Shown here: positions 1 through 64,000 of the stretch, one piece after another
Numbering within the stretch: position 1 is the stretch's first letter
How the letters are laid out: the number at the start of each line of letters is the position of its first letter
NCBI GenBank assembly: GCA_031292385.1
Contig: JARLHE010000060.1
Coordinates: 1-64,000 of the forward strand
Reading direction: 5' to 3'
Length of the DNA stretch: 64,000 nt
Source: Oligoflexia bacterium
GTDB taxonomy: Bacteria; Bdellovibrionota; UBA1018
Notes under the pieces: model-generated
The model's database searches: none
What the model was told of the DNA's origin: nothing
What the model saw: the letters and a program-made list of their open reading frames with translations, nothing else
Position numbers and translations under genes: made by a program

Positions 1-357
1 CGTAAAACGAGCGCGAGCCTGCGTTGGGATATTCCCGAATTATAGAGCTGACCGAGCTTAAAGTTGATGCGCCTTTTTTTCTGATACCGATCGGATCGAA
101 AAGTCGCGCGAGAGAAGTAAGTCTGACAGTTTCGGCACAAATAGCGGCTGATACGCCTGCAGTCGGAACGTCTTAAGTAGGAGCCATTTCGGACGATGCG
201 TCCGGGATTAGGACCGGGTCGTGAGTGAGAGCTGCAATCAGAACGTGGGCAGTTGATTTTCATGCCCATGAGAGTGAAAGGATCGGGCCAGAATCACTGA
301 ATATTCACAGCCCGCTACTTTGCCGGATCAGCACTTAAAGGGGGCAGTTGGAATGTC

Positions 358-846
358 TCAACGGAAATCCCGGTCCATGACCGTTTCGCGACCGTCTTGC
401 TTCGCCTTTTGGATCGCGTCCATTGCCCATCGGCGAATATGGTTCGAGAGACGGTTCATGACGGCATCGGAGGTATTCATTGCTGATTTTTCTCGAACGT
501 AGGCCTTTACCTTCGAAACGACGGTCAGGATTTCCTGATCCGTGTCGGTTGGCGCGGCCGGGCGAGCGGGCGTCGGCGAATCCGCCGGAGCCGCTGGAGC
601 CACTGCTGCGCTCTGTTGGGCGCGGAATTGCCCTTCGGTCGGAGAGCGTTTTTCAAAGGCGCCGGCATCGCGGTGATTCATCATGGGAATGTGGGCGTCG
701 ACGCAAGCGACGGAGCAGAAGACCAGTCCGGTTCGAATCCGGTTACAGGTTGAGACGCTGCAGACCCAGTAAGTCTGGTTGAAACCGATCGTCTTTTTGC
801 AGGTTGAGCATTTGCGCCAATATGGACGAGGGCTTGTGGCTTCCAT
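358..846 (-). CDS. N-terminal Cys/His zinc-finger-like domain plus Ala/Pro linker plus C-terminal bacterial histone fold
   Basis: N-term CSTC..CSVSTC..FCSVACVDAH; C-term EILTVVSKVKAYVREKSAMNTSDAVMNRLSNHIRRWAMDAIQKAKQDGRETVMDRDF resembles Bdellovibrio-type (Bd0055-like) histone folds as recalled. Confidence 0.8.
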   Translation of the reverse strand: MEATSPRPYWRKCSTCKKTIGFNQTYWVCSVSTCNRIRTGLVFCSVACVDAHIPMMNHRDAGAFEKRSPTEGQFRAQQSAAVAPAAPADSPTPARPAAPTDTDQEILTVVSKVKAYVREKSAMNTSDAVMNRLSNHIRRWAMDAIQKAKQDGRETVMDRDFR

Positions 847-950
847 GGCTGGATCTCCTTCTTTCGCTCGCTTATTCTACGGCTCTAGCGTTTATTAGCA
901 ATGGAAATGACTTAGGGCAGTCGGCTTCCAATCTGCATGTGAACCCTGAC

Positions 951-1730
951 ATGCGGGTTCGCTGCGCCACAATGAATCTCAAGGGTATCGGGTCGAGCTG
1001 GTTCGAGAACCGCGCAGCCGCGTTGATTGATGGGCTGCGGCGGCATGAGCTCGATCTTGTTTGTTTTCAGGAATCCACGATTCGACAGGATACGCCGATT
1101 TACAATCAGGCGCGCGAGATCGGCGCGGCGATCGGCCTGGAGCACAGCGTTTTCAGTCCCTACGGCAATCCGGCGGAGATGATCACGCAGGATCAGGGCG
1201 GAATCGCTCTGATTTCGCGTTTTGCTATTTCCGATGTCAGAGGCCGGCGGCTGCCTCCGGGGCATCGAGGGCCGTCCGATTCCCGCTCGGCGCTCTTCGC
1301 GTCGCTTCATACGCCTCGGGGCAAGCTGGGGGTGGTCACCACTCATTTGTCCTGGAGGCCCGAAGAGGCGGAAATTCGGTTGATGCAGATGGGGATTCTG
1401 CTGCGGGAGCTATCGAAAGCGCCGTGGGGACAGGCTGTCGACAAGTACGTTTTGCTGGGCGATCTTAATGCCGTGGCTGAGGAGCCCGTGATTCAGACCG
1501 TCTCCGAACGAATGACCGACGCTTACCGAACCGCGCATCCGAACGAGCCGGGGCATACGTGGAGCATTCTCAACCCCCTGAACCGCGGTCTCGATTCGGT
1601 CGACCGGCGGATCGACTACATCTTCTCGGACCGAAGCGCTTCGGTGCGAAAATGCGAAGTTATCTTGGATCGGCCGGCGCCGGTCTATCCTTCGGATCAT
1701 TTCGGGGTTTTTGCCGAATTGGAATGGTAA
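951..1730 (+). CDS. Endonuclease/exonuclease/phosphatase (EEP) family protein
   Basis: RCATMNLKGIG, LVCFQE, LLGDLN, RIDYIF, SDHFGV motifs; start refined to ATG at codon 50 of the ORF. Confidence 0.85.
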   Translation: MRVRCATMNLKGIGSSWFENRAAALIDGLRRHELDLVCFQESTIRQDTPIYNQAREIGAAIGLEHSVFSPYGNPAEMITQDQGGIALISRFAISDVRGRRLPPGHRGPSDSRSALFASLHTPRGKLGVVTTHLSWRPEEAEIRLMQMGILLRELSKAPWGQAVDKYVLLGDLNAVAEEPVIQTVSERMTDAYRTAHPNEPGHTWSILNPLNRGLDSVDRRIDYIFSDRSASVRKCEVILDRPAPVYPSDHFGVFAELEW

Positions 1731-1903
1731 CTGCCCCTAGGGGCCAGTTAGTGACCATTAAACGCGATATAATTGATTTGCGCCCGATCCGGGTGGGTCG
1801 TTTCCGACGCATCTTTTGCCGCTCGCATATATTGATAATATGTAAATATGAATGGATTTTAACCTGACGGGCCCGGGGAGCCGTCAGCGAGCGAGGGGTA
1901 CTG

Positions 1904-3262
1904 GTGAAAACTGGAAATTCGACGAAACTTGCCGCGATAAGCGCTTTACTGGCGCTTGAAGCTTGCCAATCAACCGGAGCAAGCTTCCACACGCCATTCA
2001 GCGCGAACGAGGCATCGAGCACCGTAACCTCGACTCCGAGCCAGATCGCGACCCTGCCGACGCTGCCCAGCTGGACTTCTGGCGCCGTAAGCTCGGGAGG
2101 CTCGGCGACCCAGGTGACGGTCAATCAGTTGTCCGCGCCGCTGCAAGTGGCTCCTTCGGGCGCCACGGTCAATATCGGGACAAACTTTAACTCGACTTCG
2201 ACGTTGGCTGCTTCCGATACGCTCACGATCGCGCTTGTCGACGTGAATGATAACGCGGTTTCCACGGTCCAAAACAACTTGAACAACGGCCAGGCGGTCA
2301 TTCCAACGACTTCCTGGGTGGGGCCGATAACGATCGTGACGCCGATGACGATTCCGGGCACCGTGGCGAACGGCACCTATTATGTCATGGTTTCGCTGAC
2401 GAACTCGTCGAATGCGCCGCTGCAGTTGACCGCGGGCCAAGGCGTGACTCAGGATAATCAGTATCGATACTATGTGGGAGCGGTGACCGTGAATTCATCG
2501 GCCTCGGCGCCGAGTCCGCTGGCGCCGGTGACTCTCGATTTGTCCGGCTACACCTTGAGTTTCGACGACGAATTCACGAGTTTGAGCCTTTCCGACTCGT
2601 CGACGTACAACGGGTCGAATTGGTACACTAAGAATGAGCAGTGCTGCTTGATGTCCACGGATGGCTCGAGTACCGCGATGGTCGGTCTCTCGAGCCCGGA
2701 AAATCCGTACTCTTTGCTTGCCGGCGGAGGCTTGGACATTCGGCTGCAGGAGATCAGCAATAGCTGGTACTCGGGCGTGCTCACTTCCGTGGACAGTACG
2801 GGCGTCGGCTTTTCCCAGCAATACGGGTATTTCGAGATCAAGGTTAAGCTTCCGTCGGGCTACGACACCTGGCCGTCTTTTTGGATGCTCAATACCTCGT
2901 CGAAGAGCTCCGGGACTACCGGAGGCGAGATCGATATCATGGAGTACATCGCCAACCCGGGCTTCTCGAATTACTTTTCGACGACGCTCCATGACTGGAC
3001 CAATTCCACGACGCCGGCCATGAGCCATAATATCGTGACCGCCCCGGATGACGGTCACTACCATACCTACGGTATGATGTGGACGGCGGAGACCATGACT
3101 TTCTACTTCGATCACACCGTCACTTTCTCCGCTCCGACTCCGGCCGTGATGCACCAGCCTTATTACATGCTGGTGGACCTTGGTCTTGGGGGCGGTTGGC
3201 CGACCGTAGGTACGCCGGCGGTGAACGATATGCAGATCGCCTATGTCCGGGCCTATAAATAA
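1904..3262 (+). CDS. Secreted GH16-family glycoside hydrolase (GTG start)
   Basis: GGEIDIMEY catalytic ExDxxE motif; GYFEIKVKLPSGYDTWPSFWML; N-terminal signal/lipobox-like region. Confidence 0.85.
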   Translation: MKTGNSTKLAAISALLALEACQSTGASFHTPFSANEASSTVTSTPSQIATLPTLPSWTSGAVSSGGSATQVTVNQLSAPLQVAPSGATVNIGTNFNSTSTLAASDTLTIALVDVNDNAVSTVQNNLNNGQAVIPTTSWVGPITIVTPMTIPGTVANGTYYVMVSLTNSSNAPLQLTAGQGVTQDNQYRYYVGAVTVNSSASAPSPLAPVTLDLSGYTLSFDDEFTSLSLSDSSTYNGSNWYTKNEQCCLMSTDGSSTAMVGLSSPENPYSLLAGGGLDIRLQEISNSWYSGVLTSVDSTGVGFSQQYGYFEIKVKLPSGYDTWPSFWMLNTSSKSSGTTGGEIDIMEYIANPGFSNYFSTTLHDWTNSTTPAMSHNIVTAPDDGHYHTYGMMWTAETMTFYFDHTVTFSAPTPAVMHQPYYMLVDLGLGGGWPTVGTPAVNDMQIAYVRAYK

Positions 3263-3267
3263 GGGTC

Positions 3268-3909
3268 ATGGAAAAGGGTTATTGGCTCAATCGTTGGAAG
3301 CGCGGCGATACCGGATGGCATCAAACGGAAGCCGAGCCAAGAATGACCGATTATTTTTCGAGTCTGGCTCCGGCGCGCGTTTTTGTTCCTCTTTGCGGCA
3401 AGAGCTTGGATTTGAAATGGTTGCTTGAGCACGGTCACGAGGTCATTGGAGTCGAGTTGAGCGAGCTGGCTTGCCGCGAGTTTTATCGCGAGCATTCGAT
3501 TCCGTTCCGCGAAAGCCAATGCGGCCGCTTCACGGTTTTTCGCGGCGAGCGGATCACGGTTTTGAACGGCGATTTTTTCGAACTGGAACCTTCGTCTCTT
3601 TTGCAATTTGGCGGGCAAATCGGCGCGGTTTATGATCGCGCCGCCTTGATCGCGATGCCGCCGGATATCCGCGCTCGCTACGCTCGGCACATGATTCAAC
3701 TGCTTCAGGGGGCCGGTCGGGACGAGAATTTTCGGTTTTTGCAGATCGTATTGGAACGGACGCCGCACGATGAGAAGGGGCCGCCGTTCTCGGTTTGCCT
3801 CTCCGAAATCGAGAGTCTTTACGGAGCCTATTTTAAAATCAGGGCCCTGAGTCGCGAACAGCTCGAGGAGGCGACAAGCGAGTGTGTCTACGAACTGTAT
3901 CCAAGGTGA
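3268..3909 (+). CDS. tpm: Thiopurine S-methyltransferase family protein
   Basis: YWLNRWKRGDTGWHQ, VFVPLCGKSLDLKWL, VIGVELSELAC, YDRAALIAMPP. Confidence 0.9.
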   Translation: MEKGYWLNRWKRGDTGWHQTEAEPRMTDYFSSLAPARVFVPLCGKSLDLKWLLEHGHEVIGVELSELACREFYREHSIPFRESQCGRFTVFRGERITVLNGDFFELEPSSLLQFGGQIGAVYDRAALIAMPPDIRARYARHMIQLLQGAGRDENFRFLQIVLERTPHDEKGPPFSVCLSEIESLYGAYFKIRALSREQLEEATSECVYELYPR

Positions 3910-3964
3910 CACAGTGTTTGCGCGCGGATTAAGTTGCTAGTCTTATCGGAAGGGAGAACGTCTG

Positions 3965-6787
3965 ATGAGCTTATGGGCGAGATTGTCGCATATCGCGTTC
4001 TTTTTTTCTTTGCTCACGAGCGCGTCGGCGAGCACGCCTCCTCCTATTTTTGGGAAAGTCGATGGCATTTCCTACGGCAGCGACGGGGGCCCCGTGATCA
4101 CCGGCTGGGTTTGCCAACACGGCAATTCGTCGGCTATTCGGACCAATGTCTATCTTGGCGGCGCTTACGGGTCGGGCGGCACCTATTCCTCGGCCCTGAG
4201 CGTGGCCGGGCTCGCCAATTTGCCAAGCGAGGCCGCGGCGAATAGTTCCTGCACCGGTAAAGCGCACGAGTTCTCGATCCCGATTCCCGCGTCAGTCGTC
4301 GAGCAATCATCGGGTCAGTCGATCTACGTTTACGGCCTTTATCCGGTGTCCGGCCAAGGGGCGGTATTATTGTCCGGGTCGGGTAATTTCGATATTTCTC
4401 CGCCTGTCATCGGGGATATCCAAGGCGTCACGACGAACTCGTCGGGAGCCGTGATTTCGGGATGGGCCTGCTACGTTGGAAATGCGTCGTCGCTCAATGT
4501 TTCGCTTTATGTGGGGAGCGGCTATCCGACCGGTGAGCTTGTCACCTCGGCAGTCGCAAGCGGGCCCAGTGACGCGTCAATCGTCACCGCCTGCGGATCG
4601 GCTGGAAGCGCGTATAATTTCTCGATTCAGTTAAGTGAGCAACAGCTGACCCAGTTTTCCGGTCAGGGAATTTATATTCACGGGATTTCTCCGGCGGGCG
4701 GAAATAATCCGCTTCTGAACAACAGTGGCGCGTTTGATTTCCCAGCCCCGGCTTCCGTCAACTCCTGCTCGGTGAGCAGCCTGAGCTCGCTTAACGCTTG
4801 TATAGCAGGTGGCGCTCAGGTGATCGAATTCGCATCGGATGTGACTTGCACGGGCTCGTCGTGCTGCAACGGATCCTCCGGCGCTTTGATCGACTTGGAG
4901 AATCTGAGTTACCGGGTCATTCAGGGGAACGGCCATACTCTGCATCGTCTCGCTGATCCCAATTCGGGCTTAGGCTATCAATCGCGTTGTTCGGCCATCA
5001 ACATCAACAATGCCCAGTACATCCAGGTCAACTCGCTGAATATTGACGACGACGAGACTGTTCCGGCTTGTACGGTGGCAACGAATTTCGCGTTCATCTG
5101 CGCGCAAACAGTCGCGATTCAAAGCTCGAGCGACGTTGATTTCGAGAAATTCGGTGTTTATAGCGCGAAAGGCTATGCGGTCAGTGCAACTGCTTCCAAG
5201 GCAATCACGTTCAATAACTCCGTCATCTCGAATGCCGGCGTCATCGGCTTTTACGCCGGTGGTGGCAGTGAGTATGTTTTCGTGAAAAATTCGGTGATTT
5301 CGGGGACCGGAGCGAACGGGATCGCTTTCCAGGGAGTAACGGGGTTGTATTTCGGGGCTAACGCGATTCAGGGCAATATTTTCAATGCCAATCATTATCG
5401 AGGGGCCTGGCCCGATGGGGCCGGCCAGCTCATTGACGGCGGCCAGGTTTATCTTCCGCTCGTGGATTTCGTCAATGTCACCAATAACATCATTGCTGAC
5501 AGCGGATGCACCGGCTGCGCCAATAACGGCGAAGACTGGGGTATGGAGCTTGGATCGCCGCAGGCTTCGCCCAGTCCGGTGGTGGATAACATGCAGGTTT
5601 CCGGAAACTATATTTATAACGGCAAGGGTTTGCCGTTTCTCATGAATGGCGGGGCGCAGTTCGGCGGCCAATGCTCGATCACCGGAAATACCGTTTACGG
5701 CTTCACGGACGTGAACAAGTGGAGCCCATCCGACGAGCCTAACTTCGCCACTTTCGATACGAGCACCAACATCTTTGGAAATACCCCGATCTTGAGCTCG
5801 GGCGCTTCGCTTTCGATGAGCGGTATCACCACGGACACGACCCCTTCTTTGAACCGCGGAGGAGTGTCCGACTACTCGATTTATCGGTTGAGAATAACCA
5901 GCAGCGGATTTCACGAGGAAGCCAATACGGCAACCGAGCAGGGTAGCTCCGCCGTTTTGGAGGATATTTTTGGGCTTAGTCCGCGTCCGCGGCTTGGAGC
6001 AAGTAGCAATCCGATTTACCGATGCTTCGTGAGTGGGAGCACAACCAACGATTTTGCTTCCTTGGATCCGAATTGCGGCGGGACGCAAAGAAGCTTTCAT
6101 AGCATCCTGGGGTATAGCTATGAGTCCACGTACCCAGGCGCGAGTCCGATTTACAGCTGCAAGAATAAAAGTCCGGCGACCGACAAGTTTGTGAGCTGGA
6201 GCTCGAGTTGTGAAGGAATGACCGTCGTCGGACAGCTGGGGTACGCTGTTCCTTACCGGTATTTGTCGCCGATCAATCTCTATACCCAAGGGGAAATGAT
6301 CGAGCTGAATAACCCGAACACATGGCAGATTTCCGGCCTGACCTACAGCATTTCTCCGGCATTACCCGCGGGTTTAAGCTTGAATAAGAGCACCGGTGTG
6401 ATCAGCGGAACCCCCACTGCGGCGGCATCGCTGGCCACTTACACGGTTACCGTGAGCGGCCCGATTTTGAATGGTTCTTCATCCAGCTCCACGGCGAGCA
6501 TCCAGTTGAAGATCGCCGTGAATCCGGCGCTCGCTTATTCGACCCCGAGCCCTGTTTACTCTCATGGAACGGCGATCACCGCCAATTCACCCACGAGCGC
6601 GAGCGCAGCGGTTTTCACTCAATACAGTGTTGCCCCGGCGTTGCCGGCGGGTTTAAGCCTCAATGCAACTACCGGCGTGATCAGCGGTACGCCAACCGCG
6701 GCCTCGGCCTTGGCGACTTACACGGTTGTGGGAAGCGGAGTGGAGGGCCATACTTCGAGTGCATCTTTGAAAATCACCGTGCAATAA
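3965..6787 (+). CDS. Large secreted multidomain protein: two GWxC domains, right-handed beta-helix, DUF5648-like Cys region, two He_PIG-type Ig domains
   Basis: Signal peptide; duplicated ITGWVCQHG.. / ISGWACYVG.. units; Asn-rich beta-helix; IYRCFVSGSTTNDFASLDPNCGG; two ALPAGLSLNxxTGVISGTPTA units. Confidence 0.75.
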   Translation: MSLWARLSHIAFFFSLLTSASASTPPPIFGKVDGISYGSDGGPVITGWVCQHGNSSAIRTNVYLGGAYGSGGTYSSALSVAGLANLPSEAAANSSCTGKAHEFSIPIPASVVEQSSGQSIYVYGLYPVSGQGAVLLSGSGNFDISPPVIGDIQGVTTNSSGAVISGWACYVGNASSLNVSLYVGSGYPTGELVTSAVASGPSDASIVTACGSAGSAYNFSIQLSEQQLTQFSGQGIYIHGISPAGGNNPLLNNSGAFDFPAPASVNSCSVSSLSSLNACIAGGAQVIEFASDVTCTGSSCCNGSSGALIDLENLSYRVIQGNGHTLHRLADPNSGLGYQSRCSAININNAQYIQVNSLNIDDDETVPACTVATNFAFICAQTVAIQSSSDVDFEKFGVYSAKGYAVSATASKAITFNNSVISNAGVIGFYAGGGSEYVFVKNSVISGTGANGIAFQGVTGLYFGANAIQGNIFNANHYRGAWPDGAGQLIDGGQVYLPLVDFVNVTNNIIADSGCTGCANNGEDWGMELGSPQASPSPVVDNMQVSGNYIYNGKGLPFLMNGGAQFGGQCSITGNTVYGFTDVNKWSPSDEPNFATFDTSTNIFGNTPILSSGASLSMSGITTDTTPSLNRGGVSDYSIYRLRITSSGFHEEANTATEQGSSAVLEDIFGLSPRPRLGASSNPIYRCFVSGSTTNDFASLDPNCGGTQRSFHSILGYSYESTYPGASPIYSCKNKSPATDKFVSWSSSCEGMTVVGQLGYAVPYRYLSPINLYTQGEMIELNNPNTWQISGLTYSISPALPAGLSLNKSTGVISGTPTAAASLATYTVTVSGPILNGSSSSSTASIQLKIAVNPALAYSTPSPVYSHGTAITANSPTSASAAVFTQYSVAPALPAGLSLNATTGVISGTPTAASALATYTVVGSGVEGHTSSASLKITVQ

Positions 6788-6803
6788 CCGAGCTTCGGTC
6801 CGG

Positions 6804-8984
6804 TTAGCGATGACCACCGCCGCCGCCACCACCGCCACCGCCGTGTGAACCTCCTCCTCCTCCTCCATGAAATCCGCCGCCGCCACCACCGCCGTGGGAT
6901 CCACCCATGCTTCCGCCAAATCCGCCACCGGAGCGTTGGCCGGCTAGGCCTCCTTGTCCCTGAAGTGACTGGCCGGATCGGAATGAATTCCAATGCTGTT
7001 CGCCCGTGGTTCGGGCGGTGCGGCTTTGCTCGAGCACTCCTGCCTGTTCGTGTGGAACGGCGGATTGCCAGCCTTTTTGCGGCGTATGGGCTTCCCAGCC
7101 GCGCTCGCCATTATAGCGATACACGTTGCCGTTTCGTCCCGCGTAAACGTTGTTGGGGTGGGTGGGGCTTGTCAGCCTTTGGCGGTTAGCCGCCTCGGCC
7201 CGATCCCAGGTGTTGCGGATCACCGGTCGGGCCGGCCCCGGTCTTGCCCAGCCTCGATACACATTCGTTGGATAATGCGGGCTGAAGCCGTGCCAGGGGT
7301 GATGCCATCCCGCCCATCGCCATGGTCCCCACCAAGGATAGAAAATGGGGCCGCCGACGAAAATCCCGAAAAAAGGCCCGGCTGCGAAGCCGAAGCCGAA
7401 GGTCCACGGATAGCCGACCCAGAAGCTGCCGATCCACGGATAATAGCTGTATCCCGGCCCGAAAACGACTACGCCATCGGCAGTGTAGTAAGAGCCGAGA
7501 TAACCGGGCGTATAGCCTACGTACACGACGTCCGGAGTGTAGCCGTACACCCGTACGAAGGTGACGTAATACAGCGGCGAGCTGGGTGGAATGGAATAAA
7601 TGACCGAAGGAACTTGAGTGGCAACGACCCATGGGCCGCCGGGAGCGGTGGCGGCGAACCAGATTCCGTTATCGACGGAATAGAAAGTATGGGGATCGAC
7701 TTCGATGACCGGCGTTCGGGTATTGATCGCGTATTGTAGCGGCGTGCCTGAGATGGGACGGAATTCGGGCGAGCCGTCATATTGAATGGCGAGTCCGGCC
7801 GCGCTGCGGTCAACGGCCGCGGTTTGGGGGATTTCATTGGCAACAGCCGCTTCTTGCGCTTGTGGCGTTCCTGCTACGGATGCGAGTACGGTGCCTTTTC
7901 TGTGGTTTTCAGGGATTTTCGCGAAATCGTCAGGAAGCTTTTTGGCCGAGACGAAGGTCCACGCCCCGTTCAGCGATGACGAGCGGTACCACCGGCCGGA
8001 GATCAGGACGTAATAATCGCCGCTAGCCTGGTCGACGAAGATATCGTTCGCGGAATTTTCGACGTAAAGAAGCTTCGTTCCGGATACGGATTGCAGCTTG
8101 GGTGATCCTTCGGTTTGAATCAGTTCGGTCGGTACCGTGCTCACATAGACGGCGGGGACCACTCCTTTTTGAAGTTCCTGCATGAGCGGCGATTGCGGAT
8201 CGCTCGAAAGATCGACGTCTTTCGAGTCGGAGAGGTTACTCTTCAGCTGGTCGAGGGTTGAAGGAGGTGACGTCACGGGCTTCCATGTGCCGCTCACCGA
8301 GCCACTCTCCATCCATCGATTTCCAAGATAGAGATAATATTTTCCGCTCGAGCGATCCAAGGCGATCAGCGCGCGCGTATTGATCACTCTCATCAGATCG
8401 GGAAGGCCCGTTTCGCGAAGCGCCGGTTCTCCGTCAATGAGGACGAGCGCCGCCGGCTGCGAGCTGTAGATGATCTTGGGCGGAGTGTTTTTCAGGCCGG
8501 TCGCGGGACGTTTTTCCTCGGCGTGAGTGATCGCAAGATCGGCTTGCAACCGATCGAGCGCGATATGCCGCACCAGGGTGGCCGTGTGTTTGCCGAGCAG
8601 TTCGCGATACTCTTCTGCGTGTTCGGGTTCCGAAGGAAAGCTTGCTTTCGTGATCTGAACCTCTTCCAACGTGACCACATGGTTGACCTTGTCGACCTCG
8701 GTTCGCGCCTGAATCCAGATGACTCCGTAAGCGGGAGTAGGGGATGCGGGTCGCTGAACGGAAACGGCGGCACGTTCTTGAAGCTGATTGCCTTTCCAGC
8801 TTTCAACCTCCGGCTGGTAGATGGTGATCTGTTCCTGATTGGACACCAGGCGCGGCCAGCCGTTGTCAGTGCCATCGCTGACGGTGGCCGCCTGAGGGGG
8901 GGCCGGAGGTTGTTCAGGAGATTGTGCAGATGCAACGGTGCAAGAAGCAGCGGCGGCCATCAACGCGATTGTCGTGGTTTTCAT
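6804..8984 (-). CDS. Exported protein of the kind annotated 'carbohydrate-binding family V/XII', Gly/His-rich C-terminus
   Basis: Signal peptide MKTTTIALMAAAASCTVASAQS; repeated YYxxxxGRWYxSxSxxGxWxxV units; C-terminal GGGGGGFHGGGGGGSHGGGG; start refined from 9026. Confidence 0.65.
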   Translation of the reverse strand: MKTTTIALMAAAASCTVASAQSPEQPPAPPQAATVSDGTDNGWPRLVSNQEQITIYQPEVESWKGNQLQERAAVSVQRPASPTPAYGVIWIQARTEVDKVNHVVTLEEVQITKASFPSEPEHAEEYRELLGKHTATLVRHIALDRLQADLAITHAEEKRPATGLKNTPPKIIYSSQPAALVLIDGEPALRETGLPDLMRVINTRALIALDRSSGKYYLYLGNRWMESGSVSGTWKPVTSPPSTLDQLKSNLSDSKDVDLSSDPQSPLMQELQKGVVPAVYVSTVPTELIQTEGSPKLQSVSGTKLLYVENSANDIFVDQASGDYYVLISGRWYRSSSLNGAWTFVSAKKLPDDFAKIPENHRKGTVLASVAGTPQAQEAAVANEIPQTAAVDRSAAGLAIQYDGSPEFRPISGTPLQYAINTRTPVIEVDPHTFYSVDNGIWFAATAPGGPWVVATQVPSVIYSIPPSSPLYYVTFVRVYGYTPDVVYVGYTPGYLGSYYTADGVVVFGPGYSYYPWIGSFWVGYPWTFGFGFAAGPFFGIFVGGPIFYPWWGPWRWAGWHHPWHGFSPHYPTNVYRGWARPGPARPVIRNTWDRAEAANRQRLTSPTHPNNVYAGRNGNVYRYNGERGWEAHTPQKGWQSAVPHEQAGVLEQSRTARTTGEQHWNSFRSGQSLQGQGGLAGQRSGGGFGGSMGGSHGGGGGGGFHGGGGGGSHGGGGGGGGGGHR

Positions 8985-9070
8985 GAATGAAATTGCCGAC
9001 ATGTCTTTTGAAATTGCGATTATCATTCCAAAAGAGCCAGGCGCGTTAAATATATGACTGATATAGTTTG

Positions 9071-9099
9071 TTGACGGACTAAAGACGGACTACTATTCT
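9071..9099 (+). promoter_or_regulatory. Putative lexA/mutasome promoter with direct-repeat operator
   Basis: TTGACG-N17-TATTCT; perfect 9-mer direct repeat GACGGACTA at 9073-9081 and 9084-9092 (11-nt period) overlapping -35 and spacer. Confidence 0.65.
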
Positions 9100-9106
9100 T
9101 TTCCCT

Positions 9107-9739
9107 ATGGTGAAGAACCGTTTCAAAGACATTCCGCTGAACCGTTCAGACCTGGAAGTCGAGGCGTTTATTTCTTCTTATCTTTTGAGAGAAGGGTTTT
9201 CACCGAGTCAGCACGAGATCGCCCGTGGGCTGGGGCGAAGCCGGTATCCGATTCAGATTTCGATTCAAAAACTGATCGCTCACGGCCGAGTGACGGTTTT
9301 GAAAAATGGCAAGGGCCTTACTTCAGTAGCTCAAGTAGCGTCTCAAGTGCCGCTGCCCCAAGTGCCGCTGCTAGGAGCCGTGGCGGCGGGTCGGCCTATT
9401 GAGGCGATCGAGAGGCGAGAGTCGATTGAAGTCCCATCCTGGATGATGAAACCCAATGCCTATTATTTCGTTCTTCGGGTGCAAGGGGAATCCATGATCG
9501 AGGATCATATCGAGAACGGAGATTTGGTTCTCATTCGTCAATCGGATTCCGCGCGGAACGGGGATCGCGTCGTCGCGCTGATTAACAACGAGGCGACTTT
9601 AAAGCGCTTCGAGAAAAAGAACGGCCGGATTTTACTTCATCCCGCCAACGCGGCGATGCGCCCCATAGAAGTGGGAGCTCATCAGGAGTTTCGCATCGCG
9701 GGGATTTTTTCAGGAATTCTCAGAAAAACAGATCATTGA
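9107..9739 (+). CDS. lexA: LexA-type SOS repressor (S24 autoprotease)
   Basis: HTH; AAG cleavage site; VQGESM Ser; ATLKRF Lys; upstream of imuA-imuB-dnaE2. Confidence 0.85.
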   Translation: MVKNRFKDIPLNRSDLEVEAFISSYLLREGFSPSQHEIARGLGRSRYPIQISIQKLIAHGRVTVLKNGKGLTSVAQVASQVPLPQVPLLGAVAAGRPIEAIERRESIEVPSWMMKPNAYYFVLRVQGESMIEDHIENGDLVLIRQSDSARNGDRVVALINNEATLKRFEKKNGRILLHPANAAMRPIEVGAHQEFRIAGIFSGILRKTDH

Positions 9740-9743
9740 TTCT

Positions 9744-10277
9744 ATGGCAGCAGTACCGGCCGATAAAATTCTGGAGCTTCGGGAATTGATCGCCCGAAAA
9801 GAGGGAAAGCTTTCACGCGAGCGTCTGCCATCGAGCACGCTGTCGTGCGGTATTCCCAAGGCCGGCATCACCGAGATCGCGGGAAACTTCCAGGTGGAAT
9901 GGGTCATTTCGTTTTTCAGGGAGAATCCGGCGCTGAAGGTGTTTTGGATCGAGCGGGGGTTCTCTTTGCTTCCGACGGCGCTTTATCAGCGGGGAGTGAA
10001 TCCCGATCGCTTCATCTTCGCCGAGGGAGGGGATGAGTTGTTTCCCTGCATTCGCAAGGCGCTTCGCTGCCAGGTTTTTGAGTGCGTCGTCGCTCCCAGC
10101 GTTTTTACCGAAGAGCGCGTGTTGAAAGCGCTTCAGCTTTTGAGCGAGAAGGCCGATTCGAGCCTGCTTCTTCTCGCCCGGGAGCTGAAATCTTCCTGGC
10201 CGATTTCGCTTCAATTCGAGGTGAATCGGGGGGCGACGCCGAAGTCCTTTGAGATCATGCTGAAAAAGAACAAATGA
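9744..10277 (+). CDS. imuA: ImuA-like mutasome accessory protein
   Basis: LSCGIPKAGITEIAGN; position between lexA and imuB; short, degenerate P-loop. Confidence 0.75.
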   Translation: MAAVPADKILELRELIARKEGKLSRERLPSSTLSCGIPKAGITEIAGNFQVEWVISFFRENPALKVFWIERGFSLLPTALYQRGVNPDRFIFAEGGDELFPCIRKALRCQVFECVVAPSVFTEERVLKALQLLSEKADSSLLLLARELKSSWPISLQFEVNRGATPKSFEIMLKKNK

Positions 10278-11572
10278 GAGTCGCCGCTTTGCTTTTTGAT
10301 TCACCGTCTTCATCGCTTGTGCCGCTCGCGGAAGCTTGCTTGAGATTCAGTCCTCAGCTTTGCCTGAAGCGCCCTGGCGCGGTTTTTATCGAGATCGGAA
10401 AATGCCGCTCGCTCTATCGTGAAGAGACGTTCCTGGCGCGGCTTTCGGTTTTGTTCAAGCGATTCGGCCTGAATGCCCGGGTCGCGCTCGCGGATAGCCT
10501 GATCGAATCCTTGATTCTGGCGAAATACGGAACGCTGGACCTTCGCCGCCTGGGCACGGACACATTCGTCGATTATCTCGATCCTTTTTTATCCGATCCT
10601 CATCTCCGGAAAACGGCCGCTTCCGTGGCCGATAGTCTCAAACAGGTTGGAGTCGCCAGCGTGGAGCGCTTTCTTCAGGTGCCGGCCTCTCAACTGCCTT
10701 CACGATTCGGCGCGGCGGGTTTGCTTTTGCGCTCGCGAATCATGAGAGAGTCCGAGGGGGAGTCCGATGTCTCCTGGCCTCTTTGGGTTCCTGAGGAGCG
10801 GGTGGCGGAGCGGCTTGAGCTTTTTGACGGTCGATGCAGGGAGCTTGAACCACTTTTGTTTGATCTCAAGCCTGTTTTGGACCGGGCCTTTTCCCGGCTC
10901 TGGGGAAGGGGGCTTCGGGCCTCAAGCGTGTCACTGGCGCTTTCGCTTGAAAAATTTTCCACCGTCAGGGAGCCCCGGCGCGAGTGGCGGTTTGAGTTTT
11001 TGCTGCCGCAAGCGACTTCCCGCGGCACGCTTCCTATCTTGCGGGAGCGCTTGGAGCGCGATCTGGCCCGAAAGCCTCTGGAGTCGCCGGTCCTCGCGAT
11101 TGACCTGGAAGTGCTGCAGACGGTGAAAGATTATCAGGGGCAGCGGCACTTTTTTCACTCGCGCGAGGATGTGCAAGAGGCCTTTAACTCCGCGCTTTCC
11201 CAGCTTGCCGAAGGGCTTGGAAAAGAGCGGGTCTTCCGGGCCCGGATCCATGAGGAGCCCGTTGCCGAGCGCAGTTGGTCGCGGGCGGTGACGGAGCAAA
11301 AAGCGTTTCCCGATCTCGCGGATTATATTCCTTTGCGGCCGACCCGCCTTTTGAAGCGACCGGAGAAAATCCAGCTTTCGGGAGAAATGATTTTCATCCG
11401 CGGGCGCGGCTATCGGATACTGAAATGGTCCAGCGTCGAGCGGATCGCGACTCATTGGATCGACCAGGAGGTGGTTCGCAGCTATTACCGGATTGATTTG
11501 GAGGGAAAGTCGTCGGTCTGGGTTTTTAAGTCTTCCGGCGACGAATATTACCTCCACGGATATTTTGCTTAG
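10274..11572 (+). CDS. imuB: ImuB-like Y-family polymerase homologue
   Basis: Overlaps imuA by 4 bp, precedes dnaE2; ImuB-like C-term (RGYRILKWSSVERIATHWID..RSYYRIDLEG..VWVFK). Confidence 0.8.
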   Translation: MRVAALLFDSPSSSLVPLAEACLRFSPQLCLKRPGAVFIEIGKCRSLYREETFLARLSVLFKRFGLNARVALADSLIESLILAKYGTLDLRRLGTDTFVDYLDPFLSDPHLRKTAASVADSLKQVGVASVERFLQVPASQLPSRFGAAGLLLRSRIMRESEGESDVSWPLWVPEERVAERLELFDGRCRELEPLLFDLKPVLDRAFSRLWGRGLRASSVSLALSLEKFSTVREPRREWRFEFLLPQATSRGTLPILRERLERDLARKPLESPVLAIDLEVLQTVKDYQGQRHFFHSREDVQEAFNSALSQLAEGLGKERVFRARIHEEPVAERSWSRAVTEQKAFPDLADYIPLRPTRLLKRPEKIQLSGEMIFIRGRGYRILKWSSVERIATHWIDQEVVRSYYRIDLEGKSSVWVFKSSGDEYYLHGYFA

Positions 11573-11584
11573 GGTCCAGCTTAG

Positions 11585-14500
11585 ATGTTCGTCGAGCTCA
11601 AGTGCAAATCCAACTTTTCGTTCCTTCGCGGGGCTTCCGACTCCCGGGAGTATATCGAAAGGGCCTCCGAGCTGAGAATGCCCGCGATCGCCATCACCGA
11701 TATCAACGGCGTATACGCCATTCCGCGGGCTTATGAGGCGGTTCAAAAAATACCGGATGTGAAACTGATCGTCGGTGCTGAGCTCACTTTGTCGGATCAT
11801 CCCAATATCGCTTTGCTCGCACAAAATCGGGCGGGCTACGGCCTTCTTTGCCGCATGCTGACCCGGCTTCACGCCGGAAAAGAAAAAGGGAAGGGGAGTC
11901 TGGAGCTTTCCGAGTTCTGCCGTCTTGCCTCGGAAAACTATGGGCTCATCGCGATTCCCGATTGCAAGCCGGTGACGGCACTGGCCCCGCTCAAGGATGT
12001 TTTCGGCGATCGGCTCTATCTTCCCGTGTGCCGGTATCTGGACGGGCTCGATGACGAGCGGGTGGAGGCGGTCTCGGGTCTTGGCGCGCGGTTCGGAATC
12101 CCGCTCGTCGCGACCAACGATGTTCACTATCACGTGCCTGAACGAAAAATGCTCCAAGACTCGCTCGTCTGCGTCCGCGAAGGGGTGACGCTCAAGACCG
12201 CGGGAAAAAGGATTTTCAAAAACAACGAACGCTATTTGAAATCCCCTCTTCAAATGCGGGCGCTTTTCAAGGATCTACCCGGCGCGATCCGGGCCTCGCT
12301 TGAAATCGCGGAGCGTTGCACGTTTCGGCTTTCTGAGTTGACCTATACGTATCCGAGGGAGCTGGTGCCGGAAGGGCACACTCCCCAGTCCTATCTCGAA
12401 GAGCTGGTTTTGAAAGGCGCGCAGCGCATTTACCGGGGAGTGCTCTCCTCCGAGGTGGATGCGCAAATTCAGCGCGAGTTCAGGCTGATTCGGGCCAAAA
12501 ATTACGCGAGCTACTTTCTCACGATTTACGACATCGTCGAGTTCGCCCGGTCAAAAGGCATTATCTGCCAGGGCCGGGGCTCGGCCGCGAACTCGATCAC
12601 CTGTTATTGCCTGGGAGTCACGGCGATCGACCCGGTTCGGATGAATCTGCTTTTCGAGCGCTTCATCTCGGATGAGCGCGACGAGCCGCCCGATATCGAC
12701 GTGGATTTCGAGCACGAGCGGAGGGAGGAGGTGATTCAATACATCTACCGGCGCTACGGACGGGAGCGCGCGGGGATGGTCGCAGCGGTCCGGACTTATC
12801 AAAGGCGGAGCTCGTTTTTGGAGCTCAGCAAGGCGTTCGGGGTTCCGGTCGGGGTTTTATCCGCGAACGCGCTTGCGCGGGATTTCGATCAAATCGCAGG
12901 GCAATTGAAAGAAAAGCGCCCGTTGATTGAGCAGCTTGCGAGTGAATTGGAAGGTTTTCCGCGGCATCTTTCGATTCACTCGGGCGGGTTCACGCTCTCC
13001 CACGATCCCATTGTCGAAACGGTTCCCATCGAGCCCGCGCGAATGGAGAATCGCACCATTATCCAATGGGATAAAAACGATTTGGATACGGTGGGGCTTC
13101 TTAAGCTCGATATCCTTTCGCTGGGGTTTCTCACCGCTCTTCACAAATGCTGCGATTATCTCGGGATCGACTGGCACCACATTCCACCGGAGGATCCGGA
13201 AACCTATGCCATGATCCGCCGCGCGGAAACGGAAGGATGTTTTCAGATCGAGTCGCGGGCGCAGAAATCGATGCTTCCCCGGACGCTTCCGCGCACTTTC
13301 TATGATTTGGTCGTGCAGGTGGCGATCGTCCGTCCCGGCCCCAATATGGGCCAGATGATCACGCCTTATATGAAAAGACGGGAGGCGGCCCGCCGCGGGA
13401 AGCCTTACCGGCTTCCGGATCCGGAGCTGGAGCCCGCGCTCGGACGGACCTACGGCATTCCGATTTTCCAGGAGCAGATCATGAAGGTGGCGATCGTGAA
13501 AGCCGGGTTCACGCCGGGCGAGGCGGATCAATTGAGACGGGCCATCGCCTCATGGCGCTCGGCCGAGGCGGTCGAGGTGATGGGCGGAAAACTCTATCAA
13601 GGATTGCTCAAAAGCGGCATTTCCAAGGATTGGGCCGATGAGCTTTTCGGTTACTTGAAGGGCTATGCGCATTACGGGTTTCCGGAGTCGCACGCGGCGT
13701 CGTTCGCGGCGATCAGCTATGCGTCGGCTTATTTGAAATGCCATCATCCGGCGGAGTTTTTGTGCGCGCTCATCAACTCGCAGCCGATGGGCTTTTACGC
13801 GATCGATACTTTGATCAACGAGGCCAAGCGCAATGGCGTGAAGGTTCTGCCGATCCATCCGAATTTGTCGGACTGGGACGCCAAGATGGAAGGCCCCCGG
13901 GGCTCAATGGCGGTCCGGATGGGGTTTCGGAACGTCCGTCGCATCCGCGAGGAAGACATCCGCTGGATGAACGAAAGCAATGAGCGCGAGCTGACGGAAG
14001 GGGATTACAAAACCGCAGTCACCGAAGAGGAGCTCTATCGGCATTTCCTGGTTCTTCAGGAGGAGCGGAAATCAGCGCCGTTTACCGATCTTTATGATTT
14101 TATCCGGCGCACCCGGCTTTCCCGCGAGGTGATCGAGCTCATGTCGATGGCGAACGCCTTCGAGTGCTTCGGGCAAGACCGACGCCATACGTTCTGGCAA
14201 TCGATTGGGCATTACGGGCTTTTCGAGAAAAAGGACGCCGCTCAGCTTTCGCTTTTCGAGCGCGATCCGTCGAGCCAAAGCTCAACCCCGCTTTTCCCGA
14301 TTTTCGATGAGATGTCGCTGTTTGAGGCCATTTCAGCGGATTACCGGGCGCTAGGCTATTCGATCGAAGGCAATTTGATGACGGCGCTTCGGAAGTCCAT
14401 GCCTGAGCTCCCGAAACTGACCAGCGCGAAGGCGAAAAAGCTCAAGCACAGGAGCCGGGTCCATTACGCGGGGATACTGACCGCGCTGCAGCGCCCGCCG

Positions 14501-14746
14501 ACCGCGAAAGGAACGGCCTTTATCACGCTCGAAGACGATAAAGGATCGCTTGATCTGATTTTAAAAAAGGAAGTTTACGAGAAATTCGAGGCCGAGATCA
14601 GGAACAGCCGCTTCTTGATCATCCAGGGAAAAATCCAACGCATGGGTGCGGGCGTTTCGGTCCTGGTCAGCGAGGTGCGTTCCTTTGAGCCTCACGCGGC
14701 CTTGGGAGTCGTTCCGGCTTGTTCGGCCGCCTTGGGGCGAGGATGA
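11585..14746 (+). CDS. dnaE2: Error-prone DNA polymerase DnaE2
   Basis: PHP domain; CQGRGSAANSITCYCLGVTAIDP; PPDIDVDFEHERREEVIQYIYRRYGRERAGMVA; FQIESRAQKSMLPR; LIIQGKIQR. Confidence 0.95.
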   Translation: MFVELKCKSNFSFLRGASDSREYIERASELRMPAIAITDINGVYAIPRAYEAVQKIPDVKLIVGAELTLSDHPNIALLAQNRAGYGLLCRMLTRLHAGKEKGKGSLELSEFCRLASENYGLIAIPDCKPVTALAPLKDVFGDRLYLPVCRYLDGLDDERVEAVSGLGARFGIPLVATNDVHYHVPERKMLQDSLVCVREGVTLKTAGKRIFKNNERYLKSPLQMRALFKDLPGAIRASLEIAERCTFRLSELTYTYPRELVPEGHTPQSYLEELVLKGAQRIYRGVLSSEVDAQIQREFRLIRAKNYASYFLTIYDIVEFARSKGIICQGRGSAANSITCYCLGVTAIDPVRMNLLFERFISDERDEPPDIDVDFEHERREEVIQYIYRRYGRERAGMVAAVRTYQRRSSFLELSKAFGVPVGVLSANALARDFDQIAGQLKEKRPLIEQLASELEGFPRHLSIHSGGFTLSHDPIVETVPIEPARMENRTIIQWDKNDLDTVGLLKLDILSLGFLTALHKCCDYLGIDWHHIPPEDPETYAMIRRAETEGCFQIESRAQKSMLPRTLPRTFYDLVVQVAIVRPGPNMGQMITPYMKRREAARRGKPYRLPDPELEPALGRTYGIPIFQEQIMKVAIVKAGFTPGEADQLRRAIASWRSAEAVEVMGGKLYQGLLKSGISKDWADELFGYLKGYAHYGFPESHAASFAAISYASAYLKCHHPAEFLCALINSQPMGFYAIDTLINEAKRNGVKVLPIHPNLSDWDAKMEGPRGSMAVRMGFRNVRRIREEDIRWMNESNERELTEGDYKTAVTEEELYRHFLVLQEERKSAPFTDLYDFIRRTRLSREVIELMSMANAFECFGQDRRHTFWQSIGHYGLFEKKDAAQLSLFERDPSSQSSTPLFPIFDEMSLFEAISADYRALGYSIEGNLMTALRKSMPELPKLTSAKAKKLKHRSRVHYAGILTALQRPPTAKGTAFITLEDDKGSLDLILKKEVYEKFEAEIRNSRFLIIQGKIQRMGAGVSVLVSEVRSFEPHAALGVVPACSAALGRG

Positions 14747-15660
14747 AGAATCCAGACCGGGTAGGGGGAGCTTCGCAGGACTTTCCGGGTCGTGCTGCCC
14801 AGTAGCACCGTTTTTGCGAATCCGCTATGCGCGGTCATGGCGATCATTCCCGGCCTGCGCTTGGCGTGGGCGAGAATTGAATCCACGATCGATCCGGACG
14901 GGCGACGGTCCATGACCGAGTCGACGACCACGCCCGCGGACTTGGCCTCTTGTTCCCACTGCGTGATTCGGCTTTGAACCCAGTCGATCTGTTTTTTGAA
15001 AACATCGTTGTAGAGCGTATTGACGCTCTCGGCGACATCGACGACGGGAATCCAGCCGGAACTCATCTTGTGAAGGAGCGTGACTTTCGCCCCCAAAGAG
15101 CCCGCGAGCGGAAGAACCTGATGAAACGCTTCTCTCGATTCCTCCGAAAAGTCGGTCGGAAACAGGATATGTTTCAGCGCCGAGCTTTTCCTCCAGCGCG
15201 GATTAACCAGAAAAATCGGGACATCCGAGTAGAGCACCAGCGTTTCGGCGAAGCTTCCGAGCCAAAGGTGCTTGAGTCCTTTTCTCGCCCGCGTTCCGGT
15301 CGCGACCATGTCCGCGCCCCATTCCTTTGCCATATGGGTTACGCGGTCCACGCCCTCGCGAAGCGGGATATTCGATTCGGCGATGACATGAAGAGGGCGG
15401 AGTCCATCGGGGTTGAGCTTGATCGGCTTCACGATGCGATCGAACGCCTTTTGGCCGGCGGCTTTGATCTCGCTGAAAAGCTCGTCCGAGATGCCGGGCG
15501 GGCCGTCCATGATGTAAGCGCTGAAGAAATAGACCGGTTGAATGGTGGCAAGCTGCCCCGCGGTAATGGATTTGATCGCCCAGCCGACCGATCGCTGCAG
15601 CGTCTTTTCTTCGGCGAATGGATCAACGGCCCAAATAATTTTTTTTTCGGGGGACGCCAT
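14692..15660 (-). CDS. Tandem-domain universal stress protein (UspA family)
   Basis: MASPEKKIIWAVDPF; GADMVATGTRARKGLKHLWLGSFAETLV; GMIAMTAHSGFAKTVLLGSTTRKVLRSSPYPVWIL; start refined. Confidence 0.85.
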   Translation of the reverse strand: MASPEKKIIWAVDPFAEEKTLQRSVGWAIKSITAGQLATIQPVYFFSAYIMDGPPGISDELFSEIKAAGQKAFDRIVKPIKLNPDGLRPLHVIAESNIPLREGVDRVTHMAKEWGADMVATGTRARKGLKHLWLGSFAETLVLYSDVPIFLVNPRWRKSSALKHILFPTDFSEESREAFHQVLPLAGSLGAKVTLLHKMSSGWIPVVDVAESVNTLYNDVFKKQIDWVQSRITQWEQEAKSAGVVVDSVMDRRPSGSIVDSILAHAKRRPGMIAMTAHSGFAKTVLLGSTTRKVLRSSPYPVWILHPRPKAAEQAGTTPKAA

Positions 15661-15704
15661 GGGAACACGCTCTCCTTCATGGTGTCCTTCAATATGCGTT
15701 CCAG

Positions 15705-16733
15705 TTACTTTTGATTCATTCTCAGTACCGCGGCACCGTGCAGCTGGCCCGCCGAGAGCCGCTCGAGCGCGACGTTCGCGTCCTCCAGGTCGAAGACATC
15801 GAACACGGTGCGAACCGGGATCTCCGCCGCAAGCTCGAGAAATTCCTTCGCGTCCGCGCGCGTGTAGTTGGCGACGCTGACGAGCGAGCGTTCCCACCAA
15901 AGGTCGTCGTACGAAAACTCCGGGACATGATCGAGATGAATGGCGTTGATGGCGATGGTCGCTCCCCGGTCGCAGGCGTGAAGAGCGGCGATCACCACAT
16001 CGCCCACGGGCGCGAACGTGATGGCAGCGTCGAGCAACTCGGGCGGGCGGTCTTCATAGCTGCCGGCCCATTCCGCGCCGAGCCGCTTCGCCTCGGTTTG
16101 CTCTTTTTCGGAGCGCGTGCAGACGAAAACCCGGCAGCCCCAATGCCGGGCGATCTGTATCGTGATCAGCGCGGAGGCGCCGAAGCCGAACAGCCCTAGT
16201 TTTCCGCCCGGTTTGATTTTCGAGCGTTTGAGCGAGCGATAGCCGATCACGCCTCCGCAAAGCAGGGGGGCTGCTTCCTGATCGGCGAAGCGTTCGGGAA
16301 TCGGAAAAGTGGCGCTTGCGCGAACAATCGCGTGGGTCGCGTAGCCGCCGTCGCAATCCCATCCGGTAAAGCGCGCTTGTCGGCACAAGTTTTCGCGTCC
16401 TTCTTTGCACTGATCGCAATTGCCGCAGGCGCTGGCGAGCCAGCCGACCCCGACTCGATCGCCCGGTCGAAGTTCGGTGACGTCAGCGCCGACGCTGACC
16501 ACCCGGCCAACGATCTGGTGTCCGGGAATGATCGGTATTTTATGCGGAGCGATTGCGCCTTCGACAATTTGAAGATCGGTTCGGCAGACGCCGCAGGCTG
16601 CGATCTGGAGAAGGATTTCACCGCTAGCCGGTGGTCGCGGCTCGAACGCCTGGAACCGAAGCGGGTGGTCGGATATGGGGCCTGCCGCCTTGAGGATCAT
16701 GGATCGCGAGTGCGCTAATAGCGGTGGGTTCAT
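15705..16733 (-). CDS. Zinc-dependent alcohol dehydrogenase
   Basis: CGVCRTDL, IPGHQIVGRV, CGNCDQCKEGRENLC, LFGFGASA. Confidence 0.9.
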   Translation of the reverse strand: MNPPLLAHSRSMILKAAGPISDHPLRFQAFEPRPPASGEILLQIAACGVCRTDLQIVEGAIAPHKIPIIPGHQIVGRVVSVGADVTELRPGDRVGVGWLASACGNCDQCKEGRENLCRQARFTGWDCDGGYATHAIVRASATFPIPERFADQEAAPLLCGGVIGYRSLKRSKIKPGGKLGLFGFGASALITIQIARHWGCRVFVCTRSEKEQTEAKRLGAEWAGSYEDRPPELLDAAITFAPVGDVVIAALHACDRGATIAINAIHLDHVPEFSYDDLWWERSLVSVANYTRADAKEFLELAAEIPVRTVFDVFDLEDANVALERLSAGQLHGAAVLRMNQK

Positions 16734-16761
16734 TTAGTTCTCCGAGGATTGGCTGCAAGGC

Positions 16762-18213
16762 TTATGACAGCGATTTTGCGACCCGCTCCGCGAGTCCCGT
16801 GCTGATCAGGAAATCGGCTACCGTTTCGCGCAGCGTGCCCACCCGTTTGCCGGGCTCGACCGCGCCGATTCGCAAGATCGCATCGATCTGCGCCGCGCGC
16901 AAGCGATTCAGCATCGCCTGGTCGTCGTAGAAAAGAGGATCGTTCGACCAGTCGTGCAAAAGAAATTTGAACTCCTTGTTCACTTCATCGGTCGATTGAA
17001 GGAAGTCCGTCAAATGAGCGGCCTCGATCGCTTCCCGCAGGTCGGCAGGGGCGGCGCTCAACAGCTCTCTTTCCGGTCTTCCATACCAGGCGTTTCGAAT
17101 GGCCCGCGCCGGGTTGCCGCCGTCCGGAAGAACCGTTTGAAGCCAGGCCTTGATCCGCTCGTGGCTGATTCCATAACTGCGGTGGGACATGTTCCATTGC
17201 ACCTGGTTGAGCATCCCTCCGACTTCGGAGGGCAAATCGCCGCTTGAAATGGCCCGGACTTCGAGGCCCCAAAGGCCCGGGCTGTCATAGCTGTCGGGGC
17301 CACGCATGCCGGCATTCGCGATTTTCAGGCTGCGTCCGAGTTTCGGGTTTTCGCCCTGACCCACTCGATAGAAGAAATTGGCGGCATTTTGAAGCGTCTC
17401 GGCCGACAGATTGTCCGAATAGATTCCGTTCGCGTCGCTGACCCGGTAAATCCCCCGCTTGCGGAGCGCGGCCTTCATGTCGAGAAGCATGTTGAGCCGG
17501 CGCACGAAGTCGCTCATCGTCGCGGACTCCAGTGTCGGATTTCCCTTGAGCAACTCGGCGGGAAGCTCGGATACGATGTGGACGTGCTGTCCGGTCGTCT
17601 GTGCGCCGATCGATTGCTGAAATAACCTGACCGCCTGGCTCAGAGTCGCTGCGGGAACCCGCGCGCGGAAATGCAGCTCGACTCTCGAGAGCGTGCGAAC
17701 GCTGGCCGGGTTGGCGTACTCCACGTAAGTCATGATAAACGACGATGTATCGATCATCCTTTTCGTATCGAAGGAGTAGCCTAAAAAGCCGGGAGTGCGG
17801 GCGGTCATGCGTACTTCGGGGCGTACGCGGATTCCGGGGATCAGGCGACTCGCCGAAAAATCGTGGCGCCGCATCTCGGATTGGTATTTCAAAAGGCGCG
17901 CTTTCTTGTCGAAACTCAAAGAGTCCCAGGAAAGCTCTCGGGCCGAAGCGTGACCGGCAAGCCAGTCCGGCACCGGCAGATCCCGGAGGAGCGGGCCCAC
18001 CGTGCCGTCACTGGTTGTGAGGATCGACATGACCTCGGGTGAGAGGTCCATCTCCGCTTCTACCGCGGTATCATATTGAAGCTCGGAGGATTTCAATTCT
18101 TGCTGGAAAGCCGACATCAAGCATTCGAGGGGAGCGCCGGCGAACGAGGGCAGGCCGGTGCAAGCCCCGATAACGAGGGCTGCGGTAAGGCGGTGAACGC
18201 GCGAAACGGCCAT
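16762..18213 (-). CDS. Exported hypothetical protein
   Basis: Long ORF with signal-like N-term MAVSRVHRLTAALVIGACTGLPSFAG; start refined. Confidence 0.6.
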   Translation of the reverse strand: MAVSRVHRLTAALVIGACTGLPSFAGAPLECLMSAFQQELKSSELQYDTAVEAEMDLSPEVMSILTTSDGTVGPLLRDLPVPDWLAGHASARELSWDSLSFDKKARLLKYQSEMRRHDFSASRLIPGIRVRPEVRMTARTPGFLGYSFDTKRMIDTSSFIMTYVEYANPASVRTLSRVELHFRARVPAATLSQAVRLFQQSIGAQTTGQHVHIVSELPAELLKGNPTLESATMSDFVRRLNMLLDMKAALRKRGIYRVSDANGIYSDNLSAETLQNAANFFYRVGQGENPKLGRSLKIANAGMRGPDSYDSPGLWGLEVRAISSGDLPSEVGGMLNQVQWNMSHRSYGISHERIKAWLQTVLPDGGNPARAIRNAWYGRPERELLSAAPADLREAIEAAHLTDFLQSTDEVNKEFKFLLHDWSNDPLFYDDQAMLNRLRAAQIDAILRIGAVEPGKRVGTLRETVADFLISTGLAERVAKSLS

Positions 18214-18375
18214 GAACGTGATTGTAACATAGGGGGCGCCCGATGGGTCATCGACGGGTGATCGGATCTGGGCAGGTGTCAATTTTTTAGACAATACACG
18301 GGCCTTAAAATAGAGGTAACGGAATATAAAAGCCCTCCTTGCGAAGCATATGTTTTGCAGGTTATTTCACTGCTT

Positions 18376-19140
18376 ATGAAAAAGCTGGTTCGAGGTATTG
18401 TTGAGTTCCGCCGCAAGCGCGATGAGCGCCATCGCGACACCTTCGCGCGTCTTGCTTTAGGGCAATCGCCGGATTGCCTGTTCATCAGTTGTTCGGATAG
18501 CCGGGTCGCGGTGAATGTTTTCGCGTCAACCGATCCCGGGGATCTCTTCGTCATTCGAAACGTGGGCAATATGGTCCCGCCGGCGGCTTCTTCCGGAATC
18601 TCGATCAGCGACGTTTCCGAGGCCGCGGCGATTGAATTCGCCCTCACTCAGCTCACCGTTACCCATATCATCGTTTGCGGGCACTCCGAGTGCGGCGCGA
18701 TGGCCGCTGCTTATAAAGGCCGGGAAAAGGTGTTATCGCCCAATTTAAGGGCTTGGCTCGGATTGGCCGAGCCCGCATTGGCTAAGCTGAAAGAGGCGCG
18801 GTTTTTCGCCCCTGAGCTTGCTCCCCATAACCGCCTTTCGCAGCTGAACGTGCTTGAGCAGATTCTGCACCTGCGTACCTATCCGGCGGTGCGCGAGAGG
18901 CTGGAGCGCGGGGAGCTGACCCTGCATGGTTGGTGGTTCGATATCGCCAAGGCGGATGTGTATGCTTACGAAGAAGTCTCGGCCGGATTCGTGATCATCG
19001 ATGAGCAGGAGGCCGAGCGCATTCTGCGGAAATTCAATGACTGGCCCAGTTCAGGATGGCTTGGCACTGGTCCGCGTCCAGGTCTCCGCTCATGGCTTGC
19101 CCGACTTCCTGCGTGGAGCCGCTTTGATAGACGTTCATGA
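18376..19140 (+). CDS. can: Beta-class carbonic anhydrase
   Basis: FISCSDSRVAVN, GDLFVIRNVGN, HIIVCGHSECGAM. Confidence 0.95.
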   Translation: MKKLVRGIVEFRRKRDERHRDTFARLALGQSPDCLFISCSDSRVAVNVFASTDPGDLFVIRNVGNMVPPAASSGISISDVSEAAAIEFALTQLTVTHIIVCGHSECGAMAAAYKGREKVLSPNLRAWLGLAEPALAKLKEARFFAPELAPHNRLSQLNVLEQILHLRTYPAVRERLERGELTLHGWWFDIAKADVYAYEEVSAGFVIIDEQEAERILRKFNDWPSSGWLGTGPRPGLRSWLARLPAWSRFDRRS

Positions 19141-19852
19141 GGTTTGCCGTCGGGATCTGGATATGCTCAAGATTGCCGATGACGTGAGCCATCTCGTGCG
19201 CCAGAAGACTGAATGAAGGCTGGGTGAGCATGCGCGCGTTGTAGCCGAACGCGGTGTCCGACGGGACGAAGGAAATATCCTGGATCCTGGAAATCGGCAC
19301 ATTGTAAATCGGGGTCAAATTTCCGATCGCATCCAAATTAAAGGACTCCGCGTAGCCCTGCCGGTTGAAGATCACCATCGGACGCAGGGACGCTGGCATG
19401 TCCTGGTAAAGAGCGAATTCAAAAGGCGGATCGTAAGGGCTTGAAGAGGCGAATTGGGAAAGTTGATTCGCCCCCGCGGCATTGTAGGTCAAATAGAGAA
19501 AATGAATCTGGTCAAAGCCGAACGCGCACGTATTGAAGATCCGGATCGCCTTCGGAATCTCGCTTGAAAGCGCATCGACCGGCGTATCTCCCGAAAGCCA
19601 AGGGCTGCCGACCTCGATCGCGAGGTAAAGATCGATTGTTCTTCGGGTGGGCAGGGCGTTGGTGACGGAGTAGGATTTGACTTCGGTGATCTGAAAGAAG
19701 GAGTAGCTCGATCCGAGGAGCGCTTGGACGCCGGGAGGGGAGGCGACCGGGGTGAGGGCCGGGGGATCCCCGGCTTTCGTCTCCGCTCCGGAGGCTCCGG
19801 TGAGTACCCCGGTGAATATAAAGGCGAACATACCTAAAGAAAGCAGGCGCAT
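19034..19852 (-). CDS. Exported putative zinc metalloprotease
   Basis: Signal peptide; HEMAHVIGNLEH (HExxHxxGxxxH-like) motif. Confidence 0.6.
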   Translation of the reverse strand: MRLLSLGMFAFIFTGVLTGASGAETKAGDPPALTPVASPPGVQALLGSSYSFFQITEVKSYSVTNALPTRRTIDLYLAIEVGSPWLSGDTPVDALSSEIPKAIRIFNTCAFGFDQIHFLYLTYNAAGANQLSQFASSSPYDPPFEFALYQDMPASLRPMVIFNRQGYAESFNLDAIGNLTPIYNVPISRIQDISFVPSDTAFGYNARMLTQPSFSLLAHEMAHVIGNLEHIQIPTANLMNVYQSGSTQEVGQAMSGDLDADQCQAILNWASH

Positions 19853-19948
19853 AGTAAATTATAGCCATACAATAGTCGTGCGCATGAATTATTTTATGCG
19901 CCGTTTGTGTAGCGGCGCGGCAAGTTCGCGATATGGAGAGTTATTTAA

Positions 19949-21103
19949 TTGAAGGATAATATAAATTATATGACGTTGGCCGGAAATCCTTCCTGTAATC
20001 CGCTTTGTCGCGCCTGTCACTACAAGGACTTGGATTACGCCGAGCAACTTCGGAGAAAGCAACACTGGGCCGAATCGCAGTTGGGGCGTTGGGGAAGCGC
20101 GTTGCGGGAAATCGTGCCGGCACCCGAAAACGAGCGGCTTTCCTACCGCTCGAAGAGCTGGATGCGGAGCGCGGTGATCGACGGGAATGTTTCATTCGGA
20201 ATGTTGCGCAGCGTCCGCGTCGGCGAAAAGTGGGAGAAAGAGCTCATCTCCTGGGATACTTGCCCGCTCCATATCGTGCCGATCCAGAAAATGATCGAGA
20301 AGCTGCGGCAGGCTCTTTCGCGCAACGCGCTTCGCTTCGCGGAGGAATCGCTTGAGGGTATCTGGATCGGGAGTCCTCATCTGGTCATCGTTTCGAAGCA
20401 TCAAAAAAGCGAAGAGATGGAAAAACTCGACTGGCGCGAAATTCTGGAGCCCCCGTTTGACCGGGTTTGGTTTCACTGCAATCCGCAGGTGGGAAAGAAG
20501 ATCTTCGGTCATCATGAAATCAGGCGAATCTTCGGCGAGGAATCCGGGGCGTCCCATCCGATCCGGGCTTTCCGGCAGGTTGCGCAGACGTTATTGGTGC
20601 AGGCGAGGTCTTCGGCGGTGGAAGCTCTTTTGCGAAGCCAACCCTCGTTGGTGGTCGATTTGTATTGCGGAACCGGTGAGCTCTCGCGCCTATTGCCACG
20701 CGAGGTGGGATGGCTGGGGGTCGAGCATTCCCGCGAGGCGATAAAATATGCGAATACTTTACGTCCCAGCGGCGGCGCGGGCGCGCTGCAGCTCGGATTC
20801 GTGGGCGGTGTCGAGCAGAGACTGCGGGATTCGAATGTATTGAGCCGGATCACGGGGTCTTACGCTCTTTATGTGAATCCGCCTCGGCCCGGGCTTGGCC
20901 CTGGAGCGTGCGCCGGTTTGGTCGATCTGATGCACGAAAACGCTCCCGTCGTGATTGCCTATCTTTCCTGTAGCGCTTCCAGTCTCGCTCGGGACCTGGA
21001 AGTCTTGGAGCGAGCAGGGTATGCGGTCGCACAGTTGCAGCCTTTCGATTTTTTCCCGCAAACCGAGCATTTCGAGACGCTGGCCATCTTGCGGCCGAAT
21101 TAG
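19949..21103 (+). CDS. RNA m5U methyltransferase family (TrmA/RlmC/RlmD-like), TTG start or ATG at 19970
   Basis: N-terminal CNPLCRAC and CPL cysteines; VVDLYCGTGELS; NPPRPGL; YLSCSASSLARDL. Confidence 0.85.
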   Translation: MKDNINYMTLAGNPSCNPLCRACHYKDLDYAEQLRRKQHWAESQLGRWGSALREIVPAPENERLSYRSKSWMRSAVIDGNVSFGMLRSVRVGEKWEKELISWDTCPLHIVPIQKMIEKLRQALSRNALRFAEESLEGIWIGSPHLVIVSKHQKSEEMEKLDWREILEPPFDRVWFHCNPQVGKKIFGHHEIRRIFGEESGASHPIRAFRQVAQTLLVQARSSAVEALLRSQPSLVVDLYCGTGELSRLLPREVGWLGVEHSREAIKYANTLRPSGGAGALQLGFVGGVEQRLRDSNVLSRITGSYALYVNPPRPGLGPGACAGLVDLMHENAPVVIAYLSCSASSLARDLEVLERAGYAVAQLQPFDFFPQTEHFETLAILRPN

Positions 21104-21110
21104 GGACTGT

Positions 21111-22526
21111 ATGAATTTTCCTGATTTTCTTTTTTCAGTGGGACTGCTTTTCGCCGTCGAAGCGGCTGCGGTTACGTCCGCCTCGGCGGCGGCGACCCCG
21201 GCTCCGCCCGATCGGGCGGCGAGCGTTTACGTTTCAGAGGATTTCATCAACGAGCAGCTGGCCGTGCATGTGAAGTCGGAATTGCTCCAGAAAATGAGCA
21301 TCCGGCTCGACCCGGAGCAAGGCCAGGTTTTCTTGCGTGGCGTGCTGCACATGCCGACCGAGGAATTGCGCGCGCTCAAGCTCGATCCGAAACTGGTCAA
21401 TTTCGTGTTTCAGGTGGCGGTTCGGATGTCATCAACCAAGGCCGGCCATCTGATTTTGCAGTTTCCTTTGAACGAGACTTATCTGTACCCGCTCAGCTCG
21501 AAAAATCACCTGCGGGACCGGGTGATCATCCCCGTTCAGATGCTGTCGCTCGCGCTTGCTTCGGCGCGCGGGTATTTCGCCGCGCTTTCGGGCGATTTCA
21601 GCGGCTTTGATCGGCGGGAAGAGAGATTGAGGGCATTGATCCGGGAGCAGGACCGCGCTATCGCGGTCGAGAAAAAGCCCGACACTTTGGATGAGCTGAA
21701 GACGCGTCGCGAGGCACTGCGCATCCAGCTGGAGGCGGTGCCCGTCGAGCGCAAGCAGCTCAAAATCCTGGCCAAGCAAGTTGAGTCGGTCATGGGCTTT
21801 ACCGGCGAAAGAGAGCTGGATCTCAATCAAGACCTTGCTGCTTTCAGCAATGCGCTCATTTTCAAGATCAAACTCTCGCAATTGGCGCCTTACCTGAAGG
21901 GCGTCGAGCTGAGCGGCGTGCGCATCGTGCACGACAAGAAAGACGGCCGGGGGGAGAACTATCTCGCCATCGATTTGAACACCGATCTTTCGGGTCCAGT
22001 GCCGGCTTCGGCGGCGGCGCAGGCATCGGGTCGGCCCGGCCTGAAGACGGCGCCTTCGTTGGTCGTGCGGCTCAATCAATCTCTGTTCGAAAGCGAGGCC
22101 GTGCTCAACGCCGAGAAGAAGGGGATGGGCTCGAGCATTCGCGACTTTTCGGTTCGGCTCAAGGATGACGGTTTGCATGTTTCCGGAAAGTGGCACCGGT
22201 TTTTCTTCTCCATCCCTTTTGAAACGGTCGTCGATTTTGTTTCGACCGGAGCCGATGTTTTTGAAGCGCGTTTGCGCAAAATGGATGTGGCCGGAATCGA
22301 CTTCAAATTCTTGACGCAATTCGTGCTCGAAGCGTTGAAATTGCGCTTGGATCAATCGCTCAAGGGGATTTGCACCTTCGATTATGCGGGACAGGACGGA
22401 GCGGGCACCCGCAGCCTGCGGGTCACGGTCGATCCTAAGGCCTTAGTTCCTGCCTTTCCGTCGCTGCATCTCGTGGGCGTGGATGTCCGGGAGCGCGAGT
22501 TTTTGTTGAAAGTGGGTACGCCGTAA
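21111..22526 (+). CDS. Exported hypothetical protein
   Basis: Long ORF, signal-like N-term from ATG 21111. Confidence 0.6.
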   Translation: MNFPDFLFSVGLLFAVEAAAVTSASAAATPAPPDRAASVYVSEDFINEQLAVHVKSELLQKMSIRLDPEQGQVFLRGVLHMPTEELRALKLDPKLVNFVFQVAVRMSSTKAGHLILQFPLNETYLYPLSSKNHLRDRVIIPVQMLSLALASARGYFAALSGDFSGFDRREERLRALIREQDRAIAVEKKPDTLDELKTRREALRIQLEAVPVERKQLKILAKQVESVMGFTGERELDLNQDLAAFSNALIFKIKLSQLAPYLKGVELSGVRIVHDKKDGRGENYLAIDLNTDLSGPVPASAAAQASGRPGLKTAPSLVVRLNQSLFESEAVLNAEKKGMGSSIRDFSVRLKDDGLHVSGKWHRFFFSIPFETVVDFVSTGADVFEARLRKMDVAGIDFKFLTQFVLEALKLRLDQSLKGICTFDYAGQDGAGTRSLRVTVDPKALVPAFPSLHLVGVDVREREFLLKVGTP

Positions 22527-22636
22527 ATTGACGTGTCGTTTTTTTGACGTCAACCGAACGCTTCGCGGGCATCAACTTCTTCAGTTTTGCCGCATCATTC
22601 CGAAAAGATATGCGGGGGATTGCCCCGGGAGATTGA

Positions 22637-23077
22637 ATGGATTCGAAGAAAGACGAGCTACTGAGAGTCGAAGACTTTGACTCCATCCGAATCGGCGTCG
22701 CCATTCAAAACCAGACGTCGCAAACCGGCGTGGGCGACCGCTTCCGCACCTACGGCAACGTGAAGATCGAGGAGCCGTGGAGCGGCAGCATTCGTTTGGT
22801 GACTTTCGCCCCTGGTGTTCTTGTCTTCGATACCCCGGAAAAGACCGCCTCAGAAGGGCATATTCTCGAATGCGTCGTCGAGGTGCTTGGCGTGAGCTCG
22901 CCCTTTTCGTTCGAGGTCACGGGAAAAGTCACGGAGACGGAACGGCTCGACGATCAGCGCACGAAGCTCACGTTGACTCTCACCGATTACGATCGGGCGT
23001 CGCTTGCCAGGCTTCAGGAGGTCTATAGCCGGCGGCAAACCGAGATCGACGAGTTTCTCAAGAGGGTGCGGGGTTAG
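22637..23077 (+). CDS. PilZ-like domain protein
   Basis: Small beta-rich protein directly upstream of RR-TPR gene; resemblance only. Confidence 0.4.
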   Translation: MDSKKDELLRVEDFDSIRIGVAIQNQTSQTGVGDRFRTYGNVKIEEPWSGSIRLVTFAPGVLVFDTPEKTASEGHILECVVEVLGVSSPFSFEVTGKVTETERLDDQRTKLTLTLTDYDRASLARLQEVYSRRQTEIDEFLKRVRG

Positions 23078-23080
23078 ACC

Positions 23081-24412
23081 ATGACGAAATCCTCCGTCGA
23101 AACACCCGGCGAAAAGAGCCAAAGGCTGTTCAAAGAATTCATCAAGAGCAAAAAGATCATGATCGTCGACGCGCAATCGTTTTCGCGCGCCACCCTCGCG
23201 CATACCCTGGTGAGCTTGGGCGCTTCGATGAGCCAGATCACGTTGCATTCGAAATTCGAAGCCGCGCAGGCGGCGATGGCGACGTCCGTTCCGGATATCC
23301 TTCTGAGCGAATTCGATCTCGAAAAAGGCACCTGCGGCCTCGATCTTCTGGTCAGTCAGCGCAGAAGCAACAAGTACTCAAAAGATTCGTTGTTCATTCT
23401 GATCACCGGGAACACTTCGCAGGCCGCCGTCGCGCGCGCTGCCGAAGAGGATGTCGACGGGTATATTCTCAAGCCCTATACCGTGGACGGCCTCCGAATG
23501 GCGCTGATGAAATACGCCATCGAAAAAGCCTATCCCAGCCCATACACGATCAAGATCGACGAAGGGAAAAAGAAAATCGATACGCAGGAATGGGACGAGG
23601 CGATCCAGATTTTCCAGGGCGCGGCCGATCTGGATCCCAAACCGTCGCTCGCGTATTTTTATCAGGGCGCGGTCGAGGAGCGCAAGGAGGTCCTCGAAAA
23701 CGCCGAGATCGATTACCGCAAAGGACTTGAGTACAACCGAATCCACTATAAGTGCCTGGTGGGGCTGTTCGACCTCTTTACCGCGCAAAACCGAACCAAA
23801 GAGGCTTACGATATCGTGCGCCAGATTTCCCGGTATTTTCCGGCTAACCCGGACCGGCTCGCCACGGTTTTGAGGCTCGCCGTAATCAACGAAGCCTATG
23901 ACGATATCGAGAATTACTACCAGCTCTTCAAAAAGCTCGATCGCCGGGACGAAAAGCTCGTTCGTTACGTGTGCGCGGCGCTGGTTGTTTGCGGAAAGCA
24001 TTATCTGCGGAAGCGCGTGGTTTCGCGGGCCATCGAGCTCTTTGACAAGGCCAAGATCACCGGAATGCGGAATCCGCGCCTTTTGAAGGAGATCATCCTG
24101 AGCTTGCTGAGCTACGATCAGGCCGATAAAGCCGGTTTGTTTTTAGCGGATTATCCGCCGGAATATCAGGGGACGCCGGAGTTCGCCGCTTTACGCTACG
24201 CGATTCAGGAAAAAAACATCCCGATTGGCGAGTCCCTGAGTCAAGGGCGGGCTCTGATTTCCCGGGGCGTCAGCGAGTATGTTTTATACGCGATTCTGAT
24301 CAAACGCACGCTGCAGGCGGGCTTCATCGATCACGCGGACGCGCTTTTGGCGAAGGCACTTCAGCAGTGGCCCGAAAAGGCGGAAGAGCTGCGTAAAATC
24401 ACCGCCGAATGA
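23081..24412 (+). CDS. Response-regulator receiver domain fused to TPR-like repeats
   Basis: IMIVDAQSFSRATLAHTL..DILLSEFDL..LITGNTSQAAVARAAEEDVDGYILKPY; downstream TPR-like helices. Confidence 0.75.
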   Translation: MTKSSVETPGEKSQRLFKEFIKSKKIMIVDAQSFSRATLAHTLVSLGASMSQITLHSKFEAAQAAMATSVPDILLSEFDLEKGTCGLDLLVSQRRSNKYSKDSLFILITGNTSQAAVARAAEEDVDGYILKPYTVDGLRMALMKYAIEKAYPSPYTIKIDEGKKKIDTQEWDEAIQIFQGAADLDPKPSLAYFYQGAVEERKEVLENAEIDYRKGLEYNRIHYKCLVGLFDLFTAQNRTKEAYDIVRQISRYFPANPDRLATVLRLAVINEAYDDIENYYQLFKKLDRRDEKLVRYVCAALVVCGKHYLRKRVVSRAIELFDKAKITGMRNPRLLKEIILSLLSYDQADKAGLFLADYPPEYQGTPEFAALRYAIQEKNIPIGESLSQGRALISRGVSEYVLYAILIKRTLQAGFIDHADALLAKALQQWPEKAEELRKITAE

Positions 24413-24455
24413 TAGCCTTCGGTTTCGGCACATCGTTCGCAGTGCTGGTCGCGCC

Positions 24456-27400
24456 ATGTGGATCGTCCGGCTTGCCCTTCGAAATCCCTATTCAGTAGCG
24501 GTGATGTCGCTTGTGCTCCTGATCATGGGGGCCTTGTCCATCTCCTCGATGTTGGTCGACATTTTTCCGGTCATCGACATTCCGGTGGTGGGCGTGATCT
24601 GGTACTACCCGGGGCTGACCGCCGAGCAGATGGAGGCCGATGTCGTCACCATCAACGAACGCGCCTTTTCCACGAGCGTCCAAGGGGTGGAGCGGATCGA
24701 GTCCCAGTCGATTCCGGGAATCGGAAATTTGCGGGTCTATTTCCAGCCCGGCACCGATATCGGATACGCCGTTTCCGAAATCACCGCGGTCTGTCAGACG
24801 ATCCTGCGTATCCTGCCGCCCGGTATCACGCCGCCGGTCATATTGCCTTTCAACGCCGCCAACGTTCCGGTCGCGCAAATGACCATTACGAGCGAGACGC
24901 TGTCGGAGCAGACGCTCTTCGATTACGCGCTGAATTTCATCCGCGTCCGGCTTTTCACCATCCCGGGGCTGGCGACCCCCGCCCCTTACGGCGGCGCCAC
25001 GCGCGAGATCAACGTCGATATCGACCCGAAAATGGCGGCGGCAAAGGGCGTTTCGCCGCAGGATGTCTCCAATGCCTTGCAAGCCTCGAATATCATCGAG
25101 CCCGCGGGCGTCGCGCGGATCGGAAAAATTGAATACAACGTGTTAACGAATTCAACGCCGCTGAAGGTCGAGGAGTTCGGGCGCTTTCCGATCAAGATCA
25201 TCAATGGACGGGAAGTTTTGCTCCGCGACGTGGCCAAGATCGAAGATAGCCATGCGGACCAGGTGAACGCGGTCCGGATCAACGGAAAGCGGGCGATCTA
25301 CCTGAATATCCTGAAAAAGGCGGATGCTTCTACCTTGGATGTCGTCAACCGGGCCAGGGGGCTTTTGCCCGATATCCAGCGAGAAGCGCCAAAAGGGATG
25401 AATCTCAAGATCGACTTCGACCAATCGGTCTTTGTCCGCGGTAGCGTCAAAAGCGTCTTTACGGAAGCGGTGATCGCCGCCGTCCTGGTTTCGCTGATGA
25501 TTCTGGTTTTCCTCGGCAGTTGGCGCAGCGTCGTGATTGTCTGCTCCTCGATTCCGCTCTCGATTTTCGCCTGCCTGATCGGGCTGAAGCTCACCGGCAA
25601 TTCGATCAACATCATGACGCTCGGCGGACTTGCGCTTTCGATCGGGATGCTGGTCGACGACGCCACCGTCGAAATCGAAAACATCAATCGCAATCGGGCA
25701 CATTCCGAAAACATCACCGCCGCGATTCTCCGTGGCGCTCATCAGATCGCGCTCCCGGCCATTGTCACGACCTTGGCCATCTGTATCGTCTTTTTTCCGA
25801 TCGTCCTTTTGACCGGTCCGGCCAAGTTTCTCTTCACTCCCTTATCCGAGGCCGTGGTTTTTTCGATGATCGCCTCCTATGTCTTGTCGCGGACGCTGGT
25901 GCCGGTCCTTGCGAGCGTGCTGCTTCGATACACTCCGACGGAGGGTTCACGGGAAGCGCTCGAGCCCGCGAAAGGCCCGCTTGGCCGCTTCGGGCAGCGC
26001 TTCAACCAGGGACGGGAGAGATTCCTCGAGATTCTCAAAGAGCGTTATGGAACTCTTCTGTCCGTCCTGCTTCGACATCCGCTGCTGACGCTTTCGACCT
26101 TTTGCGCTCTGTTCGCCGTTTCGATGGGTTTACCGCTTTTCGTGATCGGAACCGATTTCTTTCCAGCAGCCGACGTCGGCATTTTAAAGCTTCATTTTCG
26201 CGCGCCCACCGGCAGCCGTCTCGAGGAGACCGAAAGAATCATCACGATGGCCGAGGAGCGGATCCGCAAGCTCATTCCTCCATCCGAGCTTGAAACCATC
26301 AATGCGAACATCGGTGTTCCCACCAGCTACAACCTGGCGTTCGTGCCCACCGATAATTCGGCGTCGATGGATGTCGAAGTCCTGATCGCTCTGAAAGAGG
26401 GACACAAGCCGTCCGAAGTCTATCGCGAGAAAATCCGAAGGGATTTCCCCGAGCGGTTTCCCGGGTCGGTCATTTACTTTCAATCGGGCGACATGGTGAG
26501 CCAGGTCCTGAATTTCGGTCTGGCCGCGCCCATCGACATTCAACTGGAGTCCCGGAACATGGGCTTGGCTTATGAATTCGGAAAAAAATTGCGCGACAAG
26601 ATCAGAACGATTCCCGGCGCGGCCGATGTCGTGATCCGGCAGGTGTTGGATTACCCCAGCCTCAAAATCAACATCGATCGTGAGCGCGCGGCCCATGTCG
26701 GGTTGACCGAGCGCGACGCGGCCAGCAGTCTTCTGTTCGCCCTTACCGGAAGCTCGATCGTCGCGCCGTCGTATTACATCAATCCGGAGAACAACGTGAA
26801 CTACGTCGTGATGGTCAAGGTTCCAATCAAAGAGGTGTCTTCGGTCCCGGAACTGATGAATATCCCGCTGACGTCGCCTGGCCAGAGCCAAATCCTCCAG
26901 CAGGCGGGCATCGCGGCGACCGATCTTTATCCGAGCTCGCCGGTACAAAACGCCGGCAATCTCTCGGTGTTGGAACCCGCGGTAACCACCAGCCAGATCA
27001 ACCATGTGAACGTTCAGAAGGTCATCGACGTCCTGGCTAACGTGGAGGGGCGCGACCTGGGAGGAGTGGTTTCCGATATCAAGGCAGCGATTCGTTCGTT
27101 GGGTCAGTTGCCGGAAGGAGTGAAGCTTGATTTCCGGGGGCAGAACGAGGTGATGCAGGAGTCCTTTACGAAGCTCGGACTGGGAATGATTCTGGCCACG
27201 GTTTTGGTCTATCTGCTGATGGTCACGTTGTTCCAATCCTGGCTCGAGCCCGTGATCATCATGGCCGCGATACCGGGAGCCTTGATCGGAATCGTTTGGG
27301 TTCTGGCGCTCACGGGCACCTCCCTCAATGTCGAGTCCCTCATGGGAGCGATCATGGCGATTGGCATTTCGGTTTCGAATTCGAATTTGCTCGTCAATTT

Positions 27401-27779
27401 CGCGAATGATTTTCGCGTCGAAGAACGGGCCGATTCGGCCGTGGCCGCGCTCGAGGCCGGAAAAGTCCGTTTGCGCCCCGTACTGATGACGGCCTTGGCG
27501 ATGGTTTTGGGCATGATCCCGATGGCTTTGGGCCTGAGCGAAGCTGGAGAGCAGAACACCCCGCTGGGCCGCGCGGTGATCGGCGGCTTGGGCTTCTCGA
27601 CTTTCGCTACGCTCTTCGTGGTGCCCGTCGCTTACGCCGTGATGAGAAAGGGCATGCCGACGAAGCATGAGGTTCGTAAGCGCTATCTTCAGGAAGAGCA
27701 GCCCTTCGATCAAGAGCTTCAACGCGAACTGGAACATGATCTGAAAGACCGAGGAACTCATGACGCGACAAAAGAATAG
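24456..27779 (+). CDS. RND efflux transporter, inner-membrane permease (AcrB/CusA-like)
   Basis: RND motifs; GMLVDDATVEIENI; duplicated large periplasmic loops. Confidence 0.9.
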   Translation: MWIVRLALRNPYSVAVMSLVLLIMGALSISSMLVDIFPVIDIPVVGVIWYYPGLTAEQMEADVVTINERAFSTSVQGVERIESQSIPGIGNLRVYFQPGTDIGYAVSEITAVCQTILRILPPGITPPVILPFNAANVPVAQMTITSETLSEQTLFDYALNFIRVRLFTIPGLATPAPYGGATREINVDIDPKMAAAKGVSPQDVSNALQASNIIEPAGVARIGKIEYNVLTNSTPLKVEEFGRFPIKIINGREVLLRDVAKIEDSHADQVNAVRINGKRAIYLNILKKADASTLDVVNRARGLLPDIQREAPKGMNLKIDFDQSVFVRGSVKSVFTEAVIAAVLVSLMILVFLGSWRSVVIVCSSIPLSIFACLIGLKLTGNSINIMTLGGLALSIGMLVDDATVEIENINRNRAHSENITAAILRGAHQIALPAIVTTLAICIVFFPIVLLTGPAKFLFTPLSEAVVFSMIASYVLSRTLVPVLASVLLRYTPTEGSREALEPAKGPLGRFGQRFNQGRERFLEILKERYGTLLSVLLRHPLLTLSTFCALFAVSMGLPLFVIGTDFFPAADVGILKLHFRAPTGSRLEETERIITMAEERIRKLIPPSELETINANIGVPTSYNLAFVPTDNSASMDVEVLIALKEGHKPSEVYREKIRRDFPERFPGSVIYFQSGDMVSQVLNFGLAAPIDIQLESRNMGLAYEFGKKLRDKIRTIPGAADVVIRQVLDYPSLKINIDRERAAHVGLTERDAASSLLFALTGSSIVAPSYYINPENNVNYVVMVKVPIKEVSSVPELMNIPLTSPGQSQILQQAGIAATDLYPSSPVQNAGNLSVLEPAVTTSQINHVNVQKVIDVLANVEGRDLGGVVSDIKAAIRSLGQLPEGVKLDFRGQNEVMQESFTKLGLGMILATVLVYLLMVTLFQSWLEPVIIMAAIPGALIGIVWVLALTGTSLNVESLMGAIMAIGISVSNSNLLVNFANDFRVEERADSAVAALEAGKVRLRPVLMTALAMVLGMIPMALGLSEAGEQNTPLGRAVIGGLGFSTFATLFVVPVAYAVMRKGMPTKHEVRKRYLQEEQPFDQELQRELEHDLKDRGTHDATKE

Positions 27780-28923
27780 GAGATGGATCGCGCTTTCGCC
27801 GCGGAGCAAGGCGTTTCTGCTGGTTTTTGTTTTCGGCGTGGCAATGACCCTTTTGGCGCTTCTCCGGGGATCGCGGATCAGCGCCCGGCGTGAGGCCTTG
27901 ACTCGAAGGGAAAACGCCGGGTTAGTCGTCGGCACCGCGGCTGTCGATCAGTCCGAGGAGAATCGCTGGATTCTCTTAAACGGCGAGACGCGGCCTTATT
28001 ATTCCGTGACCTTGTTTGCCCGGGTCAGCGGTTATCTCGATCGCCTGTATTCCGATATCGGAGACACGGTTCGCGCCGGCCAGCTCTTGGCTCATGTGGA
28101 ATCGCCCGAAGCCGAGCAGGCCTATAATTCGGCGAGAGCCGACGCGATCAATAAGCGCCGCATCGCCGAGCGAACGCGGATCTTGCGCGCGCGAAAGCTC
28201 ATCAGCCAGCAGCAGGCGGATCAAGCGGCGGCCGATGCCGATATCGCGGCGGCCAATCTGCGGACGGAAGGCGTTCTTCGGGGTTACCAAGACATCGCCG
28301 CGCCGTTCGACGGAGTGATTTCCAACCGGTTCGTGGACCCGGGCGCATTGCTTCAAAACGCGAGCAGTTCCCAGGCCTCGTCGCAGCCGCTTTTCACTCT
28401 GACCAAAGCCGATCCGCTGCGGGTATTTGTTTATGTCGACCAGAAGGACGCGCCTTACGTCCATCCCAACGATCCGGTGGACATCATGGTTCCAAACCAT
28501 CCTCTTCAAACGCATCATGCGAAAGTGGACATGGTCGCAGCCGAGCTCGATCCGAAAACCCGAACGCTGCTGGCGGAAATCATTCTCGCGAATCCGAAAG
28601 GCGAAGTCGTTGCCGGAAGTTTCGTATCCGTCAAGATGAAGGTGCAAATGCCGCCGCTGCTCAAGTTGCCCTCCGAAGCGCTGGTGATGCGCGGCGGGAA
28701 GACCCTCGTGGCGGTCGTTCAGCCCGACGGAAAGCTGCATTACGCGCCGATCGATCTGGCGGAGAACGATGGCGAGCATATCCTGATCCGCTCGGGCGTG
28801 AGCAAGGGCGACAACGTCGCCATCAATATCGGCAACACTCTCCTGGATGGCCAGATAGTTCGGGAGACGCAGGCGGCGGGGCAGGTGCCCTCGGGTGTAC
28901 CGTCTTTGGGAGGGCACCGGTGA
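27760..28923 (+). CDS. RND periplasmic adaptor (HlyD/AcrA family)
   Basis: TLFARVSGYLDRLYSDIGDTVRAGQLLAHVESPE; IAAPFDGVISNRFVDPG; operon context. Confidence 0.9.
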   Translation: MTRQKNRRWIALSPRSKAFLLVFVFGVAMTLLALLRGSRISARREALTRRENAGLVVGTAAVDQSEENRWILLNGETRPYYSVTLFARVSGYLDRLYSDIGDTVRAGQLLAHVESPEAEQAYNSARADAINKRRIAERTRILRARKLISQQQADQAAADADIAAANLRTEGVLRGYQDIAAPFDGVISNRFVDPGALLQNASSSQASSQPLFTLTKADPLRVFVYVDQKDAPYVHPNDPVDIMVPNHPLQTHHAKVDMVAAELDPKTRTLLAEIILANPKGEVVAGSFVSVKMKVQMPPLLKLPSEALVMRGGKTLVAVVQPDGKLHYAPIDLAENDGEHILIRSGVSKGDNVAINIGNTLLDGQIVRETQAAGQVPSGVPSLGGHR

Positions 28924-30269
28924 GAGCCGCTCTCGTCGCCGTTTTTTTACTGTTGCCGTGGCCGGTTTTCGGCGAAACGCTGACGCTTGAGCAGTGCGTT
29001 CGCATTGCCGTCGATCAGGCCACGGCGGTTCTACAGGCCGAGAATCGGTACAAGCTCACTGCGACCGAGGTTTTGCGCAGTTATGGTTCATTTCTCCCGA
29101 ATTTGAACGTAGGCGCCTCTTATGGCTATCAGAGCGGAAACACGCTTTATACCATTGAAGGGCTCTCGGTGGTGAATGCGCGCGGCCAGAACGCGACGCT
29201 GACGGTTTCAAGCGCGTTGAACCTATTCAACGGATTTGCCGATTATTCGGGGCTCAAGGCGAGCTTGGCCGAGCAAAGCGCCCGGGAATATTCCCTGGAA
29301 TGGGCCAAGGAGCAGGTTGCTCTCGATATCACGCAGACCTTTTTGCAAGTCGTCCTCGATGAGCAGCTTCTCGATATCGCCCGGAAAAATCTGGAAGCCT
29401 CGCAAGCCCGGTTGAAGTTATTGCAGGGCGAGACGCGGGTCGGGACGAGCTCGATTGCCGACCTCTATCGACAGGAAGCCCAAACGAGCGCGGATACGTT
29501 CGCGGTTTCGAGCAGCGAAGCCCGCTTCAAAGTCGATCGCGTCCTTTTGGTTCGAAAGCTGCGTATCGACGCGGAAAAGAGTTATGAGATCAAGACGCCG
29601 CTTCTGGAGGCCGCTGAATCGGATTTGTTCACGCGCCCGGTTCATGAGTTGGCCGCCGGGGCGCTCAATACCCGCAGCGACGTTCAATCGAGCGAGCGCC
29701 AGGTCGAATCGTCGGATTGGACAGTGACTCAGAAGCGGAGCGGCTATTTGCCGACTCTCGATCTGGAATTCTCAAGAACCGCCGCGGGCTCTTATCTTTC
29801 CCGCGATACGGCTAATGGCGTGAATTACCTGACCACGACTCAGCCGGCGCTCATCCCGCAGCTCGGCAATCAGGTGGAATATACGGTGGGGCTCTTTCTC
29901 AGCTGGAATCTTTTCGATCGGTTCACGACCCGGCTGGCTGTCGAGCAGGCCCGTACCGATCTGGAGAATGCCCGGATCGCGCGCGATGATTCCCGCTTTC
30001 AGCTCGAAGCGGATATTCGCGCCGCACGGGTAAGGTACGAAGCCGCGCTCGAGCAGCTTCGCTCCGCCCGTGAGGGGCTCGCGTCCGCCGTGAAGTCTTA
30101 CGAGGCGGCCGAGGGCATGTACGAGGTGGGTTCGGCCTCGATCGTCGATGTGCTCACCGCGCAAGCCGCCTTGGTACAGGCGCGCTCCAATCTGGCGCAA
30201 GCGTCGATCAATCTCAAGCTTCAGGAAAAAACGGTCTATTTTTCGGTGGGCAGGCTGCAGAACGGGTAG
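28920..30269 (+). CDS. TolC-family outer-membrane efflux protein
   Basis: Signal peptide; TolC-like coiled-coil repeats; 4-bp overlap with adaptor. Confidence 0.9.
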   Translation: MRAALVAVFLLLPWPVFGETLTLEQCVRIAVDQATAVLQAENRYKLTATEVLRSYGSFLPNLNVGASYGYQSGNTLYTIEGLSVVNARGQNATLTVSSALNLFNGFADYSGLKASLAEQSAREYSLEWAKEQVALDITQTFLQVVLDEQLLDIARKNLEASQARLKLLQGETRVGTSSIADLYRQEAQTSADTFAVSSSEARFKVDRVLLVRKLRIDAEKSYEIKTPLLEAAESDLFTRPVHELAAGALNTRSDVQSSERQVESSDWTVTQKRSGYLPTLDLEFSRTAAGSYLSRDTANGVNYLTTTQPALIPQLGNQVEYTVGLFLSWNLFDRFTTRLAVEQARTDLENARIARDDSRFQLEADIRAARVRYEAALEQLRSAREGLASAVKSYEAAEGMYEVGSASIVDVLTAQAALVQARSNLAQASINLKLQEKTVYFSVGRLQNG

Positions 30270-31099
30270 AAATGAAGATAGTGCAGCATGCGGTTGTAGG
30301 GCAGGTCCCGGTATTTCGCCTGCGACGGCGGAAGCGGGTTTAGCGATTGCCAGTAATTCGTCTGCGTCCGTAGCCCCTTCGAATTGATGGATCCGAAAGG
30401 ATCGTGATGCGCTTGCAGCTGGGCCTTGAAAATATCGAAGGCGCAGGCCGTATTGCCTTCCGCGGTCATGATTTCCTGTCGGCTCACCCCGCAGGCGGGG
30501 CCTCGCCAGGAGCGCAGCCTGGGGTCATACTCAAGCTGGTAAAGGCCGACCGCCGGTCCGTTCGGCACGTTCGCCGCGTAGCTCTTTTCGCTCGGATTGC
30601 AGGTGGTTTCCGAATAGGCCAGGATCTCGAAAAAATAAGTGTAGAAACCGACCATCTCCGAGCCGTTCATTTTCGAAAATCCCGGGCAAGCGGCTTGGAA
30701 TTGCGGATATTTTTGCATGAAAACGGAATGCGTTCCGTTTTCTTTGATGTCCTGGGCCACACGTTTCGCCATGGCAATGGCGAGCGGGCCCACCTTTCCG
30801 TTTTTGTCGACGAAGAACGGCGCGCAGTAGGGGTAATGCTCGGATTTGTCTTTTGCCCAGGCCAGGAACTCGTCGCAATTCGCGTTATCGCAAATGGGCG
30901 CCAAGCCTTCGTTGAGACCGTTGGCGATATGGGTGAGCATCGCTATGTCTTTAGTGCTCAACGTGTTTTCAGCCGGAGGCACGCACGCGACCTGGTCGAG
31001 CCGTGTATGGGTCGGTATAAAATTGGGAGTGGAGTCTTCCGCCAGAAGCGGTCTAGCCGCGAGCACGCAGAGGAGCGTGACGATGTATCCCCGTTTCAT
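30236..31099 (-). CDS. Exported SLT/lysozyme-like protein
   Basis: Signal peptide; EILAYSETTCNP...GPAVGLYQLEYDPR resembles transglycosylase E...GLxQ pattern; Cys-rich. Confidence 0.5.
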   Translation of the reverse strand: MKRGYIVTLLCVLAARPLLAEDSTPNFIPTHTRLDQVACVPPAENTLSTKDIAMLTHIANGLNEGLAPICDNANCDEFLAWAKDKSEHYPYCAPFFVDKNGKVGPLAIAMAKRVAQDIKENGTHSVFMQKYPQFQAACPGFSKMNGSEMVGFYTYFFEILAYSETTCNPSEKSYAANVPNGPAVGLYQLEYDPRLRSWRGPACGVSRQEIMTAEGNTACAFDIFKAQLQAHHDPFGSINSKGLRTQTNYWQSLNPLPPSQAKYRDLPYNRMLHYLHFYPFCSLPTEK

Positions 31100-31608
31100 T
31101 GGGATTTCTCCTGGGCTTTAAAGACGCAGGTGAAATGAGATGTTTCTTCGCCGGCTTTGCCCACGATTTTCGCCCGATACTCGTGCGTGTAAGTGAGCAG
31201 GCCGTTGGAGAACCGGAGCTGCTGGGTGTACTGGAAGCTGTCGGACGGGCTTTTGCAGTCGTTGATCGTTTTCTGGGTGATCAAGCCTTGCGCAAGATCT
31301 GTCGTCACTTGAACGCGACATTGGGGATCGCTCGTGTCGACGTATCCGGATTGAGCAAGATCCGCGAAGATGAATCGCTCGCCTAAGTGCAAGACGACGT
31401 TGTCGCCGGTAAGCTCGTATTTGAGCGGCATGACGTCGCTGACGCACTGATCGTAGGGGCCGGAAACGCGTTCGTAGAGGCGCTCCTCGAAACCGGTCTT
31501 CTCGCGCACGAGCTTCAGCGCCTGGGCGGAGTTCTCCGCATGCGCGATGACGGCGGCGGCGACCGTTACGAAGGCTGCGATCAGGGATCGGTAAATCGGT
31601 CTTTTCAT
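31096..31608 (-). CDS. Exported hypothetical protein
   Basis: Signal peptide; 4-bp overlaps on both sides. Confidence 0.6.
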   Translation of the reverse strand: MKRPIYRSLIAAFVTVAAAVIAHAENSAQALKLVREKTGFEERLYERVSGPYDQCVSDVMPLKYELTGDNVVLHLGERFIFADLAQSGYVDTSDPQCRVQVTTDLAQGLITQKTINDCKSPSDSFQYTQQLRFSNGLLTYTHEYRAKIVGKAGEETSHFTCVFKAQEKSQ

Positions 31609-32084
31609 TGGGGCGCCTTTTTTAGGTCGTATTTTTCCAATTTTCGCTCAATCGCCCGTTCCACGACGCGCTCGATCTCCTCGGCGCTGATCGAGCGGGG
31701 CGCGAGGGTCCGGTCCAGGCGCTTTTTCAGGCCGCTGACTTCCAGCCAGGTCTTTTTCCGCGTCAGGAAAACAGAGGCGAGCGTGGACGCCGCGAAAATC
31801 GACAGGCAGAAAAGAGTGTAGGGGTTACTGAAGATCGAGTAGCCGTCAGAGTAGCTTTTGAAGGCGAAAAAGGCGGCCGCGAAAAAACTCGCGCCCTGCG
31901 CGATCGCCAGGAGCATCAAACAGTACTGGAGAATCGCCAACATCCGAACCACTTGAAGCGCTTCGACGCCGTACGAAAGAAGCTTGGACTCGATGAATAC
32001 GCGGCCTTCGCTGGCGAGCAAGCGCGCGCCTTCGGCCAGCAGGCGTTCGATCCGTTCACTGAGCTGGGTTCCGGACGGTTCCAT
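31605..32084 (-). CDS. Hypothetical membrane protein
   Basis: Two hydrophobic segments; 4-bp overlap with next gene. Confidence 0.55.
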   Translation of the reverse strand: MEPSGTQLSERIERLLAEGARLLASEGRVFIESKLLSYGVEALQVVRMLAILQYCLMLLAIAQGASFFAAAFFAFKSYSDGYSIFSNPYTLFCLSIFAASTLASVFLTRKKTWLEVSGLKKRLDRTLAPRSISAEEIERVVERAIERKLEKYDLKKAPQ

Positions 32085-32238
32085 TCTTAAAACAGATCGG
32101 ATATTCGGTGGAAAATCTTAACCTCGCTCGAGGCAGATTGCTGGAGGTCATCAACAGCTGTCAAAATATTGGTCCACCCAAGGACCGCCCTGATTGCGCC
32201 GCCTCATTGTGTTGCGTGGCTTTTCGAGGGTGATGCCG

Positions 32239-34308
32239 TCACAGCGATGCGGTCAAAAACACCTTTTCGTTCGCCTGGATCGCATCGAGCTCGTTTGCGG
32301 CTTGCGCGAGGTTCTGTTTCGCCCAGGCCATGACTTGGGCATAGAGCGCCTTCACTTCCGCGTTTTGCGCGTCCTCCTGCGCGGCCGTCGTGGTTGAGGT
32401 CGGCGCGTCTGCGGGAAGCGGGATGCCGTAGCCGCCCATCACGTGGTTCCAGGGAAGGTTGGCGTTCCCGAGCTCCATCATCCGCGAGACTTTGTCGTTC
32501 ATGCCGGCGCTCGTCGTCTCCAGCTGACCGACCACGGCGGCCATGAAGGCTTTTCCCGTCGCGCGGTAAATGTACGTTTCCAGAATAAAGAATCGATCGG
32601 CCAGGGGCTTGGCATCCTTCGGATCGAGCGCTACGAGCTTATTGTAAAGCGCCAGGCGCTCGGCGGCGTCCGTGTGGGCGGCGTAGTCTTGGAAATTCTG
32701 CATCGGCACGTTTTCCGGGGAGATCTGCTTGATCCGCTCGAAAGCCGATTCGTAGACGTTCTCCTCGGAGGGAAAGCTGTAGCCCACTTTTTGTGATTCA
32801 TCCGTCGAAGAAAGCAGCGCCTTGTCGACAAAGCCCGTGCCGCTCAACTGGTCATAGAGCCCGAGCGGGGTGAGTACCCCCCATTGCTGGATCGGAGAGT
32901 CACGGACCACCCCTTTCAGGAAGTGGAGCGCCTCGGTGGCGCAGTTGTTCGAAAAGAAATAATATTTGCCTGTATACTGCCAATGCTGCTCGAGCACGCG
33001 CTCGACGAAGCGGTTTTTTTCGGCATCCGTCAGCTTCAGCGGCAAGCTCACCAGGCTTCGGAATTGGTCGACTGTGTACTCGTTCACGATGTCTGGATAA
33101 AAATGGTAGAGGAACATCTGCGACGGATACTTGCCCGTGAGCCCGTCCCAGGCGTTGATGGACCAACCTCCGACGTTGGCGATGAAGCTCACGACGACGT
33201 GATCCGACAGATCGTTCAAGCAGGCAGGGCCGACTTCGGTACGCTTTTTATTGCAGACGATGATGCGATACATCGCATGCCCCCAGCGGCTCATCAGCTG
33301 AGGGCCTTGGCTCGCGAACAGGAACTGAATCTGATAGACGCGGCTCGGGTCGATATCGACGATATCTCCGCCGGATTGCCCGAGCGCATCGTTGGCCAAT
33401 TGAACTTGCGTCGGCATGGAGCAAGGCCGTTTCGGGAAGGGGTCGAAACCGAAGTGATCGCGCAGGTACTCGAATTCGACGGGGCGCCGGCAGGCGTATT
33501 CGGGATCGAGCAGGAAGTATTCCATATTGACCGCGAACTCTTCTTCGAGCGCCGAGTATTCGTAGGGGTCCGGGCTTCGCAGGGCCGAGAAGTTCAGGCG
33601 CTCTTGGGTTTTGTTATCCCAATCGACCATGCTCTGAAAACTGGGCGTATGCGAGACGACGCGCGCGACCGCGAGCTCGCGCGTGCATTCGCTTTTCGCT
33701 TCGGCGTCGGTGGTTGATTTCTCTTTCACGAGCTGCGCGCAGTTCTGAAGCTGTCTTGCGCGCTCGGGCGTGATCTCTTCGCTGAAGTCATAGAGATGCG
33801 AAACCTCGTGAAGCAATGTCGCCATGGCGAGGCCGTAAAGAGTATGATGTCCGCAGCCGTAAGGGGTCGAATGATTCGGTCCTTTGAGGATCTCGTCCTT
33901 CATGGCGGCGTTCAGGACGATCTCATGGATATCCGATTGCTTTTGAAGCCAGCCTGCCGAGACTTGCCCGCGGATCTGCAAAGTGGAATTCCCGCCGTGC
34001 TCATGGGTCATGGCCACGGGGGTCGGGCCGCAGGTCGGGATGACAAACAGCGTGGTTCGATCGAGGTCGGTGGAGAAGCGTACAGTGATGTTTCTGGCGA
34101 GAACTTCTTTCAGATGCGGAGGGAGCTTTGCGGTCGCATCGGCCAGGAATTTCTCGAGCCCGGCTCGTTCGGAAGGCTGGATCGTGTCGGGAGCCAGTGT
34201 GAGGCTGAACGGCGTCGAGGCATCGGATGGGGTGGCACCGAGTAGGGTGCTGAGTCCGATGAGCGTGGCGAGGAAGACGCTGTTTACAGCTTTGGATAAA
34301 TACAACAT
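32239..34308 (-). CDS. Exported protein with HExxH metallopeptidase-like region plus DUF4105-like domain
   Basis: TLLHEVSHLYDFSEE; GHAMYRIIVC...YYFFSNNCATEALHFL (DUF4105-like). Confidence 0.65.
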   Translation of the reverse strand: MLYLSKAVNSVFLATLIGLSTLLGATPSDASTPFSLTLAPDTIQPSERAGLEKFLADATAKLPPHLKEVLARNITVRFSTDLDRTTLFVIPTCGPTPVAMTHEHGGNSTLQIRGQVSAGWLQKQSDIHEIVLNAAMKDEILKGPNHSTPYGCGHHTLYGLAMATLLHEVSHLYDFSEEITPERARQLQNCAQLVKEKSTTDAEAKSECTRELAVARVVSHTPSFQSMVDWDNKTQERLNFSALRSPDPYEYSALEEEFAVNMEYFLLDPEYACRRPVEFEYLRDHFGFDPFPKRPCSMPTQVQLANDALGQSGGDIVDIDPSRVYQIQFLFASQGPQLMSRWGHAMYRIIVCNKKRTEVGPACLNDLSDHVVVSFIANVGGWSINAWDGLTGKYPSQMFLYHFYPDIVNEYTVDQFRSLVSLPLKLTDAEKNRFVERVLEQHWQYTGKYYFFSNNCATEALHFLKGVVRDSPIQQWGVLTPLGLYDQLSGTGFVDKALLSSTDESQKVGYSFPSEENVYESAFERIKQISPENVPMQNFQDYAAHTDAAERLALYNKLVALDPKDAKPLADRFFILETYIYRATGKAFMAAVVGQLETTSAGMNDKVSRMMELGNANLPWNHVMGGYGIPLPADAPTSTTTAAQEDAQNAEVKALYAQVMAWAKQNLAQAANELDAIQANEKVFLTASL

Positions 34309-34315
34309 CGAACGG

Positions 34316-34358
34316 GTGATATCATTTGTTGAGTAATTTTGTCAACAAATGATATCAC
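34316..34358. promoter_or_regulatory. Perfect 17-bp inverted repeat (9-nt loop) just upstream of the 34308 start; putative operator
   Basis: GTGATATCATTTGTTGA-N9-TCAACAAATGATATCAC; minus strand carries TTGACA within it; no T-tract after the stem. Confidence 0.6.
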
Positions 34359-34376
34359 CTTGAAATTACAGGATAA

Positions 34377-34775
34377 TTATCTGTTTTTAAGGCTTTGCTC
34401 TAGGAATTCTTTGGCGATCGCGTCATTCAGGGTGTCGCGGTCAACGGATTCGGCCTTAGCCCCGAGGTCCTGGCGAACTTGGTTGGCGAAAGCTTCAAAA
34501 ACGACGCCTTCCACGCGAGTATCTTCGTACTCCGCCGCTTCAACCTGAAGGGTCTGTGCGTCGTACTGTTGAGCGTCGGCAGAGATCGTGGTCAGGAGCA
34601 GGCCTTCGAAGGCGGCAATGATGCCGAGGGCGGCGCCGGCATCCGGGTCCCCTCCGCCGTGGAAGCAACCACGGCAGTCACCACCGTGATAATAGGCAAA
34701 GCTCGGGACCGCGTTGAGGGATAAAATCGATATTGCCAGGGTCGCTACGGCAGCGAGTTTCATCGTTAATTTCAT
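34377..34775 (-). CDS. Small exported protein
   Basis: Signal peptide MKLTMKLAAVATLAISILSLNAVPSFA; consensus promoter and RBS upstream. Confidence 0.65.
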   Translation of the reverse strand: MKLTMKLAAVATLAISILSLNAVPSFAYYHGGDCRGCFHGGGDPDAGAALGIIAAFEGLLLTTISADAQQYDAQTLQVEAAEYEDTRVEGVVFEAFANQVRQDLGAKAESVDRDTLNDAIAKEFLEQSLKNR

Positions 34776-34820
34776 TTTAAAGCTCCAGTGTATAAAAAGT
34801 TATATTTTAGGGCGCGGCGG

Positions 34821-34849
34821 ATCATAATTTGAATAACGCAACATGTCAA
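34821..34849 (-). promoter_or_regulatory. Near-consensus sigma70 promoter
   Basis: TTGACA-N17-TATGAT on minus strand upstream of ATG at 34775. Confidence 0.75.
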
Positions 34850-34938
34850 GAAAATCTCCCGACAGCTGCTTTTAACATAAATGCGCGGGTGATTTGAAGG
34901 AGTTTGAATTCGTCCCGGTTGGCGCTCATAATCAGGTC

Positions 34939-36225
34939 ATGGCTCGTCTCAGCCATTTGATTTTTCTGCTGCCGATCTTTTTCTGGAATTGCCAGGCGTG
35001 GGCTTCGTATTTTCTTTTGCAGCTGGCGTCATCGCCGCTAGACCCGAATCAACCGGTCCAAATCGTGGTCTCAGGGCGCGGTAATGACCTGGGAACGGCC
35101 CCTCAAGTGGCGGCTGCCGCCAAGGCGAAGCAGCTCATGACCGCGTTTCCCGGCGATCAAGTGCTTGTCATTTCCACGAATGAAAATCACGGGGACGAGT
35201 TATTTCTGAAGCATTTGGGATATCGCTCGATACGTCCCGTGAACAAGGACTTAGGGTCCGCCGAGCTGATGAATCAGCTCAGCAAATATCACAAAATCGC
35301 GGGACTTTATTTTTATGGCCATAGCGGCATTGGCCCAGGTGTTTTTCTCGATCGGCCCGCCGGGACCGACAAAGACTTGAAGTGGGCTCCCAATGATCCT
35401 CAATCCGCGCGACTGATCGGTCATTTTACGCCGGGCGCGGTGGTGATTTTTAATGGCTGCAATGTCGGCCATGAGATGGCGCCGCAGCTTTCCGGTCTCT
35501 GGCGGGTTCCGGTTGCCGGAGCTTTGACCTCAACCCACTTTGAAGCGCTGTATCCGGATGGGAAATACTACGTCAGCAACACCATGCTGGACTGCCCGAA
35601 AGGGGTCGACAGCTGCTATCGAATGAAGCCCGATAATACGGATTATTACGGCGTCTACGGCCATTACAATCAGGGGCTACCTTTCTATAAGTTTTTTTGC
35701 GACGGCGTTTCGAGGAAACAGTGCTTGGCCGGAATGGCGAAATCAGTCATCGCCAATGTTTCAGCCCCGCTTTTGCCGTCGCATCCGAACTTGACCGACT
35801 ATGAAGCGGCGGTCAGAGAATGGCTTTGCCCTTCCGGAATTTTTGGCGATTCGACCCAGGCTGAATGCATGGCCCAGCTTGCGACGATCGATCCCGCGCG
35901 AATGAAGGCGAATTCATCCGTGCACTATTACACGCCTTTCGAAAGCCGGGGGCATACGGCGCAGTGTGATGACGATACCTGTTATCCGAAATGCGACTTG
36001 CCTGATAAATCGCTTTGCGCCGAAATGTCGCCACCGCGGCAATCCACCACCTTCGTCGACGAATATTTGGATTATATCGCGGGCTATCACATCCTTTTCG
36101 GGGATGGCGATGTCTCGATTCAAATGCCGCCGATGGCGGGTCCGGCGAATTTGATCGATTTCTCTCAGTGCAAGCCGCCGGTACAGCCGAGCGTGCCGAT
36201 CTTGGATCTGATGAAAAAATTGTAA
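34939..36225 (+). CDS. Exported caspase-like (clan CD / DUF4347-like) protein, Cys-rich C-terminus
   Basis: Hydrophobic beta-strand + HSG (GLYFYGHSG, His codon 35320) and hydrophobic strand + GC (AVVIFNGCN, Cys codon 35458). Confidence 0.5.
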   Translation: MARLSHLIFLLPIFFWNCQAWASYFLLQLASSPLDPNQPVQIVVSGRGNDLGTAPQVAAAAKAKQLMTAFPGDQVLVISTNENHGDELFLKHLGYRSIRPVNKDLGSAELMNQLSKYHKIAGLYFYGHSGIGPGVFLDRPAGTDKDLKWAPNDPQSARLIGHFTPGAVVIFNGCNVGHEMAPQLSGLWRVPVAGALTSTHFEALYPDGKYYVSNTMLDCPKGVDSCYRMKPDNTDYYGVYGHYNQGLPFYKFFCDGVSRKQCLAGMAKSVIANVSAPLLPSHPNLTDYEAAVREWLCPSGIFGDSTQAECMAQLATIDPARMKANSSVHYYTPFESRGHTAQCDDDTCYPKCDLPDKSLCAEMSPPRQSTTFVDEYLDYIAGYHILFGDGDVSIQMPPMAGPANLIDFSQCKPPVQPSVPILDLMKKL

Positions 36226-36246
36226 CTTAAGCGTGACGGTGCGCGG

Positions 36247-37284
36247 TTATCTGATGAAGTTCAGCTTGAACTCGCTCAGGTCCGGGGATTGCCAATCGGT
36301 GACGCAAAGCGCCCCGAGCCACGGTTTTCCTTGGGCTTTTTCATCGGCCAAAACACGGGCTTCGTCCTTCATGCAGGCATCAAAGGAGCTGTAGTCCGGA
36401 GTGGAGTTATATCCCATGTCGCTGCTAACGATTCTCGGGACGTCGCTGAGGATTTCAAGCATGGAACCGCCCGCGCCGAGCTCATCGGCTGCCGGTACGC
36501 ATTCGGCCAGGGTGATCGTGGCCCCTGCGCTTTTGAAGACGTCTTGAATGGACGCCAGTTGGGCCTCGCACTGGGTGGTATCACCGAAATAATCGATCGT
36601 GGTTCGATTCAGCCCGGCTGCGTACTGCGAATAATAATAAAACTCGCCTTGGCTCTGTTTCACGATCACCGCTCCGCGCGCTTGCAAAAGAGCGGCGATC
36701 GCGCCTTCGGTCGCGGAATCAAGCTCACGGCTGAAGGGGCGATAAGGCCAGAGCGAAGCTTTCGGCATGCCGAAGCCATCCAGGATCAAGGTGTAATCGT
36801 GATCGGCATCAAAGGAATCCGCTGCGGGAGCGCAAGCCGCGTTGACCGCCGCGAGTCCGGTGTTGGCCGTGAATTTACGGCTCTGGAAAGCGATATCAGC
36901 CAAGCAATCGGTGTAGCTGGAGTAGGCGCCCCGTTGCGAGGTGTCCATTCCGGACAAGATTGACGTGTCCTCGAATTTAGCCTGGTAGGGAGCGATTTGA
37001 CCCAAGGCTTTGTAGCTGATTGCCAGGACATAAATCGTGAAGTGCTGTCCGTTCGAAGTGAGGTCGACGTTTCCGCTGCATCGGCTTTCGGTGACCTGCA
37101 GTCCGGTGGCGGACGCGAAACGCTCCGCGAGAAGCCCGGCTTCCTCGGCGCAGGTTCGATTCGATTGTGGCATGTTCGCGAGATAGCTGTACGTGCTCAG
37201 CGTCGGGCTCGCGTAAGCGGAGGCGCTCAAGAATCCGAAGGTCAACGCAACAAGGCTAAAGTAATTCAACATACCGAATTTCAT
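36247..37284 (-). CDS. Exported hypothetical protein
   Basis: Signal-like MKFGMLNYFSLVALTFGFLSASAYA; start refined. Confidence 0.6.
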   Translation of the reverse strand: MKFGMLNYFSLVALTFGFLSASAYASPTLSTYSYLANMPQSNRTCAEEAGLLAERFASATGLQVTESRCSGNVDLTSNGQHFTIYVLAISYKALGQIAPYQAKFEDTSILSGMDTSQRGAYSSYTDCLADIAFQSRKFTANTGLAAVNAACAPAADSFDADHDYTLILDGFGMPKASLWPYRPFSRELDSATEGAIAALLQARGAVIVKQSQGEFYYYSQYAAGLNRTTIDYFGDTTQCEAQLASIQDVFKSAGATITLAECVPAADELGAGGSMLEILSDVPRIVSSDMGYNSTPDYSSFDACMKDEARVLADEKAQGKPWLGALCVTDWQSPDLSEFKLNFIR

Positions 37285-37380
37285 AGCCCAGGGGGGGCTC
37301 CTTGACAAGCTCACTGGAATTAAGAGGAATCTTGGTTTTACGCTTTGTAGGATCGTGGTAGCGTGTGTCAATTATCTATG

Positions 37381-38742
37381 ATCCGACATCTGCTGCTTGG
37401 GAGGCTGATCGCCTCCGTGCCTTTATTAGTGCTTTCATCTCCGCTCTTTGCCGCCGATGTCGACTTCACTCCGCACGCGGATTTGCGGCTGAGCGAAATT
37501 TATTATCCTGACAATGTGAGTCCGGTCGTCAATCAGACCTTTGAGATGGCCAATTTGCAGCTTCCCACCGAGCTTCGCTGGGGGAGCGCCTTTTCCTTTC
37601 GGCTGCGTCCGGAGCTGCAGGCGGATCCGTGGAATAATTCCATCACCGAGCGTTACTGGGCCGAGCTTCCGGAAGGTTACCTGCAGATCAAACCTTTGAG
37701 TCAGGGGAGCTCGACGCTGAGCGTGCAGGCCGGGTTTAATACCTTTTCCTGGGGCGTGACCGACGGTTTCAATCCGCTCGATGTCGTGAGCGCGCGCCGA
37801 TTCGAGGATCCCGTTTCTCCGGAAAAATTGGGGGCCCCGTCAATCGCGCTGCACGCGGAGCTGCCCGGGGGGACGCTTTCTTTCGATGGAATTTATATTC
37901 CGAGGCAGCGGCGGGCCATTTTGCCGGGCAATAAGAGCCGGTGGTTGCCGCGGGAGCAGTTTCAAAGCCAGTCCGAAACGGTAAACAACGTCACCAATAC
38001 GTTTTTGCTGCCGAATACGACGGATTATTACTATCAGGACTCGAATATCCTGGATCAGGCGCTTCAAAATAACTTCGGCTTCAAAGGTGAGGCGCATCTT
38101 CCGTCCGTGGATCTTTCGATGGTCTTCTTCGAAGGCGAAGCATCGTTGCCCGTCACGGATATCTCGGCCTCCGGCAACGTGATCGCTTTGACTCCGACCA
38201 GCAGCATCAGCCTGGCCAATCCGGATATCGGGATCACGCCCGTGTACTACCGGCAGATCGTGACGGGCGGAAGCGTCGTTTACACGCTGGGCGAATTTAT
38301 TTTTCGAGCCGAGGCCGCGTTTACGCGACTGATCTCGAAAGAACTGAATCTCGGGCTGCCGGGCTTATCCAATGAGTATGTCGGCGAGGTGGAGCATGCT
38401 TTCGCGGTTGGCGCGGGCACTTTGACCGCCTTTGCCGAGGGCACTTATGCCCAGCATCAGGAAGTCATCGATCCCTCGTTCGTGTCGCTTGCCCGCATTT
38501 TCGATCGGGCGGTCGCTCTCGGAGCGCGTTATGCGCCGAACGAGACATTCCTGGCGAGCGCTTTATTGCTGGAGGATACCGAATTTCACGGAAACCTGGT
38601 TCATCTCGATCTGTCGGATTCGCTCAGCGACAGCATCCGGGTCAGCGGCACCGGAGAGATCATCACCGGCAAGGACGGAACTCCGACTGGCAATTACCGC
38701 TACAACAGCCGCGCCTTGGTCAGTTTGAAGTATTCAATGTAA
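37381..38742 (+). CDS. Outer-membrane beta-barrel (DUF1302/alginate-export-like)
   Basis: Signal peptide; alternating beta-strand pattern; SWGVTDGFNPLDVVSARRFEDP. Confidence 0.65.
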   Translation: MRHLLLGRLIASVPLLVLSSPLFAADVDFTPHADLRLSEIYYPDNVSPVVNQTFEMANLQLPTELRWGSAFSFRLRPELQADPWNNSITERYWAELPEGYLQIKPLSQGSSTLSVQAGFNTFSWGVTDGFNPLDVVSARRFEDPVSPEKLGAPSIALHAELPGGTLSFDGIYIPRQRRAILPGNKSRWLPREQFQSQSETVNNVTNTFLLPNTTDYYYQDSNILDQALQNNFGFKGEAHLPSVDLSMVFFEGEASLPVTDISASGNVIALTPTSSISLANPDIGITPVYYRQIVTGGSVVYTLGEFIFRAEAAFTRLISKELNLGLPGLSNEYVGEVEHAFAVGAGTLTAFAEGTYAQHQEVIDPSFVSLARIFDRAVALGARYAPNETFLASALLLEDTEFHGNLVHLDLSDSLSDSIRVSGTGEIITGKDGTPTGNYRYNSRALVSLKYSM

Positions 38743-40414
38743 GCTGGATGTCCAGATCGACGATGCCGTCTTGATCGAGATGTCCATTTTGCGGGGCGAG
38801 CGTGAGATCGTTTCCGACTTTCAAGCTGGGCACGTTCAGCTGCAGGCCGGTTTTCTGGAAGTAGTCGTTAGCGGACGACTCGATCGGGTCCATCCAGATT
38901 CTTTGATCGGGATGATACTGGTGCACGTAATCCGGATACCATTCGTATCCGATATGCATGTGAGATCCGCGTGCGATACGGACCACCGCGAGGCCGTTGA
39001 CGAGCGAAAGGTCCATTTGACCCGAAAAATTAGTGCGCAGCTGCACGTACGGGGTATGCGTCGCATCGACCGGCGCATCCACTTCGAGCTCCAGCGGAAG
39101 GTGGGCGTCGAGACCGATCAGGTTAGGGCCGAGGGATCGGGCGTTGCTGAAGGTCGGCAAATCGAAGCTGGTGACCCGGAACGCGAAAAGGGAATGCGCA
39201 TCGAAGCTCAGGAGATCGGGCCAAACAATGAGATCCTTGATCCAGCTGCTGACCAGGGACGAAAACGCCGGCACTTTCGTGCTGTCGAAATTCGCGACAA
39301 GCGCGCCGTCATAATAGCCGCAGGTGATGAGGGCTTGGACCGTTTCGATCGGGAGTCTTAAGCGATTGGCGGAGCAATTCATATCCGAACCCTGCGCCGG
39401 CATCGGGATGGATGAAGAGATCACTTGAGCGCAGCCCAGCGCGCGCGAAACCTTTTTGAACAAAAACCGAGCTTCTCCCTGCACCGTTACCGGCCCCGGA
39501 AAGTCGCTAGGCGCCGGTGAGGAAAAGTGATTCGCGGTGAGGGCGACCGAGACGGTGGGCGAAACATCCATTTCAAAGTGGATCGGGCCGGAGACCAGCT
39601 TGGCGAGCTCCACTTGGATTTGTTGCCGGATCACCGCCACATAAGGATCGATCTCGCTCAGCCGTTGACTTGCCGCTTGGGATACCAGATCGCCGAAACC
39701 CGACGGGCCCTGGCAATTGATGGCGGTTACCTTCCATGCGCCGGGCTTCCAATCCGGCTTGAACGAGGTCAGCGTGAGCTCGGGCTTTCCGGTGCCGGCG
39801 TTGAGGCCGAGCTGAATGGTCCCGCTTGCGCTGCTCGCTCCCGCGGGCAACGTGAGATGCACGCCGCCGCAGCTCCCGTTGAGATGATCGACGATGGTGA
39901 CGCCGTTCTGGCTCACCTGAAAGGTTTCGTTGGCGACGACGCTATCGATCGTGAGGTCGGCGGAAATGGATCGAGTCGTGAATTCCCATTGCTGGGTACG
40001 GTTGTTCAGGACTGGCGCACTGAACGCGTATTTCACATCCAGGTGTATCCCGGAAATGCTCACCGCGAACGGATCGGTGATCGCGAAATCCGGCAGGTCC
40101 TGTTTGATCTCGCCTTGGAGGGATTTCATGACCGCGCCATGCAGAAGAATCGCGTTGAGCGCGCTTTGCTCCAAAGTGAGCTGAAAAGGCGATGAGACCA
40201 CGCTGCCGAGAGCCGATTCCGTTTTTTGCTCCGGATCGTCCGAAGACGCGGGAGTCGATCCTTGGGCTGCCGTTTGACCAGAGCTGCCGAATTCTTCGGC
40301 CGTTGGCGTCGAAGAAGCGGTGTTGGAAGAGGAATTCAGGTTTTTCGAGCAACCGCCGAAGGCCGTGATGCCGATCAGGAGGCCTATGGCAGCGAAAAAT
40401 ACTTTATTGCTCAT
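38720..40414 (-). CDS. Large hypothetical lipoprotein
   Basis: Lipobox-like LIGITAFGGCSKN; Ser/Thr/Ala-rich linker. Confidence 0.6.
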   Translation of the reverse strand: MSNKVFFAAIGLLIGITAFGGCSKNLNSSSNTASSTPTAEEFGSSGQTAAQGSTPASSDDPEQKTESALGSVVSSPFQLTLEQSALNAILLHGAVMKSLQGEIKQDLPDFAITDPFAVSISGIHLDVKYAFSAPVLNNRTQQWEFTTRSISADLTIDSVVANETFQVSQNGVTIVDHLNGSCGGVHLTLPAGASSASGTIQLGLNAGTGKPELTLTSFKPDWKPGAWKVTAINCQGPSGFGDLVSQAASQRLSEIDPYVAVIRQQIQVELAKLVSGPIHFEMDVSPTVSVALTANHFSSPAPSDFPGPVTVQGEARFLFKKVSRALGCAQVISSSIPMPAQGSDMNCSANRLRLPIETVQALITCGYYDGALVANFDSTKVPAFSSLVSSWIKDLIVWPDLLSFDAHSLFAFRVTSFDLPTFSNARSLGPNLIGLDAHLPLELEVDAPVDATHTPYVQLRTNFSGQMDLSLVNGLAVVRIARGSHMHIGYEWYPDYVHQYHPDQRIWMDPIESSANDYFQKTGLQLNVPSLKVGNDLTLAPQNGHLDQDGIVDLDIQLTLNTSN

Positions 40415-40431
40415 AAAACCCTCTCAAATAA

Positions 40432-43400
40432 TTACGGACTCGAAAGCGCGGATGGCGAAAAATTCCTGGAAGAGAGTCCCCGGTTCAATTTCAAATCGAC
40501 CAAGTCGAGCTGGGTCGCCCGGTGGTTCTGCGCATTTGTAACCAATACTTGTTGAGCGCGCCAGACTCCGTTTGTAAATTTTTTGTAATGGGTCATTTCG
40601 GTCGTCTTCAAAAGAGCTCCGGCGCGATCGTAATCTTCGATTTTCGAAACCAATTTCGTATCGAGATCGACCCAGGTGATGATCCGGCTGTACGCGGAGT
40701 CCGGATTATTGAGCTTGCTTTCGATTACGGCGTTTTTGCCTTTTCCGTCCGGCGCGGTTTCCGTGCGGAGGATTTGGCTGGTGATCTGATCCGGGTTGGA
40801 GTTCCCCATGTCCTCGTAGCTCAATTCGGAGTCGAGGAAGTTGGAGCTTTTCTTGCCGCTCAGGATGCGACGGGTTTGTTTCGAGGAAGGCAGATAGAGC
40901 CATTGGTCGGTCTGGCCGCCGTGGCTGACGCTCAAAAGCCCCATTCCACGAAGATCGGCGGGGCTTTGCAGGCGAACCAGCACGGATTGCCCGTCCCTTT
41001 CTTCCAGGCGGGAGATCTCGAGGTCGCGTTCCTTTTTCGAGCCGTTGGCCTCGATAATGGTCATCTTGATTCGTGCCTGCTCATCGCTGGTGTGCAGGTT
41101 TTTGGCGACATCCTGCAGGATGGCGTCCGCTGGCGCCGAGCCCGGAGTGTTCACGCCGGCGAGGCTGCTCGAAGCGGATCCGAGGGTTGCGAGTACGATG
41201 ATGAGGACGATCAGGCTTTTATACACGAGTGACTCCTTTGTGGGAGCCCGGGCCGGGATCCGAAGCGGGATGCGTGCCACGAGCAGGTTCGGGAATAACC
41301 CAAGCAGGGCCGGAAGAAAAATCAAATCGCCGAAAAGCCCGACTCCGATCGACCACAGCATATAAGCGCCGAACGTACGATTCAGCGCGAAATAGGACGA
41401 GAGGAATACCGCGAAGCCGCCGAAAAGCGCGAGCGACGAGAACAGGCACGGGTTGCCTTCCTGGTACCAGGCTTTGCGGATGCAGCTCATCGGGCTCGAT
41501 GTTTTTTGGCGCAGCGAATTCAGCCGACTCATCAAATAGACGGTATTGTTATAAGCTACGCCGAGCGCGATCGAAAACACCACCGCGATCGTCGGCTTGA
41601 TCGGCGTTTTCAGCAGGGCCATCGTCGTGATGAGCGCCAGCGGGGCCAGGAGGTTCGGAACCGCGGCGATCAGCGCAAGGCGGATCGAGCGGAAGACCAC
41701 CACCATGAGGAGCGAAATCCAAATCAGCGACTGCCAAAGGCCGGTGATGAGCTGCTGGGAGAGCTCAGCGTTCAGGATATGCACATTGGAGGCAAGGCCG
41801 CCCGAGAGAACGTCGGCTCCCGGAAACGCCGTTTTCGCGTCGTCTTCGATCGAACGCACGGCGGCATTCATTTGATCGGCCGGAACATCCCTCAGTCTCA
41901 GTTCCAGTCGGGTGCTGTTTCCGTCTGCGCTCAGGAATTGCAAAAGCGGGTTCGATTCGGAGAACGAGAGCAGGAAAAAGGTCTCGGCCAGGGATTTGCG
42001 GGTGGCGTCTTTCAATGACGGTTTCCCGGCGGAGGCGAAATCAGGAATGCCGATTGCGCTGCCGACGATGGGGTTGGTTCGCCATTTCAGCAGAAGCTCG
42101 TGCAGTTTTTCGACACGGGCGGGATCGTTCCAGGGGCTCGGCTCGCCATGTTCGCGCACCATTAGGCTCAGCGGAATCATGCCGCCGAGTTCCTGATCGA
42201 TCAGGCTGGTCGAGGCTTTCAGTGAACCGACGGATGGAACGTCGTCGAAAAGCCGCACGGACCAATTCAAACGGACGCCGTGCAGCCCGATCGCGATTAC
42301 CGTGATCACGACCGCGGCGAAAAAGGCTTGGCGAAAGCGAATCACGCCGAGCGCCCATTTCGCGCTCGCGGAGGTCCATTTTCTCGCTCTGGGGATTGGC
42401 ATCAGATACATCAGGGGAGGCAACGCCAGGCTGACGGAGAGCCATCCGAACATGATGCCGCCCCCGACGCTCCAGGCGAATTGCTTGATCAGCGGAACTT
42501 GGCTCGTGGCCAAGGTCGCGAATCCGATGGTGGTCGTCAGCGCGGTCAGGAAGTTCGGGAGAAAAAGGCCTCCGTAGATTTCGCGCAGAATTTGGATACG
42601 ATCGGGCTCGACTCCTTTTGCTTTCTCGGCTTCCCAGCGGTTGCCGAAGTTCAGCAGGGTGTGGGAGCCGATCGCGAGCGCCATGATGCTCGCAAGCACC
42701 GGTACCGTGGTTGACAGGACGGAAAACGGCAAGCCCGCCAGCGCCATCCAGGAGAGTGCCCCCAGGTTCGAGAGCGCGCCGAGGAAAAGGCAGGAGAGCA
42801 CGGTCGAGAATCCGCGGAAATAGGCAAGCAGGGTAATGATCGCGGCAAGAAGTCCCAAGACCAGAAAGCGCAGCAACTCTTTGCGGATGAGCACGGTCAT
42901 GTCGGACTGGAGAGTCAGGACTCCTCCGACCAAGGGTTTCACTTCGCCTGAATCCGGAAAGCGTCGCGCTAATTTCAGGCGCAACGAATCGATCATCTTG
43001 AGCATGCCGTCGGCGGACAGGCTTTCCGGGGTGCCGACGATCATGACGGTCCGCTGGTCCGCGGAAATCAAGCCGGGTTGAAGCAAGGAATCGCTCGCGA
43101 CCCGGGGCCGCCATTGATCGGGCGGGGTGAGGGCGAGCAAATTGCCGACCTCGATGCCTTTAGGAGAGGAAACCGCCGTTTCGATGTTGCCGAGACTGAT
43201 CGCGGTACGGACTCCTTCGGTGGCGCTGGTCTCGGCGGTCGCGGCCTTGAGCTGCTGGATGCGCTCGGAGGTCAGCCATGTGCCGGGCGCGTTCGGTTTC
43301 AGTTGCAGCGTGATGAGCGTCGGCTCTTCCGTGGAAAGGCTGAACTCGTGTTTGATCTCATCGTCGTTTTTAAAGATCGGATGATTGAGCGGAAGGAATT

Positions 43401-43581
43401 GGCGCATGGAATAGCGCGTGCTGAGGTTACGCAGGCTGTAACCCTGGGCGGCGCCTATCGCGATGGAGAGAGCGAGTAGGCCAAAGGATGCCAGTTTTGC
43501 TGTTTTTGGTTTAATTTTTATTCCCCGAAGCCGCATGACGCGTATAGACATCATTGATTTGAGGAAAAAAGGGAAGCTCAA
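40432..43581 (-). CDS. MMPL/RND-superfamily permease joined in frame to a C-terminal LolA-like (outer-membrane lipoprotein-sorting) domain
   Basis: Two MMPL-type halves; C-term QSVLVRLQSPADLRGMGLLSV..DQWLYLPSSKQTRRI..SFLDSELSYEDM pattern of LolA-like proteins; internal AAAGGAG-N6-GTG at 41239..41224. Confidence 0.8.
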   Translation of the reverse strand: MSFPFFLKSMMSIRVMRLRGIKIKPKTAKLASFGLLALSIAIGAAQGYSLRNLSTRYSMRQFLPLNHPIFKNDDEIKHEFSLSTEEPTLITLQLKPNAPGTWLTSERIQQLKAATAETSATEGVRTAISLGNIETAVSSPKGIEVGNLLALTPPDQWRPRVASDSLLQPGLISADQRTVMIVGTPESLSADGMLKMIDSLRLKLARRFPDSGEVKPLVGGVLTLQSDMTVLIRKELLRFLVLGLLAAIITLLAYFRGFSTVLSCLFLGALSNLGALSWMALAGLPFSVLSTTVPVLASIMALAIGSHTLLNFGNRWEAEKAKGVEPDRIQILREIYGGLFLPNFLTALTTTIGFATLATSQVPLIKQFAWSVGGGIMFGWLSVSLALPPLMYLMPIPRARKWTSASAKWALGVIRFRQAFFAAVVITVIAIGLHGVRLNWSVRLFDDVPSVGSLKASTSLIDQELGGMIPLSLMVREHGEPSPWNDPARVEKLHELLLKWRTNPIVGSAIGIPDFASAGKPSLKDATRKSLAETFFLLSFSESNPLLQFLSADGNSTRLELRLRDVPADQMNAAVRSIEDDAKTAFPGADVLSGGLASNVHILNAELSQQLITGLWQSLIWISLLMVVVFRSIRLALIAAVPNLLAPLALITTMALLKTPIKPTIAVVFSIALGVAYNNTVYLMSRLNSLRQKTSSPMSCIRKAWYQEGNPCLFSSLALFGGFAVFLSSYFALNRTFGAYMLWSIGVGLFGDLIFLPALLGLFPNLLVARIPLRIPARAPTKESLVYKSLIVLIIVLATLGSASSSLAGVNTPGSAPADAILQDVAKNLHTSDEQARIKMTIIEANGSKKERDLEISRLEERDGQSVLVRLQSPADLRGMGLLSVSHGGQTDQWLYLPSSKQTRRILSGKKSSNFLDSELSYEDMGNSNPDQITSQILRTETAPDGKGKNAVIESKLNNPDSAYSRIITWVDLDTKLVSKIEDYDRAGALLKTTEMTHYKKFTNGVWRAQQVLVTNAQNHRATQLDLVDLKLNRGLSSRNFSPSALSSP

Positions 43582-43633
43582 AAGCTGACAGAATCCCCGA
43601 ATTTAGAAAAAGCTTCGCGATTCCAAGGGGATC

Positions 43634-44515
43634 TCATTGGATCTTGCCAAGGACCGTATTGACCTGCTGCTCAAATAACTGAATGCTGTCGTCCGTGATG
43701 TAATGGCAATTCGGGGCGGTCAGCGCGGTTACCAGGTCCGCGTCGATTTGGGATGGAGTGGCGACATGGGTCGCGACCTGTGTGATCTTGCTTCCAAGAG
43801 CGCTGGTGCTGCCGGTCATGGTGGCGGTTGCCGCGGCGGCAACACCGGCCTTTCTCCAGGCATGCTTGAAAAAGCCCCAAGGAGTGTCGACGCCCTCTAG
43901 CTTGAAGCGGATGCTGGTCAGTTGCTTGAGCAAGGGCTTCGCGATCGCCCTGGCTAAGGGCGGGTCCATCGCCGAAACCTCGAGGGGAACCGCCGGGGTG
44001 TCATCACCCAAGGTGACGGCTTCGGCGATGGTCACAACCGCGAAAACGCCGACCGCGGTCAAAACGCTGCTGAAGTCCGCGGTGTAGCCGCTCCATTTTT
44101 CGGATTCGATCTCGGTACCGGTGACGCTCTTGATCTCTTGCAGTGTGTAGCCATTCGGGTTGCCGATCGGCCGGTAGCAGTCACGCGAGACCGGGTGGGC
44201 GCCCTTGGCCGCCAATCGGGGGTCCACGCCATTTCTACAGTATGAAAATATATATTTATTTCCGACCAGGGAGGCATGGATGTAGTGGTTGTCGCCGTCA
44301 TCGCTCGCGGAATCGGGGTAGATATCGATTCCGTCCGGTTGCATGGTGATCGGGAAGGTCGGAAGAACGATCGGTATGACGATCGGGTGATATCCGTTGA
44401 TGAATTGAAATCTCGACGTCGGGGCCGACGCCATGGCTTGGGTGGTGACCATCATTTCCAGGCCCAGGCCCAGCGCGCAGACTGCAATTCCGTTCCACAA
44501 TTTTGAATGTCTCAT
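43634..44515 (-). CDS. Exported hypothetical protein
   Basis: Signal peptide from ATG 44515. Confidence 0.6.
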   Translation of the reverse strand: MRHSKLWNGIAVCALGLGLEMMVTTQAMASAPTSRFQFINGYHPIVIPIVLPTFPITMQPDGIDIYPDSASDDGDNHYIHASLVGNKYIFSYCRNGVDPRLAAKGAHPVSRDCYRPIGNPNGYTLQEIKSVTGTEIESEKWSGYTADFSSVLTAVGVFAVVTIAEAVTLGDDTPAVPLEVSAMDPPLARAIAKPLLKQLTSIRFKLEGVDTPWGFFKHAWRKAGVAAAATATMTGSTSALGSKITQVATHVATPSQIDADLVTALTAPNCHYITDDSIQLFEQQVNTVLGKIQ

Positions 44516-44620
44516 ATTCCGCTCTCTCAAGGTTGTTTGTAGCAACTTGTCTGCCATCTTTAACGTCTGGTAATCGCGTGAATTTTTCGTTTTCGGGGTG
44601 ATCATTCCTTAGACAGCTGT

Positions 44621-44634
44621 GTCAGATCTGACAG
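44621..44634. promoter_or_regulatory. Perfect 14-bp palindrome TGTCAGATCTGACA in divergent intergenic region
   Basis: Direct reading. Confidence 0.6.
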
Positions 44635-44635
44635 T

Positions 44636-44651
44636 TGCACGCTGTTTGCAC
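44636..44651 (+). promoter_or_regulatory. Sigma54-like promoter, one -24 G missing
   Basis: TTGCACGCTGTTTGCA vs consensus TGGCACGNNNNTTGCA. Confidence 0.45.
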
Positions 44652-44698
44652 TGGGGTCGGCTGTTGTTCAACGCATTTATCTTTAAAAAGGAGATCGC

Positions 44699-45178
44699 AT
44701 GAAAAAGTTTGTTGTGTTGGGTATCTTTGCGCTGATGGCCAGCGCGGTGGTCGCGAACGCGGCCGAGGGGGGTCGTCAGGACGATGCCGCGCGCCTCTTT
44801 CGGTTTGACTTCAGCTGTGATTTTCCCGCGGGACCTCCCGGCAGCCACTCCTGTAAAGCTTATTCGACGGTCTTCGCTTACGTCGATACGCACGACTGGA
44901 TGAACACGATGCAGAGTACACGTGATCCATTGAATAAATTCACCGTGATCTGTGACGACCGGGTGGTTTATTCGGACAGCGCCATTTTGGATCCGGGGCA
45001 TCGCCGTTTCGTCGCGATCACCGGGCTCTCCGGCTTGCCTGCGCTCTTGGTTGAGCGCAAGGATCATCAAATCATCAGCGATAAAGACATGATTTACGAT
45101 GCTGACTTGGATTTGGACGGCGGATTTCGCCCTATTCCGGGCAAGTGCGACGTGGAAACGAGACCGGTCGGACTGTAA
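44699..45178 (+). CDS. Small exported hypothetical protein
   Basis: AAGGAG RBS; signal peptide MKKFVVLGIFALMASAVVANAA. Confidence 0.65.
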   Translation: MKKFVVLGIFALMASAVVANAAEGGRQDDAARLFRFDFSCDFPAGPPGSHSCKAYSTVFAYVDTHDWMNTMQSTRDPLNKFTVICDDRVVYSDSAILDPGHRRFVAITGLSGLPALLVERKDHQIISDKDMIYDADLDLDGGFRPIPGKCDVETRPVGL

Positions 45179-45212
45179 TTGCGGTAATTGGGGATTTTCT
45201 CCGGTTGAATTC

Positions 45213-45257
45213 GCGTGACTCAGGAGCGCGCCCGCGCTCCTGAGTCACGCTTTTTTT
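45213..45257 (+). terminator. Strong intrinsic terminator
   Basis: GCGTGACTCAGGAGCG / CGCTCCTGAGTCACGC 16-bp perfect stem followed by T7. Confidence 0.92.
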
Positions 45258-45310
45258 GCGCCCGAAGAGGCGAACCGTCACGTGGAGAGCGTCGGATAGC
45301 GGGAAGCGGT

Positions 45311-45326
45311 TGGCACTTTCGTTGCT
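45311..45326 (+). promoter_or_regulatory. Sigma54 (RpoN) -24/-12 promoter
   Basis: TGGCACTTTCGTTGCT; GG-N10-GC spacing; about 85 nt upstream of ATG 45410. Confidence 0.65.
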
Positions 45327-45409
45327 TTCCTAAGCAGGCATTGCGGCGAGCGCCCTACAGAAGCTGAGCTCGCTGTCGTAACACCACTTCGTCATATGGA
45401 GGACGATCT

Positions 45410-45853
45410 ATGAAACTCGTAAGAAATGCACTCTCGCTCACAGCATTGCTCGGTCTGATGTCATCGCTCGCGTTCGCGGATTTTCTCCCGCCGGTCAACA
45501 GCATCCCTGTTAATCCCGTGATCCCGACTTCGTCCGCTGGCCAGAAGGCAGGACAGAAGGCCACGACTTCGGCCGGTCAGAAGGCCGGACAAAAAGCTGG
45601 CCAGAAGGCTACCGTCTCCGCCGGCCAGAAAGCCGGTCAGAAGGCTGGCCAGAAGGCGGGACAGTCCGCGGGTCAGAAGGCTAGCCAAAAGGCAGGGCAA
45701 GCCGCCGGTCAGAAGGCTGGTCAAAAGGCTACTGTTTCCGCGGGCCAGAAAGCCGGCCAAAAGGCTAGCGTTTCTGCGGGTCAAAAGGCGGGTCAGAAGG
45801 CCGTTGTTTCGGCTGGTCAGAAAGCCGGCCAGAAATCTGGCGTGGTTTATTAA
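45410..45853 (+). CDS. Secreted cationic (AGQK)n repeat protein
   Basis: Signal peptide MKLVRNALSLTALLGLMSSLAFA; GGAGG-like RBS; AGQK tetrapeptides in S(AGQK)2-3AxV modules. Confidence 0.85.
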   Translation: MKLVRNALSLTALLGLMSSLAFADFLPPVNSIPVNPVIPTSSAGQKAGQKATTSAGQKAGQKAGQKATVSAGQKAGQKAGQKAGQSAGQKASQKAGQAAGQKAGQKATVSAGQKAGQKASVSAGQKAGQKAVVSAGQKAGQKSGVVY

Positions 45854-45897
45854 CTGACTCGTCCTCTGCTGGCTGCGAAGAGGGCAGAAGGACTTTT

Positions 45898-45937
45898 CAG
45901 GGAGGCACGATCGAAAGAGTGCCTCCCTGTTTTTTTT
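45898..45937 (+). terminator. Strong intrinsic terminator
   Basis: CAGGGAGGCAC / GTGCCTCCCTG 11-bp stem followed by T8. Confidence 0.92.
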
Positions 45938-45958
45938 GCGAACTCCCTACGAATAGCA

Positions 45959-46516
45959 ATGAGTATGAATAGCAATTATCGCGTTCTGAATTTCAGTGTG
46001 ATCGGCGCCGGGCTTGCGCTGGTCGCGCTTGTTTCGATGTTTTCCGGGTTTCATTCGTTTCCGGTGCCGATCGATCTCGCATGGCAATTTTCACCGCTCG
46101 GATTGATGCAGAAAATCCAAGCAAGCAGCTGGGAATTGGAGTCGGTTCGCTATTTTTCGGGCACGCTGGGATTCACCCCCGATTACGCATGGGTCTTCCT
46201 GAAAACCTGTCTTTGCGAGTTTCCCCTCTACTGGCTTTGCTTCCGGAGATTTCGTTTTTCATCGGTGGTGGCAATTTGCGTTGCCGCGAACGCGGCGACG
46301 CACCCCCTGGTGTTTTTCGTCATCCCGAGATTTTTCGAGAAGTATCTGACGAGCGCGCTTTTCTCGGAAGCCTTCGCGCCATTGGTCGAGATGCTGATCG
46401 CGGTGTTCGTGCTGCTTCGCTCCCGGGCATGTCGTACTTGGCGCGAAGCGATGCTGAGAAGCCTCTGGATTCTTGCCGCGAATCTCTATTCCTGGGAGCT
46501 CGGGATGTTTTTATGA
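45959..46516 (+). CDS. Integral membrane hypothetical protein
   Basis: Multiple TM segments; ATGA overlap with next gene. Confidence 0.6.
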   Translation: MSMNSNYRVLNFSVIGAGLALVALVSMFSGFHSFPVPIDLAWQFSPLGLMQKIQASSWELESVRYFSGTLGFTPDYAWVFLKTCLCEFPLYWLCFRRFRFSSVVAICVAANAATHPLVFFVIPRFFEKYLTSALFSEAFAPLVEMLIAVFVLLRSRACRTWREAMLRSLWILAANLYSWELGMFL

Positions 46517-47682
46517 GCGTCATTCTCGGGGTGGCGGAAATGCTCGATAGGGTTCGCTCCGAGATCCTGCGGGTCACCCTGGAGCTTCGCTGGCTCCGTC
46601 CGTTCTTTCAGCGGCGCTGGCTGAGGCTTGGCGCCCTTTTCGCCGTCGCCGCGCTGGTCTCGCTTGGTGTCGCGCTTCTTTTTCCCTTATGGGCGCTGTT
46701 GATCGGCCCTTTGGTTTACGGAGTGCCTCATATTTTCTCGAGCATGCGTTACGTTCATTTTGCCGTGATCGAACGCGGCGAGGGTAGGGCGCGGATAGAG
46801 TTCGACGGGAGCGGCCGGAGGCTTTTCGCGGCGAGCTTCCTGCTGCTTTTCGCTGTCGCTTCGTACCGGGTTTTCGTGACGATGAATGTCTTTCGCCTGG
46901 AAATGCCTCAGCTCAGCGAATGGGCGGGCTCGAGCTATCTGGAGCTGATCGCGTTGATGCTGACGTTTTTCGCCGGAGCGTGGATCTATCGATTCGCGTC
47001 GGTCGGGGCCCTGCGCGGCCTGACGCTCCTGCTGCCGTTTTGCGCGGTATTTATCCGATTTCCGATGCAGACCATCGGCGCCATGGTTTTGCTGCATAAT
47101 TTCGTCGCGTTTGCCTATTGGCTCAGGGCCGCGCGGACGAGAACGGAAGGCGCGGTGGCATTCCTGGCCCTGTTGTTCGCTTTGGCCGTCACCGTGGCGA
47201 TCTTCATGGGAGCTTTCGATGTCGTTTATCGCGTGGCCCCGCCGAGTCGCGTCCTCGATTTCGCGTCCATGTCCGTCGAGAGCACGGGGCGACTGATCGC
47301 GCCTTATTTGGGGGGAAGCGAGGCCTTTTGCCTGCATGCATCCATTGCTTTCGCGTTCGGGCAGGCGCTTCATTATTTTATCTGGCTCAAGGCCATTCCC
47401 GATCAGTTTCATACGAGCGAGGCCCCGACGTCCTTCAGGCAAAGCGCCAAGTTGCTTGAGCGCGATTTCGGAATGAAGGTGGCGGGCTTGCTGATTTTGC
47501 TTTCTCTCGGCGCGATCGTGTTCTGGAGTTTCTTCTCGTTTCAGATGGCGCGGATGCTTTATTTCTCCATCGCGTCCTATCACGGGTATCTGGAGATCGC
47601 CGGGCTCGCGTTATGGGCGGGAAATCTGAAAAGGGTAGATCGATCCGAGGCCAAGCAGCTGCGTCAGCTCGTCCAAGGCTGA
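46513..47682 (+). CDS. Polytopic membrane hypothetical protein
   Basis: In frame within ORF 46081-47682; ATG overlaps the upstream stop; many TM segments. Confidence 0.65.
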
Positions 47683-48993
47683 ACGCGATTCGTCCAAAAG
47701 GGCCGGATCGGCGAGATCCGAGGGGAGAAGCCGGTCGCGATAGTGCCGTTCGACCCAGCTCACCAATTGGGCATAGAGCGCCTCGTTGAGGAGCGCTTTG
47801 GGATTGCAGCCGCGGATTTCCTCGGGCGTGAGAACGACGCGCAGCCGGAGGCATGCAGGGCCGCCGCCGTTACGCATGCTTTCTTTGAGGTTGAAGTACC
47901 GCACCTTCCGGATGGGCTGCCGGGGATCCGGCAGCAAAACGGTTTCGAGATACGATTTTACCGCCGAGTCTTGCTCGCACTCTTCCGGCGCGATCAGCAT
48001 CATTTCATTTTTGTCGGAGCCGGGCAGGGAAATGAGCTGGCTGTTGAATAGATAGGAGCGCACGGCGCGCTCGATGGAGATCGCGTCCGAGGGGACTTCG
48101 ACGAGAATCAGGTCCTGCTTCGTGATTCTCTTGAATCGTTCCCGAAGCGCGGCGGGGACGCCTTTTCGGTCCGCGTACGCCTCCTCATGATAAAAAAGCG
48201 CGTTCTTGTTTCCGACGCCGGCGACATCGTTGTGAAAAACGCCGGCATCGATGGCGCCAGGGTCTTGTTGCGCGAAAAGGGCGTTTTCGGGCGATAACCC
48301 GTGCAGGCGGGCAATCGCCTGGGATGCCTCGAGCGATTGCCGGGCGGGGTATTTCGTCGGCTCGGGAGCCGGGGCGGCTTTTTCCGGATAGAACGCACGT
48401 CGGCCGTAGACGAAAAATTCGAGCCCCGGGCCGCCGTATTCGGCGCAGAGGCGGGTATGGTTGGCGGCGCCTTCGTCCCCGAAGGAGGCGTTCGACGGAA
48501 GAGGGGCATGATGCGCGAATCGCGCGGGATCGCGAAATATCGCTTGAAGCGCGCGGGAGGTCGTGTCGGCTTCGATGGAGCGATGGAATTTATTGCTGAG
48601 ATTGGCGGGCGTGAAATGAACTTTTCCGTCGGCGGTATCGGCGCTGGGAGAAACCGTTGCCGCATTCGCCGCCCACATGCTCGATGCCGACGAGGCCGCT
48701 GCCAGGATCGCGGGATCGGTCTTTCCGGCCTGGATAACGATCTCGTGATCGCTGCCGCGAAAGCCGATTCTGCGGAGGGATGCGACATCGGGCCGTTCTT
48801 GCGGCGGAAGCACGCCCTGCACGAGACCGAGGTCGAGTAAGGCTTTCATCTTTCCCAAGCCTTGCAACGCGGCCTGCTTGGGATTCGAGATGTTCGCCTT
48901 ACTCGCGCTGGACGCGACGTTGCCGAAAGAAAGCCCGGAGTAATTGTGCGTCGGGCCTACGATACCGTCGAAGTTTGCTTCTTGAGCGGCCAA
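47611..48993 (-). CDS. astB: N-succinylarginine dihydrolase
   Basis: [50 protein letters not shown]. Confidence 0.95.
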
Positions 48994-49005
48994 AAAAATT
49001 CCGCG

Positions 49006-49515
49006 TTACAGAATTTTGAGGGTCAGGAACAGGCCGGCATCGACGAGCGAGCGCTCGATACCGGAGTCAGGCACCGAGCGGTAGCTGAAGCGCGGGCCGA
49101 AATCGAAGAAAAAATTGAGCGGGATCGTGTAGCCCGCGCCGATGCCCCAGCTGAAGGAGCTGTCGGAGCTGTCGCGGATGTCGATACCGGCTTGGCCGTC
49201 GATGAAAAAACCGGTGACCAAGGTGCTGACACGCACCGTGGCGCCGTAGAAATTGAGGGAGCCGTTTCCTCCGTTATTCGAGTAACTGAGGAAGTTATGA
49301 TCGTAAGCGAAGCCCCATTGGACCGCGTCGAGCATGCCGAAGGTGAGTTGCCCGGAGACAAACGGGCTTGGCGAGGTGATAAAACCGTAATTGCTCGTGT
49401 TGAAGCTTGCTCCGCCTTCCGCCATGAGGTTCACTCCGGCGCTTGCAGCGCCCGCGAACCCTAGAAGAACGGCCTGAAAGGATGCGATCAAAAGATAGAG
49501 TTTAATTTTTTTCAT
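49006..49515 (-). CDS. Small outer-membrane beta-barrel-like exported protein
   Basis: Signal peptide; Gly/aromatic beta-strand pattern. Confidence 0.55.
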   Translation of the reverse strand: MKKIKLYLLIASFQAVLLGFAGAASAGVNLMAEGGASFNTSNYGFITSPSPFVSGQLTFGMLDAVQWGFAYDHNFLSYSNNGGNGSLNFYGATVRVSTLVTGFFIDGQAGIDIRDSSDSSFSWGIGAGYTIPLNFFFDFGPRFSYRSVPDSGIERSLVDAGLFLTLKIL

Positions 49516-49576
49516 ACAGACATTGTAGTCATTGGGGCGGGCAGATCAAGCGGCAGATTTTTGACGAACGAGTTCT

Positions 49577-50632
49577 TTAAAGGGGAACCGTGCCTTGGCA
49601 AGTGATCGTCAGGCTCGCCGTGTCCGTGCTTTTGGAGCAGGTGATGGAAAATCCATGCTGGCCCGAGGAGTTCGGGGGAAGCGTGGTTGGAACCAACGTG
49701 CCGCTCACGCTCGTGCAGCTGCCGGTCGCCGTATAGGTCGTTTCCCCGACCCCGCAATAAGCTTGGACGAAAGTCGTGCCCGAGGCGGTGATCGTGCGAT
49801 TGTAAGAAGCGCCGGGCACGCGGGAGGCGCAGCAATACGCGCCTCCCGAGACCGATGCGCCGCTGCTGCAGGCGACGGACCAGCTCGCCGTGCCGGCGGT
49901 GCCGGTTTGCGGGGTCGAGCCGCAGCTTCCGCTCTGGCCGTAGGCGCTGAGGGTTTCGCTCGGGTCGCAGCTCATTTGTACCGCGGTATCACCCAGGGCG
50001 GAGAGGAGGCTGCAGCCCGCGTTCGTGCTCGAGCCTCCCGATATTCCGCCGGTTCCGACCGTGACATCCGCGAAGGCCTCGTCGCCGTTGGCGTCTTCAA
50101 GCATCACCTGATCCGAGGAGCCGCTCGAGGGAGCGGTGTACGCCCCGCTGCTCGTGATCAGTCCGGCGCCGTAAGCCATCGAAAAAGTATAAGGAGGCAA
50201 TCCGCCCGACCCGGAGAACGTGAACGTCGAGCCGAGAGCAAGCGTGATCGAAGCCGGAGATATGGTCAGCGGCGGATAGGCGACGGTCACGGTCGCGGAT
50301 CCCGATACTCCGGTCGTGTCGACGGCGTTGATCTGGACGCTCGTCGGCGTGCTCGGCGCGGTATAAATACCAGTACTTGAATTAATCGAGCCCTGGCCCG
50401 AAATGATCGAATAAGTATAAGGCGCCAGGCCTCCTGACGCCACGAGCTGCAGCGAAGCGCCGGGCGCGATGGTTTGCTGGCTCGGCGTCAACGTCAGTGC
50501 CGCGGAAGTCGAAACCGAGCCGCTCGTGGCGGTGCTGAACGCTACATAACCGGTATTGGTCGGCATGCAGGCCGAGGCGAGGGTGCATGCCGTGCAAACC
50601 AGGATCGGAGCTGGTTTCGCGAGCTTCAGCAT
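49577..50632 (-). CDS. Lipoprotein with tandem Ig-like domains and two Cys-rich C-terminal repeats
   Basis: Lipobox ACTLASACMP; repeated LQLVASGGLAPYTYS..GSINSSTGIYTAP units; repeated VQxxC[GD]xxET..GSC. Confidence 0.7.
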   Translation of the reverse strand: MLKLAKPAPILVCTACTLASACMPTNTGYVAFSTATSGSVSTSAALTLTPSQQTIAPGASLQLVASGGLAPYTYSIISGQGSINSSTGIYTAPSTPTSVQINAVDTTGVSGSATVTVAYPPLTISPASITLALGSTFTFSGSGGLPPYTFSMAYGAGLITSSGAYTAPSSGSSDQVMLEDANGDEAFADVTVGTGGISGGSSTNAGCSLLSALGDTAVQMSCDPSETLSAYGQSGSCGSTPQTGTAGTASWSVACSSGASVSGGAYCCASRVPGASYNRTITASGTTFVQAYCGVGETTYTATGSCTSVSGTLVPTTLPPNSSGQHGFSITCSKSTDTASLTITCQGTVPL

Positions 50633-50639
50633 GCCGGCC

Positions 50640-51854
50640 TCAGTTGACGCACACCCATGACGCGGTGGTTTGGGTATCTTCGATGATTCCGAATCCGCTC
50701 GTGTGGTTAAGCGCCTGGCAAATGCGTTTGATGGCGCTGTTGCAGGTGGCGCTTGCGGACGTGTTGATGTTGCATTCGGACTGATAACTCTGCAAATCTT
50801 TGAAAGTGTCGTTCACGACGGTGGCCGCGGTCGAGTTCACGCAGACCACGGTTGCCGACGCCCCGCCAATGTGCTCGACGGGACCGAAACCCGAAGCATA
50901 TCCGAGCGCGTAGCAATAACGGCTGATGGCCGAGTTGCAATTCACGCTGACGGGAACCGAATTGTTGTAGCAACCCGTGTTATAGGATTGCAAAATCCCG
51001 AACGTGGTTTGAATCACCGATCCCGCTCCGCTTTGCACGCAAGTGACGGTGACGTTGTTGCCGCTGTTCTCGACGGGGCCGAACCCGCTCATCGCCCCGT
51101 TCACTTTTTGGCAATACTGATCGATCGCGGCATTGCAGTTGTCGCTGTACGGCGTGCCGGATGAGCAATTCGAGTTGTAAGTGGCAAGTTGACTGTAGGT
51201 GGTCTGGTAATTGGTCGAGTAGGTCGCGCTGCTGGAGCTCGTGGTGCCCGTGCTGCTGATCGTGACGATCGCGTAAGCGATGTTGCCGGCGGAATCCGTC
51301 GCCGCGATTTCGGCCGATCCGCTCGCGGAGGAAGCTGTGTAAAGGCCCGTGCTCGGGCTAACCGAGCCGCTTCCGGCAACGAGGCTGTAGGAATAGGGCG
51401 AAACCCCTCCGGAGGCGGTGAATTGATCGGTCGAGCTCGGCGCGATGTTGGATGATGCCGCGGAGACGGTCAAACTGCCGCTGTTGCTGCTCGTAGTGGA
51501 GCTTACGGTGACAGTCGCGGAAGCCGATGAACCCTTGCTGCTGCTATCGATGACCGTGACGGTGACGGTCGCGGCGATCGTCGGCGCGGTGAAAAGGCCC
51601 GTGCTCGAATTGATGCTGCCGCCTCCGCTCGCGATCGTAAAAATGTACGGCGACGTTCCGCCCGTTGCCGTGAATTGAAGAGTCGATCCGCCGGTGACCG
51701 TTTGGCTGGTCGGGCTGATCGTCAGCGTGCCCGAACTAGCCAGGGTTTGGCTTGAGGCGGTTCCGGTGACCGGTGAGATCTGGACGCCGGAAGGCATGCA
51801 TGCCGATAAAAAGGCCAAGGTCAGAATTCCCAGACCGGATCGCTGAAGCTTCAT
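50640..51854 (-). CDS. Lipoprotein with tandem Ig-like domains and three Cys-rich SGFG(P)VE repeats
   Basis: Lipobox LAFLSACMPSG; two Ig-like units; three ~65-aa C-terminal repeats; start refined. Confidence 0.75.
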   Translation of the reverse strand: MKLQRSGLGILTLAFLSACMPSGVQISPVTGTASSQTLASSGTLTISPTSQTVTGGSTLQFTATGGTSPYIFTIASGGGSINSSTGLFTAPTIAATVTVTVIDSSSKGSSASATVTVSSTTSSNSGSLTVSAASSNIAPSSTDQFTASGGVSPYSYSLVAGSGSVSPSTGLYTASSASGSAEIAATDSAGNIAYAIVTISSTGTTSSSSATYSTNYQTTYSQLATYNSNCSSGTPYSDNCNAAIDQYCQKVNGAMSGFGPVENSGNNVTVTCVQSGAGSVIQTTFGILQSYNTGCYNNSVPVSVNCNSAISRYCYALGYASGFGPVEHIGGASATVVCVNSTAATVVNDTFKDLQSYQSECNINTSASATCNSAIKRICQALNHTSGFGIIEDTQTTASWVCVN

Positions 51855-52032
51855 GAAAGTTAATCCCCATTTAACAATCAAGCAATTACAGGGCCATCGG
51901 CTCGTGGCTCTCAACGGCCATTGGTTTGAATCTCGCGGGAAAATTCGGCTATTTTGCTGTCTAAGTGTTTTGCACTGTCCATTTTCGCCCTGAGTGTTTT
52001 ATGACCTGGGTCGATTGGGACACGCTAAAGAA

Positions 52033-52518
52033 ATGATATCCGATTCGATACTGGATTCCGCCTGGCACGAGGTGGCCGACCAGTCCTCACCCGAGGCGCT
52101 CATCGAGAAAATGGCCGAAGCACAGCCGGCGCTCGCGGATTTTCTCGCCGAAGCCGCTTCGATTTTCGAAAGCCCGGATGCGGTCGATCTTGTGTACTTC
52201 ATGGTGCTGGTCGTTTGGCGAGCTTGCGGCGCAGTGAAGGATCCGCTGCCGCTCCTCAGCGAGTCGGCGATTGCCGAAGCCTATCGTCAGGCCGAGGCCT
52301 GGGCGGAAGGCTTCGGAGCCGCGCCCGGTGGCGCTGGCGCGATTCTGGCCGAAAAGAAGCTTCAGGATTATCGCAGCTATCCGGAGCCGCATCTGATGGC
52401 ATTCGTCATTCAAGCGGTGCTCGATTGCGTTGAAGACGGCCTTGAGCTGACGCCCGAAGATCAGATCCGCGCCTTGGTCATCGCGAAAGCCGTTGTTGAT
52501 GTCTTGAGCAGCTCCTAG
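52033..52518 (+). CDS. Hypothetical protein
   Basis: Continuous ORF; ATG 52033 preferred over GTG 51994. Confidence 0.5.
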   Translation: MISDSILDSAWHEVADQSSPEALIEKMAEAQPALADFLAEAASIFESPDAVDLVYFMVLVVWRACGAVKDPLPLLSESAIAEAYRQAEAWAEGFGAAPGGAGAILAEKKLQDYRSYPEPHLMAFVIQAVLDCVEDGLELTPEDQIRALVIAKAVVDVLSSS

Positions 52519-53237
52519 CGCATTTTAGCGATCAGCGCGGTAAGCCCGAACAAAATCGGCTGATGCACGATATAGATCGTCAAGGCGTGTTTGCCGCACC
52601 AGAGGACGGGCTTGAAGATCGGCTTTTCCAGTCGTGCGGGCTGCGGGCGCGCGTTTGGCTTAGCGGATTTCTTTTTCGAATAAAGAGCGCTGGCAAGGCA
52701 GCTGCCGAGCCAAAAGTATCCGATATCGGGCAAGAGCGGGTAGTAGTCGGCCATGATGGGAATGGGGTTGGGCCTGAATCCGATCCAAATCAGAAAATAA
52801 CTCCACGTCCCCGTGAATTGCAAATTCCTCAACCAGAAGCCGAACCCGATCGCCGCGATGCCGAGCAGAAATCTCAGCAACAGGCTCCAGCGCTTGAACG
52901 AGCGATTGAGGATTTTCGTCACGCCGATCGAATGGAGCACCCCGAAAAAAATCGGTCCGTTGGGAGAGTAAATCAGGGAGACGAGGGTCAAGACCATGCC
53001 CCAGCCGAAGATCTTCGCGCCTTCGCGTAACGGGTCTTTGGGGCTTAAGATCTGGCTCATTCCGGAGACCCAGAAAAAGGTTCCGCCGATCATGTCGGGA
53101 ACTATTTGCCAATAGCTGACGGGCAGTCCTACAAGGGGCACCACCTGGTAGCTCCAATCCCAGCTGAAATGAAATAAGACCATCGCTAGAACCGCTAAGC
53201 CTCGAGTGAAATCAATTCCAAGCCGCCTCGTCTTCAT
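52515..53237 (-). CDS. DUF1624 / HGSNAT-like membrane acyltransferase
   Basis: RRLGIDFTRGLAVLAMVLFHFSWDW; GTFFWVSGMSQIL; multiple TMs. Confidence 0.85.
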   Translation of the reverse strand: MKTRRLGIDFTRGLAVLAMVLFHFSWDWSYQVVPLVGLPVSYWQIVPDMIGGTFFWVSGMSQILSPKDPLREGAKIFGWGMVLTLVSLIYSPNGPIFFGVLHSIGVTKILNRSFKRWSLLLRFLLGIAAIGFGFWLRNLQFTGTWSYFLIWIGFRPNPIPIMADYYPLLPDIGYFWLGSCLASALYSKKKSAKPNARPQPARLEKPIFKPVLWCGKHALTIYIVHQPILFGLTALIAKMR

Positions 53238-53303
53238 CGTCCTGAGTGTATCGTTTGAGCAGCCGTCGCGCCAAGCGGTCTTTAATTTGCAAAGTCTCAG
53301 GGC

Positions 53304-53843
53304 ATGAACAAAATTCCAAGCACGCTTGTTTTAGTTGCGGTTTCATCCTTTGTAGCGGCGGCCTGCGCGTCGCCGCAGCAGTCAGGAGGCGGCACCCAAG
53401 CCGCGGGTCAGACCGCGGAGCGTTCGGCCGCCGGCCCCGCGATCATCCGGCCCCGAACGGTGACCCCCATTTTGGTGATGACCCCGGATCTTCGGCTCGC
53501 GAAAACCCCGAACATCGTCGCGGAAATCAAGCCGGTTGACCCGACTTCGAAGGTCTCGAGCGCTAATTTGCAGCTGGTCCTGGATCAGACGATGGTGAAG
53601 GGAACCTCCTCGGAGTCTACGTTGCGTCAGCCCTTATTGGTGCAAATGAAGCCTGTCGCCGGGACGACCTGGGGGGCTTCGCTGACGGACGATCAGCTGA
53701 AAAAGCTCGCCATCAACGGCCAAGAAGTGAATTATATCGGGCGCATTATCGCGAAATCCGACAACGGCGGAACCACGGTCTCCGAGGATATCGTGCGGTT
53801 GACGATCGCGGCGCCTCCGGTGGTCGAAAAGTCGACGGGCTGA
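53304..53843 (+). CDS. Hypothetical lipoprotein
   Basis: Lipobox-like SSFVAAACAS. Confidence 0.6.
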   Translation: MNKIPSTLVLVAVSSFVAAACASPQQSGGGTQAAGQTAERSAAGPAIIRPRTVTPILVMTPDLRLAKTPNIVAEIKPVDPTSKVSSANLQLVLDQTMVKGTSSESTLRQPLLVQMKPVAGTTWGASLTDDQLKKLAINGQEVNYIGRIIAKSDNGGTTVSEDIVRLTIAAPPVVEKSTG

Positions 53844-54509
53844 TCAAGCCGGCGGCGCCGAGTTGTTGTTTTGTTGGTACTGCAGCTGCCGATCGACCAT
53901 TTGGCGAAAAACAGTGAGCAGCTGCGAGTGCGGGCCGGAATCTTCCTCGCAGTTTCTCGGGAGCCGGTAAAGACCGACGCGGTCCAGGCGATCGAGCAGG
54001 GCATGAACCGCTTCGACAGTGGATAGGCAAACCTCGTGAGGCTGTTTGCGAATGCGGTAATCGGAGGGCGTCCGGGGCTGAAACATCACTTGCGGCAAGG
54101 CGCGCAGTTTCGGGCTCCGATGCAGCATTTGCTGAGCCTGGTCCCAGGTCCCGTCGATGACGAAAACCAGAAGCCGTTTGCCTCCGGGAGCAAGCGCTTG
54201 GAGTTCTTCCGGCTTCGCCAGATCGAGATCGATCGCGTTTTTGCCTGGATAAAGCACGCGACCGTGCAGCGAAGGGTCCTTGAGCAAAGCGTCGATCTCG
54301 GCATTTCGCTCGATCTGCTCGCCGGTGCCTTGAAAGCGAAGGGAGTTGGCGACGCCGAGCTGAACCATTCGATTCGTGCCGATTCGTTTGCGGTTTTCAC
54401 GAGGGTGCACGAGGACCGCCAGCAAGGGGCCGGCGTCGAAGGGTCGGATCTGTTCGCAGTAGCAAACGGCGAGCGACATCCGGCAGCGCAGGCAGAATTT
54501 AAGCTCCAT
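53844..54509 (-). CDS. DTW-domain protein (TapT-like tRNA acp3U transferase)
   Basis: CLRCRMSLAVCYC; VFVIDGTWDQAQQML; YRIRKQPHEVCLSTVEA. Confidence 0.9.
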   Translation of the reverse strand: MELKFCLRCRMSLAVCYCEQIRPFDAGPLLAVLVHPRENRKRIGTNRMVQLGVANSLRFQGTGEQIERNAEIDALLKDPSLHGRVLYPGKNAIDLDLAKPEELQALAPGGKRLLVFVIDGTWDQAQQMLHRSPKLRALPQVMFQPRTPSDYRIRKQPHEVCLSTVEAVHALLDRLDRVGLYRLPRNCEEDSGPHSQLLTVFRQMVDRQLQYQQNNNSAPPA

Positions 54510-54530
54510 GGTGTTCTCTTATGACGAAGA

Positions 54531-54559
54531 GGCCCGCCCAAGCAACACTTGGGCGGGCC
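54531..54559 (-). terminator. GC-rich hairpin downstream of metalloprotease gene, weak T tail
   Basis: GGCCCGCCCAAG / CTTGGGCGGGCC 12-bp perfect stem, 5-nt loop. Confidence 0.6.
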
Positions 54560-54591
54560 GGGTTTCATTGGCGGTGGCTACCTTGAGGTGC

Positions 54592-57270
54592 TTACATTTC
54601 CGCCGAGTTTTCGATGGCTCCCAGGACAGACTTCTGGTCCAAAACCCATTCACGAAGCTCGGGCGTCGCGTTGCTCAGATCGACGCTGCTTGGGTCTTGT
54701 CCTCCCAAAACCGCCGTCAGATATTTCTTCAGCTCGCTTGCCACTTGTGTGCGACCCGTCAGCGACCAATCCGAGGTCGCTCCCAGCGAGTGAGCCAGGA
54801 GTTTCGTCGCCGACAGGCGGACCGCCTTGTTGAAGCGGAAAGCCATCGCTTGCGCGGAGCTCGGCGAAGCCGATGGGCCCGGCGAAGGCGTCGCGCCCGA
54901 AAGCGATCCCTGAACAGCCTGCGAGGTTCTCGCCATGATCACGAACTCCGCGGTCTTCGCAAGCTCGCTCTCGATTTCGTGAGCGTACTGCGGGTTCAGG
55001 TAAGAACCTTGGCCGAGCTGCGTGATCGCCGCTTCGAAAGCTTTCTCTTCGATTTCGCCGAAGAGCGTCTTTCCGCGCGAGCTGATCAGCGCGATGTCGG
55101 CATCGCTCAGTTGATACTGGGTTTTTCCGTCCCAGCCGATGCCGTTCCGGACATCGTCACGAGAGAGATACGCATCGATACCCGCGGAGGCCGAGGCAGC
55201 GATGCTCTGCGAAGGATCCATCACCGGTTCGATGAACTGGAGGAGCGCCGAATCGATCCCGCCCGCATCCTTGATCTGCTGGGCGACGAAGCTGTCCTGC
55301 GCCGCTTTCATATCGTCCTCGTAAAAAGACGTATCGAACGGGAACAGCCGATGGGTGCGGATCGAGAGCGCGCCATCGTCGCGCTTCATCCAGGAAATCT
55401 GGGATTGAAGCGGGGCCATGATCTTGGTGAGGATCGCGTCCGGGTCGAGCGCCACATCGTTCATGCTCTTCTGATCGCGAGGATCGGTCGGAGCTTTCGC
55501 CAAGATGTATTTCTCCACGATCGAAGCCGGCAACAACCGGAGCGATTTGCGGATCGCCATCATGTTCGACACGATCGGTTCCGAGCCTTGGTCGAAGGTC
55601 AAGCAGTCGAGGTATTTGGATTCCTGCGAGTCCGTGCAGAAGAGCGGGGCGGTCGATTCGTCGATCGGCTTATTGTTATAAGCCCAATCCATCGCTTCTT
55701 TGTCGTAGGAGAAGACGAGCTGTTTGGCCTTGATCATCTGGGAGTGAAGAATGTCCTCGTTGAAGACGTTGTACTCCATGATCGAGCTCGTGAAGGATTG
55801 GCCGGTCGGGACCGTGCCGTTCAAAACGTAATCGTTGAACATCTGATCGACCTGGTCCGGGCTCGCGGTCGCTGCCAGGGAACCGGCGAAATTATGCCGC
55901 ATTCCGAGCGTATGGCCGATTTCGTGGGCCACCGTCGTGCGCACGTAGTCCTGGCCGATTTTCTGATAGAGCGCCGGGTTGGCGGTGCCGGCGGTGCGCA
56001 TTTGCGCGATGGCCTGCGCGAATTGGGCGCTGACCGGGTGTTCGCACAACCGGCTCGATCCCCAGCTCGAGAGGAGCAGGTTTTGATTCGATGCGGTTTT
56101 CGGCATCTCGCGGATGAGGGACGGGACCCGCAGGGCGCCGTCGGTTCCGAATACGCTGGTCATGTAAACCTGCGAGTGCAGGATTTCGCCCGTGTGAGGG
56201 TCCATGAGCGCGTCCGCGTACGCGAAGCCCGCGCTGTCGTTTTCCACCCATTGCACGATGTTGTAGCGCGGATCGGGAGCAGTGACTCCTTCCGGAGCGT
56301 CAACGACCTGCACGACTTCGCGCCCGAAGACCTGGTTCCAATACAGCACGCCCTCTCTTACGGCGTTTCTATAGGCGGCCGGAGTGTTCGAGCTGATCGC
56401 GTAGACCACCGGATGCGAAAGATCGCGCGTCGCTATACGAGTCGTCGTGCGTCCGGTATCAGCGTCGACTTGAGGTTCGATTTCAAAAAAGCCGACCCGC
56501 GTGAAATCGCTCGATTCCTTGGGTGTATAATTCGAGTTCGGCAAATACGGCGCTAGATAATAGCGGATCTCGTAACCTGTATAATTGGTCTGCCCGGCGT
56601 TCGGGCTTCCGGCCGGAACGACTTCCGGGACCTGCGCGATCTGCTGGATCTCGACATTGTTGCCGACGGTCTGGATCGACTCGACATAGCTGTTTTTGAT
56701 GCTCTCGGCCGCTACCGTGTCTTGATAGGTTTTGCCGGTCGGGGTGGCGTCCGAGGCGAACATCGCGCCGTCCATCGAAACGTGATTCATGCCCGAATTG
56801 AAATCGAGCACCAGCGAGTCGCTCGTTTCTTGCTTGATCGGGAATTGCGCTAAAAGCAGGTGAGCGGGAAGGCTGCTCGCGACGATGTGGCCGTCATTGG
56901 TTTCCTGCATCACGACCGTGTTGTCGTGGGTGAGGGTGAAGGTGACGACTCGTCCCTTCAATCCGCTACTGGTCGGTTCTTGGGTTTGGGGAATGAGGTT
57001 TCCGAAGAGAAGAAATTCTTTGCCCAGCGCGCTCTTTTTGATCACCAAAGAGTCCTGGTCTTGGCCCGGGCCAATGTCGCTGATGGATGGCCCCAGCCCT
57101 TGAGCGTTGGCTGATCCGAATGAATCCTGAACATTCGCCGACGGACGAACCGCGGCATTACCGGTCGCGAGGTGAGCGTGGTTATTGGTACAACCCGAAA
57201 CTCCCACTACCGCAGAAACCGCCGCTAGAGTCCTAATCCAAGACAACTGGTGCAACTTATTGGATTTCAT
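54592..57270 (-). CDS. Zinc-dependent metalloprotease lipoprotein (EcxA/DUF4953-like)
   Basis: Lipobox VVGVSGCTNN; TTVAHEIGHTLGMRHNFAGS. Confidence 0.85.
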   Translation of the reverse strand: MKSNKLHQLSWIRTLAAVSAVVGVSGCTNNHAHLATGNAAVRPSANVQDSFGSANAQGLGPSISDIGPGQDQDSLVIKKSALGKEFLLFGNLIPQTQEPTSSGLKGRVVTFTLTHDNTVVMQETNDGHIVASSLPAHLLLAQFPIKQETSDSLVLDFNSGMNHVSMDGAMFASDATPTGKTYQDTVAAESIKNSYVESIQTVGNNVEIQQIAQVPEVVPAGSPNAGQTNYTGYEIRYYLAPYLPNSNYTPKESSDFTRVGFFEIEPQVDADTGRTTTRIATRDLSHPVVYAISSNTPAAYRNAVREGVLYWNQVFGREVVQVVDAPEGVTAPDPRYNIVQWVENDSAGFAYADALMDPHTGEILHSQVYMTSVFGTDGALRVPSLIREMPKTASNQNLLLSSWGSSRLCEHPVSAQFAQAIAQMRTAGTANPALYQKIGQDYVRTTVAHEIGHTLGMRHNFAGSLAATASPDQVDQMFNDYVLNGTVPTGQSFTSSIMEYNVFNEDILHSQMIKAKQLVFSYDKEAMDWAYNNKPIDESTAPLFCTDSQESKYLDCLTFDQGSEPIVSNMMAIRKSLRLLPASIVEKYILAKAPTDPRDQKSMNDVALDPDAILTKIMAPLQSQISWMKRDDGALSIRTHRLFPFDTSFYEDDMKAAQDSFVAQQIKDAGGIDSALLQFIEPVMDPSQSIAASASAGIDAYLSRDDVRNGIGWDGKTQYQLSDADIALISSRGKTLFGEIEEKAFEAAITQLGQGSYLNPQYAHEIESELAKTAEFVIMARTSQAVQGSLSGATPSPGPSASPSSAQAMAFRFNKAVRLSATKLLAHSLGATSDWSLTGRTQVASELKKYLTAVLGGQDPSSVDLSNATPELREWVLDQKSVLGAIENSAEM

Positions 57271-57397
57271 TAAGAATTTACCTTTCTGTAGCGATGCTCC
57301 TTGGGAGCAGTCCGGCCTCTTGTATCTTAATGGAGTAATTAGGTCAACTTTTAATTTGTGGGGGAAAATCGACTCGATCCATTAAACTGCTAACTAT

Positions 57398-58183
57398 ATG
57401 TCCTCAAGTAAGTTTGCCTATTGGTATATTGCGCAGGATCTTTCATCGATCGGTCCGCTCATGACGGCCGAGGTGGTGCGCAAAATCGATGAGGGCGTCG
57501 CGAGTTGGGTGGATTTCGTTTGGAGATACCAGAGCCAGGACGGTTGGGTCCGGATTTGCGATGCCCCGGATTTTCAGTCATTTTTACCGAAAAAACCGAC
57601 GACCGCATTATTAGCGCAAGTGAAAGTGAGCGCCGCTCATGATCCTTATTTGCGCAAGGCTTTGCGCACTTCGGTTTGGTTTTTGGAGTTTCAGGGCAGC
57701 GAGTTCGGTCCGCTGGGCCAATCCGAGGTCGAAGCGATTTTAAAGAACGGCAAGCTGAAGGGAGCGCTTCGGATCCGGAAAGATGGTCGTTCCGGGTGGA
57801 AGCCGATCGAAGAGGTCGTCGAGTTCAAGGGCGTGCTGATCGCTTCTCCAGGCGTGAAATCCGAATCCGAGCGACGGAACGATCGCCGCACCCCCTTGGT
57901 CGCGACGGTGCAGTTGAGTTTGCAGAAGGGGCAGTTCACGGGGGTTTGCCGAGATATCAGTCAAAACGGGCTGTTAATTCTTTCAAACTGCAAACCTCCG
58001 ACCGAGAGCCCTTTTCTGTTGAAGGTAACCCCTTTGGAAGAAGGGACGGATTTAGCCCCATTTAAGGCAGAGGTTCAGCTCGTTCGGATGTTGGGTGATC
58101 TCACGGGGTTTTCGGTCCGGTTTACGAAAGTCGAAAAGGCGGTAACTGAGGCAATTGGTCAGTATCTGCGTAAGAAAGTGTAG
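57398..58183 (+). CDS. Two GYF_2-like domains plus PilZ domain
   Basis: WYIAQDLSSIGPLMTAEV and WFLEFQGSEFGPLGQSEV; PilZ RRNDRR and RDISQNG (DxSxxG). Confidence 0.8.
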   Translation: MSSSKFAYWYIAQDLSSIGPLMTAEVVRKIDEGVASWVDFVWRYQSQDGWVRICDAPDFQSFLPKKPTTALLAQVKVSAAHDPYLRKALRTSVWFLEFQGSEFGPLGQSEVEAILKNGKLKGALRIRKDGRSGWKPIEEVVEFKGVLIASPGVKSESERRNDRRTPLVATVQLSLQKGQFTGVCRDISQNGLLILSNCKPPTESPFLLKVTPLEEGTDLAPFKAEVQLVRMLGDLTGFSVRFTKVEKAVTEAIGQYLRKKV

Positions 58184-58249
58184 ACATTTCGCTCCTTCCC
58201 GAGTTAATAAGACCATTCAAAATTTTTAAAGCTCACAAGGAGTTGCCCC

Positions 58250-58459
58250 ATGGCCGTACCTAAGAAAAAAGTTTCTCGCAGCCGCCGAAATATGCGCCGC
58301 TTTTCAGCAGCTTATCAGCTGGATCCGGTCACTGTGACCACCGACACGAACGGCGAGCTGGTTCGTCCGCACACGGTGACGTTGGCTTCCTTGGATGCCT
58401 ACATCGCCGCTCGTACGCAGAGAAAAGCGGCTCGCAAGAGCGCTTCCGCTGCTAAGTAG
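58250..58459 (+). CDS. rpmF: Ribosomal protein bL32, cysteine-less form
   Basis: MAVPKKKVSRSRRNMRRF; NGELVRPHTV; AAGGAG RBS; no Cys. Confidence 0.85.
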   Translation: MAVPKKKVSRSRRNMRRFSAAYQLDPVTVTTDTNGELVRPHTVTLASLDAYIAARTQRKAARKSASAAK

Positions 58460-58473
58460 GCCAAAAGACGCAC

Positions 58474-58704
58474 TTAACGGGCCGGCACCGGGATGTTTCC
58501 CGGATTTGCCGGCTGGGCGGGCTCGGGTGCATGTTGTAGCTGCCCCGGCGCGATCGCCGGAACCGGGATTCGAGGAGCGCTCGCTTCAAAGGCCTGTTTG
58601 ACCCGATGCTGAGCCAGCACGGTATAAATAGTTCCTCCCAAGCAGATGGCGACTCCCGCCACGGACGCCCAGAAGACGATCGTCATTCTCTTCAAGTCTT
58701 TCAT
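58474..58704 (-). CDS. Small single-TM hypothetical protein
   Basis: MTIVFWASVAGVAICLGGTIYTVLA TM; adjacent to gmhA-like gene. Confidence 0.5.
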   Translation of the reverse strand: MKDLKRMTIVFWASVAGVAICLGGTIYTVLAQHRVKQAFEASAPRIPVPAIAPGQLQHAPEPAQPANPGNIPVPAR

Positions 58705-58713
58705 CGATTTTCC

Positions 58714-59316
58714 TTAACGGTATGTGCAAAATCCGGCCTCAATGAGGTCGGTTTCAATCAACTGGCAGAGCGTGTGATAAATCATCGCGTGGCTTTCCTG
58801 GATCAGCCGCGTATCGCGCGCGGGAACCCGGATGGAGTGGGTCGCGAGCGATCGAGCGAGGCCGCCGGATTCGCCGGTCAGCAATATGCTCACGATGCCC
58901 CGTTTGCTGCAGGCTTCGAGCGCTTTTAAAATATTGGGTGAATTGCCGGAAGTCGAGATGCCCAGAAAAACATCCTTCGGGGTCATCAGTCCGTTGACCT
59001 GGCGGGCGAAAACCTCGTCATATCCGTAATCGTTGCCGATCGCGGTCATGATCGACGGATCGACGGTCATTGAGAACGCCCGAATGGAATCGCGCTCGCG
59101 GCAGAGGCGGGCGACGAGCTCGGCGACCAGGTGTTGGACGTCCGCCGCGGAACCGCCGTTTCCGGCGGCAAACAAGCATCCGCCCGAAAGGTAAGCGGCT
59201 TTGATCAATTCGGATGCTTGGAGAAGCTGCGCGGAAATTTCCGGATCAAGCGCCGTCTGCTCGATGCTTTTCAGGGATTGATTGAAGAAAGTGCGGATGG
59301 TTTCGAGCTTGCTCAT
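58714..59316 (-). CDS. gmhA: SIS-domain phosphoheptose isomerase
   Basis: FAAGNGGSAADVQHLVAELV; FLGISTSGNSPNIL; start refined. Confidence 0.85.
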   Translation of the reverse strand: MSKLETIRTFFNQSLKSIEQTALDPEISAQLLQASELIKAAYLSGGCLFAAGNGGSAADVQHLVAELVARLCRERDSIRAFSMTVDPSIMTAIGNDYGYDEVFARQVNGLMTPKDVFLGISTSGNSPNILKALEACSKRGIVSILLTGESGGLARSLATHSIRVPARDTRLIQESHAMIYHTLCQLIETDLIEAGFCTYR

Positions 59317-59338
59317 CTGGAGCCACATTAGCAGAGGC

Positions 59339-59530
59339 TAGCCTGAACGCGCCAATAATTTCGAGATAAAACGCGCCAAATTGGCCTCAATTGAAGCAAG
59401 CGGAGCTGTTTTTAAGCGACTCGTAGCCGTAGTTACGACGAGCTTAAAAAATCAGCGAGCACGCTTCAATTGAGGCCAATTTCGCGCGAACAGAGTGGTT
59501 TTAGCTGAAATTATTGGCGCGTTCAGGCTA
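59339..59530. repeat. ~190-bp nested inverted-repeat (MITE-like) element
   Basis: TAGCCTGAACGCGCCAATAATTTC (59339-59362) perfect IR with 59507-59530; AAATTGGCCTCAATTGAAGC (59378-59397) perfect IR with 59463-59482; TA at both ends. Confidence 0.8.
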
Positions 59531-60316
59531 AAGCTTTTTGGTACGGCTGAGTGTGAACTCGATCCGGCGATTTTTTTGCCGGCCTTGAGGTTCGTCGTTG
59601 CTGGCCAAGGCGCGGCGCGCGCCCATGCCGATGGGGAGGATCCGGTCTTCAGGCATATAGTGCTCGCCGACCAGGTATTTCATCACCGAAACGGCGCGGG
59701 TGAGGGTGAATTCAAACGAGCTTACGCCGGGCTCGAGCTTGGGATCGTCTTCGAGATTGCCGCTGATCGTGACGTAACCGGGAAAACGCGAGAGCACTTT
59801 TCCGACTTTATCGAGGACCTTCGCGGCACTTGGCTTGAGCTCGGTGGAGTTCGGCTCGAAGAGCTCGTCTTCGTTGATCGAAAACTTCATCGATTCGACG
59901 CTGAGATCCATTCCGTAGGCAACCGCTTGAAGCTCGGATTCGACTTTCGTTTGCAGATCCCTGTACTCGGATAGGCCTTGCGCGGTCGCGCGATTCGGGT
60001 TCGCGACCATGTCATCCGGAACCATGCCTTGCTGGCCTTGCATGATGTTCTGGCCGTCGCCGACTTCCTCTCCGTTGGGATTGGACGTGTTGGAGTTGGG
60101 GTCTTTGCCGGCGCTGTAGGGCGTATTGGGGTGATTGAAGTAATGAGAGATGGATTGCTTGGTTTCTTCGTCGGAGCCCATGAGCCACATAACCAGGAAA
60201 AAGGCCATCATCGCGGTCACGAAGTCGGCGTAGGCGACTTTCCACGCCCCGCCGTGGTGGCCGTGGCCTCCCGCGGAGATCTTTTTTACGACGATGACAT
60301 CTTCCTTCTTGGCCAT
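59528..60316 (-). CDS. motB: Flagellar motor protein MotB
   Basis: GGAWKVAYADFVTAMMAFFLVMWLMGS; OmpA-like C-term. Confidence 0.95.
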   Translation of the reverse strand: MAKKEDVIVVKKISAGGHGHHGGAWKVAYADFVTAMMAFFLVMWLMGSDEETKQSISHYFNHPNTPYSAGKDPNSNTSNPNGEEVGDGQNIMQGQQGMVPDDMVANPNRATAQGLSEYRDLQTKVESELQAVAYGMDLSVESMKFSINEDELFEPNSTELKPSAAKVLDKVGKVLSRFPGYVTISGNLEDDPKLEPGVSSFEFTLTRAVSVMKYLVGEHYMPEDRILPIGMGARRALASNDEPQGRQKNRRIEFTLSRTKKL

Positions 60317-61182
60317 TAAGCAGCGGCTTTCTTACCCGCGCTCGAGGTGAGCTGATCGACTTCCGCGAACGACGGACGAAGCTCCGGCGAGATCGTTCGG
60401 CGCGAGAACTCGACGCAAACTTTAGGCGAGCAATTTTTGGAATAGGCGAGCAGACCGGCTTTGATGACTTCCATGAATTTCGCTTCGAGCCCTAAATTCA
60501 GCTCCATCTTGGCGGCCAGGGGCTGCAAGAAACCGTAAGACATCAAAATACCCAAGAAGGTTCCGACGAGGGCGGATGCGACCGAGTGACCGATGACTTC
60601 TTTGCCTTGAGTCAGTTTGCCCATGGTGAGAACGACGCCCAAGACGGCGGCCACGATGCCTAAGCCCGGCATCGCATCCCCGATGCGGGTGACGGTGGAA
60701 GGAGCATTGTGTTCTTCCTGGTGGGCGGCCGCGATGTCTTTGTCCATCAGATCTTCGAAATCAAAAGGGCTCATGGGTGAGCTGATTTGAACTTTGAGGG
60801 AATCGCAAAGAAAGTCGAGCGCGTGGTGATTTTCGAGAACCTTGGGGTAGCGTTTGAAAATTTCGCTCTCGTGCGGCTTTTCGACGTGAGCTTCGATCGA
60901 AAGAGGGTTGGCCTTCGCGTTCTTGCAAAGCTCGAAAAGCAAAAGGAGCAGTTCGGTATAATGCTCGCGGGTCACCTTCGGTCCCTTCAAGGTGCCGAGC
61001 GCTTGGGAAATGATCATTTTGATGAGAGGGATGGGAGCGGAAATCAAAAGCGATCCCGCGGCGGCGCCGCCGATGATGAGAAATTCAATCGGCTGAATCA
61101 GAACCGCGAGTTTACCCCCTTCAATCAGGTATCCCCCGAAAACTGCGCCGATGACTATGAACGCACCAACGATGACCAGCAT
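60316..61182 (-). CDS. motA: Flagellar motor protein MotA
   Basis: MotA-type sequence; adjacent to motB; GDAMPGLGIVAAVLGVVLTMGKL. Confidence 0.95.
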   Translation of the reverse strand: MLVIVGAFIVIGAVFGGYLIEGGKLAVLIQPIEFLIIGGAAAGSLLISAPIPLIKMIISQALGTLKGPKVTREHYTELLLLLFELCKNAKANPLSIEAHVEKPHESEIFKRYPKVLENHHALDFLCDSLKVQISSPMSPFDFEDLMDKDIAAAHQEEHNAPSTVTRIGDAMPGLGIVAAVLGVVLTMGKLTQGKEVIGHSVASALVGTFLGILMSYGFLQPLAAKMELNLGLEAKFMEVIKAGLLAYSKNCSPKVCVEFSRRTISPELRPSFAEVDQLTSSAGKKAAA

Positions 61183-61260
61183 GGTGAACGGTTCCTCTCC
61201 TGAGATTAATCGAGTGTTTTAGGCAAAAACTTGAGGGGAATGTGGATTGGGGTAGATTGG

Positions 61261-62046
61261 GGTAGGCCGTACCTTTTGGTTGAGGTCTGCGTCAAATAGG
61301 ACACAGTTAGCGAAAGGTACGGCCTAACTTTTGCGGTTTGCTTGGCCATGCCGCGTAAACTTTTATTAAGAAATGACCATCTTCCTTATCATGTGACCGC
61401 CAGGGCGAATAATCGTCAGGAGTTTCCCTTAAGTATGGGCCAAATGTGGGAAATCATGAGCGATGAATGTCTTAGGGCGCACGTTCTATACGCAGTCGAG
61501 TTTCATGCTTTGGTTCTCATGCCCAATCATTTTCACATCCTGCTCACAGTGCCGGAGCGTGACCTGGGTGTCGTCATGAACGAGCTCATGAAGTCTGTTT
61601 CCCGAAGCACGAATCTTCTTTCCGGACGTTCGGGGCATTTATTTGGAGGGCCATACCATTGGTCGTTGATCGGGAATACTCGCTACTTCCGGCATGCTTT
61701 GAAATACATCTATAGAAACCCGGTACGAGCGAAACTTTGTAGTCGGGTCGAAAGCTATCCCTACAGCACGCTCTGGGGACTAATTGGGTTGGGAAAACTT
61801 CCTTTTCCCATTTTTTTGACGCGAATTGGAATGGAGATTTCATTGCCTTTTCTGGACGGTCAGCGCCAATTGGATTGGCTGAATACGCCTTTTCCAATCG
61901 AAATGGAAAAGCTCATCCAAAAAGGATTACGAAAAAAACTATTTGATGAGGCGAGGGACCGAGAAACACGCGTTTCTGTCGCAGCGGCTCTCAACTAAAT
62001 AACCACCAGTTTTGACGCGGGTCTCAACCAAAAGGTACGGCCTACC
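61261..62046 (+). mobile_element. RAYT/REP-type unit: Y1 transposase between 24-bp inverted repeats
   Basis: GGTAGGCCGTACCTTTTGGTTGAG (61261-61284) perfect IR with CTCAACCAAAAGGTACGGCCTACC (62023-62046); internal 14-bp hairpin partner at 61313-61326. Confidence 0.8.
61348..61998 (+). CDS. REP-associated tyrosine transposase (Y1_Tnp / IS200-like HUH)
   Basis: PRKLLLRNDHLPYHVTARANNRQEF; HALVLMPNHFHILLTVP (HUH); YIYRNPVRAKL. Confidence 0.9.
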   Translation: MPRKLLLRNDHLPYHVTARANNRQEFPLSMGQMWEIMSDECLRAHVLYAVEFHALVLMPNHFHILLTVPERDLGVVMNELMKSVSRSTNLLSGRSGHLFGGPYHWSLIGNTRYFRHALKYIYRNPVRAKLCSRVESYPYSTLWGLIGLGKLPFPIFLTRIGMEISLPFLDGQRQLDWLNTPFPIEMEKLIQKGLRKKLFDEARDRETRVSVAAALN

Positions 62047-62842
62047 TTTTTTTGATCCCGCAGACATAGGCGATCCAGGAATAGGCGTTATCCCCGTTTT
62101 CGGTGCGGACGTACTCGCCGGTACCTTCGCCCTCGTGTTCGGTTTCCCACCAAACGCCGACATCATCGAAGCCGGCTTCCAGCAGGCAGTCCCGGAGTTC
62201 GGGAATGCTCCAAAGCCGCCAGTCGTATTGGAATACATGGCGAAGCTCGCGTCCATTGGCGAGGTTGAAATGGATGCTGTAACGCGCCTCGTGAGTGATG
62301 GGGTTAAATGAGCGCTGATCCCAGAAATAGGTGAAGAGGCGTTTTCCTTTTTCAAAAATGGGGCGTCTTTCGCGCGAGGTTTCGATGGCGCCCGGGCCAC
62401 CGAGGGTTTCAAGGATGAGCATTCCATCCTTGGTGAGAGATCGGCGCACGCAGGTGAGATATTCGATGAGCTGGGCGCGCTGTTTAAAGATGAAAAAGGA
62501 GAAATTGCAGGCGATCACGATATCCGATTTGGGAGACGTGACCGAGACGGCGTTGCCGCGGCGCACATCGATACGGCTTTGTTGCTCGCGGGTGAGGCGT
62601 TTGAGGTGGTGTTTTTTTCCGTAGGCGAGGGGAGCCGGGTCCAAGTCGATGCACAGCGCCGTATTTTTCTTGTTGCGGTTGACCCATTCGACCGCATCCG
62701 AAAAGGTTCCGCAGAAGTCCTCCCGCAGGTGGCGCGCGTACTTACCGAAAGTTTCCCGATACATCGCGACGAACATCGGGATGTGCACATCGGGCGACTG
62801 AACGGAGCGCTCATAGAGGTCGTACTTATGGAGTTTGGGCAT
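62042..62842 (-). CDS. Class I SAM-dependent methyltransferase
   Basis: VRRSLTKDGMLILETLGG; IVIACNFSFFIFK; Rossmann-like order. Confidence 0.75.
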   Translation of the reverse strand: MPKLHKYDLYERSVQSPDVHIPMFVAMYRETFGKYARHLREDFCGTFSDAVEWVNRNKKNTALCIDLDPAPLAYGKKHHLKRLTREQQSRIDVRRGNAVSVTSPKSDIVIACNFSFFIFKQRAQLIEYLTCVRRSLTKDGMLILETLGGPGAIETSRERRPIFEKGKRLFTYFWDQRSFNPITHEARYSIHFNLANGRELRHVFQYDWRLWSIPELRDCLLEAGFDDVGVWWETEHEGEGTGEYVRTENGDNAYSWIAYVCGIKKR

Positions 62843-62903
62843 GGTCCACTAGATACACTTAAGAGCGTTGCGAGTCGAGGCGGAGTGTAATAGTGTCAGC
62901 ATC

Positions 62904-63056
62904 ATGGATCAATTTTTGGATAAGTTTCAGGACCTCATGTCGAATCGTGCCGTATCCATCGTCGTGATGTTGGGCGCCGCTGCCGGCGCCATCGTGAGCA
63001 TCGCGGGCGGATATTACATCACTTATCGCTTAGTCACCCTCATTGGCGCGAGCTGA
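62904..63056 (+). CDS. Small single-TM protein (50 aa)
   Basis: MDQFLDKFQDLMSNRAVSIVVMLGAAAGAIVSIAGGYYITYRLVTLIGAS; overlaps next CDS. Confidence 0.5.
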   Translation: MDQFLDKFQDLMSNRAVSIVVMLGAAAGAIVSIAGGYYITYRLVTLIGAS

Positions 63057-64000
63057 CCGGGTTTCCGCGCTCGCGCTTGGCGTTTCTTTAGCGCTGGTCA
63101 ACGCCTCCTACGCGGATTCGAATTCTTACGAGCTCCCTCCGATTCGGATGCAGGGCTCAGCCTCTGATTCCCTGATCGAAGATCCGGTCGTGCCCTCCGT
63201 GGAGAGGGCGATCGATAAGCCTTCCACGAACGGATCCATTTCCAATTCTTTTTCCGATCTGCTGCCGATTCCTCTCACGGATTACGGTTATCCCGGGACC
63301 GTGACGCAAGTTCGAGGATTGGGCCGTACCGTGGAAGACACGAACGTCGAGGCCTTGGGCGTGCCCTTGAATCTGCCTCAAGGCGGAGGCTTTGATTTAT
63401 CCACTTTTCCGCAGTTTTTCTGGTCGAGTTATGAGTTTCGTCTGGGGCCCGGAGGCATGGCTTTCGATCCGCGAGCCAGCACGGGCGTGATTTCGCTGAA
63501 GCCTTGGACCGCGCAAGCGATTGATGGCGATTCAAACTCATCGTCCAACGAAGGCAGGTTCACGCTGCTGGCCGGCCGTTCCTTGGGTCAAATATCGGCC
63601 GCAGCTCGATACGGAGACGTGGCGTTTTTGATGGGCGGCACCTTTGGCCAGGCGCATGGGCCTACCGGCTCGTTTTCAGTGCGCCTGCCGGATCTCGGGA
63701 GCGTACGATTGCGGGCGCACTTGCTTGCTACGAGCATCGACGCGTCGACGCCGGGACCGACGAGTCCGCCTTCATTTTTTTCGCCGAATGCGCGGCAGAC
63801 CAGCGCGCGTCTGGCTCCGATTTTGGAGGGGAGCGCCGATTTGGGAGGCGCGGCGGTCCTCAAGTCCTCCGCGTTTTTCGATCGCAGCTGGATCAATTAC
63901 GAAAACCCCGATCAGTCGTACTCGGGCGTCACCCGGGCCGATCAGTACGGCATCGAGAACGCGATCGTTTCCGGGCCCATGACTTACGGGGTGACGGCAA
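63043..64000 (+). CDS. TonB-dependent receptor-like outer-membrane protein, 3' truncated by window end
   Basis: Open frame to 64000 (absent from ORF track because no stop in window); TTG 63043 gives signal peptide ARADRVSALALGVSLALVNASYA; plug-like VTQVRGLGRTVEDTNVEALGVPLN. Confidence 0.6.
   Translation, partial: MARADRVSALALGVSLALVNASYADSNSYELPPIRMQGSASDSLIEDPVVPSVERAIDKPSTNGSISNSFSDLLPIPLTDYGYPGTVTQVRGLGRTVEDTNVEALGVPLNLPQGGGFDLSTFPQFFWSSYEFRLGPGGMAFDPRASTGVISLKPWTAQAIDGDSNSSSNEGRFTLLAGRSLGQISAAARYGDVAFLMGGTFGQAHGPTGSFSVRLPDLGSVRLRAHLLATSIDASTPGPTSPPSFFSPNARQTSARLAPILEGSADLGGAAVLKSSAFFDRSWINYENPDQSYSGVTRADQYGIENAIVSGPMTYGVTA

Follow-up and report, generated by a model that had tools for sequence, protein, structure and literature searches.

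What does a bacterium gain by exporting a chain built largely from a single tetrapeptide, Ala-Gly-Gln-Lys, and how is the production of such a chain controlled? The question is raised by one gene in the window, the whole 64,000-nucleotide stretch of an Oligoflexia bacterium genome that was analysed. The gene and its immediate surroundings comprise the following features.

44699..45178, + strand: upstream neighbour, open reading frame for an exported 159-aa protein without Pfam or NCBIfam family
45213..45257, + strand: intrinsic terminator of the upstream gene, 17-bp perfect stem plus T7 (-37.7 kcal/mol, z -7.6)
45311..45326, + strand: predicted sigma54 (-24/-12) promoter TGGCACTTTCGTTGCT, GG at 45312-45313 and GC at 45324-45325, from sequence and homologs
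45398..45402, + strand: Shine-Dalgarno sequence GGAGG, 7 nt ahead of the ATG
45410..45853, + strand: coding sequence of the exported AGQK repeat protein, 147 aa plus stop, from reading frame, ribosome-binding site and repeat analysis
45410..45478, + strand: signal peptide MKLVRNALSLTALLGLMSSLAFA, next residue D, from sequence and the similar leaders of relatives
45479..45535, + strand: Pro/Val/Asn linker DFLPPVNSIPVNPVIPTSS of 19 residues, from sequence
45536..45847, + strand: 26 in-register tetrads, 17 of them exactly AGQK, from tetrad analysis (tandem repeats of period 12, 36, 48 and 72)
45898..45937, + strand: intrinsic terminator of the AGQK gene, 11-bp stem and T8 (-22.8 kcal/mol, z -3.6)

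The reading frame at 45410-45853 (+) is a real gene. Between tetrads, pS amounts to 0.77 and pN to 0.30; in the Ala column the values are 0.72 and 0.04, which indicates selection on the protein and not on the DNA. The signal peptide was assigned by inspection and displays type-I (Sec) features, namely an n-region, a hydrophobic core and A-x-A before the mature N-terminus, with cleavage motif AFA/D and no lipobox Cys. From residue 43 onwards the tetrad register is perfect. Tetrads 1-13 read AGQK AGQK ATTS AGQK AGQK AGQK ATVS AGQK AGQK AGQK AGQS AGQK ASQK and tetrads 14-26 AGQA AGQK AGQK ATVS AGQK AGQK ASVS AGQK AGQK AVVS AGQK AGQK SGVV, Y being the last residue. Runs of AGQK are interrupted by tetrads of the type A-T/S/V-T/V-S, and the C-terminus is SGVV-Y. 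A preliminary description of this DNA had the protein consist of "almost only A,G,Q,K". The repeat register bears this out; the composition does so in part, as A+G+Q+K make up about 70% of the 124-aa mature protein next to 10% Ser and 8% Val. The protein has a charge of +18 and no acidic residues beyond residue 26. Its gene is present once in the 3.39-Mb, 62-contig assembly.

Both flanking terminators fold, in agreement with the earlier proposal of a single-gene unit, and recognisable terminators lie downstream of about half of the complete genes of the family described below. The upstream neighbour was considered as a conserved partner of the window copy and rejected as an orphan gene: homologs were found in none of 34 other family genomes, and only its own genome gives a match. 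Further upstream, at 40432-43581 (-), a single open reading frame combines an MMPL-type permease with a LolA-like lipoprotein carrier domain.

Homologs of the window gene form a family, of which 24 genes were assembled; they come from 16 genomes in 12 genera, all belonging to the window's own family of uncultured Bdellovibrionota. Several genes are cut at contig ends and, because repeat arrays break assemblies, these counts are lower bounds. In protein searches, 18 of the 55 genomes of the same order contained relatives (E <= 0.001), nearly all from the same family; a class-wide search added none beyond it, and when 84,980 species genomes were scanned, the same MAGs came up together with unrelated low-complexity matches, with no homologous exported gene elsewhere. 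The cross-genome search for AGQK-repeat proteins suggested in the preliminary description has thus been run, and no well-characterised family was matched. Its statement that the protein falls into no known family also holds, given that a Pfam search, LEA models included, gave no family at E <= 1 and NCBIfam matches stayed far below cut-off. A literature search on AGQK repeats and on Bdellovibrio repeat proteins found nothing relevant, and the Gln-Lys repeat family appears to be previously undescribed in the literature searched.

Several other matches were set aside. Similarities to PDB sequences (an ARID protein, OCM3, P230 and circumsporozoite proteins) reflect low complexity, and those outside the family (YidC tails, an FtsY-like linker, other short or off-frame stretches) are unrelated. 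When the unbiased DNA pattern QKxxQKxxQK was applied to 369 genomes of the phylum, A-rich genomes matched it so readily that hits outside the family carry no information. The YidC proteins of unrelated MAGs (L030:3303-5408, L037:3255-5297) carry AGQK-rich basic tails, in which the unit apparently arose independently.

Family members resemble each other in their leaders (MK-x-F-...-SLxxGAxA...AxA), consistent with the export proposed earlier, and they differ in the repeat. Its unit drifts from AGQK to AGQKAGQKAGQ (11 residues), AGQKAGQVATQK, PGQK, RPGQKPGQFPGQKDDLTN, AEQK, SASKGEQK, GEQAGKAEQKPAQK, GKAGQKLGE, APAQKAGQKAGEVKTS and GEQK. Among 23 readable members the dipeptide QK occurs far above shuffled expectation and KQ not at all; the 24th (G047_C113) is frame-broken beside an N and was left out of composition counts. 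Nearly every member is rich in Gly. Net charge per residue spans 0.00 to +0.19 (mostly +0.10 to +0.19), and charge is therefore not a conserved property. In two members the AGQK tail is joined to a segment that is rich in Gly, Pro, Phe and Leu and resembles elastin or silk, and in one to VPTVVP repeats.

Control of the window gene by sigma54, as previously suggested, is substantially strengthened by the comparison and remains a prediction. The element follows TGGCAC-N5-TTGCW with exact GG-N10-GC spacing, and exact TGGCAYNNNNNTTGCW occurs 21 times in the genome as against twice for a reversed control pattern. TGGCAY-N5-TTGCW is located upstream of 22 of the 24 family genes, 59-207 nt from the ATG (20 of 22 if the two genes found by the promoter pattern alone, G032_C29 and G028, are excluded). 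In five relatives, nine of 26 exact sites directly precede family genes. The genome encodes RpoN (PF04552, E 1.2e-64) and has 24 matches to Sigma54_activat (PF00158), of which about 17 are full-length. No clear candidate emerged for an upstream activator site, the best shared 7-mers being present in 7 of 19 upstream regions versus a shuffle maximum of 6. Many exact sites in the genome are followed, after 10-100 nt, by genes for small exported proteins and lipoproteins. In the regulatory sense the gene is consequently not the isolated cassette it had been taken for. It has been argued that the exterior of bacteria is under sigma54 control (PMC3162934).

Behind exact -24/-12 sites in this genome and its relatives (L059-L062, L072, L077, L085, L091, L096, L097) stands a set of small exported proteins and lipoproteins, which includes a recurring 70-79-aa family beginning MKKRLLL as well as one with DVQ(R/K)AP(Q/E)NI(K/R)IQC motifs. 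In 13 of 22 family leaders (for example L105, L119 and L120) a CGAAC(C) motif, often GACGAACC, is situated 16-25 nt past the -12 GC, and in a 14th at 30 nt; it is missing from the window copy and largely missing at the other sigma54-like sites examined.

What the preliminary description had missed, besides the family itself, is that about half of its genes lie beside trehalose genes. A divergent otsA gene (trehalose-6-phosphate synthase) is found within about 4 kb of 11 of the 24 genes, often together with a GH15 trehalase-like gene, and a 12th family gene has GH15 and HAD genes on either side, its contig stopping short of the place expected for otsA. Pfam matches of the neighbours are GT20, and GH15 with TREH_N, a trehalase-like N-terminal domain. 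These 12 trehalose-type loci span nine genera. By chance only about 0.1 otsA neighbours would be expected, a rough estimate from about 1.5 otsA genes per 3.3 Mb and a 10-kb flank per gene; the linkage events are not independent, because the loci may descend from one ancestor.

The window copy has no otsA nearby. Its genome contains one otsA, on another contig, with the gene order of the linked loci, namely otsA, GH15, small exported protein, HAD. The small exported protein of this locus (L193:9778-10137, G000:C1), which takes the place corresponding to that of the AGQK gene and ends AGQKGKPILDDRAFYSA..., has a single AGQKG, no array, a DDRAFY motif and no Pfam family; in three other genomes, DDRAFY-ending proteins are encoded just upstream of an AGQK gene. 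None of the loci examined has an exact sigma54 site directed towards otsA, and co-regulation of AGQK and trehalose genes is therefore not established. Several AGQK-linked OtsA proteins (L124, L025, L130) are, as judged by eye, extended at the N-terminus by two apparent membrane segments with a loop between them; this part resembles a membrane sensor module fused to trehalose-6-phosphate synthase.

At the sequence level, the comparison shows the family, its putative export signal, the conservation of the predicted promoter and the trehalose linkage in half of the family. We favour the idea, with a probability of about 0.42, that the product is an exported disordered envelope protectant of the hydrophilin/LEA type, transcribed by RpoN and serving in water stress alongside trehalose. 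RpoN together with one enhancer-binding activator would transcribe the gene, and the product would be exported by Sec with removal of the signal peptide. The repeat region would remain unfolded in the periplasm or on the cell surface and may act there as a water-retaining, space-filling disordered chain, perhaps helical when dried. It would be deployed under osmotic or drying stress, with trehalose supplied from an otsA locus that is linked to the gene or inherited along with it. What we infer in this proposal is the disorder, the location, the triggering by stress, the protection itself and a shared role of the solitary window copy.

Variable repeat length and unit, together with the non-helical PGQK members, favour disorder over a single fold. 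AlphaFold2, run on the single sequence without alignment, modelled one 102-residue helix with a pTM of 0.25; one long helix is also what such models give for chains that turn helical on drying. Hydrophilins contain more than about 6% Gly and have a mean hydrophilicity above 1. Gly accounts for 17% of the window copy; its hydrophilicity is +0.66 in the mature part and +0.89 in the repeat region, below that threshold, so it is not classed as a hydrophilin but only as working like one. Of the 23 readable family members, 14 exceed both values. Hydrophilins of the ordinary kind reside mostly in the cytoplasm and are not known to have an invariant dipeptide. The fixed Gln-Lys pair is left unexplained by the protectant reading, and synteny with trehalose genes can be inherited without shared function. 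The hydrophilin criterion is given qualitatively in PMC4190154. Synergism of a disordered protectant with trehalose is documented for the hydrophilin Hsp12 (PMC6054528) and for CAHS (PMC9526748), and hydrophilins have been implicated in the tolerance of bacteria to drying (Green et al. 2022, as cited in PMC13119426).

Because a generic protectant does not account for the invariance of Gln-Lys, the view of the protein as an extracellular matrix or coat polymer stays alive, unlikely as we think it is. The protein would then form a surface gel, fibre or adhesive in which Gln-Lys makes inter-chain contacts or isopeptide cross-links. No other feature of the family is as constant as this dipeptide: charge, flanking residue and period all drift. 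The elastin- or silk-like fusions and the VPTVVP fusion favour a material role, and sigma54 has been linked to exopolysaccharide and surface functions (PMC3162934). By contrast, a matrix polymer does not predict linkage to trehalose genes, and no dedicated outer-membrane secretion gene was identified adjoining the window gene. The transglutaminase domain Transglut_core scores above cut-off in 17 of 35 family genomes without tracking the AGQK genes and has no match in the window's own genome (G000), which weakens cross-linking by transglutaminase. Enzyme-made cross-links for the Gln-Lys cross-linked polymer proposed in the preliminary description are accordingly not supported.

The same applies to its suggestion of polyanion binding. 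A secreted Lys-rich chain that binds DNA, LPS or acidic polysaccharide would suit the charge of the window protein and of most relatives, as well as the basic YidC tails. Yet two members with the same promoter and leader (AEQK and GEQAGKAEQK types) have a net charge of zero and others are near neutral, which weakens polyanion binding as a conserved property; moreover, Gln is conserved as much as Lys, and a polycation needs no Gln. This role is improbable in our judgement. It would also be a long shot that Gln-Lys is a chemical motif kept in a sigma54-switched exported polymer whose chains are joined or specifically bound via Gln and Lys, so that a protective gel surrounds the cell and works together with trehalose; in the bacterial envelope, such a polymer would correspond to the gels of CAHS or to cross-linked cornified proteins.

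We consider it very unlikely that the protein is a nitrogen store or a precursor of peptides linked to export, which would be synthesised under RpoN/NtrC-type control and cleaved afterwards. Gln and Lys are rich in nitrogen, and nitrogen genes are the classical sigma54 targets; against this, the Lys-Pro bonds of PGQKPGQK members resist trypsin-like cleavage, neither a consistent protease site nor a linked protease was seen, and similar sites elsewhere precede genes for assorted exported proteins. A spurious or decaying frame without function, as low complexity and a position outside named families might suggest, is hardly credible for a sequence with constrained amino acids and free third positions, whose signal peptide, ribosome-binding site and sigma54 promoter are conserved across 12 genera and which has recognisable terminators in about half of the complete genes.

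With this work, an exported repeat family is newly defined. Its marks are the unvarying Gln-Lys pair, together with a regulatory element and a metabolic neighbourhood that are both conserved, and its hosts are uncultured predator-related bacteria that are relatives of Bdellovibrio. Should the protectant reading prove true, it would connect trehalose-based tolerance of water stress with sigma54 and with a disordered exported protein, and the series AGQK, PGQK, AEQK and GEQK would be a natural comparison of the properties that matter in disordered protectants.

Among known systems, involucrin-like transglutaminase substrates resemble the AGQK family in being exported or surface-layer chains in which Gln and Lys recur; they differ in that there is no homology and that no Transglut_core enzyme was found in the window's genome. 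Group 3 LEA proteins, with their 11-mer repeat, likewise have tandem repeats rich in Ala, Lys, Gln and Gly, and some AGQK members have the 11-residue unit AGQKAGQKAGQ. The predicted long helix without a fold is also what is seen for chains that are helical when dry. Unlike LEA group 3, the AGQK protein has no LEA Pfam match at E <= 1, most members have few or no acidic residues, and PGQK is non-helical. Hydrophilins, such as those of Acinetobacter baumannii (Green et al. 2022) and Hsp12 and Stf2 of yeast, are similarly small, Gly-rich, hydrophilic and very likely disordered, and Hsp12 is known to work in partnership with trehalose (PMC6054528). The AGQK family is set apart by its signal peptide, the strict QK repeat and predicted sigma54 control, and the window copy lies below the hydrophilicity threshold. 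Finally, the sigma54 regulons of the bacterial exterior described by Francke et al. 2011 (PMC3162934) have -24/-12 promoters before envelope and exterior genes, as is the case here, whereas the putative targets in the present lineage, on which the papers found are silent, are a lineage-specific set of small exported low-complexity proteins.
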